DNA of 33,419 nucleotides from Pseudomonadota bacterium (GTDB lineage: Bacteria > Vulcanimicrobiota > Vulcanimicrobiia > Eremiobacterales > Eremiobacteraceae): the NCBI GenBank assembly GCA_021325335.1, contig JAJPHJ010000084.1, forward strand, positions 1-33,419, read 5' to 3'. How positions within the stretch are numbered: the stretch's first letter is position 1; the number at the start of each line of letters is the position of its first letter. Below, in pieces: positions 1 through 33,419 of this stretch. The translations under genes were made by a program, and so were the position numbers. The notes under the pieces are model-generated. The model had not been told where the DNA came from and searched no databases. It saw only the letters and a list, made by a program, of their open reading frames with translations.

Positions 1-39
1 CTGCGCGGCTGCGAGTGCGGCGACGGCGAACGCTCTCAT
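1..39 (-). CDS. Possible start of a secreted protein, cut by the window edge
   Basis: An ATG on the minus strand at 39-37 opens a frame that runs off the left edge after 13 codons. The visible peptide (MRAFAVAALAAAQ) looks like the start of a signal peptide: one basic residue, then Ala/Val/Leu-rich hydrophobic residues. No clear Shine-Dalgarno is visible upstream. It would be divergent from the hydrolase at 90. Nothing can be said about function, and a chance frame is possible. Confidence 0.3.
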   Translation of the reverse strand, partial: MRAFAVAALAAAQ

Positions 40-89
40 ATCCGCGTAACGCAGGCGCGCGGCGCGAGGTTCCATAAAAGCGTGCACGC

Positions 90-1130
90 GTGGTGATCCA
101 GCTCTCTCCGCTCCGTTGCGCCGGCCTCATCGGGGTCGCTTTCGTCCTCGTGGCCGCGGCCGGGTCTTCACAGTACGACCCCAAAGCGCTGCAGACACAG
201 CTGACGGGCGCGAGGGCGCAGGTGGTCGCGAACTTCCCGCGCATCGCGAGCGAAAGCGGGTACGCGGACGAGCTCGTGGCGCGCCTTGACGAGGACCAGA
301 CCGCGCTGCGCCTGACCGACGCAAGCGACCCAGCAGCGACCGAGCAGATGTCGCTACGCGTCGGGTTGGATGTAAGCCTTGCGCGGCAGCTCGTCGGTCT
401 GCCGAGCGCGACCGTGCCGGCGATCGCCCGTGGCGCGCAGATTCGTCTCGTCCGCTCGAGCGTGGATCGCACGTTCCAGCCGGTCGCCGTTTACGTCCCC
501 TCGCAGGCCAGCCTCGATCGTCCGAACGTTCTCGTGATCGTGCTCCACGGCCACGGGCAGACCGAGAGCGATTTCCTGTCGGAACCCTCGTTGCGCAAGC
601 TCGCTGATGAGAGCGATGCGATCGTGGCAGTGCCGCGGCTGCGCGGCGATCGTCCGGTCGACGCGACCACGACGAGCGATCTGTACGACACCGCCACGTC
701 GCTGCTCGCAGATTTCAAGATCGATCCACGCCGCGTCTATCTCGCCGGCTTTTCAGAGGGTGGCTTCCAGGTGTTCATGCTCGCACCGCACGATCCCAAC
801 CGGTGGGCTGGGGTGCTGAGCGCGGGCGGAACGCTGACCAATGACGACAAGGACGTGTTCGCGCGAGCCATGCAGGGGAAGCCGACGTTCTTGGTCATCG
901 GCAGCGACGATCCGTTGGTGAAAGCGGAATACGTGCGCGGAGCGGCGGGTTATCTCAACGCCAACGGCGTCGACAGCCACTACTACGAACAGCGTGGCGG
1001 CGTCCATTCGCTTGACAGCCTCATGCCGACGCTGCAGCGCGCGTGGAACGACATGCTTGCAGGTGTGCATTTCGGCACGCCCGAGCCGGATGCGGTTTCG
1101 CCTCTTCCCACACCCTCGCAGCGATATTAG
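90..1130 (+). CDS. Secreted alpha/beta hydrolase (esterase/phospholipase-like)
   Basis: This is a 346-residue protein with an N-terminal hydrophobic signal segment (about residues 8-26, ending near AAAGSS), so it is probably exported. The C-terminal two thirds is an alpha/beta hydrolase of the carboxylesterase/poly(3-hydroxybutyrate) depolymerase type. VLHGHGQ (oxyanion region) is followed by the nucleophile elbow GFSEGG, then an Asp in GSDDPL and a His near GGVHSLD, giving a plausible Ser-Asp-His triad. The first about 120 residues after the signal match nothing I recognise. The start is uncertain: GTG at 90 or GTG at 93, and the GAGG at 66-69 is too far away to decide. It stands alone upstream of a tRNA gene. 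The substrate cannot be told from the sequence. Confidence 0.75.
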   Translation: MVIQLSPLRCAGLIGVAFVLVAAAGSSQYDPKALQTQLTGARAQVVANFPRIASESGYADELVARLDEDQTALRLTDASDPAATEQMSLRVGLDVSLARQLVGLPSATVPAIARGAQIRLVRSSVDRTFQPVAVYVPSQASLDRPNVLVIVLHGHGQTESDFLSEPSLRKLADESDAIVAVPRLRGDRPVDATTTSDLYDTATSLLADFKIDPRRVYLAGFSEGGFQVFMLAPHDPNRWAGVLSAGGTLTNDDKDVFARAMQGKPTFLVIGSDDPLVKAEYVRGAAGYLNANGVDSHYYEQRGGVHSLDSLMPTLQRAWNDMLAGVHFGTPEPDAVSPLPTPSQRY

Positions 1131-1211
1131 CAAGACGCCGCACCCCAGGCGCCGAATGCGCTCGGGCTGCGGTCGACGTCTCGTCGTCGAAGGACCCGTC
1201 GTCGCTCAAAA

Positions 1212-1295
1212 GCCCTGGTGGCGGAATTGGTAGACGCGCTGGTTTCAGGTACCAGTGGCTGCAAGGCCTTAGGGGTTCGAGTCCCTTCCAGGGCA
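1212..1295 (+). tRNA. tRNA-Leu (anticodon CAG)
   Basis: This is an 84-nt cloverleaf. The acceptor arms GCCCTGG (1212-1218) and CCAGGGC (1288-1294) pair perfectly, followed by discriminator A at 1295. The anticodon stem CTGGT/ACCAG encloses the loop TTCAGGT, with anticodon CAG at 1246-1248, which reads CUG leucine codons. A long class II variable arm (GGC...GGCC type) and a T-loop with TTCGAGT fit tRNA-Leu. The 3' CCA is not encoded, so it must be added after transcription. Confidence 0.97.
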
Positions 1296-1383
1296 GCCGG
1301 TAAGACGTAGGTCCTTTAGGAAACGACGGCTTCGCGCCGAAGCACGCATTCTCACGTCATTTCAGATCGCTGCAGGAGGTTCC

Positions 1384-2661
<1,278 letters not shown>

Positions 2662-2696
2662 CGCGCGAGCCTCGCGAGCCTGCTCGCTCCAGTCGA

Positions 2697-3761
2697 TCAC
2701 GGCCGCCGCGGGAGCATAGCGGCGCTCGAGCCGACCGCTGCTCGTCCCACGAGATCGTGCCGCGGTGACTTCGAGCATGCCGGATCGGTGGCGCCGGCAT
2801 CGCCGGTCAAGAGGTACGCCTGGCAGCGGCAGCCGCCGAAATCAATGTCTTTGCGATCGCACGAGCGGCACGGCTCGGCCATCCATCCGGTCCCCCGGTA
2901 GGCGTTGAAGGCGGCCGAATGCTGCCAGATCTCCGCGAGCCCGCGCTCGCGCACGTTTTCGAACGTCAGCGTCGCGATGGCGGCCGCCGCCGGGCACGGC
3001 AAGACCCGGCCGTCGGGCGCGACGGTGAGGAAGCGGCTTGCCCAGCCGTGCATGCACGGCTTCGGAAAAACTTCGTAGTAGTCGGCGAGAACGTATGAGA
3101 TCTCCATGCGCCCGCGCAGCCGCCCGCGCGCGCCCTGCACGCTCGCGGTTGCACGGTCGACCTGCTCCCGCGAGGGCAACAGCGCCGCGCGATTGCGAAG
3201 TCCCCACCCGTAAAATTGGGCGTTCGCCAATTCGAGCCGTTTGACACCGAAACGTTCCGCGAGCGCGATGACGTCGTCGATACCGTCGATGTTGCCCGCA
3301 TGGAGCACGCAGTTGAGCGTCACCGCGACGTCTCGCTGGAGCGCCCGCACGAGGGCGTCAAGCTTGCGCTCGTGGACGGCGGCACCCGCGAAGGAATCGG
3401 CGAGCTGCGCGTGGGCGCCCTGCAGGCTGAGCTGGATGTGGTCGAGCCCGGCAAGCACGAGCCGGTCGAGCAACTCGTCGCTCAAAAACGTCCCCTGGGT
3501 GATGAGGTTCGTGTAGATCTCCCGCCGCCGCGCGCGTTCCACGATGGAGCACAGATCGTCCGGCCGCAGGGTCGGTTCGCCACCGGAGAGGTGCAGCTGC
3601 AAGATTCCGAGCGCCGCGGCCTCGTCGACGACCCGGCACCACGCGTCGGCGTCGAGCTCCGGCCTATATGCGGACAGGTCGAGCGGATTGTAACAGTAGG
3701 GGCATTGCAGGTTGCAGCGATAGGTCAGTTCGGCCAGCAGCGAGAGTGGGCGCGAAACCAT
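2697..3761 (-). CDS. pqqE: PqqA peptide cyclase (radical SAM/SPASM)
   Basis: This 354-residue radical SAM enzyme forms the Glu-Tyr carbon-carbon crosslink in PqqA, the first chemical step of PQQ biosynthesis, working with the chaperone PqqD. The N-terminus carries the radical SAM motif CNLQCPYC (C-x3-C-x2-C), and LSGGEPTLR follows. The C-terminal SPASM region has the auxiliary-cluster cysteines (CMHGW, LPCPA, CRSC, GGCRC, DPAC). The ATG at 3761 was chosen over an upstream in-frame start because it overlaps the pqqD stop as TGATG, and because family members begin close to RPLSLLAELTYRCN. It is the last gene of the pqqABCDE operon and converges on gdhA. Confidence 0.96.
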   Translation of the reverse strand: MVSRPLSLLAELTYRCNLQCPYCYNPLDLSAYRPELDADAWCRVVDEAAALGILQLHLSGGEPTLRPDDLCSIVERARRREIYTNLITQGTFLSDELLDRLVLAGLDHIQLSLQGAHAQLADSFAGAAVHERKLDALVRALQRDVAVTLNCVLHAGNIDGIDDVIALAERFGVKRLELANAQFYGWGLRNRAALLPSREQVDRATASVQGARGRLRGRMEISYVLADYYEVFPKPCMHGWASRFLTVAPDGRVLPCPAAAAIATLTFENVRERGLAEIWQHSAAFNAYRGTGWMAEPCRSCDRKDIDFGGCRCQAYLLTGDAGATDPACSKSPRHDLVGRAAVGSSAAMLPRRP

Positions 3762-4033
3762 CACGGCGCGGTCGCGGCCTCGGCGACCCACATCTTCTCA
3801 GCGAGCCGCTGCAACAGGTCTTCCACGTCGCTGCGGACGACCGCGTTGTCCATGCCGTAACGCTCGCCCAAGGCGGCAGCGATCGCATCGATCGTGCGCT
3901 TCCCATCGAGAAGCTCGACGATGGCGGCTGCGGAGTCATTGAGGTTCACGACGCCTTCGGGCACGAGCAGCACGCCCTGGCCGTCCGCGGATCGGCGAAA
4001 CCGAACCCCCTGCGCCAGCGCCGGCGGGTTCAA
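3761..4033 (-). CDS. pqqD: PQQ biosynthesis peptide chaperone PqqD
   Basis: This 90-residue protein binds the PqqA precursor and presents it to PqqE. It has the PqqD fold signature: an RFRR...LLVPEG N-terminal strand region, NDSAAAIVELLDG, then RTIDAIAAAL and a helical tail. The likely start is TTG at 4033. It overlaps the pqqC stop as TTGA, has GGGAGG at 4044-4039 five bases upstream, and gives the usual family length. The longer open frame upstream would overlap pqqC in another frame and is Arg-rich, as out-of-frame GC-rich DNA is. The stop overlaps the pqqE start by one base. In some bacteria PqqD is fused to PqqC or PqqE; here it is separate. Confidence 0.93.
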   Translation of the reverse strand: MNPPALAQGVRFRRSADGQGVLLVPEGVVNLNDSAAAIVELLDGKRTIDAIAAALGERYGMDNAVVRSDVEDLLQRLAEKMWVAEAATAP

Positions 4034-4764
4034 CCGATCCTCCCTTGACGCGTGGGACCGGCGCCGTACGCTGCCATCGTGGCGTCGAGCACCGCCCACA
4101 GGACATCGCACTTGAACTCGAGCGCGCGCACGCACGCATCCTGCAGGTCGAGAGTCGTCGCTTCTTCGAGCACCCACGAGAGCGCGTAGGCGGCATCGCG
4201 CGGCGCAAGCGTGAGACGGCGGCGGAAGTACGCAAGGCCGTGCTCGTCGATCCACGGATACTTCGTGGCGAGCACTTCGATGCGATGCGCCATGAGATCG
4301 GGAGCGAACAGCTCGGTGAGCGAAGAGGCGACGGCCACGACCCACGGCTGGGTGCGCGCCAGCGTCACGTACGCATCCACGGCGAAACGGGTTCCCGGGT
4401 GCACCTCAACTTCGGCCAGCACCTGCGCCTCGCTCAGTCCGACCGCGCGCGCGAGACCAAGCCAGGACTCGATGCCGCCTTCGTGCTCCGCGCTTCCGTC
4501 CTGGTCGATGATGCGCGTGATCCAGCGCCTGCGTTTCTCGCGATCGGGGAGGTGCGAGAGGATCGCCGCATCTTTGACCGGGATGTTCTTTTGATAGTAG
4601 TAACGGTTGGCGACCCAGCCGCGGATCTGTTCGCGCGTCAACACGCCTTCGTGCATCGCGCGGTGAAACGGATGCTTGTCGTGATAGCGCGACGCGCCGA
4701 CGGCGCGCAGGCGCTCTTCGAAATGGTGGCGCAGCTCTGGTCCGCCGTGCATGCGGGTCGTCAA
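4030..4764 (-). CDS. pqqC: Pyrroloquinoline-quinone synthase PqqC
   Basis: This 244-residue cofactor-free oxidase catalyses the final eight-electron oxidation and ring closure to PQQ. Family motifs are evident: YHDKHPFHRAMHEG near the N-terminus, WVANRYYYQKNIPVKDAAI, DQDGSAEHEGGIESWL, and the helical C-terminal half with TELFAPDLMAHR and KYPWIDEHGL. The length is typical. The start is taken as TTG at 4764, overlapping the pqqB stop as TTGA, with GGAG eight bases upstream; an ATG four codons later (4752) is the alternative. It is the third gene of the operon and overlaps pqqD by four bases in the same TTGA arrangement. Confidence 0.96.
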   Translation of the reverse strand: MTTRMHGGPELRHHFEERLRAVGASRYHDKHPFHRAMHEGVLTREQIRGWVANRYYYQKNIPVKDAAILSHLPDREKRRRWITRIIDQDGSAEHEGGIESWLGLARAVGLSEAQVLAEVEVHPGTRFAVDAYVTLARTQPWVVAVASSLTELFAPDLMAHRIEVLATKYPWIDEHGLAYFRRRLTLAPRDAAYALSWVLEEATTLDLQDACVRALEFKCDVLWAVLDATMAAYGAGPTRQGRIG

Positions 4765-5645
4765 AGCTCGATCTCCAGGCCGTCGTCGCAGACAGCGAAT
4801 CCGGCGCGCGCGAGCTCGTGCGCTGCTGCCGACGCCGGATCGAGGATGGGATTGGAATTGTTCACGTGCGTGACATAGCGGCGCTTGGCGCCCGTGCCTG
4901 CGACGCGCTCTAAAGAGCCGCCAGGGCCGCTCAGGGGCGCGTGACCCATCTCGCGCGAGGTGCGCGATCCCAATCCGAGGTCGACCATTTCTTCGTCGCT
5001 CCAGAAGGTCCCGTCCAGGAACGCTGCGTCCGCCTGCGCGAGCTCTCCCTCGAGCGCCGCGTCGAGTTCGAGGAAGATCGGCGCATACAGCACGCGCGCA
5101 TTCCCCTGAGCCAAGACGAACGCCACGGCCGCACCGTCAGCCGGCGCGCCGCCCGCATACGATGGCAATCGACCCGAAACGGGGATCGCCCACACGTCGA
5201 GCTGCCCGCCGAACCGTGCGACCAATACCCGGCCGGCGACTGCATCGAACGTGTGCCAGCTATAGCGCGCGTCGAATTGGCCGAACATCGCGGCATCGCA
5301 GAGCGTCGTCTTCACGAGGCGAGTGGAGAAGATGTCGAGTTTTGCAGCTTGTCTGAACTCGAGCAGGCCGGCGACGTGATCGATGTTCGCATCGGTGAGC
5401 AAGAGCGCCGCTAGCGGACTCTCGCGGCGCAGGGCGGGCCGCAGCGACGGCGTCGACGCGAACTGCGCGCCGATATCGGCGCCTGCGTTGACTAAAACCC
5501 AACGCTCGCCGTCGCCGCTCGCCGCGAGCGCGGCAGTCGTACGCGATGGAATTCTCTTCGCGCGAGCGGAGTCGCAGTTCGGGCATCCGCAGTTCCACTG
5601 CGGGAGTCCGCCGCCGGCCGCGCTCCCTAGGGCTACGATTCGCAT
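4761..5645 (-). CDS. pqqB: PQQ biosynthesis protein PqqB (metallo-beta-lactamase fold)
   Basis: This 294-residue member of the metallo-beta-lactamase superfamily is implicated in oxidising the excised Glu-Tyr dipeptide intermediate. It opens with the family hallmark LGSAAGGGLPQWNC, then the structural zinc motif CGCPNC. Like other PqqB proteins it has LLTDANIDHVAGL in place of the classic HxHxDH motif. THVNNSNPI near the C-terminus is also characteristic. The ATG at 5645 places the conserved MRIVALGSAAGGG at the N-terminus. An upstream in-frame ATG at 5666 lies inside the pqqA-pqqB hairpin and is disfavoured. No strong Shine-Dalgarno is visible, which fits lower translation of pqqB than of pqqA. 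The stop overlaps pqqC. Confidence 0.95.
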   Translation of the reverse strand: MRIVALGSAAGGGLPQWNCGCPNCDSARAKRIPSRTTAALAASGDGERWVLVNAGADIGAQFASTPSLRPALRRESPLAALLLTDANIDHVAGLLEFRQAAKLDIFSTRLVKTTLCDAAMFGQFDARYSWHTFDAVAGRVLVARFGGQLDVWAIPVSGRLPSYAGGAPADGAAVAFVLAQGNARVLYAPIFLELDAALEGELAQADAAFLDGTFWSDEEMVDLGLGSRTSREMGHAPLSGPGGSLERVAGTGAKRRYVTHVNNSNPILDPASAAAHELARAGFAVCDDGLEIEL

Positions 5646-5662
5646 GATGCGGTGCGGAAAAT

Positions 5663-5693
5663 GCATGAGCCACAGCGTTGCTGTGGCTCATGC
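5663..5693 (-). promoter_or_regulatory. Strong hairpin between pqqA and pqqB
   Basis: This is a perfect 14-bp inverted repeat (GCATGAGCCACAGC and its complement) around a 3-nt loop. It lies 19 bases after the pqqA stop and ends 17 bases before the pqqB ATG. No T-run follows on the minus strand, so it is not a classic intrinsic terminator. Such a structure can stabilise a short pqqA transcript or attenuate read-through. In methylotrophs pqqA mRNA is known to exceed the downstream message, and this hairpin could serve that role here (inference). Confidence 0.75.
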
Positions 5694-5712
5694 GCTTTGG
5701 ACCGGTCCGCCC

Positions 5713-5808
5713 TCAGACGGGCGTCCGCTCAGCGTCGTTCCCCAGGTATGCCGTCACCTCGGCTCCCAGGGCAATCACCGTGAAGTCGGGCTTCTGCCAC
5801 GTTTGCAT
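5713..5808 (-). CDS. pqqA: PQQ precursor peptide PqqA
   Basis: This 31-residue ribosomally made precursor supplies the Glu and Tyr that become PQQ. The peptide begins MQTWQKPDF, as PqqA peptides do, and contains LGAEVTAYLG with the crosslinked pair Glu17 and Tyr21 in the diagnostic E-x3-Y spacing. A ten-residue tail follows the tyrosine and would be removed by protease. The ATG at 5808-5806 is preceded by AAGGAG at 5823-5818, nine bases upstream, the best ribosome site in the operon. It is the first gene of pqqABCDE, 67 bases ahead of pqqB and separated from it by a strong hairpin. It is easily missed because of its size. Confidence 0.95.
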   Translation of the reverse strand: MQTWQKPDFTVIALGAEVTAYLGNDAERTPV

Positions 5809-5886
5809 GGTGATCCACTCCTTCGCGCGTCCTCATCCGGAGAACTCAAAGCGCGTTTTCTTTTCATCGTACGGAGCTTCCTTTGG

Positions 5887-5918
5887 AAGGGAAATCCAAA
5901 CTGACCAAGGGAAAATCC
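5887..5918. promoter_or_regulatory. Direct repeat in the divergent pqqA / dehydrogenase promoter region
   Basis: AAGGGAAATCC (5887-5897) recurs as AAGGGAAAATCC (5907-5918). The starts are 20 bases apart, about two helical turns, so a dimeric regulator could bind both on one face of the DNA. The 183-base gap between pqqA (start 5808) and the dehydrogenase (start 5992) must hold both promoters. I could not pick out convincing -35/-10 boxes in it. The operator role is inference. Confidence 0.35.
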
Positions 5919-5991
5919 GGTCCCCGCTTGGGCCCGATTCATGCTCCGCGGAGCGAACGTATGCACGAGCAGGCCGAGGAGTGACGAGCAA

Positions 5992-6900
5992 ATGGCACCA
6001 TCGCCAAGGATCGGAATCGTGGGCGTCGGCCGCATGGGCGCGAACATCGGGCGCCGCCTCAAAGACGTCGGATATGCGGTGACTGCGGTCTACGACACGC
6101 GCCCCGAGGTGGCAAAGGAACTGGCCCAGGAGCTCGGCGCGAAGCCTGCGCAAACGCTGTCGCAGCTCAACGAGCTTTCGGACGTGGTAATCACCGTGGT
6201 CACCGACGATCAGGCGATGCGCTCCATCTACGCGACGTCGGGAGACAGCCTGCTCAACGGCGCGAAAGGCCACCTCTATGTGAACTGCGCGACGATATCG
6301 CCGTCGGTGCATGTCGAGGTCGAAAAGCTGACGGGCGAGCGCGGTGCGCACAGCCTGGAGGCGTGCATGGCAAGTTCGATACCGCAAGCGCGCGAAGGCA
6401 CGCTCTATCTCATGGTGGGCGGCAGCAAAGAGGCCTTCGAGCGAGCCAAACCCATGCTCGAGCAGATGAGTTCGTCCTTGAAATTCGTGGGCAAGGCGGG
6501 TCAGGCGGCCAAAGTCAAAGCGCTCGTCAACATGGTCATGAACATCAACACGGCCGGACTCGCCGAGGGCCTGGGGTTGGCCGACGCGCTCGGCCTCGAC
6601 CTGACGATGGTGCGTGAAGTGTTCTCGCAAACGGGCGCGGGATCGCGGGTGCTCGTCACCGACGGCGAAGACATGCAAAACCGAGCACACGATTGCTACT
6701 TCTCGGGGGCGCACGCGGCGAAAGATTCAGGCATCGCCGTCGCCCTGGCCCGAGAACAGGGGCTCGATCTGCCCCTCGCCGAGGCGACAAAAACGCAATT
6801 CGACAGAATGGTCGCGGAAGGGCTTGGCGAACTGGATAAGTCCGGCGTGGCCGAGCTGACCTTCTTGTCCCGACACGCTCGCCAGCACGCACGCACGTGA
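5992..6900 (+). CDS. NAD(P)-dependent beta-hydroxyacid dehydrogenase (3-hydroxyisobutyrate dehydrogenase-like)
   Basis: This 302-residue cytosolic oxidoreductase has the length of the beta-hydroxyacid dehydrogenase family (3-hydroxyisobutyrate, tartronate semialdehyde and glyoxylate/succinic semialdehyde reductases). The N-terminal Rossmann motif GIVGVGRMGANIG (8-20) is clear. GTLYLMVGG (136-144) and the helix with Lys174/Lys176 and Asn180 (K-x3-N) match the catalytic region. The usual DAPVSGG substrate loop is replaced by EACMASSIPQAREG, so the substrate is probably not the textbook one. ATG 5992 is preceded by GAGGAG (5976-5981) with 10-base spacing and is preferred over ATG 5941. It is divergent from pqqA and probably co-transcribed with the next gene, 54 bases on. 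Confidence 0.85.
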   Translation: MAPSPRIGIVGVGRMGANIGRRLKDVGYAVTAVYDTRPEVAKELAQELGAKPAQTLSQLNELSDVVITVVTDDQAMRSIYATSGDSLLNGAKGHLYVNCATISPSVHVEVEKLTGERGAHSLEACMASSIPQAREGTLYLMVGGSKEAFERAKPMLEQMSSSLKFVGKAGQAAKVKALVNMVMNINTAGLAEGLGLADALGLDLTMVREVFSQTGAGSRVLVTDGEDMQNRAHDCYFSGAHAAKDSGIAVALAREQGLDLPLAEATKTQFDRMVAEGLGELDKSGVAELTFLSRHARQHART

Positions 6901-6954
6901 TGCAGGCCGGTTTTTCCCTATTTCCATCGCCGCTCACCTTACAGGAGGAATGAC

Positions 6955-7401
6955 ATGGCGGTAGCTTCTCACACGAAGATCACCCCCACGATCAGCTCGG
7001 GCACCGCGGGACCGCTGGGCGCCGTCCATCTCCCGCGCCTCTGGACCAAGCTCACGCTTGCGTCGGCCGGGCTCTTGCCGGAAGGCTACGACGAGTGCGG
7101 TCCGGGATTCGATGCGCTCACGATCAGCAACCTCGGACTCAACAAGGATGAGGTCATCACCTACGTGCGTACGCGCAAGCCGACCTACGTGGAATTTGAA
7201 GAGTGGGTCCGCACGAAGGGCAAGACCGATCCCGAAACGATCAAGAAGCACAACGCCGCCGTCCACGGCTACCATCACGCAGACGACAAGGCGGCGCACA
7301 TGCGCCAGGACATGGGCCTGCCGCACCAGCACGTCAAAGACGCCGTGACGCTCAACATGCTCGAGGATCTGCACGAGTTGCACCAGACGGTCACCAAGTA
7401 G
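6955..7401 (+). CDS. DUF5069-like protein
   Basis: This 148-residue soluble protein has no signal peptide or membrane segment. The N-terminal half (GAVHLPRLWTKLTLASAGLLPEGY, then GFDALTISNLGLNKDEVITYV) resembles the DUF5069 family from memory: HLPRL, LPE-Y and a C-terminal acidic helix-rich part. Function is unknown. The C-terminal half is His-rich (HNAAVHGYHHADDKAAHMRQ; HQHVKD; LHELHQ), which could bind a metal, but this is not proven. A strong Shine-Dalgarno AGGAGG at 6943-6948 sets the ATG at 6955. It follows the dehydrogenase in the same direction and is closed by an intrinsic terminator at 7417. Confidence 0.7.
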   Translation: MAVASHTKITPTISSGTAGPLGAVHLPRLWTKLTLASAGLLPEGYDECGPGFDALTISNLGLNKDEVITYVRTRKPTYVEFEEWVRTKGKTDPETIKKHNAAVHGYHHADDKAAHMRQDMGLPHQHVKDAVTLNMLEDLHELHQTVTK

Positions 7402-7416
7402 CAGCACCGCCAAGCG

Positions 7417-7453
7417 AAAGACGCGCGACTTCATGCCGCGCGTCTTTGTTTTT
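7417..7453 (+). terminator. Rho-independent terminator
   Basis: Arms AAAGACGCGCG (7417-7427) and CGCGCGTCTTT (7437-7447) form an 11-bp stem with a 9-nt loop, followed by GTTTTT. It lies 16 bases after the stop at 7401. The reverse strand also has an A-rich/T-rich flank, so it may serve the convergent hydrolase at 7497 too. Confidence 0.9.
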
Positions 7454-7455
7454 GT

Positions 7456-7475
7456 GGCGCACATAAATGTGCGCC
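7456..7475. repeat. Short palindromic element
   Basis: GGCGCACAT and ATGTGCGCC flank AA, a 20-base near-perfect palindrome right after the terminator, followed by GCTACA. It has the same design as the palindromes at the right end of the window (GC-rich arms, AT core, CTACA flank) and may belong to the same dispersed, REP-like family. Confidence 0.6.
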
Positions 7476-7496
7476 GCTACATTACAAGAGTCCGGG

Positions 7497-8285
7497 TTAC
7501 ACCTCTAAGAAGGCCTTCGCGTGGGCGAGATAGCGCTCGAATGCGGTGCGGTGCAAGTTGTGTCCCTGGTCGTCGAAAGGAACGATCGTGACGTTGGGAC
7601 CCGCTTGTGCCCGCAAGAACGCGAGGTCTTCTTCGCTCATTACGGATTCTGCCGGGGCGGCCGCCAACATGAGTATGCGCGTCGGGTAGTCGACCAGGGA
7701 CGGGCGCAGATCCCAGCCGCCCTCGTCCACACGGTTCTCACTTCCGAGCCTCGCGATCGTCTGGGCGCGCATGCGCTTCACGGCATGCAGTTTTCCTTCA
7801 ACGTCGAGTTCGTGCCAGGACGACAGGCGCTCGCGCAGATCCGCCTCGAGCGCGGCGGGAGACAGGGCAAAATCGCGCTCGACGTCGTCGAGATATTCTT
7901 TGCGCCAAATGCCCGCCGGCACGTATAGCATGGGATCGACCGCCACGACGCGCATCGCAAACCGTTCCCTGCCGCCGAGCACGGCCACAGCACCGCCCCA
8001 CGAATGACCGATGAGGTTCACGGGTTCGCCGATCGCGTTCGCCACCGCACGTAAATCCTCGAGACTTTGCGCCAGCGTCATTGGCCCGGGCACGTCGGAC
8101 GAGTCGCCGTGGCCGCGCTGATCGTAGGCGAAGACGCGGAAGGATCGTTCGAGTGCCAGCGCGGTCCGCTCCCACGAACGTCGCGAACTGGTGATGCCGT
8201 GAACGCAGACCACCGCGGGTCCGGCCGCGCCCCACGATTGCAGGGTGGTGAACGCGCCGTCGTTCAGAGCGACTTTCTGTTCCAT
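7497..8285 (-). CDS. Alpha/beta-fold hydrolase
   Basis: This 262-residue cytosolic hydrolase is of the small esterase / C-C hydrolase / haloperoxidase-like group. VCVHGITSSRRSW is the oxyanion loop, YDQRGHGDS the family signature after strand 4, GHSWGG the nucleophile elbow with catalytic Ser, and QGHNLHR near the C-terminus carries the catalytic His. A lid domain lies between, around residues 125-190. There is no signal peptide. The ATG at 8285 is divergent from egtD (53 bases between the starts). The gene ends beside the terminator and palindrome at 7417-7475. Its substrate cannot be told. Confidence 0.85.
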   Translation of the reverse strand: MEQKVALNDGAFTTLQSWGAAGPAVVCVHGITSSRRSWERTALALERSFRVFAYDQRGHGDSSDVPGPMTLAQSLEDLRAVANAIGEPVNLIGHSWGGAVAVLGGRERFAMRVVAVDPMLYVPAGIWRKEYLDDVERDFALSPAALEADLRERLSSWHELDVEGKLHAVKRMRAQTIARLGSENRVDEGGWDLRPSLVDYPTRILMLAAAPAESVMSEEDLAFLRAQAGPNVTIVPFDDQGHNLHRTAFERYLAHAKAFLEV

Positions 8286-8338
8286 CCTCGTCCCGCTTCG
8301 AGAGAGCGATAAGCGAGGCCCTGTGCGAATGAGCGGCG

Positions 8339-9277
8339 ATGCCTTTCGGCGACGACGTGTTGTCGGGTCTTAGCGCACGCCCGAAGACGCTCCCCGCGAA
8401 ATATTTCTACGACGAGCTGGGTTCGCTGTTATTCGAAGCGATCTCGGCGTTACCCGAATACTACCTCACCCGGGCGGAAGCCGAGATTTTTGCGACGCAT
8501 GCCGATGAGATCGTGGAGCGGGCGGGCTTGGAGCGGCTCGTAGAGCTCGGCGGCGGCAGCGCGACGAAGACGCGCTACCTCATCGAAGCGGCGCTGCGCA
8601 AGCGCGCGGCGTTGAGCTACAGCTCGATCGATATCTCTGAAGCCGCTCTCGAGGCTTCCTCGCGGGCGTTGCGATCGGAGTATCCGACGTTGAACGTGCG
8701 CGGCTATCGAGGTGAGTATTTCGAAGGATTGCGCCGAATGGCTGCGCAGGAGGGCGAAGTCGGCGGGCGTACGCTCGTGCTCTTCCTCGGCTCGAACATC
8801 GGCAACTTCGACCCGCCCGAAGCACGGCGTTTCCTGAAGGCGATTCGCGACGTGTTGCGGCCGGGTGATGCACTGCTGCTCGGCACCGACTTGAAGAAGG
8901 ACCGAAAAGATCTCGAAGCCGCATACGACGACGAGCTCGGCGTCACAGCCGCCTTCAACGCGAACATCCTCGGCCGCATCAATCGTGAGCTTGGAGGCCA
9001 CTTCGCGGTGCGCCGGTTCAAGCACCGCGCTTTCTACAACGAGCCGGATGGCCGGGTCGAGATGCACTTGGAGAGCCTCGTCGACCAGACGATCGGCGTC
9101 GACGCGCTCTCCGCGCACTTCAGTTTCAAAGCAGGGGAGACGATCCACACGGAATCGTCGTACAAATTCTCCATAGAAGAGGTCGAGCAACTGGCGCGTT
9201 TTGCCGGCTTCGAGCTCGAGACGTCATGGTTCGATGCGCAGCGGCGCTTTGCGTGCAATCTCCTGCGCGCCTCCTGA
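8339..9277 (+). CDS. egtD: L-histidine N-alpha-methyltransferase EgtD
   Basis: This 312-residue SAM-dependent enzyme trimethylates histidine to hercynine, the first step of ergothioneine synthesis. The family signature KYFYDELGSLLFE (21-33), LPEYYLTRAE (38-47) and SAM motif ELGGGSATKTR (69-79) are present. GSNIGNFDP (151-159) follows. IHTESSYKF includes Glu272 and Ser274, which correspond to the substrate-recognising Glu/Ser pair of mycobacterial EgtD (family knowledge), supporting histidine as substrate. The start lacks a clear Shine-Dalgarno. No egtB, egtC or egtE is in the window, so later steps must be encoded elsewhere or the end product may be hercynine. It converges, 26 bases apart, on a betaine-type ABC importer operon. 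Confidence 0.92.
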   Translation: MPFGDDVLSGLSARPKTLPAKYFYDELGSLLFEAISALPEYYLTRAEAEIFATHADEIVERAGLERLVELGGGSATKTRYLIEAALRKRAALSYSSIDISEAALEASSRALRSEYPTLNVRGYRGEYFEGLRRMAAQEGEVGGRTLVLFLGSNIGNFDPPEARRFLKAIRDVLRPGDALLLGTDLKKDRKDLEAAYDDELGVTAAFNANILGRINRELGGHFAVRRFKHRAFYNEPDGRVEMHLESLVDQTIGVDALSAHFSFKAGETIHTESSYKFSIEEVEQLARFAGFELETSWFDAQRRFACNLLRAS

Positions 9278-9303
9278 TCGAACGTCGCAAAATATAGTGT
9301 AGT

Positions 9304-9930
9304 TCATGCGCGGCGCCAGGTTTGCGAGCGCCGCTCGAGGGCGCGCAAGCCGAAATCGACGGCGTACGCGAGGAGCACCGCGGTCAGAGCGCCCGCGACC
9401 GCCTTGGCGGGATAATCATGCTCGATGCCGTCGAGCACGAGCACTCCCAGGCCTCCTGCATTGACCCAGGCGGCGATAGTGGCGATGCCGATAATCGAAA
9501 CGGTCGCGAGGCGCACCCCGGCGAGGAACACCGGCAATGCCAAAGGGCGCTCGATGCGCCAGAGGATCTGCGCCTCGTTCATGCCCGTGCCTCGCGCGGC
9601 CTCGACCACGGCCCGGTCGACGCCCCGCAAAGCGACGACCGTGTTGCGCACGAGGACCATCTGCGCGTAGGCGGCAAGCCCGACGACCGCAGTCCAAAAC
9701 CCCAAGCCCAGGATGGGGATGAGCAGCGCGAAGAGCGCGATGCTCGGAATCGTGTAGATAACGCTGCCGAGGCCGAGCGCGAGCGGAGCCCAGCGGGCGT
9801 AGCGCGCGCACCATATCCCGACCGGTACCGCGAAAAGCAAGGCCAGAGCGAGGGACGTCACCGTGAGGGCGAGATGTTGAAGCAGCAGCTGGCCGATGAG
9901 TCCAAGATGACGAGCGGCGTACTCGAGCAC
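9304..9930 (-). CDS. OpuC-type betaine ABC transporter permease (distal)
   Basis: This is a 208-residue inner-membrane permease of the glycine betaine/choline (OpuCB/OpuCD, YehW/YehY) family. There are five or six hydrophobic helices. The inner-loop coupling (EAA-type) segment is AARGTGMNEAQILWRIERP, typical of the family, and WVNAGGLGVLVLDGI is the usual conserved stretch near the end. The start is taken as GTG at 9930, four bases after the ATPase stop; an upstream frame inside the ATPase gene is unlikely. It is the last gene of the four-gene importer operon and pairs with the permease at 11789, probably as a heterodimer. Confidence 0.88.
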   Translation of the reverse strand: MLEYAARHLGLIGQLLLQHLALTVTSLALALLFAVPVGIWCARYARWAPLALGLGSVIYTIPSIALFALLIPILGLGFWTAVVGLAAYAQMVLVRNTVVALRGVDRAVVEAARGTGMNEAQILWRIERPLALPVFLAGVRLATVSIIGIATIAAWVNAGGLGVLVLDGIEHDYPAKAVAGALTAVLLAYAVDFGLRALERRSQTWRRA

Positions 9931-9934
9931 GTCG

Positions 9935-10900
9935 TCAGCTGCCGGCCGCGCGCGCAGCGGCGAGCATGGATGCAAGCGTGAGAGTTCCCAGAGGACGCCC
10001 GTCGTCGCCAATCACGGGCAGTCGCAGGGTTCCCGATGCCAGCATGACGGACAGAACCGACCGCAAGTCGTCGTCAAAGCGCACCGCCGCGGGGCTTGCG
10101 GGGCCGGAATCTTGCTCGAGCGCGGCATCGCGCACTTTCATCACGCTGAAGCGCCGGACGACGTCGTTCGCATTGACGAGTTCGGCGACGAAACCGTCCG
10201 CAGGTTTGGCGAGGATCGCGATAGGGCGGCCGTGCTGCACGACCCGGCCTTCGCGCATGACGACGATCTCATCGGCAAGCCTCAGCGCTTCGTCCACGTC
10301 GTGCGTCACGAACAGCACCGTCTTGTGCAAGCGCCCTTGCACCCCGTGCAGCTCGGCTTGCAATCGCGCCCGCTCGATGGCGTCGAGCGCGCCGAACGGC
10401 TCGTCCATCAGCAAGATCTGCTGATCGGCTGCGAGCGCTCTCGCGATGCCCACCCGTTGTTGTTGCCCGCCCGAGAGCGCGGCCGGATAACGCGCGCCGA
10501 ACTCGCGCGCCGGCAGCCGCACGAGCTCCAGCATTTCCGACACCCGTGCCTCGATCTGTGCGGGGGGCCACCTCATGAGCGATGGCACGACAGCGACGTT
10601 TTGGGCGACGCTCATGTGCGGGAACAAGCCGATCTGCTGGATGACATAGCCGATGCTCCGACGCAGAGCGGTCGCGTCGCGCGTCGCGATGCCGGCACCG
10701 TCGACCTCGACATCGCCGCTGGTCGGATCCACCAGCCGGTTCACCATTTTGAGAAGCGTCGTCTTTCCGCAGCCCGACGGTCCAAGGAGCACGACAAAAC
10801 TGCCACGCGCGACCTCGAAGCTGACGTCGTCGATGACGCGCTGGCGATCGCCGTAGGCTTTGCTGACGTGGTTGAACCGGACGCCGGGGACGTCGCTCAC
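9935..10900 (-). CDS. OpuC-type betaine ABC transporter ATP-binding protein
   Basis: This is the 321-residue ATPase of a quaternary-amine importer (ProV/OpuCA group). Walker A is GPSGCGKTT (40-48), the Q-loop lies in GYVIQQIGLFPHM, the ABC signature is LSGGQQQR, Walker B is ILLMDEPFGALD and the H-loop is VTHD. After about residue 250 it has a C-terminal extension with one CBS-like unit (RLPVIGDDGRPLGTLTLASML). In OpuCA-type proteins this region senses ionic strength or nucleotide; here it looks shorter than a full tandem CBS pair. It overlaps the binding-protein gene by four bases (ATGA), so translation is coupled. Confidence 0.93.
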   Translation of the reverse strand: MSDVPGVRFNHVSKAYGDRQRVIDDVSFEVARGSFVVLLGPSGCGKTTLLKMVNRLVDPTSGDVEVDGAGIATRDATALRRSIGYVIQQIGLFPHMSVAQNVAVVPSLMRWPPAQIEARVSEMLELVRLPAREFGARYPAALSGGQQQRVGIARALAADQQILLMDEPFGALDAIERARLQAELHGVQGRLHKTVLFVTHDVDEALRLADEIVVMREGRVVQHGRPIAILAKPADGFVAELVNANDVVRRFSVMKVRDAALEQDSGPASPAAVRFDDDLRSVLSVMLASGTLRLPVIGDDGRPLGTLTLASMLAAARAAGS

Positions 10901-11808
10901 GACGTGCGGGGGACGAGCCTTATGACGTTCAGAAAATCAGCCGCCACGTCCGCCGGTTCTTCGTGCCCTCCATCCACGCGCCAATTGAGATGCCGCATGG
11001 TCCGATCGGTCAGGTGCGGCGCGAGAGGATTGAGCATGCCGGGGATGCGCGGGAAACGCGCCAGCGCGTCGTTGCGCACCACGGGCGCGACTTCGTACGG
11101 CGGGAAGAAATGCTTGTCGTCTTCGAGCACGGCTAGGTGATATGCATCGATCTGCCCGTCGGTTCCAAATGCGACGACGACGTCGACTTGACCATCCAAG
11201 AGCGCTTTGTATTTCAGGCCGATATCGATGAGCGTGATCGCCGCGAACCGGAAACCGCCGTAAGCCTTTTGCAGGCCGGGCAAGCCATCAGGCCGGTCCG
11301 TGAATTCCGGTACGGCGCCAAGACGCAGACGGGGCGCGAGCCGCGCGCAATCGGAGAGGGTCACAAGACCAAAGCGTCGCGACATCGCTTGGGTCGTCGC
11401 CAGCGCTTGCGTGTCGTTCATCGGCGCCGGCAGCAACCACGTCAAGTCGTAGCGCTCTCGGTAGAGCCGCTTCACGGTGTCGTAGACCACAAGCCTGTCA
11501 TGGATCGGTGCACGCTTGAGCTGCGTGAGCAACGCGGTACCGGTGTACTCAGGGTAGCAATCGATCGCCCCCCGCAGGAGCGATGCCATCGCGATGTTCG
11601 TGCCGCCGAGATCGAGCTTGCGCGCGACCTGATAGCCGCCATGCTCGAGCAGCTGCGCGTACATCTCGCCGAGCAGCAGCTCCTCCGTGAAGTTCTTCGA
11701 ACCGATGCCAAGCGCGGCACCTCGATGCGCGCATGCGCTCAAGGTCGCGACGCCGCCGAGCAGGGCGAGCGCTTGGGCTCGCGTCAGCTTAGCGGGCACC
11801 GGCGGCAT
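10897..11808 (-). CDS. OpuC-type betaine ABC transporter substrate-binding lipoprotein
   Basis: This is a 303-residue periplasmic or membrane-anchored binding protein (OpuAC/OsmF/YehZ-type). The N-terminus has a hydrophobic segment ending in the lipobox LSAC (Cys26). The mature part starts with the family opening IGSKNFTEELLLGEMYAQLLE, and later shows the conserved ...DCYPEYTGTAL and DVVVAFGTDGQIDAY. The ligand is probably a quaternary amine: glycine betaine, choline, carnitine or histidine betaines such as hercynine/ergothioneine. The sequence cannot choose between them, but egtD next door makes the last group worth testing. ATG 11808 is preferred over an upstream TTG; it overlaps the upstream permease by 20 bases. 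Confidence 0.9.
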   Translation of the reverse strand: MPPVPAKLTRAQALALLGGVATLSACAHRGAALGIGSKNFTEELLLGEMYAQLLEHGGYQVARKLDLGGTNIAMASLLRGAIDCYPEYTGTALLTQLKRAPIHDRLVVYDTVKRLYRERYDLTWLLPAPMNDTQALATTQAMSRRFGLVTLSDCARLAPRLRLGAVPEFTDRPDGLPGLQKAYGGFRFAAITLIDIGLKYKALLDGQVDVVVAFGTDGQIDAYHLAVLEDDKHFFPPYEVAPVVRNDALARFPRIPGMLNPLAPHLTDRTMRHLNWRVDGGHEEPADVAADFLNVIRLVPRTS

Positions 11809-12442
11809 ACCCGATACGATGCGCGCTCGCAAGGAAAAGCGCGCTTGCGAGAACTTCGACGCAGAACGCGAGCACAGCCACGCTCACCGCGCCCAACAGC
11901 AACTGGCGCATGTCGTTGTTCGCGAGACCATCCAAGATGAACGTGCCCAACCCGCCGGCCCCGATGAACGCGGCGAGCGTCGCCGAGGCGATCACTTCGA
12001 CCGCGCTTGTCCTCAGGCCGGCGATTACGACGGGCGCCGCGAGCGGAGCCTCGACCCGCGCGAGCAACTGCGCGGGCCGCATGCCCATGCCCAGGGCGGC
12101 TTCCCGGATGGGCGCAGCGACGCCGCGCAAGGCGACGTCGGTGTTGATGAGAATCGGCGGAAACGCGAGCAGCGCGAGCGCGACCAGCGCCGGCCAGAAA
12201 CCAAGTCCCAAGAGCGGGAGCATGAAGGCCAAGACGGCGAGACTGGGCACCACGCGTAGCGCCGTCACGACGCCGACGACCGAGCGCCCCGCTTCGCTGC
12301 GCGATGTCCACACCCCGAGCGGCAGACCGACGATCGCAGCCACAGCCAGCGCCGCCGCGCACAAGACGACGTGCTGGCGCACAGCGAGTCCCAGGTCGTT
12401 CGCATGTGCGAGCGCGTAGGCCCACGTTTGTGCGAGCAGCAT
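11789..12442 (-). CDS. OpuC-type betaine ABC transporter permease (proximal)
   Basis: This is a 217-residue integral membrane permease and the first gene of the importer operon. It has about six hydrophobic helices, the conserved cytoplasmic coupling region REAALGMGMRPAQLLARVEAP, and IGAGGLGTFILDGLANND near the C-terminus, which closely parallels the distal permease. The start is ATG 12442 or a TTG four codons upstream (12454); no good Shine-Dalgarno separates them. It is divergent from sixA with 94 bases between. No osmotic-type promoter could be picked out there. Confidence 0.87.
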   Translation of the reverse strand: MLLAQTWAYALAHANDLGLAVRQHVVLCAAALAVAAIVGLPLGVWTSRSEAGRSVVGVVTALRVVPSLAVLAFMLPLLGLGFWPALVALALLAFPPILINTDVALRGVAAPIREAALGMGMRPAQLLARVEAPLAAPVVIAGLRTSAVEVIASATLAAFIGAGGLGTFILDGLANNDMRQLLLGAVSVAVLAFCVEVLASALFLASAHRIGYAAGAR

Positions 12443-12536
12443 GAGCGCCCGCAATTCTGCGCGCCGCGTGCGGACACCCGCAGATTGAGCCGTGAAGCGG
12501 AAGGCCCCGCAGCCTGCTGCGCCAAGTGACGCCGCT

Positions 12537-13037
12537 ATGGAAGTCTACATTCTGCGCCACGGCATGGCGCAGGAGCGCGACGCGAAGAAGTATCCCGACG
12601 ACCGCCTACGGCCCCTGACCATCGAGGGACTGGAACGGATGCGCGAGATCGTGCGCGGCCTGTTGAAGATCGGCGCCGAGTTTGACGCGATCTACGACAG
12701 CGGGTACACGCGCGCGCGTCAGACCGCAGAGGTCGTCACGGATGCCTACCGGATCGACAATCGCGACATCCAGACGAGCCCCGCGCTCGAACCCGATCAC
12801 GATCCCTCCGAAGTGCTCGAGCTGCTGACGGCGAATCGCTCGAACAAACGGATCCTGCTCGTCGGCCACGAGCCGCATCTTTCAAAGACCGTCGCGTTCC
12901 TCATCGGGCTGCGCAGCGGCGGCGCCATCGACTTCAAAAAGGGCGCGGTCTGTCGCATCGACCTCGGCGATCTTAAAAAAGGGGCAGGGACACTCGTGTG
13001 GCTGCTGCCGCCAAAAGTCTTGCGGAAGATCCGCTGA
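12537..13037 (+). CDS. sixA: Phosphohistidine phosphatase SixA
   Basis: This 166-residue histidine phosphatase superfamily protein begins MEVYILRHGMA, with the catalytic RHG at 7-9. YDSGYTRARQTAEVV and VGHEPHLSK carry the second Arg and second His of the active site. SixA removes phosphate from histidine residues (in E. coli, from phosphotransferase-system or ArcB proteins); the target here is unknown. The ATG at 12537 fits the family start exactly, and in-frame sequence upstream is not conserved. It is divergent from the betaine importer and convergent with the phosphoribosyltransferase gene (1 base between stops). Confidence 0.88.
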   Translation: MEVYILRHGMAQERDAKKYPDDRLRPLTIEGLERMREIVRGLLKIGAEFDAIYDSGYTRARQTAEVVTDAYRIDNRDIQTSPALEPDHDPSEVLELLTANRSNKRILLVGHEPHLSKTVAFLIGLRSGGAIDFKKGAVCRIDLGDLKKGAGTLVWLLPPKVLRKIR

Positions 13038-13038
13038 T

Positions 13039-13698
13039 CTACGCGCTCCGCTCGCGCGCGCGCTCCAGCTCCTCGCGCACCCGAGCATCCGAGACCTCTC
13101 CGAACGAGAAATAGAACCTGCCGACGGCGAAGGGCAGATCGCGCGACGCGACGAGCACGACGAGCTCGTCGCAGTGGGGCCGCAGCAACGCCGCACAGTC
13201 GGCGGGAGCGACGGGGACGGCGACCGTGATGAAATTGGCGTTGCGCTTGCGTGCGGCGGCCACCGCGCACAGCATCGTCGCGGAGGTCGCGATCCCATCG
13301 TCGACGATGATGACCGGCCGCCCTTGGATCTCCAGCGCAGGTTGATCTCCGCGCAATCGTTGTTCGAGCGCCGCGGCTTGCTCGCGCGCAGCCGCGAACA
13401 ACGCGGTGACGACGTGCTTCGGCAATCCGGCGGCGTGTTCGGTCGTCACCCCATCGCCGTCAGCGCACACCGCGCCGATCGCCAGCTCCGGTTGCATGGG
13501 GTGGCCCACTTTGCGCACCACGATGACGTCGAGCGAAGCGTGAACGGCGCCTGCGACCGCTGCGGCCACGACGACCCCGCCGCGGGCGATACCGAGCACG
13601 ACGCAGCGATCTCTTGGGTAGAGCGCGCGGGCGAGCATGAGACCGGCCGCGCGCCGGTCGTAAAATGGCAACGCAGGCGTTCCGCTTATGCCTTCCAC
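13039..13698 (-). CDS. Phosphoribosyltransferase family protein
   Basis: This is a 219-residue type I phosphoribosyltransferase-fold protein. VVLGIARGGVVVAAAVA precedes an RKVGHPMQPELAIGAVC segment, and the PRPP-binding loop is VIIVDDGIATSATM. This group of stand-alone proteins (predicted phosphoribosyltransferases of unknown substrate, sometimes fused to dienelactone hydrolase-like domains) differs from hypoxanthine or adenine phosphoribosyltransferases, so no pathway is assigned. The start is GTG at 13698. It may be co-transcribed with the PilZ gene upstream (39 bases between). Confidence 0.82.
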   Translation of the reverse strand: MEGISGTPALPFYDRRAAGLMLARALYPRDRCVVLGIARGGVVVAAAVAGAVHASLDVIVVRKVGHPMQPELAIGAVCADGDGVTTEHAAGLPKHVVTALFAAAREQAAALEQRLRGDQPALEIQGRPVIIVDDGIATSATMLCAVAAARKRNANFITVAVPVAPADCAALLRPHCDELVVLVASRDLPFAVGRFYFSFGEVSDARVREELERARERSA

Positions 13699-13737
13699 CG
13701 CTTGCTTTCCGGAGAGCGGCGCATCATGCGCCGCCCC

Positions 13738-14160
13738 TTACGATTGTTCTCGCTCGAAAGTCGATTGAAACGAGCGAACGCCGAACTGCCGGCCGAATTT
13801 CTGCTCCACCACGTAGGTCGAGATCGCATTCGCCTGCTCCTCGCCCAAGCCGACGAAGCGCACGCCGTATCTCGTCTGGTAACTCGAGCTGCCGGCATTC
13901 GCATACACGACGCGGCCACGCGCATCGACCCGGCGCCCGACGCCTAAGGTCAACGCCAAGCTCACCACATCTCCCGGTTTGAGCTTCACGTGCGTGCGCA
14001 CGCATGCACCGCCGGCCGAGATGTCTTCGAGCATGGCCTTTTGCTGCAGAGAGCGGGGCGTGTCGAGCTGCAGCGGCTCGCTGATCATCACGCGTGGATG
14101 GGCCCGTGGTTGGCGGACGATCCGCACCACAGCCTTACGAAGGGAGAAGAAGAATGGCAT
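13738..14160 (-). CDS. PilZ-domain protein (probable c-di-GMP receptor)
   Basis: This 140-residue protein is essentially a single PilZ domain. The two c-di-GMP-binding elements are present: R-x3-R as RAHPR near residue 19 and the D-x-S-x2-G motif as DISAGG about 25 residues later. ARGRVVYAN and YGVRFVGL fit the beta-barrel core. The hydrophobic N-terminus (MPFFFSLRK) is short and not a convincing membrane anchor. ATG 14160, preceded by GAGGGG, is the likely start. The next gene upstream is an EAL-CBS-GGDEF protein, so a c-di-GMP maker/breaker and a receptor lie side by side. Confidence 0.85.
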   Translation of the reverse strand: MPFFFSLRKAVVRIVRQPRAHPRVMISEPLQLDTPRSLQQKAMLEDISAGGACVRTHVKLKPGDVVSLALTLGVGRRVDARGRVVYANAGSSSYQTRYGVRFVGLGEEQANAISTYVVEQKFGRQFGVRSFQSTFEREQS

Positions 14161-14302
14161 GACCCCTCTGTGGACCAACTCGTTGGTAAATTACTGACTT
14201 ATCCGGACGCCGAGCCGTCCCTCTCATCATCATAAACAAGAGGCGCGTGCTGTGCAAGGAAGCCCTAGGCAGTAGGGGCTTTCAACCCAGGTCGTCTCCG
14301 TT

Positions 14303-16228
14303 TTAGCCGATGCGGCGGGGGATGAGCTCGTTCGGTCTGAGCAGATTGCCGTCCAGCACGAAAGAGCTCGTGTGCAGGGTCCGTGCGGCCCGTTTGTAGC
14401 GAGAGACATTGGATGCGACCGCCGCGTACGAAGGCAATGGCGTCCTCGAACTGCGCAATCCGACGACCGTCAGCGTGACCTGACCGTCGCTTCGCGCACC
14501 GTTGCCCACGTCGATGAGTGGGAGCTCCCGGCTCACGTGCAAAGCGGCGACCTTGCGTTCGAAATCTCGGATGACCGCATCCGCGATCAGTTCGGCCTTG
14601 GCTTCCGAGCACAAGAGGATGAAGTTGACGCCGCCGAGGTGGCCCACGAGGGAATGCGCGCCGTCCAATGCCTTTGCGCTCGCCGCGAGCGTCTCGGCAA
14701 GCACGTTGATGATCTCATCGCCGCGGCCGAACCCGAAACGCTCGTTGTAGTGCCGCAAGTGATTGATGTCCACGTGCAGGAGGGCGAACGGTACGGTGCT
14801 CGTCGCGCGGCGTTCGATCTCTTGCTGCACGAGCATGCGCCCCGGCAGACCGGTGAGCGGATTGGAATAGCGCGACACCGAGGCTTGGAACTCGGTCATC
14901 GTGTGAAGCAGATCGCGCACCGAGACCACGCCGGCATAAGCGCCGTTCTCTAAGACCACGATTTCGTCGTACATCTCCGAGCGGCGCCGGTGCACGACCT
15001 TGCGCGCCACGTCGTCGATCGAATCGTTGATGTCCACCGCGAGGTACGCGTCGTCCATGACGAGACGCACCGGGCGTTTGGCATAGATCGAATAGCCGAA
15101 CTGGTGCGACAAGCGCTCGTAAAGCTTCGTGCGGCTGACCAGACCAAGCGGAACGCCGGCGTCGGTCAAGACCACGCTGTCGAGGTCGGGGTTGCGGTCG
15201 AAGATCTCCATGACTTCCATGGTGTATGCGCTCGGCGAGAGCGCGGGCGCGCGGCGCGTCACCGCGCTGACGGTCGTGCGCTTGGGCATGGGCGCGGTGC
15301 GGCTGGCCGAGGCGCGCTCGCGGATGAATGCGGCGATCTCGGGCTTCGGTTCGGCAAAGACAGAGGATGGCCGCGCGAGCAGGAACCCTTGGCCGTACTC
15401 CACGCCGATCTCGATGAGCGTGGCGAGCTCCTCTACGGTCTCGATGCCCTCTGCCAGCACCTTGGCGTCGATCCGGCGCGCAAAGATGATGATCGCCGAG
15501 ACGAGCGCGTTCTTCGCGCGGTCGCGGTCGATGTCGCGCACGAGCGCGATATCGAGCTTGATGAAGTGCGGCCGCACTTCCGTGACGGCACGGAGGCTGT
15601 TATGGCCCGCGCCGGCATCATCGATCGCGACCTTGAAGCCCTGGCGGTTGTAGTGCTGCAGCGTGCGCTTGAAGAGATCGAAGTCGTCGATGGCCTGCTT
15701 CTCGGTGATCTCCAAGACGATGCGGTCCTGGGCCAGCCGGTTTTGGTCGACGACGTCACGCGAGAGCGCCTCGTTGCGCTCCTCGAACACGCGTGGGCTG
15801 ATGTTGAGGAACAAATAGCAACCGGGCGGGATGCCCGAGGCGTTTGCGATGGCGCGGAATCGACAGATCCGCTCCAGCTGCGCGGCGACGCCCCGCTCGG
15901 CCGCCGTCGAGAAAAGCGCGTCTGCGCTTTCTAGGCGGGTACCGATGGGCCCGCGCGAGAGCGCTTCGTAGCCGAGAATGCTTCCGTCGGACAGCGAGAC
16001 GATGGGTTGGAAGAGCGTGCGTATGCGCCCCTCTTTGAGCAGACGGTCGAAATCGTCGCCGCCCGCTTCGGGAGTCTGGTTGAGCGGTTCGTCGACGACC
16101 GCCGTCTGCGGAGGCGAAGGGTCGCTTTGCATCGCTTCCAGTTCGGCGCCTTGAGGCAACGGCGCGGTGTCGCCTGTGACGAAACCTAACAGGCGCCGAA
16201 AGCGATAGTTAAAGGTAGGCGAACTCAT
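14303..16228 (-). CDS. EAL-CBS-GGDEF protein, probable c-di-GMP phosphodiesterase
   Basis: This 641-residue cytosolic protein has no signal or membrane segment. An EAL domain (about 60-310) keeps the metal and catalytic residues: EAL at 88-90, NISP, EITE, IDDAGAG, KLD, AEGIE and YGQGF. It should therefore hydrolyse c-di-GMP. A CBS pair follows (about 340-470; VMEIFDRNPDLDSVVL...GLVSRTKLYERL and the second unit ending GVVSVRDLL). The C-terminal GGDEF domain is degenerate: the signature reads GGVNF, so cyclase activity is unlikely and it may bind GTP as a regulator. ATG 16228 has GAGG six bases upstream; ATG 16240 is an alternative. It is divergent from the formate dehydrogenase operon (84 bases between). 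Confidence 0.9.
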   Translation of the reverse strand: MSSPTFNYRFRRLLGFVTGDTAPLPQGAELEAMQSDPSPPQTAVVDEPLNQTPEAGGDDFDRLLKEGRIRTLFQPIVSLSDGSILGYEALSRGPIGTRLESADALFSTAAERGVAAQLERICRFRAIANASGIPPGCYLFLNISPRVFEERNEALSRDVVDQNRLAQDRIVLEITEKQAIDDFDLFKRTLQHYNRQGFKVAIDDAGAGHNSLRAVTEVRPHFIKLDIALVRDIDRDRAKNALVSAIIIFARRIDAKVLAEGIETVEELATLIEIGVEYGQGFLLARPSSVFAEPKPEIAAFIRERASASRTAPMPKRTTVSAVTRRAPALSPSAYTMEVMEIFDRNPDLDSVVLTDAGVPLGLVSRTKLYERLSHQFGYSIYAKRPVRLVMDDAYLAVDINDSIDDVARKVVHRRRSEMYDEIVVLENGAYAGVVSVRDLLHTMTEFQASVSRYSNPLTGLPGRMLVQQEIERRATSTVPFALLHVDINHLRHYNERFGFGRGDEIINVLAETLAASAKALDGAHSLVGHLGGVNFILLCSEAKAELIADAVIRDFERKVAALHVSRELPLIDVGNGARSDGQVTLTVVGLRSSRTPLPSYAAVASNVSRYKRAARTLHTSSFVLDGNLLRPNELIPRRIG

Positions 16229-16312
16229 TGCGGGCCTCATTTTCTCATCGGCTTCCCCTCGGCATATGTGTAGCGCCGGGCCTTCCTCCCGCCGCCCTCC
16301 CGAACGCTCCAT

Positions 16313-18259
16313 ATGAAGGGCGGACCATCAGAATGCGAAACCCTCGACCGCATGAGCCACGATAAGGCGCGTTTGGAGCGGCCTTTGGTGCGCGACGGGG
16401 AGCGCCTCCGGGTTGCCTCGTGGGACGAGGCGCTCGACCGGGCCGCCGCCGGATTTGCCGCAGCCAAACGTATGGGCGGTCCAAACGCCTTCGGGTTGTT
16501 CAGCTGCTCCAAGACGACCAACGAGCTGAATTTTCTCTCGCAGAAATTTGCTCGCGTCGTGATGGGGTGCAACAACGTCGACAGCTGCAACCGCACCTGA
16601 CACGCTCCCAGCGTCGCCGGTCTGGCGGCGGTCTTCGGAGCCGGCGGGGGCACGAACTCGTATCAGGAGGTCGAACAGACCGACCTGATCATCTTATGGG
16701 GTTCGAATGCGCGCGAGACGCATCCGATCTTCTTCCATCACGTCCTGCGCGCCGTCCGCAATGGCGCTCGCTTGATCGTGGTGGATCCTCGCCGGACGGC
16801 GACCGCCGCCTGGGCCGATACCTGGCTCGGGCTGGACGTCGGCTCCGACATCGCGCTCTCCAACGGGATGGCGCACGAGATCCTCGAGCGCGGGCTCGAG
16901 CATCGCGAGTTCATCGAACATGCGACGATCGGTTTTGCAGAGTATCGCGCGTCGCTCGACTCGTACACCCCGCAGGTGGCCACGCGCATGACGGGCGTGC
17001 CCGCGAACGTCATCGGGGAGGTGGCGCGCGCGTATGCGCAAGCCGACAAGGCGCTGATCTGCTGGACGCTCGGGATAACCGAGCACCACAACGCGGTCGA
17101 CAATGTCTTCGCGCTCATCAACCTCGCGCTCTTGACCGGTAAAGTAGGACGGTACGGATGCGGTCTCAACCCGCTGCGCGGGCAGAACAACGTGCAGGGC
17201 GGCGGCGACATGGGCGCCATTCCCCACCATCTCCCGGGCTTCCAAGACATCACCGACGACGCGTTGCGCGCGAAATTCGAGCGCGCGTGGGGCGCGTCGA
17301 TCCCTGCGAAACGTGGCCTGCGGCTGAACGAGATGTTCGAAGCCATCGAGCGCGGCGAGCTGCGCGCGCTCTACGTCATCGGCGAGAATCCGCTCGTCTC
17401 CGAAGCGGACCGCAACCGCGCGTCACACCTGTTGGCCAGCGTCGAACACCTCGTCGTCCAAGACATCTTCCTCACGCAGACCGCGGAGCTCGCGGACGTC
17501 GTGCTCCCCGCTGCCGCCGGCTGGTGCGAGACCGAGGGCACGGTGACGAGCAGCGAACGCCGGGTCCAGCGCGTGCGCAAGCTGCTCGATCCGCCGGGCG
17601 AGGCGCGCGATGACCTCGAGATCGTCTGCGACATCGCCCGCCGTCTGGGCACGGATCTGGGGCGGCCGAGCGCGCAGCAAGTGTGGGATGAGCTCCGGAC
17701 GCTCAGCCCCATGCATGCCGGCATGTCGTACGCTCGACTTGAAGCGTGTTCGGGATTGCAGTGGCCCTGCTATGACGAACAGCACCCGGGGGAGCTCTTC
17801 TTGCACGCGCGCCTGTGGGAAGATCCGGTGCGCGGACCCAAAGCGCCCTTCCACGCGGTCGAGCAGGAAGATCCGGTCGACACGCTCTCCGACGAATATC
17901 CCATCCGCCTCACGACGGGCCGGCGGCTCGACTCGTTCAACTCCGGCGTGCAAAGCGGCCTCTATTCCTCACCGCTGCGGCGCGGAGAATCGTTCGACAT
18001 CGCTCCCGAAGACGCGGAGCGCTACGGTGTGGCCGAAGGGGAACGGGTGCGCGTGAGCTCGCGACGCGGCAGCGTGACGGTCCCGGTGCACGTGGATCCG
18101 GGCCTGCGACCGGGGTTGGCGTTCATGACCTTTCACTTCGACGACGTCGCGACCAACGTGCTCACGATCGAAGCGAACGATCCGAAATCGGGCACCGCGG
18201 AATTCAAAGCTTCCGCAGTGCGCCTGGAGAAACTCGAAAGCCCGATGCAGGTCTCTTGA
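16313..18259 (+). CDS. fdhA: Formate dehydrogenase catalytic subunit, C-terminal half, selenocysteine at in-frame UGA
   Basis: This is a 648-residue selenoprotein if the UGA at 16598-16600 is read as Sec (residue 96). The sequence around it, NNVDSCNRT-U-HAPSVAGL, matches the active site of formate dehydrogenases, where Sec (or Cys) ligates Mo/W and the next His is catalytic. Downstream are LTGKVGRYGCGLNPLRGQN, the molybdopterin-binding domain and the C-terminal dinucleotide-binding domain with FMTFHFDDVATNVLT. The N-terminal [4Fe-4S] domain normally fused here is absent; an in-frame stop at 16271 rules out an extension. That domain is encoded separately at 20109. ATG 16313 or 16352 could be the start. 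The enzyme oxidises formate to CO2 (or the reverse). It is first of a three-gene operon. Confidence 0.93.
16598..16630 (+). promoter_or_regulatory. Bacterial SECIS element with Sec UGA codon
   Basis: The UGA at 16598-16600 is followed by an 18-nt stretch and then a hairpin. CGTCGCC (16612-16618) pairs with GGCGGCG (16624-16630) around the loop GGTCT (16619-16623). The 18-nt distance from UGA to the loop and the GGUCU loop itself are those I know from E. coli fdhF, where the loop G and U contact SelB. This structure directs Sec insertion. Confidence 0.9.
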
Positions 18260-20116
18260 GTGGATCTTCATTTCACGGCCGATCGCGCGACGGCCGCCGA
18301 ACGCGCCGCGGTCGACGCGGTTCTCGGCGCACCGGCCTCGCGTTGGGAAGGCGCACCTCGTGTTGGCCAGGACGATCACGTGGCGGTCGGCGGAGACCAA
18401 GCGAGAGCGCAGCGCCATCGCCTGTTGCCGGCGCTGCATGGTCTCAGCGATCGCATCGGATGGATCTCTCCCGGCGCGCTCAACTACGTATGCGAGCGCT
18501 TGCGGGTTCCGCCGGCCGATGCTTATGGCGTTGCGAGCTTCTACGCGCTTTTTTCCACGACGCCGCGAGCGCCGCAGATCCTGCACGTGTGCGACGACAT
18601 CGCCTGCCGGCTGGCGGGTGCGGAAGAACTGTGCGCGCAGCTTGAGCAAAAGCTCGGTCCGCCGCACGAGCCGCTGCCGCAGCAGCAAAGCGCGTGTTGG
18701 ACGCGCAGCCCGTGCTTGGGGATGTGCGACCGCGCGCCCGCGGCGCTCTTCATCGCCGCCGACCCAGGCGGCTCGCCGCGCGGGGAGCCGCTCGGTGAGG
18801 TGGACCGCCCGCGCCTCGAGCAGGCATTGCTGTCCGAGGACCGCCCGCCGGCGCAGCCCGCACGCGCGACCGTGGCCGGCACGCAGCGCACGCTACTGCG
18901 CCGCATAGGCAAGATCGACCCCGAGAGCATCGGCGACTATCGAAAAGCCGGCGGGTTTACCGCGCTGCGGCGCGCGATCGAGATCGGACCTGCGGGGATC
19001 ATCCATGAAGTGGACGTCGCGAAACTCACAGGACGCGGCGGCGCCGCATTTCCCACCGCGCGCAAGTGGGAAGCAGTCGCGCGCGAACCCGCGCGTCCCC
19101 ACTATCTGATCTGCAACGCGGACGAGTCCGAGCCGGGGACGTTCAAAGACCGGGTCATCATGGAAGAAGATCCCTTCGCCGTGATCGAGGCGATGACGAT
19201 CGCAGCGATCGCCGGCGGATGCGAGCGCGGCTATCTGTACGTCCGCGGCGAGTACCCCCTCGCAAGCTCACGGCTGCAAAAAGCGATCGACGAGGCCCGC
19301 GCCGCCGGAATGCTCGGCGATGGCATCTGCGGTTCGCCGTTGCGTTTCGATATCGAGATGCGCCGCGGCGCCGGAGCGTATATCTGCGGCGAAGAGACAG
19401 CGCTGTTCAATTCGATCGAGGGTCTGCGCGGCGAGCCCCGCAACAAACCGCCGTTCCCCGTGCGCAAAGGCCTTTTCGGCAAGCCGACCATCGTGAACAA
19501 CGTCGAGACGCTTGCGAACGTGATCGAGATCGTGGCCAAGGGCGGCGAAGCCTTCGCTTCGGTCGGCACGCCGGGCTCGACCGGCACGAAGCTCTTCTGC
19601 CTGTGCGGCCACATCGCGCGCCCTGGCCTGTACGAGGTCCCCTTGGGCACGATGTTGGCCGAGCTGCTCGCGCTCGCCGGCGGCGTGCGTGGCGGCAAGC
19701 GTTTGCAGGCCGTTCTCCTCGGCGGCGCCGCCGGCTCGTTCCTCACGCCCGCAGAGATCGGCGTGCCGCTGTCCTTCGAGGGCGCACGGGCCATCGGCGC
19801 CACGCTCGGTTCCGGCGTCGTCATGGTCTTGGACGAAACGGCGGATCTCGGCGGGATCCTCGTGCGCATCGCCGCGTTCTTCCGCGACGAATCGTGCGGC
19901 CAATGCGTGCCGTGCCGGGTGGGCACCGTGCGGCAAGAGGAGCTGCTGCACCGCCTGCGGCGCGGGCGTCCGCTTGGTTCCGCGACGCAGGAACGCGATC
20001 TCCTCGCACAGATCGGACAGGTCATGCGCGACGCGTCGATCTGCGGCCTCGGGCAAACAGCATCGAGCGCGATCGAGTCGGCGCTCTCCAAGTTCGAGGT
20101 GTTCAACCGTGCCTGA
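18260..20116 (+). CDS. NuoE-NuoF fusion, diaphorase subunit of NAD-dependent formate dehydrogenase
   Basis: This 618-residue fusion corresponds to the FdsG and FdsB subunits of soluble NAD-formate dehydrogenases (NuoE and NuoF of complex I). Residues about 55-165 are the thioredoxin-like [2Fe-2S] domain, with C111-x4-C116 and C152-x3-C156. Residues about 215-618 are NuoF: FMN/NAD region GRGGAAFPTARKW (258-270), CNADESEPGTFKDR (285-298), GAGAYICGEETAL, and the [4Fe-4S] ligands C546, C549, C552 and C595. It passes electrons between FMN/NAD and the Fe-S chain. GTG 18260 abuts the preceding stop; the end overlaps the next gene by eight bases. The first about 50 residues are poorly conserved. Confidence 0.93.
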   Translation: MDLHFTADRATAAERAAVDAVLGAPASRWEGAPRVGQDDHVAVGGDQARAQRHRLLPALHGLSDRIGWISPGALNYVCERLRVPPADAYGVASFYALFSTTPRAPQILHVCDDIACRLAGAEELCAQLEQKLGPPHEPLPQQQSACWTRSPCLGMCDRAPAALFIAADPGGSPRGEPLGEVDRPRLEQALLSEDRPPAQPARATVAGTQRTLLRRIGKIDPESIGDYRKAGGFTALRRAIEIGPAGIIHEVDVAKLTGRGGAAFPTARKWEAVAREPARPHYLICNADESEPGTFKDRVIMEEDPFAVIEAMTIAAIAGGCERGYLYVRGEYPLASSRLQKAIDEARAAGMLGDGICGSPLRFDIEMRRGAGAYICGEETALFNSIEGLRGEPRNKPPFPVRKGLFGKPTIVNNVETLANVIEIVAKGGEAFASVGTPGSTGTKLFCLCGHIARPGLYEVPLGTMLAELLALAGGVRGGKRLQAVLLGGAAGSFLTPAEIGVPLSFEGARAIGATLGSGVVMVLDETADLGGILVRIAAFFRDESCGQCVPCRVGTVRQEELLHRLRRGRPLGSATQERDLLAQIGQVMRDASICGLGQTASSAIESALSKFEVFNRA

Positions 20117-21014
20117 CGTGACGATCGAGATCGACGGTAAGGCGGTGAGCGTGCCCGAGGGTGCGACCATCCTGGCCGCGTGCCGCGCGGCCGGTATCGA
20201 CACCCCCACGCTCTGCTATCTCGAAAACCTCACGCCCGTCAACGTGTGTCGCGTCTGCGTGGTGGAGCTGGAAGGCTCGCGCACGCTCGTTCCGTCGTGC
20301 TCGCGTCAGGCCGAGAGCGGCATGAAGGTCAAGACGGATTCCGCGCGCGTGCGGACGAGCCGGACGATGGTGCTTGAATTCCTCGCGTCTTCGGTGGACG
20401 TATCGCTCGCCGACGACCTGCAACGGCAGATGCGCCGTTACGGCGCGCAGCCGGGCCGGTACGGACCACCTGCGCCGCCTCCCAAAGCCGATCAGCGCGA
20501 TGCGAGCGTCGCAGGCCATCACGATCCACCGTCCGGCGACGCCGCGCACACCGTCGCGCAACCGGTGAAGCGCGACAACGAGCTGTACGTGCGCGACTAC
20601 ACGAAGTGCATTCTCTGCTACAAATGCGTCGAAGCCTGCGGCAGCGACGCGCAGAACACGTTCGCGATCGCGGTGGCCGGACGCGGCTTCGATGCGCGCA
20701 TCTCCACGGAACACGCCGTACCGCTGCCGGATTCGGCGTGCGTCTATTGCGGCAACTGCATCGGCGTCTGTCCGACGGGCGCGCTCATGTTCGTCACCGA
20801 GCACGATCGGCGCGCGCAGGGGACCTGGGATCCGTCGCGCCAGAACAAAGGCGAGACGATTTGCCCCTATTGCGGCGTGGGCTGCAATTTGGAAGTGTCG
20901 ACGCAGGACGGGGAGATCGTTAAGGTGATGTCACCGCTCGAAAGCGGCGTGACGAACGGCCATTTGTGCATCAAAGGCCGGTTCGGCTGGCAGTTCGTGG
21001 GCAAGAGACGCTAG
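20109..21014 (+). CDS. Formate dehydrogenase alpha, N-terminal Fe-S half (NuoG-like plus Mop [4Fe-4S] domain)
   Basis: This 301-residue protein equals the N-terminal third of a normal NAD-formate dehydrogenase alpha subunit. A [2Fe-2S] ferredoxin domain (Cys36, 47, 50, 64) is followed by a linker. Two [4Fe-4S] motifs come next (Cys167/170/173/177 and Cys211/214/217/221). Last is the [4Fe-4S] domain of molybdopterin oxidoreductases (Cys252/255/259/287), ending at LCIKGRFGWQFVGKRR. In fused homologues the sequence continues straight into the part encoded at 16313. The linker (about 90-155) lacks the Cys/His-rich cluster motif of full NuoG-like alpha subunits. GTG 20109 has GAGGTG eight bases upstream. 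It is the last gene of the operon and should form the electron wire to the NuoE-NuoF subunit. Confidence 0.93.
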   Translation: MPDVTIEIDGKAVSVPEGATILAACRAAGIDTPTLCYLENLTPVNVCRVCVVELEGSRTLVPSCSRQAESGMKVKTDSARVRTSRTMVLEFLASSVDVSLADDLQRQMRRYGAQPGRYGPPAPPPKADQRDASVAGHHDPPSGDAAHTVAQPVKRDNELYVRDYTKCILCYKCVEACGSDAQNTFAIAVAGRGFDARISTEHAVPLPDSACVYCGNCIGVCPTGALMFVTEHDRRAQGTWDPSRQNKGETICPYCGVGCNLEVSTQDGEIVKVMSPLESGVTNGHLCIKGRFGWQFVGKRR

Positions 21015-21020
21015 GGCCGG

Positions 21021-21263
21021 CTATTTGTTGAAATAGTCTGCGTTGATCTGCGTGAAGTTCTTCCATTCTTCGGGCACTTCGGTTTCATTGTAGATGGCAT
21101 TCACCGGGCACGCGGCCACGCAGGCGCCGCAGTCGATGCACACGCTGGGATCGATGTAGAGCTGGGGGTCCTCGTCGTTACCCTTGATGCAATCGACCGG
21201 GCACACGTCGATGCACGACTTGTCCTTGACGGTGATGCACGGCTGGGTTATAACGTAGGTCAT
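21021..21263 (-). CDS. fdxA: 7Fe ferredoxin FdxA
   Basis: This 80-residue electron carrier matches the 7Fe ([3Fe-4S][4Fe-4S]) ferredoxins of actinobacteria and Thermus. It begins MTYVITQPCITVKDKSC with the C-x7-C-x3-CP ligand set of the 3Fe cluster. It continues with CIDCGACVAACPVNAIY for the 4Fe cluster and ends with the typical WKNFTQINADYF tail. The start is ATG 21263. It converges on the formate dehydrogenase operon (6 bases between stops) and follows the CPBP protease gene by 35 bases. A role as partner of the dehydrogenase is possible but not shown, since the two genes are on opposite strands. Confidence 0.93.
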   Translation of the reverse strand: MTYVITQPCITVKDKSCIDVCPVDCIKGNDEDPQLYIDPSVCIDCGACVAACPVNAIYNETEVPEEWKNFTQINADYFNK

Positions 21264-21298
21264 GCAAGCGGCTTCTGGTTGTGGTTGAGCGGACCCTA

Positions 21299-21967
21299 CT
21301 ATAGCTTGCGCGTGAGGATCGCGGCGCCCGCGATGTCTTGTGCGAAATGTCCAATCATGCACGGGTAGAGCGAACCCGTCGCCAAGAACACGGCAGCGTA
21401 CAAGCCGCCGCTGATGGTGGCGTTCACGACGCCGGCGCGGCCTTGATAGGCGTGGGCGAACCCAAACGCGAGCGTCGAAGCGATGACGCCGAAGAGCACG
21501 TCGCCCGTCAAGCGTGCGACGGCCCAGAGCGCGTAGCCGCGATACAAGAACTCTTCGCAGATGCCGGCGCTGGCGGCCACGATCCAAAACAGCGCCCACT
21601 CGGCCCGGGTTTCGGGCACGACGGCTCGCAAGGCGAGCGCATAGTCGGGCGAGAGCGCGCGCGGCGCGCCGCTCAGCATCGCTAAAACGGGCCCGACGAG
21701 CGCGATGCCGCCGGCCGCAAGCTGCCATGGCTGATGCGGCGCGACCAATCCGACATCGCGCGCACCGAAACCGTGCAAGCGAAGGGCGTACGCGGCGAGA
21801 GCCGTAACTGACCAGAGTATCACGATCGTTCGGCCGTAACGGAAGAGCTTCGCGTTCGGAGACGGCGTCGCCGCACGCAAGCGGCGACCGGCCAGCGCCG
21901 AGTTGATCGGCAGCGCCGCGATGAGGATCACAAGGGTGACGAACGTAAAGATGGAGGGGTGGAGCAT
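21299..21967 (-). CDS. CPBP family intramembrane metalloprotease
   Basis: This 222-residue polytopic membrane protein of the CPBP/Abi (Rce1-like) family has about six hydrophobic helices. The catalytic motifs are in order: EEFLYRG (EExxxR), FGFAHAYQG (FxxxH) and HFAQD (HxxxD/N). Bacterial members are putative intramembrane proteases, some linked to bacteriocin immunity or protein maturation; no target is evident here. ATG 21967 places the first helix right at the N-terminus (MLHPSIFTFVTLVILIAALP). Upstream in-frame sequence is Arg/His-rich and lies antisense to the MFS gene, so it is rejected. It may be co-transcribed with fdxA. Confidence 0.87.
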   Translation of the reverse strand: MLHPSIFTFVTLVILIAALPINSALAGRRLRAATPSPNAKLFRYGRTIVILWSVTALAAYALRLHGFGARDVGLVAPHQPWQLAAGGIALVGPVLAMLSGAPRALSPDYALALRAVVPETRAEWALFWIVAASAGICEEFLYRGYALWAVARLTGDVLFGVIASTLAFGFAHAYQGRAGVVNATISGGLYAAVFLATGSLYPCMIGHFAQDIAGAAILTRKL

Positions 21968-22024
21968 CACCCGGCGGGTTTTCGCCGCGCGACCGGTTGC
22001 CCTGGCGAAGCCGGCAGGGCCGCG

Positions 22025-23215
22025 ATGAACCGGCGCGTGCTCGGCATCCTCTCGCTCGGACATCTCACGGTGGACGTGAGTGCGGGCGGTCTGCCGGCGA
22101 TTCTGCCGTACCTCAAAGCCGAGTTCGGCTTCTCGTATTTCTGGCTCGCCGCGCTCGTCATGATTTCGGGAGTGACCTCCTCCATCATGCAACCGGTTTT
22201 CGGCCTCGCGACGGATCATCTGCGCACGCGATTCTTGCTGCCGCTCGGCGTTGTGTTGTCACTTGCCGCTTTCGGCGGCGTCGGCGCCGCAAGCTCGTAT
22301 GCGCTCGTCGTGCTCTTCGTCGCGCTCGCTGGTATCGGCTCAGCGATGTATCACCCGGAAGCCTCGAAGTCGGCCCGTACCGTTTCCGGCCGCCTGCCCG
22401 CAACCGCGAACTCCGTGTTCGCCGTCGGCGGGAACATCGGGGTCGCGATCGGGCCGCCGCTCGTCATCGGGCTGATCGCGTGGCGCGGCTTGCACGGCAC
22501 GCTGTTGCTCGCCCTCCCGGCGCTGCTCGTCGCGCTCGTCGTCGCGTCCGTCGTCCCCGCGCTTTCCCGCGCGCACGATCTCCACGAAGCGCAGCTGCGG
22601 TCCATGCCGCGCAACCCCTGGCCGAAAGCGATCAACCTGCTCATCGCGGTCACTGCTTTGCGATCGGCCGTCTACGGCGGAGTTCTGACCTTCGTGCCGC
22701 TCTACGCCGTGAACGTCTTGCACGAACCGGCCAGCCGAAACGGGATGCTCTTGTTCGTCTTCCTCGCGACAGGCGCCGTGGCCAACCTGCTCGCGGGCCC
22801 GCTCGCCGACCGGTTCGGCGCGAAGCAGGTGATGAGCGTGAGCTTGGGCTTTTCCCCGTTCGCGCTGGCGGTGTACCTGTGGTCCTCAGGCCTGCTCGCG
22901 CTCGCCGCGCTCGGGTTGACCGGCGCGCTCATCATCGGCACGCTTTCGACGACCGTCATCATGGGCATGGAGTACATGCCCAATAGAGTGGGGCTCGCGT
23001 CGGCACTGCTCATCGGGCTCTCGACCGGCCTTGGCGGCTTGTGTGTGGGCGCGCTCGGCAAGGTCGCAGACTCGGTCGGGTTGGGCATCGCGCTTTGGTG
23101 CCTTGTCGGCATCGCCGCACTTTCGTACGGCCTCACGTTCGCTTTGCCCGCAGCCGAACGGATCGCACGCCTTCCCGATCCCGCGACGTACCCCGCCGAC
23201 CTACGGGCACGCTAG
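22025..23215 (+). CDS. MFS transporter, fosmidomycin-resistance (Fsr)-like
   Basis: This is a 396-residue major facilitator with about 12 hydrophobic helices. The N-terminal half follows the Fsr pattern: SLGHLTVDVSAGGLPAILPYL, ...QPVFGLATDHLRTRF, GSAMYHPEASKSARTVSG and AVGGNIGVAIGPPL. Fsr exports fosmidomycin in E. coli; related proteins export other small molecules, so the substrate is open. ATG 22025 is used because conservation starts there. It is divergent from the CPBP gene (57 bases) and only 7 bases ahead of polA, so the two are probably co-transcribed. Confidence 0.87.
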   Translation: MNRRVLGILSLGHLTVDVSAGGLPAILPYLKAEFGFSYFWLAALVMISGVTSSIMQPVFGLATDHLRTRFLLPLGVVLSLAAFGGVGAASSYALVVLFVALAGIGSAMYHPEASKSARTVSGRLPATANSVFAVGGNIGVAIGPPLVIGLIAWRGLHGTLLLALPALLVALVVASVVPALSRAHDLHEAQLRSMPRNPWPKAINLLIAVTALRSAVYGGVLTFVPLYAVNVLHEPASRNGMLLFVFLATGAVANLLAGPLADRFGAKQVMSVSLGFSPFALAVYLWSSGLLALAALGLTGALIIGTLSTTVIMGMEYMPNRVGLASALLIGLSTGLGGLCVGALGKVADSVGLGIALWCLVGIAALSYGLTFALPAAERIARLPDPATYPADLRAR

Positions 23216-23222
23216 ACGCGCC

Positions 23223-25931
23223 GTGGCCGACAAAACCGAACTGTTGCTCATCGACGTCTATTCGCTCGTCTACCGAGCCTTCTTCGCATTGCCGCCGCTC
23301 TCGACGTCGAGCGGTCGCCCCGTCAATGCGGCTTACGGCTTCCAGCGCATGCTCAACCGCTTCCTGAGAGAGGAACGGCCCTCGCATGTCGTGGCTTGTT
23401 TCGACGCGGGCATTCCGCCCGAGCGCTTGGCCGCGGTGCCCGAATACAAAGCCCAGCGACCCGACACGCCCGACGACCTGCGCCCGCAGTTCGAGCTCGT
23501 GCGCCGCATCCTTCAGGGCTATGGCATCCCGATCGTGGAGATCGAAGACGAAGAGGCCGATGATTGTATCGCCACAATCGCGACCCTCGCGCGCGAGCAG
23601 CAGCTTGACACGGTCGTCGTCTCGGGCGACCTCGATCTGTTGCAGCTCGTCGATCGGCACTGCACCATCGTCGTCACCAAGCGCGGGATCACCGATCTCG
23701 TCCGCTACGACGAAGCGGCGGTACGCGAGCGCTACGGACTCTCACCCGAACAGCTGCCGGACTACCGCGGACTAAAAGGGGATCCGTCGGACAACCTTCC
23801 GGGAGTCCCCGGCATCGGCGAGAAAACCGCCACGAAGCTCATCGCGGAGTTCGGCTCGCTCGACGCGCTACTCGCCAACCTCGACGCCGTCACGCCCAAA
23901 CGCATCGCGGAGCTGCTGCGCACGCATGCCGACAAGGCGCGCGCATGCCGCGCCGTCTCGACAGCCAAGCGCGACCTCGCCATCGCCCCCGATTGGGAGG
24001 GCTGGCGCTACCAGGCGCCGAGCCCTGAGAAGCTCGCCACGCTCTTCAACGAGCTTGAATTCAAATCGTTGCTCTCGCAAGTCGCGCCGGCGCTCGCGAG
24101 CATGGGCGAATCGACGCAGGCTGATGGGGCTGAGGCGCCGGCTCCTTTCGAGCCGGGCACGTACGCGCTCATCGAGGATGCCGCCGCTGCCGTGCGCGCG
24201 ATCGAGTCAGCGCGCGCGGCCCCGCGCGCGGCGGCGCTGCTCGTGCCGGCGCTCGCTTCGTGGCGCACGCAGACGCCGGCCGCGCTCGCGCTCTCGTGGG
24301 CCGAGCGAGCTGCAGTGCTCATACCGGCAAGCGTGCTCGCCGACGCGACCGTCCGCGAGCGGCTCGCGTCGTTTCTGGGCTCGACCACGCCCTCGAAGAT
24401 CGTCTACGATCTGAAGAACTTGAGCGGTTGGGCTGCGCGCATGGGCGCGTCCGTCGAAGGCGTGGTCCTCGACGCGATGCTCGCCACGGCTGTCGCGGAT
24501 CCGGCCCGCGGAGAACCGACCCTCGAACAGGCGCTCACCGGAACGCCCGGTGCGGGCGGCGCCCTGGAAGAGCGCGCCAAAGCCGCGACGCTGTTCGAAG
24601 CCGGGGCCGAGGTGAAAGCGGAGTGGTCGCAAGGCGCGGACGCGCTCCTGCGCGCAGCCGACGCGCGCCTCGCCTCGCTCAAACGCGATGGCCTCGAACG
24701 AGTGCTCTTCGAGATCGAGCAGCCGCTCGCACCGGTGCTCGCGAAGATGGAGTCGGTCGGCTTTCGGATCGACCGTGACGAGCTCGAGCGCATTCGCGAC
24801 TCGCTCGCACGCCACATCGACGAGACGACGCGCGAGATCTATCGCTTAGCCGGCACCGAGTTCAACATCAATTCGCCGAAAGCGCTCGGCGCCGTGCTCT
24901 TCGAGCAGTTGGGGCTGCCCGGCAAGAAGACAAAAAGCGGCTACGCGACCGGCGCGGAAGTGCTCACCCCGCTCGCGCAAGAACACGAGATCGCAGCTCG
25001 GCTCTTGCAATTCCGCGAGGCGAGCAAACTCAAATCGACCTACGTCGATGCCTTGCCCGCGCTCATCGATCCCGCCACGGGCCTGCTGCACAGCACCTTC
25101 CATCAGATCGGCGCCGCGACCGGGCGCCTGTCGAGCTCGGATCCAAACCTGCAGAACATCCCCGTGCGCTCGACGATCGGACGCGAGATCCGGCGGACCT
25201 TTCTGCCGGCGACGAGCGGCAACGTCTTGCTCGCTGCCGACTACTCGCAGATCGAGCTGCGCATCCTCGCACATCTCTCGCAAGACGAGAACTTCATCGA
25301 GGCGTTTCGCCGCGGGGACGACATCCACGCCTTCACCGCGCGCGCGGTCTTCGGCATTCCGGAGGGTGAGCCGATTTCGCGCGAGCTGCGCCGGCGCGCC
25401 AAGGCGGTCAACTTCGGCATCCTCTACGGCATCAGCGATTTCGGACTTGCGCAAAGCGCGGGCATGAGCCGCGAAGAGGCCAAACAGTTCATCGCCGGCT
25501 ACCTCGCGCGCTTTCCCAAGATCAAAGGCTACATCGACGATACGCTCGAGAAAGCCCGAGCGACCGGATACGTCTCGACGTTGTGGGGGCGCCGTCGTTA
25601 TCTGCCAGACTTGCGCTCGCGGGTGTATCCGATGCGCGCGGCCGCCGAACGCATGGCCATCAACGCGCCGGCGCAAGGCAGCGCGGCCGATCTCATCAAG
25701 CTCGCGATGATCGCGGTCGACCGGCTCTTCGCGCGCGAGCGGATCCGCGCGCGCCTTGCCTTGCAGGTTCACGACGAGCTCATCTTCGACGTGCCCGAAG
25801 ACGAAGCGTCGCGCGTCGGCGCGCTCGTGCGCGACGCGATGGAACACGCGATGGCGCTGGACGTGCCGATCGTCGTGGATTTCAAGGTCGGCCCAAATTG
25901 GGAACAGGTAGAGGCGGTCGACGAGCGCTGA
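23223..25931 (+). CDS. polA: DNA polymerase I
   Basis: This 902-residue enzyme has three regions. The 5'-3' nuclease (about 1-290) shows LLLIDVYSLVYRAFFALP, DDCIATIA, VSGDLDLLQLV and GDPSDNLPGVPGIGEKTA. A 3'-5' exonuclease-like domain (about 315-510) lacks the DTET-type metal ligands (the site reads ALLVPALAS), so proofreading is probably absent, as in Taq and Bacillus enzymes. The polymerase domain has LLAADYSQIELRILAHLSQD (motif A), the finger helix RRAKAVNFGILYGIS, and LQVHDELIFDVPE (motif C). It fills gaps in repair and removes RNA primers. GTG 23223 fits the family start (a few residues before ELLLIDVYSLVYRA). It overlaps mutM by one base (TGATG). Confidence 0.96.
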   Translation: MADKTELLLIDVYSLVYRAFFALPPLSTSSGRPVNAAYGFQRMLNRFLREERPSHVVACFDAGIPPERLAAVPEYKAQRPDTPDDLRPQFELVRRILQGYGIPIVEIEDEEADDCIATIATLAREQQLDTVVVSGDLDLLQLVDRHCTIVVTKRGITDLVRYDEAAVRERYGLSPEQLPDYRGLKGDPSDNLPGVPGIGEKTATKLIAEFGSLDALLANLDAVTPKRIAELLRTHADKARACRAVSTAKRDLAIAPDWEGWRYQAPSPEKLATLFNELEFKSLLSQVAPALASMGESTQADGAEAPAPFEPGTYALIEDAAAAVRAIESARAAPRAAALLVPALASWRTQTPAALALSWAERAAVLIPASVLADATVRERLASFLGSTTPSKIVYDLKNLSGWAARMGASVEGVVLDAMLATAVADPARGEPTLEQALTGTPGAGGALEERAKAATLFEAGAEVKAEWSQGADALLRAADARLASLKRDGLERVLFEIEQPLAPVLAKMESVGFRIDRDELERIRDSLARHIDETTREIYRLAGTEFNINSPKALGAVLFEQLGLPGKKTKSGYATGAEVLTPLAQEHEIAARLLQFREASKLKSTYVDALPALIDPATGLLHSTFHQIGAATGRLSSSDPNLQNIPVRSTIGREIRRTFLPATSGNVLLAADYSQIELRILAHLSQDENFIEAFRRGDDIHAFTARAVFGIPEGEPISRELRRRAKAVNFGILYGISDFGLAQSAGMSREEAKQFIAGYLARFPKIKGYIDDTLEKARATGYVSTLWGRRRYLPDLRSRVYPMRAAAERMAINAPAQGSAADLIKLAMIAVDRLFARERIRARLALQVHDELIFDVPEDEASRVGALVRDAMEHAMALDVPIVVDFKVGPNWEQVEAVDER

Positions 25932-26731
25932 TGCCAGAACTGCCCGAAGTCGAGACGATCGTGCGCGATCTCTCTCCGCTCGTCAGCGGGCGGACCATCG
26001 CGCGCGTGCGCACGACTGGAAAGCCTCCGGTCTTCGATCGGTCGACGCTCTCGCCCCGGCTGCTCGCCGGAAAGACGATCGAGCGGGTGTGGCGCGCTGG
26101 CAAATTTCTCGTGTTCGATCTGGGCGCGGATCTCCATCTCACCGTCCACTTGCGGATGACCGGCAACCTGCTCTTCGCGCGGGCCGCGCGCGCGGCCGAG
26201 CGCACGCGCGCGGTCGTCGAGTTCACTGACGGTGCGCGCCTGGTCTTCGCCGACGTGCGCAAGTTCGGCAGGATGCGCCTCCTCCGCGGCGATCCGGTCC
26301 AAGTGCTTGGGCTCGGCGTCGACCCGCTCGTGCTTGACGACGCGCGCTTGCGCGAACTGGTCCGGGCCAAAACCACGCGGGTGAAGACCTTCCTGCTCGA
26401 CCAGCGCCGCCTAGCCGGCGTCGGCAACATCTACGCGTGCGAAGCCCTGTACCAGGCCGGCATCCGTCCCGGCGCGCGTGTCGGAAAACTCACTCGCGCG
26501 CAACGGGGTCGGCTCTTGCGTTCCCTGCAACGCGTCTTGCGCAAAGCCATACGTCATCGCGGTTCGAGCGTGGACGACTACCGCGACGCGGAGGGAAAGG
26601 AAGGCGAATTTCAGAAGCAGTTGCTCGTCTATGGTCGTGCCGGCTTACCATGCCGGCGCTGCGGCACGCCAATCCGGCGCGTCGTGCTGGCCCAGCGGGG
26701 AACGTTCTACTGCCCCGTCTGTCAACGCTAG
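25931..26731 (+). CDS. mutM: Formamidopyrimidine-DNA glycosylase (Fpg/MutM)
   Basis: This 266-residue bifunctional base-excision enzyme removes 8-oxoguanine and nicks the abasic site. The N-terminus MPELPEVETI provides Pro2 (nucleophile) and Glu3. Lys58 lies in RAGKFL, RKFGRM in the central part is typical, and LAGVGNIYACEALY is the helix-two-turn-helix. The C-terminal zinc finger is CRRC...CPVC with QRGTFYCPVCQR. ATG 25931 is joined to the polA stop as TGATG, so repair polymerase and glycosylase are translationally coupled. The longer open frame upstream lies inside polA and is a shadow. Confidence 0.97.
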   Translation: MPELPEVETIVRDLSPLVSGRTIARVRTTGKPPVFDRSTLSPRLLAGKTIERVWRAGKFLVFDLGADLHLTVHLRMTGNLLFARAARAAERTRAVVEFTDGARLVFADVRKFGRMRLLRGDPVQVLGLGVDPLVLDDARLRELVRAKTTRVKTFLLDQRRLAGVGNIYACEALYQAGIRPGARVGKLTRAQRGRLLRSLQRVLRKAIRHRGSSVDDYRDAEGKEGEFQKQLLVYGRAGLPCRRCGTPIRRVVLAQRGTFYCPVCQR

Positions 26732-26790
26732 CCGGGCGCCCGCGTCAAGCACTCCATAAGCAAATCGCAAGTAAAGGTGATGCTCTTTTC

Positions 26791-27930
26791 ATGTCCGATA
26801 CCCACGTTCTCGAGCCCCAAGGCTCTGTCGATGACCAGTTCGAGGCTATCCAAAAACTCTACGAAGAAAGTCTGAAAACCCTCGACGAGGGTCAGGTGCT
26901 CACCGGCACGATCGTCGCCAAGTCGAACGACGAGCTGCTCGTCGACATCGGCGGCAAGTCCGAAGGCGTCGTCACCGGGCGCGAACTTTCGCCAGGCATC
27001 GAGATCTCGCAGCTCCGCGTCGGCGATACCCTGGAAGTCCTCGTCTATCGCATCGACAGCGACGGCGACGGCACGATGTATCTCTCCGAGAAGCGCGCGC
27101 GAGCGCTCAAGACCTGGGAGAAAGTCCTCGAAGCCCACGACCGCAACGAAGCGATCAACGCGACTGTCACCCAAGTGGTCAAAGGCGGCGTGCTCGTGGA
27201 TCTCGGGATGCGCGGCTTCGTGCCAGCATCGCAAATCCGGCGCCAGCCCATCGGCAACCTCGATGAGATGGTCGGCAAGCAGCTGCGCCTCAAGGTCATC
27301 GATCTCGACCACAAGCGCCGCCGCGTCGTGCTCTCGCAGCGCGTCGTGCTCGACGAGGAGCTCAATCAGAAGAAGCAAGAGTTGCTTTCCACGCTGCAGC
27401 CCGGCCAGATCCGCGAAGGCACGGTCGTGCGGCTGGCCGACTTCGGCGCGTTCGTCGATCTCGGCGGTGTGGACGGCCTCATCCACAACACCGAGCTTTC
27501 GTGGGGCCGCATCAAGCATCCGAGCGAGGTCGTCAAGGTCGGCGACCAAGTCCAAGTCGAGATCATGAAGTTCGACCCTGAGGCGCGCAAAGTGAGCCTC
27601 TCGCTCAAGCACTCGCTCGACGACCCGTGGAAAGCGGTTCCCGACGCGCTGCACGAGGGCGACGTCGTGACCGCGACGGTGAGCAAAGCGACGGCGAACT
27701 ACTTGTTGGTCGAGCTCATGGCAGGCGTCACGGGTATGGTGCCCAAGTCGGAGTTCGACGCGTCCGCTGCGCCCGAAGCGGGGGCCGCGGTTCCCGTCAA
27801 GATCCTCTCGATCAACGTGGCGTCGCGGCGTATCACCGCGAGCATCAACGCGGTAAATCCGCCGGCCCAGACCGAGGCCGAGACCGAGGCCGAAGCCGAA
27901 GCCACCCCGGCCGCCCCCGTCGAGTCATAG
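26791..27930 (+). CDS. rpsA: 30S ribosomal protein S1 (four S1 domains)
   Basis: This 379-residue RNA-binding protein has four S1 (OB-fold) repeats at about 34-102, 119-184, 206-273 and 288-350, followed by an acidic Ala/Glu-rich tail (TEAETEAEAEAT). S1 helps ribosomes bind structured or weak-leader mRNAs; E. coli S1 has six repeats, while shorter four-repeat forms occur in actinobacteria, cyanobacteria and others. The third repeat, with GTVVRLADFGAFVDLGGVDGLIH, is the most canonical. ATG 26791 has AAGGTGAT nine bases upstream. Many genes here lack strong Shine-Dalgarno sites, which fits reliance on S1. A hairpin follows the stop. Confidence 0.92.
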   Translation: MSDTHVLEPQGSVDDQFEAIQKLYEESLKTLDEGQVLTGTIVAKSNDELLVDIGGKSEGVVTGRELSPGIEISQLRVGDTLEVLVYRIDSDGDGTMYLSEKRARALKTWEKVLEAHDRNEAINATVTQVVKGGVLVDLGMRGFVPASQIRRQPIGNLDEMVGKQLRLKVIDLDHKRRRVVLSQRVVLDEELNQKKQELLSTLQPGQIREGTVVRLADFGAFVDLGGVDGLIHNTELSWGRIKHPSEVVKVGDQVQVEIMKFDPEARKVSLSLKHSLDDPWKAVPDALHEGDVVTATVSKATANYLLVELMAGVTGMVPKSEFDASAAPEAGAAVPVKILSINVASRRITASINAVNPPAQTEAETEAEAEATPAAPVES

Positions 27931-27954
27931 ACCGTCCCTTGCAATGCGCGCGGA

Positions 27955-27978
27955 GCGGCGGACCTTTGGGTCCGCCGC
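27955..27978 (+). terminator. Probable terminator hairpin after rpsA
   Basis: GCGGCGGACC (27955-27964) and GGTCCGCCGC (27969-27978) form a perfect 10-bp stem with loop TTTG. The downstream GTTCGTTCATTTG is T-rich but not a solid T-run, so termination may be partial and coaE could still be read. Confidence 0.6.
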
Positions 27979-27996
27979 GTTCGTTCATTTGTTGAT

Positions 27997-28617
27997 ATGA
28001 TCGTCGGCCTCACGGGCGGCATCGGCTCAGGCAAGACCACCGTCGCGGCTCTCTTGGCTCAAAAGGGTGCGGTCGTCATCGACACGGACGTGATCGCGCG
28101 TGAAATCGTCGCCCCGGGACCGTTGCTCGAGGCGCTGCAGGCGGAGTTCGGGCCGTCCGTGATCGGTCCCGATGGCCGTCTCGATCGCCCCGTCCTCGCT
28201 CGGCTCATCTTCAGCGACGAGGCCCAGCGTGCCAAGCTCAACGCGCTCACCCACCCTGCCATTTTGAAGCGCGTGCTTAGCGAGATCGGCGCGGCGCCGG
28301 CCGGCGCGATCGTGGTCGTGGTCGTGCCGCTGCTGTTCGAATCCCGTTTCGAGGTCAATTGCGATCGGGTGGTGGCGGTCGTCGCCGCACCCGAACTGCG
28401 TCGTCAGCGCATCGCAGAACGCGATGGGCTCACCGGAACCGAGATCGAAGCACGCATGCGGGCGCAGCTGCCGGAATCGGAATTCGAGCAACGCGCAGAT
28501 ATCATCGTGCGCAACGACGGCAACCTCACCGCGCTCGGGCGCGAAGTGGACAAGGCGTGGGAGAAGATCAACGATCCGGAAGGTCAGGGGCCTCGTCCAG
28601 CAACTGCGAGACCGTGA
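27997..28617 (+). CDS. coaE: Dephospho-CoA kinase
   Basis: This 206-residue enzyme phosphorylates dephospho-CoA, the last step of coenzyme A synthesis. The P-loop GGIGSGKTT lies at residues 7-15 after MIVGLT. IDTDVIAREIV is the substrate-binding Asp region, LTHPAI is conserved, VVVVPLLFESRF contains the family PLLFE motif, and RRQRIAERDG is the lid. The ATG at 27997 has no evident Shine-Dalgarno. The 3' end overlaps the convergent deacetylase gene by 50 bases, so the last about 16 residues are read antisense to that gene and are likely the less conserved tail. Confidence 0.95.
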   Translation: MIVGLTGGIGSGKTTVAALLAQKGAVVIDTDVIAREIVAPGPLLEALQAEFGPSVIGPDGRLDRPVLARLIFSDEAQRAKLNALTHPAILKRVLSEIGAAPAGAIVVVVVPLLFESRFEVNCDRVVAVVAAPELRRQRIAERDGLTGTEIEARMRAQLPESEFEQRADIIVRNDGNLTALGREVDKAWEKINDPEGQGPRPATARP

Positions 28618-29350
28618 CGAAGCGATAGCCCCGGGCGCGGAGCCCATCGATGATGGTGGGCAGCGCCTCGATCGTGCGATACTCCCCGCTGTGGAGCAAG
28701 ATGATGCCGCCCGGGCTCGCCGTGGCGAGGACGCGATGGACGATGAGCGAGGGCGGGATGTCTTTGACGTCGTTCGCGCTGTCGCTCCAGAAAATCGTCC
28801 GGTAGCCGAGAGCCCGGGCGATGACGACCACGTGCAGGTTGAAGCGCCCGTGCGGCGGCCGGAACAGCGAGACCGGCTCTCCCCCGAGGCGGCGCAGCAG
28901 CGAACCATCAAGCGCGATCTGCCGTTGGATCTCCCGGTCGCTGAGTTTGGTGAGCGCGATGTGGTTGAACGTGTGGTTGCCAAGCTCGTCGCCATCGGCC
29001 ACGATGCGCATGACGAGCTCGGGAAACGATTGTGCCGAGCGCCCCACGACGAAGAAGGTCGCGTGCACGTTCGAGCGGTCCAAGACGTGCAGCAGGAGCG
29101 GTGTGTAAAAGGGATACGGTCCATCATCGAAGGTGAGGGCAATGTCCTTGCGCAGCGTGTGGACGCGCCAGACCTCGTCGTACGGTCCGTAGGCCGAGGC
29201 GCCGGCCGGCGGAGCTTCATCTTCATCTGTTGGACCGCGATGCGCAGCGGTCACCGCCGGCTGGCCCGGTTGCGGTCGCGGTGGCAATTGCGGGGCGAAC
29301 GCCGCAGACGTGAGCGTGAGGCACAGCGCGAGCGCCAGCACGAGCTTCAT
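28568..29350 (-). CDS. Secreted polysaccharide deacetylase (NodB domain)
   Basis: This is a 260-residue exported protein. A signal peptide (MKLVLALALCLTLTSAAFA) and a Pro-rich linker (to about residue 65) precede a NodB carbohydrate esterase 4 domain. The metal and catalytic motifs are ALTFDDGP, HTFNH (H-x3-H) and RPPHGRF, with LLHSGEYRT near the end. The enzyme removes acetyl groups from cell-wall or extracellular amino sugars (peptidoglycan or a polymer of N-acetylglucosamine). ATG 29350 overlaps the upstream gene's stop as ATGA. It forms a two-gene operon driven by the promoter at 29957-29984. Confidence 0.9.
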   Translation of the reverse strand: MKLVLALALCLTLTSAAFAPQLPPRPQPGQPAVTAAHRGPTDEDEAPPAGASAYGPYDEVWRVHTLRKDIALTFDDGPYPFYTPLLLHVLDRSNVHATFFVVGRSAQSFPELVMRIVADGDELGNHTFNHIALTKLSDREIQRQIALDGSLLRRLGGEPVSLFRPPHGRFNLHVVVIARALGYRTIFWSDSANDVKDIPPSLIVHRVLATASPGGIILLHSGEYRTIEALPTIIDGLRARGYRFVTVSQLLDEAPDLPDR

Positions 29351-29904
29351 CGCGGCACTTGCGGCGCGACCCAGACGGGCCCGAAGGATTGGAGGAATGC
29401 GTCGTCACCGAGGCTCGCGTCCGTGCGGACGCGATCGTAGGTCTCGCGATCGGCGGACACCGAGAACACCGTGCTTTCCACTTCGGTGGCCTGCGAGGTC
29501 GCTACCGGAATCGTCGCCCAGACGTCGAGCATCTGCACCTCGGGAAAGCCGTCGAACGTGGTGCGGATGAGCGCTGCGGCTTCGCGATCGAGCTCCGCTT
29601 CGGAGAGGTCCTCGGGCTCGTGCGGCACGCGCGCCGAAAAACGGATGCCCGCAGACTCGTAGCCCGAAGCATCGAAGACGTAGACCTTGAGCACGTTGTG
29701 GCGGGGTAGCGCCTTGTAGGTGGCTTCGAACAGCCGGTTTTCAAGCGGCGGCGTGACGCCTTCGACCCATGGATCGGCCATGGCATGCCCCGGTCCCAGG
29801 CGATGAAACGACGCGTCCGATGCGGCGCGCGGGGCCGCGGACGCGGATGCGGCGACAGTCAAAAAAAAGGCAGCGGTGCAGGCTGCGACGGTCACGCTTC
29901 TCAT
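29347..29904 (-). CDS. Secreted protein of unknown function
   Basis: This 185-residue protein has a clear signal peptide (MRSVTVAACTAAFFLTVAASASA, cleavage near ASA-AP). I do not recognise the mature part. It is acidic and apparently alpha/beta, with LFEATYKALPRHNVLKVYVFDASG and VQMLDVWATIPV, and no cysteines after the signal. It is co-translated with the polysaccharide deacetylase (ATGA overlap), so it may act in the same envelope process. Upstream are an inverted repeat and a good sigma-70 promoter. Confidence 0.8.
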   Translation of the reverse strand: MRSVTVAACTAAFFLTVAASASAAPRAASDASFHRLGPGHAMADPWVEGVTPPLENRLFEATYKALPRHNVLKVYVFDASGYESAGIRFSARVPHEPEDLSEAELDREAAALIRTTFDGFPEVQMLDVWATIPVATSQATEVESTVFSVSADRETYDRVRTDASLGDDAFLQSFGPVWVAPQVPR

Positions 29905-29913
29905 GACGCCCTA

Positions 29914-29936
29914 GAAACGTAAAACACCGACGTTTC
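29914..29936 (-). promoter_or_regulatory. Inverted repeat in the 5' leader
   Basis: GAAACGT and ACGTTTC arms separated by nine bases lie between the promoter at 29957-29984 and the start codon at 29904, just ahead of the AGGG ribosome site. It could be an operator or an mRNA hairpin affecting translation. Its role is inferred from position only. Confidence 0.45.
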
Positions 29937-29956
29937 GTTCACGCTCCTCGGCTGCA

Positions 29957-29984
29957 ATTATACCGCGCAAAAGCCTTCGGTCAA
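29957..29984 (-). promoter_or_regulatory. Sigma-70-type promoter
   Basis: On the minus strand TTGACC (29984-29979) and a perfect TATAAT (29962-29957) are 16 bases apart. Transcription should start near 29950, about 45 bases before the secreted-protein gene. It is the best housekeeping promoter in the window and lies in the short gap after the deacylase stop. Confidence 0.8.
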
Positions 29985-29998
29985 GCACTTTGCGGCGA

Positions 29999-31588
29999 TC
30001 ACAGGTCTCGCCCGCGACGCAGCACGCGGCCGGAACGGGCAGAGGTCGCGCTGCCGTTCTTGAGCGCGGCCGCGCCGTTGACGAAGACGTGGTTCATCCC
30101 CTCGGCGTAGCAAAACGGTTGCGCGTAGGTGGCGGTGTCGGCGAATCGTGCCTGATCGAAGATGACGACGTCGGCGAAATACCCCTCGGCCAGGATGCCG
30201 CGCTCGCGCAGTCCGAGCCGGCGAGCGGGAAGCGAGGTTGCGCGCCGGACCGCTTCAGGAAGCGAAAGCAGTCCGCCGTCGCGCACGTAACGCTTGAAGA
30301 CGCGTGGAAACGTTCCGAAAGCGCGTGGGTGCGGTTTGCCCCGAGCGGTGATGCCATGGGTCGCGCGCACGCTGGCGTCGCTGCCGATCGTGGTGCCTGC
30401 GTAGGAGAGCACGGTCCGCACGTCCTCCTCGCACATGGTGAAATAGATGGCGGCGACGTCGAGCTGCTCGTCGACGAGCAGGCGGAGCGCTGTTGCGGCC
30501 GGGGCACGGTTCGTCGCACGAGCGATCTCGGCGATGCTCATCCCCTCGAAGACGCAGTTTTTTGCCGAGCCGGCCGAGGCGACGAAGATCTCGCTCCATT
30601 GACCGCCGTAGTCGAGCTCGACGCGCGCTGCGACCAAGGCCGCATAGGCAGGATCGGCGAGCGCCGCCGCGATCGCGGCGCGCGAACCGACGCGCACGTC
30701 GTCTGGAAGGATGACGTCGAGCCCAGTGGAGGATGCTTTGTAAGGGTACTGATCGACGAGGACGTCGAGACCCGAAGCGCGCGCCCGCTCCACTCGCTCG
30801 AGCGAATCATGCACTTTTCCCCAATTGCGCCGCCGCGACGCCTTGTGATGCGAGAGCTGCACGGCGATGTGCGCGCGCGAGCCGACCTCGAGCGCCTCTT
30901 CGACCGACTCCACGAGACGGTCTCCCTCGTTGCGGATGTGCGAGGCATAGAGCGGGCTTCGCGCGGCCACCGCCGCCTCTGAGAGCGCTACGAGTTCGTC
31001 GGTGTCGGCAAAACTGCCGGGCGGATAGATGAGTCCCGACGAGACGCCGGTCGCGCCCTGTTCGCAAGCCGCGCGGACGAGCCGCTGCGCGCCGGCGAGC
31101 ACCTCGCCTCGCAGCGGCTGCGGCGTGACTGCGCCAAGCGCATTGCGAACGGTGCCCAGCCCGACGAGACAGCAGAAGTTCAAAGCCGGTCGGGCTCGTT
31201 CGACCGCGCGAAAAAAACCGTCGAAGTCGGTCCAGGTGGTTTCGATGCCGTAGCGGCGCATGAGCTCGTCGCGCCGTTCGGCGAGCGCCGCGCCTGCGAG
31301 CGGGGCCGGCGACGATCCACAGTTGCCGCCGACTTCAGTCGTGATGCCTTGGCTGATCTTGCTGTCCGCGCTGGGCAGCGCGAGCAACGCTCCGTCTGAA
31401 TGTCCATGGATGTCGATGAAGCCGGGAGCGACGACGAGCCCGCGGCAATCAAAACGCGCCACCGCATCGAGCTCGTTGCAATCTCCGATGCGCGCGATGC
31501 GATCGTTCGCAAGCGCGATATCAGTGACGAACGCGCGCGCGCCCGTACCGTCACAGATATGGCCGCCTTCGAGCACCACGTCGAGCAT
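29999..31588 (-). CDS. N-acyl-D-amino-acid deacylase family amidohydrolase
   Basis: This is a 529-residue metal-dependent amidohydrolase of the D-aminoacylase group, which hydrolyses N-acyl-D-amino acids. The N-terminal beta-sandwich begins LDVVLEGGHICDGTG. The metal site starts with PGFIDIHGHSDG (HxH). ITTEVGGNCGSSPAP holds the conserved metal-ligand Cys of this family. Further metal-site histidines are in YASHIRNEGD and QLSHHKAS, and IGSDASVRATHG contains the catalytic Asp region. MNHVFVNGAAALKNG at the C-terminus completes the small domain. ATG 31588 has AGAGGAA six bases upstream. D-amino acid substrates may come from peptidoglycan. N-acyl-D-glutamate deacylase or a related specificity cannot be excluded. 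Confidence 0.88.
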   Translation of the reverse strand: MLDVVLEGGHICDGTGARAFVTDIALANDRIARIGDCNELDAVARFDCRGLVVAPGFIDIHGHSDGALLALPSADSKISQGITTEVGGNCGSSPAPLAGAALAERRDELMRRYGIETTWTDFDGFFRAVERARPALNFCCLVGLGTVRNALGAVTPQPLRGEVLAGAQRLVRAACEQGATGVSSGLIYPPGSFADTDELVALSEAAVAARSPLYASHIRNEGDRLVESVEEALEVGSRAHIAVQLSHHKASRRRNWGKVHDSLERVERARASGLDVLVDQYPYKASSTGLDVILPDDVRVGSRAAIAAALADPAYAALVAARVELDYGGQWSEIFVASAGSAKNCVFEGMSIAEIARATNRAPAATALRLLVDEQLDVAAIYFTMCEEDVRTVLSYAGTTIGSDASVRATHGITARGKPHPRAFGTFPRVFKRYVRDGGLLSLPEAVRRATSLPARRLGLRERGILAEGYFADVVIFDQARFADTATYAQPFCYAEGMNHVFVNGAAALKNGSATSARSGRVLRRGRDL

Positions 31589-31643
31589 TGCGATTCCTCT
31601 TTGTCGGCCGTGCAGCCATGCCTGTATGGGAACGTCCGTGTGC

Positions 31644-31668
31644 GTTTGCAATGGTGGTGAGCGGGTAA
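31644..31668 (+). promoter_or_regulatory. SigB-like (general stress) promoter
   Basis: GTTTGC (31644-31649), a 13-base spacer, and GGGTAA (31663-31668) resemble the Gram-positive SigB consensus (GTTTAA, 12-14 bases, GGGTAT). The start site would be near 31677, 25 bases ahead of the GGAGG ribosome site of the first KGG gene. In B. subtilis the KGG-repeat gene gsiB is a SigB target, which makes the match more meaningful; the sigma factor here is not known. Confidence 0.5.
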
Positions 31669-31713
31669 AAGCCACAAGATACGACCCACGCCCACCGCTA
31701 TGGAGGTCCCGCA

Positions 31714-31935
31714 ATGGCCCTGAACCATGATGGAACACAGATGACGGTCAGAGAAGCCGGAAAAAAAGGCGGCGACGTCGTGAAGACCAAGTACGGCCCC
31801 GAGTTCTTCGCCCAGATCGGCCGCAAGGGCGGAGAAACCACGAAGCGCCGGCACGGATCCGGCTTCTATGAGACGATCGGCCAAAAGGGCGGTCAGCGCG
31901 CGAAAGCAACGAGTGGAGAGCGCTCGGCGGTATGA
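31714..31935 (+). CDS. KGG-repeat stress protein (GsiB/LEA-like), copy 1
   Basis: This is a 73-residue, very hydrophilic, Gly/Lys-rich protein. It is built of about 22-residue repeats with the pattern KGG...(Y/H)G..F(F/Y)..IG(R/Q)KGG, like B. subtilis GsiB and plant group 1 LEA proteins. It is likely disordered and protective during desiccation or other stress. GGAGG at 31702-31706 sits seven bases before ATG 31714. Its last four bases overlap the next gene (ATGA), a longer paralogue, so the pair arose by duplication and is translated together. A SigB-like promoter lies upstream. Confidence 0.87.
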   Translation: MALNHDGTQMTVREAGKKGGDVVKTKYGPEFFAQIGRKGGETTKRRHGSGFYETIGQKGGQRAKATSGERSAV

Positions 31936-32231
31936 TGGCCAAAAAGCGTGGCAACGACGCCGGTCGAGACATGACCGTGCGCGAGGCCGGCAAGCGCGGC
32001 GGCGACGCTGTGAGGGCGAAATACGGACCCACCTTCTACGAAGAGATCGGTCGCAAGGGCGGCAAGTCGACGAAGCAGCGTCACGGCCCGCAGTTCTTCG
32101 AAAGCATCGGCCAGAAAGGCGGCAATGCCGTCAAGGATAAGTACGGCCAGACGTTCTACGAAGAGATCGGTCACAAAGGGGGCCAAAAAGTGAAGCAGCT
32201 CATCGAAGAAGCGAAGCGCGCGACGCGCTGA
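31932..32231 (+). CDS. KGG-repeat stress protein (GsiB/LEA-like), copy 2
   Basis: This 99-residue paralogue of the preceding gene shares the opening MTVREAGK(K/R)GGD and has about three and a half KGG repeats (KYGPTFYEEIGRKGG, RHGPQFFESIGQKGG, KYGQTFYEEIGHKGG) and a short charged helical tail. The start may be ATG 31932 or the adjacent ATG 31935. It is coupled to copy 1 by ATGA and to the isomerase gene downstream by TGATG, so all three genes form one translational unit. Confidence 0.88.
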   Translation: MMAKKRGNDAGRDMTVREAGKRGGDAVRAKYGPTFYEEIGRKGGKSTKQRHGPQFFESIGQKGGNAVKDKYGQTFYEEIGHKGGQKVKQLIEEAKRATR

Positions 32232-33316
32232 TGGCGGCGGCCCAAACCACTCTCGACTCCTCTTCTTTCCGCTCGATCGACCCCCAGGACATGCTGGGGG
32301 CGATCCTGGGCTTGCCCGAGCAGGTCGACGATGCCAAACGGATCGCTCTCGGCGTTTCTTTCGAATCGCTGACCGGCAAGAAGTTCTCTTCGCTCGTCAT
32401 CGCCGGCATGGGTGGATCGGCGATCGGCGGCGATTTTCTGCGAGCGCTATACGAACCAACGCTACGGGTTCCCGTCACCGTGATCCGCGACTATCAACTG
32501 CCCGGCTATGTCGACGAAAGCACGTTGGTCTTCGCGGCGAGCAACTCAGGCAAGACCGAAGAGACGCTCGCCTGCTACGAGCAGGCCAAGCGCGCGAAGT
32601 GCAGCCTCGTCGCGTTCACGACCGGCGGCAATCTGAAAGAGGACGCACTCGCTGACGGCAACATCGCCGTCACCTTTCCAGGCGGTCTCCAGCCGCGAGC
32701 GGCGCTCGGCTATTCGTTCGTGCCGCTCATCGTCGCAAGCGCGCGTCTGGGATTGTTGCCCGACGTTCTCCTCGACGAGATCGATGAGGCGTCGGCGGTG
32801 CTGCGCTTGGTCCGCAACGAATGCAACGCCGAAGTTCCTGAGGCGCACAACCTCGCGAAACAGCTTGCACGGAGCTTCCTTGGGAAGATTCCGGTCGTCT
32901 ACGGTTCGCAAGGGGAGCGCGGTGTCGTGGCCTACCGCTGGAAGACGCAGATCAATGAGAACGCCAAAGCCTACGCGGTTTCAAACGTGTTCCCCGAGCT
33001 CAACCACAACGAGACCGTGGGCTGGAGCGGCACGCACGGACAGGGCGATCCGGAGCGCGGGCTCGTCGTCACGTTCCTGCGCGACGACCGCGAGCCGGCG
33101 CAGATCGCCAAGCGAGTGGATCTGACGAAGCAGATCATCAGTCGCCAGAACGTTTCGATGCGGGACGTATGGGCTCGCGGTGAAAGTGCCCTTTCGCGCA
33201 TGCTGTCTCTGGTGTACGTCGGGGACTTCGCTTCGTATTACCTCGCCATCGCCTATGGGGAAGACCCGACCCCCGTACGGGTCATCGACTGGCTCAAGGC
33301 CGAGCTGGCGAAATAG
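32231..33316 (+). CDS. Bifunctional phosphoglucose/phosphomannose isomerase
   Basis: This is a 361-residue SIS-domain enzyme of the bifunctional PGI/PMI family found in archaea, actinobacteria and several deep lineages. It interconverts fructose-6-phosphate with glucose-6-phosphate and mannose-6-phosphate. LVIAGMGGSAIGGDFLRAL (about 57-75) and VFAASNSGKTEETLACYEQA are the two SIS phosphate-binding motifs. GERGVVAYRWKTQINENAKA and FPELNHNETVGW contain the catalytic Arg, Glu and His residues of the family. ATG 32231 overlaps the KGG gene stop. The coupling to stress proteins suggests use in making sugar precursors (trehalose, mannosylated compounds or polysaccharide) under stress, which is inference. 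Confidence 0.92.
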   Translation: MAAAQTTLDSSSFRSIDPQDMLGAILGLPEQVDDAKRIALGVSFESLTGKKFSSLVIAGMGGSAIGGDFLRALYEPTLRVPVTVIRDYQLPGYVDESTLVFAASNSGKTEETLACYEQAKRAKCSLVAFTTGGNLKEDALADGNIAVTFPGGLQPRAALGYSFVPLIVASARLGLLPDVLLDEIDEASAVLRLVRNECNAEVPEAHNLAKQLARSFLGKIPVVYGSQGERGVVAYRWKTQINENAKAYAVSNVFPELNHNETVGWSGTHGQGDPERGLVVTFLRDDREPAQIAKRVDLTKQIISRQNVSMRDVWARGESALSRMLSLVYVGDFASYYLAIAYGEDPTPVRVIDWLKAELAK

Positions 33317-33419
33317 GGCGCGAATGAATTCGCGCCCCCTACATGCCACGAGATAGGGCGCGAATGAATTCGCGCCCCCTACATGCCACGAGATAGGGCG
33401 CGAATGAATTCGCGCCCCC
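33314..33419. repeat. Tandem 40-bp palindromic repeats at the window end
   Basis: A 40-base unit is repeated exactly at 33314-33353 and 33354-33393, and again from 33394 until the window stops at 33419. Each unit holds a palindrome with arms GGGCGCGAAT and ATTCGCGCCC around GA, then CCCTACATGCCACGAGA. The first copy begins inside the isomerase stop codon region. The palindromes could fold in RNA and may end transcription of the KGG-isomerase operon. Confidence 0.93.

Follow-up and report, generated by a model that had tools for sequence, protein, structure and literature searches.

An OpuC-type importer gene cassette convergent with egtD in Candidatus Eremiobacterota, probably for ergothioneine or a close relative

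Within the window (the whole analysed stretch of 33,419 nucleotides), a complete four-gene ABC importer of the OpuC/ProX type adjoins egtD tail-to-tail at a distance of 26 bp (Table 1). The cassette is transcribed from the minus strand in the order permease (11789-12454), SBP, ATPase with CBS domain and permease (9304-10011), and combines an OpuAC SBP (F-III), a CBS-bearing ATPase and two ProW-type permeases, as is characteristic of OpuC/ProX-type importers. EgtD scored 357 bits against NCBIfam TIGR03438 (above the cut-off of 290.9) and 366 bits against Pfam PF10017; these scores, the four-gene cassette and the short gap bear out the original prediction of egtD lying tail-to-tail with a complete OpuC-type importer. 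The top solved match of the window EgtD was the M. smegmatis-type EgtD 4uy6, and all five histidine-contact residues named in PMC8593015 (Y56, N166, Y206, E282 and S284) are retained in it; across the EgtD alignment, the first four were present in 55 of 55 sequences and S284 in 50 of 55.

Table 1 Features of the egtD-importer locus.
Feature	Position	Strand	Remarks
egtD, L-histidine N-alpha-methyltransferase (hercynine maker)	8339..9277	+	312 aa; TIGR03438; PF10017; 4uy6 match
Gap between convergent stop codons of egtD and last permease	9278..9303	.	26 bp
ABC permease, last cassette gene	9304..10011	-	PF00528; overlaps ATPase gene
ABC ATPase, ProV/OpuCA type with C-terminal CBS domain	9935..10900	-	PF00005, PF00571
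SBP, OpuAC family, subcluster F-III type	10897..11832	-	PF04069, 200 bits
Codon of SBP F222 (AfProX Y190 / EgtU Y419)	11167..11169	-	
Codon of SBP Q142 (AfProX Y111 / EgtU Y341)	11407..11409	-	Gln replaces cage Tyr
Codon of SBP Y96 (EgtU F293; AfProX Y63)	11545..11547	-	
Codon of SBP F48 (EgtU G244; Phe in AfProX)	11689..11691	-	
ABC permease, first cassette gene	11789..12454	-	PF00528; ProW-like, 84 bits

The true start of the last permease is uncertain because its reading frame overlaps the ATPase gene, and the SBP may alternatively start at an ATG near 11808; we take the LSAC near the SBP N-terminus to be lipobox-like. The ATPase reached 290 bits against the ProV-type model TIGR01186, under the cut-off of 326.6, and the sole curated NCBIfam match of the SBP was the OsmF glycine-betaine model (161 bits vs 400). 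The SBP, the only OpuAC-type one in the window's genome, has solved relatives at 31-42% identity (OpuBC/OpuCC, AfProX and EgtU) and a predicted structure with a pLDDT of 94.9, and a structure search with it gave no ligand separation, the F-III proteins lying at Z 31-35.

The EgtB model matched at a single site in the genome to which the window belongs, on a different contig (C32). The original remark that no egtB lies nearby thus held for the window, but the genome encodes an EgtB/SenA-like enzyme elsewhere, which scored 310 bits against the EgtB cut-off of 360 and 315 against the SenA cut-off of 420. The EgtE model, which also matches generic aminotransferases in 14 of 14 control genomes, exceeded its cut-off in none of the 61 genomes of the class sample (the window's own plus 60; Ca. 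Eremiobacterota according to the named records).

Of these 61 genomes, 49 carry egtD and the SBP gene together on a contig, convergent every time, which is far beyond chance; absence of conserved linkage, named beforehand as one of two results that would refute the original prediction, was clearly not what was found. In two further genomes (G008 and G055), and possibly a third (G050), the genes appear to be parted by contig ends. All three egtD-less genomes (G011, G013 and G025) also lacked the SBP, and egtD was present in 52 of the 52 genomes carrying a close SBP relative (g27 left out); the co-occurrence gave a Fisher p of 0.002, uncorrected for kinship. General synteny as the cause was ruled out, since the linked loci fetched from families f2 and f3, 38 in number, contained egtD and the cassette but in no case any of the nine further labelled genes of the window; other window genes appeared in the window's own family only. 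Among the 80 loci of a genome scan, 13 were of Eremiobacterota type, and 9 of these had egtD close by; of the other 67, a single one did, a cyanobacterial locus (L162) with Thr at position 111.

Analysis of the SBP pocket revealed a departure from both known site types. The four-Tyr cage for glycine betaine in A. fulgidus ProX (AfProX; positions 63, 111, 190 and 214, as given in Table 2 of PMC10087775) reads Y, Q, F and Y in the window SBP, and the Gln and Phe rule out a standard glycine-betaine site. AfProX (1sw1/1sw2; glycine/proline betaine) and the window SBP have equivalents of Y63, D109, R149 and Y214 in common, as well as Phe at the EgtU G244 position, and differ by Y111 to Q and Y190 to F. 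The original prediction would have been refuted by a site with glycine betaine/choline residues only; such residues are present at 15, 63 and 109, but position 111 departs from them. Among egtD-associated SBPs, Gln was found at the Y111/Y341 position in all 50 readable sequences and Phe at the Y190/Y419 position in all 51, and the window SBP carries the whole of a proposed Q-type signature (Q at 111, F at 190, E145, R149).

EgtU of S. pneumoniae (EgtUC; 7txk/7txl; PMC9732360) is likewise an OpuAC-family F-III SBP, and its domain exhibits 34% identity to the window SBP, in which the equivalents of K242, T275, T296, E375, R379 and Y443 are retained, whereas G244, F293, N339, Y341 and Y419 are changed to F, Y, D, Q and F, respectively. 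G244 is invariant in EgtU, and F293, which replaces AfProX Y63, is diagnostic together with Y337 (PMC9732360); G244F weakens ergothioneine binding by EgtU about 100-fold. The window SBP has F48 at the first of these positions and Y96 and M138 at the other two, and identity with EgtU was ruled out by the absence of both G244 and F293. EgtU is moreover a permease-SBD fusion, in contrast to the separate SBP, ATPase and two permeases of the window cassette. The H. pylori EgtU (8dp6/8dp7) matched the fold of the window SBP at Z 33.7 with 34% identity. The top solved matches, at 33-42%, were OpuBC/OpuCC of B. subtilis and the precursors of iAChSnFR-type sensors, which are of the same SBP family and cassette type; the iAChSnFR precursor retains Tyr at 111, where the window SBP has Gln. 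We know of no egtD linkage for any of these. The glycine-betaine-specific ProX of marine Synechococcus was dismissed as counter-evidence, being described in PMC10087775 as a Trp-cage protein of cluster F-I with 17% identity to AfProX.

Bacillota SBPs with the Q/F signature were found inside ergothioneine-utilisation (ert) clusters, one of them (L181) 49% identical to the window SBP. Neighbouring genes scored as ErtE (553 bits against a cut-off of 520), thiohydantoin desulfurase (618 against 440) and thiourocanate hydratase (1013 against 930). The 295 Paenibacillaceae genomes analysed contained 26 Q-type SBP sites and 22 others. Of the Q-type sites, 16 had a desulfurase gene within 10 kb, and indeed within 7 kb (15 of these genes scored over the cut-off and 1 was split), against none of the 22 others; one of the ten remaining Q-type sites, L322, has other ert genes. 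Brevibacillus SYP-B805 and G326 each contain both kinds, a Q-type cassette with ert genes (L175 and L268, respectively) and a Y-type one with ordinary hutH/hutU (L147 and L324). The Q type is not required for ergothioneine import, because in 13 of 31 ert loci the sole SBP is a second, Y-type one of about 31% identity. The Bacillota ert-cluster importers are about 45-50% identical to the window SBP and have the same D/N-x-Q ... F pocket, but are tied to catabolic genes rather than to egtD, and carry Ala, Ile or Val at position 107 in place of the Met of Eremiobacterota SBPs. In a quick tree that included the pocket columns, one branch (SH-aLRT 91) united egtD-linked and Q-type ert-linked SBPs, with EgtU outside.

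The linkage itself might reflect shared regulation, the two convergent units being coupled by transcriptional read-through or antisense transcripts, with no common substrate. The stop codons do overlap or lie at most 24 bp apart in 20 of 48 loci; however, in 24 of the 48 more than 500 bp, often with other genes, separates the pair, which is still convergent, and we regard this explanation as very improbable. The families scanned among the intervening genes were multicopper oxidase (6 loci), S9 peptidase (5), C26 peptidase/GATase (3), DNA ligase (2) and one family without a match (3), and offered no clue. A role in the ordinary uptake of compatible solutes (glycine betaine, proline betaine or choline), with hercynine or ergothioneine an osmolyte at most and the linkage inherited synteny, would suit the genome's single OpuAC-type SBP, the CBS domain of the ATPase, as in osmoregulated systems, and the agreement of K46, F48, Y96, T99, D140 and R180 with AfProX. 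Q-type SBPs also exist apart from egtD in Cyanobacteria and Chloroflexi, the latter with egtD in 0 of 11 and no ert genes nearby. This role is nevertheless unlikely, given that egtD linkage persists where the nine other labelled genes are gone, that egtD and the SBP are missing together, that cage Tyr111 is invariantly Gln, and that ert clusters are enriched in the same pocket type.

Taken alone, the egtD linkage is read most tightly as import of hercynine (or histidine), the product or substrate of EgtD, rather than of ergothioneine. The EgtB-like gene lies on a different contig, and a Bacillota Y-type clade beside the ert clade, joined to it with a support of only 82, adjoins ordinary hutH and hutU, as would suit histidine or hercynine. 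HutXWV, a betaine-family ABC system, takes up histidine. That hut-linked clade, however, carries Tyr, not Gln, whereas the Q-type pocket goes with the ert genes, and two enzymes of that set, the desulfurase and the thiourocanate hydratase, handle the sulfur-bearing compound; for free histidine, the cage and carboxylate residues point to a quaternary amine instead. We therefore consider specificity for hercynine or histidine quite unlikely. Counted against ergothioneine were the missing G244/F293 of EgtU, the occurrence of Q-type SBPs without egtD or ert, the ten Paenibacillaceae Q-type sites not close to a desulfurase gene, the ert loci with a Y-type SBP only, the limited (about 45-50%) identity to the Bacillota SBPs, the different residue at 107, the EgtE result, and the position of the EgtB-like enzyme under both cut-offs.

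Since the pairing with egtD is class-wide and importer cousins lie in ergothioneine-breakdown clusters, the importer probably takes up ergothioneine or a close relative, not ordinary osmolytes. The predicted import of ergothioneine or hercynine thus gains from the linkage and from the Bacillota ert-cluster SBPs with the same pocket, while membership of the EgtU group, with Phe and Tyr at G244 and F293, had to be given up. On balance we favour, with some reserve, the cassette at 9304-12454 as an SBP-dependent importer of a histidine betaine, ergothioneine ahead of hercynine, kept with egtD for a shared pool. EgtD would make hercynine in the cytoplasm, the EgtB/SenA-like enzyme encoded elsewhere would consume it, and the importer would recapture ergothioneine leaked by the cell or made by its neighbours; the two would be kept together because both supply one intracellular pool. 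We infer the ligand, the physiological role and, from SBP-dependence, the direction of transport. The best reading would be a non-EgtU family of importers that recapture ergothioneine, possibly hercynine, in a hercynine-making organism.

The published ergothioneine importers of bacteria are the EgtU proteins from H. pylori and from Firmicutes (PMC9732360). In the open-licence literature, judged by titles and abstract openings, no description of an egtD-linked importer was found, nor anything there that brought ergothioneine and Eremiobacterota together. It is possible, though we propose it only tentatively, that a second, EgtU-independent family of ergothioneine ABC importers with a Gln/Phe cage exists both in producers (Ca. 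Eremiobacterota, egtD-linked, for recapture) and in degraders (Bacillota, in ert clusters), with Gln selecting the thione-bearing betaine. If true, this would correct the automatic annotation of the SBP, whose only curated match is the OsmF glycine-betaine model, provide a signature by which a second importer family could be recognised in sequences from several phyla, and allow ligand choice within the OpuC family to be tested at a single residue; a class-wide importer beside egtD would mean that producers retrieve ergothioneine as well.

The predicted tail-to-tail arrangement of egtD, the L-histidine N-alpha-methyltransferase gene that makes hercynine, with a complete OpuC/ProX-type importer was confirmed: all four cassette genes were identified, and the cassette ends 26 bases from the egtD stop on the opposite strand. 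The EgtD protein retains the histidine contacts of mycobacterial EgtD (Y56, N166, Y206, E282 and S284); it and the substrate-binding protein (SBP) are, respectively, the only Methyltransf_33 and OpuAC-family proteins found in this 2.39-Mb, 94%-complete genome.

Features of the window and of related loci; scores of genes beside Q-type SBPs (Gln at the AfProX Y111 position) come from single members scanned in Bacillota loci
Feature	Position	Strand	Evidence
egtD	8339-9277	+	TIGR03438, 357 bits, cut-off 290.9
Four-gene ABC cassette	9304-12454	-	permease, SBP, ATPase with CBS domain, permease
SBP	10897-11832	-	
pqqC- plus pqqB-like region (PQQ biosynthesis)	4030-5666	-	resemblance judged by eye
EgtB/SenA-like gene between glutamate-cysteine-ligase-like gene and ORF	locus L001, 144-4117		ORF ATP-grasp-like by eye, no NCBIfam match
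Thiourocanate hydratase beside Q-type SBP			1013 bits, cut-off 930
Thiohydantoin desulfurase beside Q-type SBP			618 bits, cut-off 440
ErtE beside Q-type SBP			553 bits, cut-off 520
ErtD beside Q-type SBP			534 bits, under cut-off 650
Aromatic ammonia-lyase beside Q-type SBP			509 bits, histidine ammonia-lyase model, under cut-off 524

Among 61 genomes of the class (this one and 60 relatives; 3 families, 34 genera), 58 carry egtD, 57 carry an SBP relative and 49 have the two on a shared contig, convergent in 49/49 and 1.3–7.3 kb apart; the linkage is conserved across the class. Neither gene was found in G011, G013 or G025, the last also lacking egtB. Contig ends apparently sever the pair in G008 and G055, where the last permease, or a fragment, lies at the edge, and may do so in G050; G049 carries egtD on a 7-kb contig without the SBP. 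Of the nine other labelled window genes, many recur in loci of family f1, yet families f2 and f3 showed none across their 38 linked loci that were fetched, indicating that egtD and the cassette move together while their surroundings change. The two stops overlap or lie ≤24 bp apart in 20 of 48 loci and >500 bp apart in 24. In genus g27, egtD is unlinked to the SBP in all five genomes and adjoins an EgtB/OvoA/SenA-like gene in each (by coordinates, with one protein scanned; L126, L127, L128 and L134 among the loci). The sole SBP there is a 40–42% relative, fused at the N-terminus of the permease, with an ordinary Asn/Tyr/Tyr cage (Tyr at both the Y111 and Y190 positions) in the two loci examined; this exception is consistent with egtD–importer linkage.

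Hercynine is what both EgtB and SenA would consume. The search for egtB elsewhere in the genome was answered in part: an EgtB-like gene lies on contig C32, adjoining a glutamate-cysteine-ligase-like gene, but its product scores under the EgtB (310 against 360 bits) and SenA (315 against 420) cut-offs. The EgtB model gave some match in 60/61 class genomes, many short or split.

Assignment of the importer to the EgtU group was not borne out. Alignment with EgtUC showed K242, T275, T296, E375, R379 and Y443 retained, and G244 changed to F48, F293 to Y96, Y337 to M138, N339 to D140, Y341 to Q142 and Y419 to F222; under the pocket residues and membership criteria of PMC9732360, F48 and Y96 reject the SBP as EgtU. 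Nor did the ligand residues match glycine-betaine proteins only, since among the AfProX residues tabulated in PMC10087775 (Y63, D109, Y111, R149, Y190, Y214) the SBP differs at Y111 (Gln) and Y190 (Phe). Class-wide, egtD-associated SBPs carry Gln at the former position in 50/50 readable cases (one unreadable) and Phe at the latter in 51/51. The window SBP is 49% identical to that of locus L181 and 34% to EgtUC. In a tree of 99 SBPs, the egtD-linked proteins fall on one side of a starred branch (98), and the Bacillota group, including Q-type SBPs linked to ergothioneine-utilisation (ert) genes, has its own branch (99). These two, the Cyanobacteria/Chloroflexi and the hut groups cluster together (SH-aLRT 91) with EgtU outside, although EgtU and some other SBPs form long branches of unsure placement.

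When the class SBP alignment was run once against named genomes, 80 loci were recovered, with Q-type SBPs in Eremiobacterota, Cyanobacteria, Chloroflexi and Bacillota. Those of Aeribacillus, Brevibacillus, Cohnella, Paenibacillus and Lederbergia lie amid ert-type genes, which, going by NCBIfam names, would encode ergothioneine breakdown steps; the aromatic ammonia-lyase would be ergothionase. Outside the class, 36 genomes hold SBPs of this group: 35 are Q-type, and in the cyanobacterial locus L162, where egtD lies 2.2 kb upstream on the same strand, Thr replaces Gln. EgtD exceeded the cut-off in 17 of the 36, all cyanobacterial (17/19), and in 0/11 Chloroflexi-type and 0/6 Bacillota genomes.

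Among 295 Paenibacillaceae genomes, 25 carry a desulfurase over the cut-off. Retrieving the surroundings of desulfurase genes gave 31 ert loci (L246–L276, some split), of which 16 contained a Q-type SBP, 13 only a second, Y-type (Tyr111) SBP and 2 no SBP; loci of a weaker desulfurase relative had none (0/6). The second family (~31% identity; L246, L248, L249, L255–L260, L263, L271, L272, L276), distinct from both the Q-type and EgtU, has a pocket that is mostly KFNYTFNYERYY. The reverse search from the SBP (E ≤ 1e-60) gave 48 sites in the 295 genomes, of which 26 were Q-type, 16 of them with a desulfurase gene within 7 kb (15 over the cut-off, 1 split), against 0 of the remaining 22 (Fisher p 4e-6, uncorrected for kinship; residues inspected for 12 of the 22, the other 10 showing 41–46% identity). 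A further Q-type site (L322) has thiourocanate hydratase, ErtD and ErtE; four (L316–L319) lie next to a tandem gene pair resembling aromatic ammonia-lyases (~32% to the ergothionase candidate), and five (L313, L314, L315, L320, L321) had none of the five ert genes nearby.

Brevibacillus SYP-B805 and genome G326 (hut genes of the latter assigned by similarity only) each have one cassette of either kind: the Q-type one belongs to an ert cluster, and the Y-type one adjoins hutH and hutU. OpuC-type cassettes with the normal Tyr111 cage adjoin hutH and hutU in Brevibacillus/Paenibacillus loci L147 (SYP-B805), L167, L184, L323 and L324 (G326); where scanned, hutU (L147, L167, L184) and hutH (L147, L167) exceeded their cut-offs. 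Such cassettes are candidate histidine or hercynine importers.

If the contacts of EgtU are carried over through the alignment, Y96, F222, Y246 and D140 of the SBP would enclose the trimethylammonium group, the carboxylate would be held by K46, T99 and R180, and E176 and Q142 would sit close to the imidazole or thione, the role of Q142 being a guess; the two permeases and CBS-bearing ATPase would then import the captured ligand. EgtU (published), the SBP fold and the transporter type are already known; we found no description of an egtD-linked non-EgtU importer family in the open-licence literature. Ergothioneine secretion by M. smegmatis is mentioned in PMC12689799. The importer may allow a costly antioxidant to be recaptured, or scavenged from neighbours.

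Follow-up and report, generated by a model that had tools for sequence, protein, structure and literature searches.

A conserved, split and permuted selenocysteine formate dehydrogenase encoded in an Eremiobacteraceae genome

Genes and selenocysteine codon of the operon

The window, i.e. the whole stretch of DNA analysed (33,419 nt of contig JAJPHJ010000084.1, assembly GCA_021325335.1), contains three consecutive genes on the same strand, termed here C-half, EF and N-half (Table 1). Pfam finds the Molybdopterin and Molydop_binding domains in C-half, and no Molybdop_Fe4S4 domain. EF carries the domains 2Fe-2S_thioredx (PF01257), Complex1_51K (PF01512), SLBB (PF10531) and NADH_4Fe-4S (PF10589) and also matches the NuoE and NuoF models of NCBIfam; the NuoE/NuoF-like diaphorase with its FMN/NAD module, as in NAD+-linked formate dehydrogenases of the FdsGBA type, is therefore present. 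N-half contains the Fer2_4, Fer4 and Molybdop_Fe4S4 domains. These coordinates and contents bear out the order given in a preliminary description of this DNA (catalytic C-half, NuoE-NuoF fusion, N-terminal Fe-S half), as well as its placing of the break between the Mo-proximal [4Fe-4S] domain and the Mo/Sec domain. The same description let C-half run from 16313 to 18259; the span holds and the frame is open from 16313, but the ATG at 16352 (MSHDKARLERPLV) is more likely to be the homologous start, since relatives start about 5 residues ahead of the motif RLxxPLVR.

Table 1. Coordinates of the operon's features within the window
Feature	Coordinates	Strand	Evidence
C-half: bis-MGD/Sec catalytic subunit, FdhA minus N-terminal Fe-S part	16352..18259	+	PF00384 + PF01568
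In-frame UGA read as selenocysteine (U96, SCNRTUHAPSVAGL)	16598..16600	+	TGA in 80/80 best relatives
SECIS upper stem-loop, loop GGUCU (16619-16623), 18 nt past UGA	16613..16629	+	alignment
EF: NuoE-NuoF (FdsG-FdsB-like) fusion, FMN/NAD diaphorase subunit	18260..20116	+	Pfam, NCBIfam
N-half: NuoG/HoxU-like Fe-S part plus Mo-proximal [4Fe-4S] domain	20109..21014	+	PF13510, PF04879
Molybdop_Fe4S4 domain, end of N-half	20853..20999	+	PF04879, 63.6 bits

EF begins directly after the stop of C-half (18259/18260) and its end overlaps the start of N-half by 8 nt, junctions that look like those of a coupled operon. Upstream lies a divergent gene (14303-16240, minus strand) with EAL/CBS/GGDEF-like sequence, and a neighbour of this kind is likewise found upstream in the relatives from the window's own family that were read (L037, L039-L042, L045). 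A small gene for a two-cluster ferredoxin (21021-21263, minus strand) is convergent with N-half.

C-half has a single in-frame TGA. The residue that it specifies, U96, aligns with the selenocysteine of E. coli FdhF (numbered Sec140), and the loop of the SECIS element and its spacing presumably agree with those of E. coli fdhF. The element was recognised from the alignment; scanning the window against Rfam with gathering thresholds returned one tRNA only. All 6 bp of the stem are formed in 101 of the 101 sequences compared, and one of the pairs varies between C-G, U-G and U-A without ever being broken. selA, selB and a tRNA-Sec are present in the genome, all found on one contig. Since the SECIS stem pairs in every sequence and these three genes accompany it, everything expected of a bacterial selenoprotein is found here, and the in-frame TGA genuinely encodes selenocysteine. 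The tRNA-Sec matches have identical scores on two contigs (C18:1-94 and C111:31043-31136), perhaps an assembly duplicate.

Tiling of the two halves on one alpha subunit

On the NCBIfam model of the formate dehydrogenase alpha subunit (TIGR01591, 672 positions), N-half covers positions 1-49 and C-half positions 49-671, the latter scoring 673.1 bits against a cut-off of 666.25. On R. capsulatus FdsA (6tg9), residues 25-302 are matched by N-half and residues 307-936 by C-half. The halves thus tile one alpha subunit without a gap, as had been proposed from the sequence. The accompanying assertion that nothing is missing is right for the tiling but not for the clusters, as N-half lacks the N5-type His/Cys [4Fe-4S] motif of FdsA and NuoG. 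The corresponding stretch (about residues 95-155; window 20391-20573) is variable, with a Pro/His-rich insert in some members.

The Mo-bisMGD domains, with the Sec/Cys-His pair and the catalytic Arg that characterise TIGR01591 proteins, are all in C-half, where U96, H97, R289 and also Q291 are conserved in the alignments of relatives. The N-terminal [4Fe-4S] domain, which such proteins carry in the same chain, is located on the separate N-half; the NuoG-like Fe-S part is also present, but apart from the alpha chain, unlike in FdsGBA-type enzymes. Sixteen cysteines of N-half are invariant in 72/72 sequences, a number that would suffice for one [2Fe-2S] and three [4Fe-4S] clusters. In its Fe4S4 domain, C252, C255, C259, C287 and K289 are invariant in alignments of 16 and of 32 sequences, K289 presumably occupying the position of FdhF Lys44. 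AF2 models, each predicted alone, reached a pLDDT of 87 for C-half and 80 for N-half. When compared by Foldseek with the FdsA/FDH1 chains 6tg9_A, 9ktl_A and 7vw6_A, the C-half model gave query-normalised TM scores of 0.91-0.92 and the N-half model 0.72-0.75 (0.73 with FdsA); each half is predicted to fold by itself onto the same FdsA chain.

Spread, descent and genomic setting

Among 80 relatives, C-half was found in 29 (61-78% identity), with the order C-EF-N wherever the contig was long enough; the order is kept in ∼20 relatives across two families. The preliminary description had proposed a synteny search as a check. A motif-based scan of 84,980 species genomes identified at least 589 that encode relatives, of which the best 80 (64-74% identity) were read: the three genes stand in order in 62 of them, some with a cut N-half, while the remaining loci are truncated at contig ends or interrupted by insertions of ∼1-10 kb, mostly in Chloroflexota. 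The full order occurs in nine named phyla (Chloroflexota, Acidobacteriota, Actinomycetota, Vulcanimicrobiota [Eremiobacterota], Dormiibacterota, Rokuibacteriota, Planctomycetota, Gemmatimonadota and Spirochaetota). These labels come mostly from MAGs and are unsure where only one record represents a phylum; one member, Aquisphaera insulae, is a named strain. N-half is held by 12 of 13 genomes searched whole, which were chosen mostly because N did not adjoin C. Since the same order and the TGA recur in relatives, the split arrangement is not due to chance, and the permuted gene order read in the window is real. The split is the standard layout of an enzyme family across about nine bacterial phyla, not an accident of one genome.

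In Chloroflexota, other genes spanning ∼1-10 kb often stand between C-half and EF-N (L071, L075, L083, L098, L101, L102, L105, L106, L112, L139). A gene resembling selD lies on the upstream side of C in L071, and another at the edge of locus L101.

In 16 outgroup loci, which derive from the same phylum and from plasmids, a single ORF encodes both the Fe4S4 and the Mo domains; these loci are 36-44% identical to C-half, and NAD-linked outgroup loci mostly have the arrangement EF-[N-C]. The plasmid collection yielded only matches of <60% identity, and those read were fused formate dehydrogenases. In separate phylogenies of the two halves, another check proposed at the outset, a single branch separates the split group from the rest in each of the two unrooted trees (SH-aLRT 100 and 99, with a long stem). 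The distances of C, EF and N correlate (Mantel r 0.54-0.64, p 0.0005, 72 loci), a result that does not tell interaction from shared descent. A fused selenocysteine enzyme (L173, genome G114) appeared as the sister of the split group, weakly (support 43, long branch), and was not used. A single origin followed by wide spread, including horizontal transfer, is the simplest reading. That fission came first, rather than fusion, is argued only from the fused relatives and is not proven, the trees being unrooted. Tandem duplication of an EF-[N-C] unit, with subsequent loss of the outer parts, could have given rise to the C-EF-N order.

A full-length fdhA elsewhere in the genome, which the preliminary description had named as the finding that would speak against a two-part alpha subunit, was sought and not found: no second formate dehydrogenase alpha subunit was detected in the genome (94% complete, 149 contigs), whose sole other PF00384 protein is a NuoG-like fragment, truncated by the end of its contig, with no Sec or Cys at the active site. 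NuoG is represented in this genome by two fragments at contig ends (C71 and C146), the protein on C146 being the one without Cys/Sec at the active site. With regard to cofactor genes, moaA is present; MobA matches fall under the family cut-off, which was passed by only 1 of 14 control genomes. FdhD (PF02634) was detected neither in the window's genome nor in any other of the 10 split-enzyme genomes of its family (G000, the window's own, and G001-G003, G005, G006, G008-G010 and G012; 81-97% complete), but it was present in 20 of 20 such genomes of the sister family, often directly after N-half. The window's genome and family are thus found without the FdhD/FdsC maturation chaperone that goes with FdsGBA-type enzymes, a protein described as essential for formate dehydrogenase maturation in E. 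coli and R. capsulatus (PMC6239281). The 10:20 contrast does not represent ten independent events since the absence is probably due to one loss. Activity as a formate dehydrogenase is less sure in the window's lineage because fdhD was not found there: either another sulfur donor operates in this family, or the enzyme is independent of FdhD, or it is inactive as a formate dehydrogenase there.

Interpretation and known counterparts

The products of the three genes very probably form one cytoplasmic formate dehydrogenase of the FdsGBA kind, NAD+-linked and selenocysteine-containing, the alpha subunit of which consists of two chains assembling in trans. By homology, its metal would be molybdenum or tungsten. 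Formate would be oxidised at the Mo/Sec centre of C-half, from which electrons would cross the new subunit interface, where the halves would dock, to the Mo-proximal [4Fe-4S] cluster of N-half; from there they would pass through the other N-half clusters to the Fe-S centres and FMN of EF, and finally to NAD+.

The best surviving alternative, which is nevertheless improbable, is that the operon encodes two machines, with C-half acting by itself or together with a different partner, and EF and N-half forming a HoxEFU-like NADH diaphorase that serves something else. EF-N does follow the order HoxE-F-U, N-half matches models of HoxU and of [FeFe]-hydrogenase, and the C gene stands apart from EF-N in some Chloroflexota and in a myxobacterium. 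However, the last domain of N-half is Molybdop_Fe4S4 with its pterin-side Lys, which would be useless to a plain diaphorase, and it is exactly this domain that is missing from C-half. Furthermore, N is retained in genomes holding C, the order is conserved, and the subunits of FDH3 of Actinomycetospora chiangmaiensis are reported to be co-induced (PMC7176365). A gene fission or assembly artefact of this genome, leaving a broken enzyme, is scarcely credible: although the assembly is fragmented (149 contigs) and fdhD is absent from the family, dozens of loci from many phyla share the split point, the gene order, the TGA and the active-site residues, which refutes a one-genome event. Equally far-fetched is a rejoining of the halves into one alpha chain after translation, by a split intein or ligation. 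The two new termini do coincide on the parent chain, but N-half continues past CIKGRFG only as a brief variable tail and C-half has just a few residues ahead of RLxxPLVR, which leaves no space for intein halves.

Trans-assembly thus stands as the preferred reading, and the operon as a conserved, split and permuted selenocysteine formate dehydrogenase. A bolder extension, which seems rather unlikely, is that placing the Mo-proximal cluster on the diaphorase side makes the Mo/Sec subunit separable, able to mature or be exchanged on its own, and that the enzyme of the window's family dispenses with the FdhD sulfurtransferase, otherwise regarded as necessary for such enzymes. Among the solved structures of formate dehydrogenases that were matched, a single polypeptide contains both the Mo-adjacent cluster and the molybdenum domains. 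If true, a natural trans-assembled version would mean that this tight Mo/cluster unit can be divided, and would account for many puzzling annotations of a short FdhA beside an orphan Fe-S protein. It could also offer a two-part scaffold for CO2/formate enzymes, with a Mo/Sec half matured, swapped or labelled alone. Because the split family is frequent among uncultured phyla of soil and subsurface, it bears on formate use there; in the lineage without fdhD, the supply of the active-site sulfido ligand becomes a directly testable question. Beyond the preliminary description lies the breadth of the finding, as the split characterises a family present in many phyla rather than being the oddity of one genome.

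The guess that similar splits might already be catalogued in actinobacteria finds a match in the subunit sizes of A. chiangmaiensis FDH3, which a 2020 paper calls a cytoplasmic, NAD+-dependent enzyme and which consists of a selenocysteine-containing alpha subunit (FdhA3, 640 aa), a beta subunit (FdhB3, 614 aa) and a gamma subunit (FdhC3, 316 aa) (PMC7176365). It resembles the window's operon in these sizes and, apparently, in gene order, and is on that footing a candidate member of the split family; the sizes fit this family and not a canonical FdsGBA. All three proteins were seen by proteomics, increased 2.2-3.1 fold on 2-hydroxyisobutyrate; formate removal was selenium-dependent, with formate accumulating in the absence of selenite, but it is not assignable to FDH3 alone because FDH1, another selenocysteine enzyme of this bacterium, was also expressed (PMC7176365). 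The available part of that paper's main text carries no remark that the gamma subunit is the missing N-terminal part of alpha. A planctomycete selenocysteine fdhA in an operon with nuoEF was likewise described without a word on a split (PMC4807772). Literature searches for a split formate dehydrogenase, including two separate genes and Dormibacter, found no report. A split selenocysteine formate dehydrogenase is therefore probably on record, unremarked, as FDH3: glimpsed in one actinobacterium and apparently never described as a split enzyme.

Among known systems, the DMSO-reductase-family catalytic subunit of formylmethanofuran dehydrogenase is likewise divided between genes (FwdB/FwdD), but there it is the C-terminal pterin-binding domain that is separate, while the Fe4S4 domain stays with FwdB. 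HylCBA-FdhA (FdhF2) of Clostridium acidurici is similar in that its Fe-S/diaphorase subunits are encoded apart from the catalytic subunit, which, unlike C-half, is described with its own [4Fe-4S] domain (PMC5736913). FdhF of E. coli (1aa6) and of HDCR (7qv7), among the best matches of C-half, share the active-site motif and the fdhF-like SECIS, but have the Fe4S4 domain in the same chain and no fused NuoEFG-like modules. FdsGBA (R. capsulatus, 6tg9; R. aestuarii, 9ktl) has the same modules as the window's enzyme (NuoE-, NuoF- and NuoG-like, Mo-proximal [4Fe-4S] and bis-MGD), and differs from it in having alpha in one chain, Cys in place of Sec, the gene order G-B-A and an N5-type cluster.
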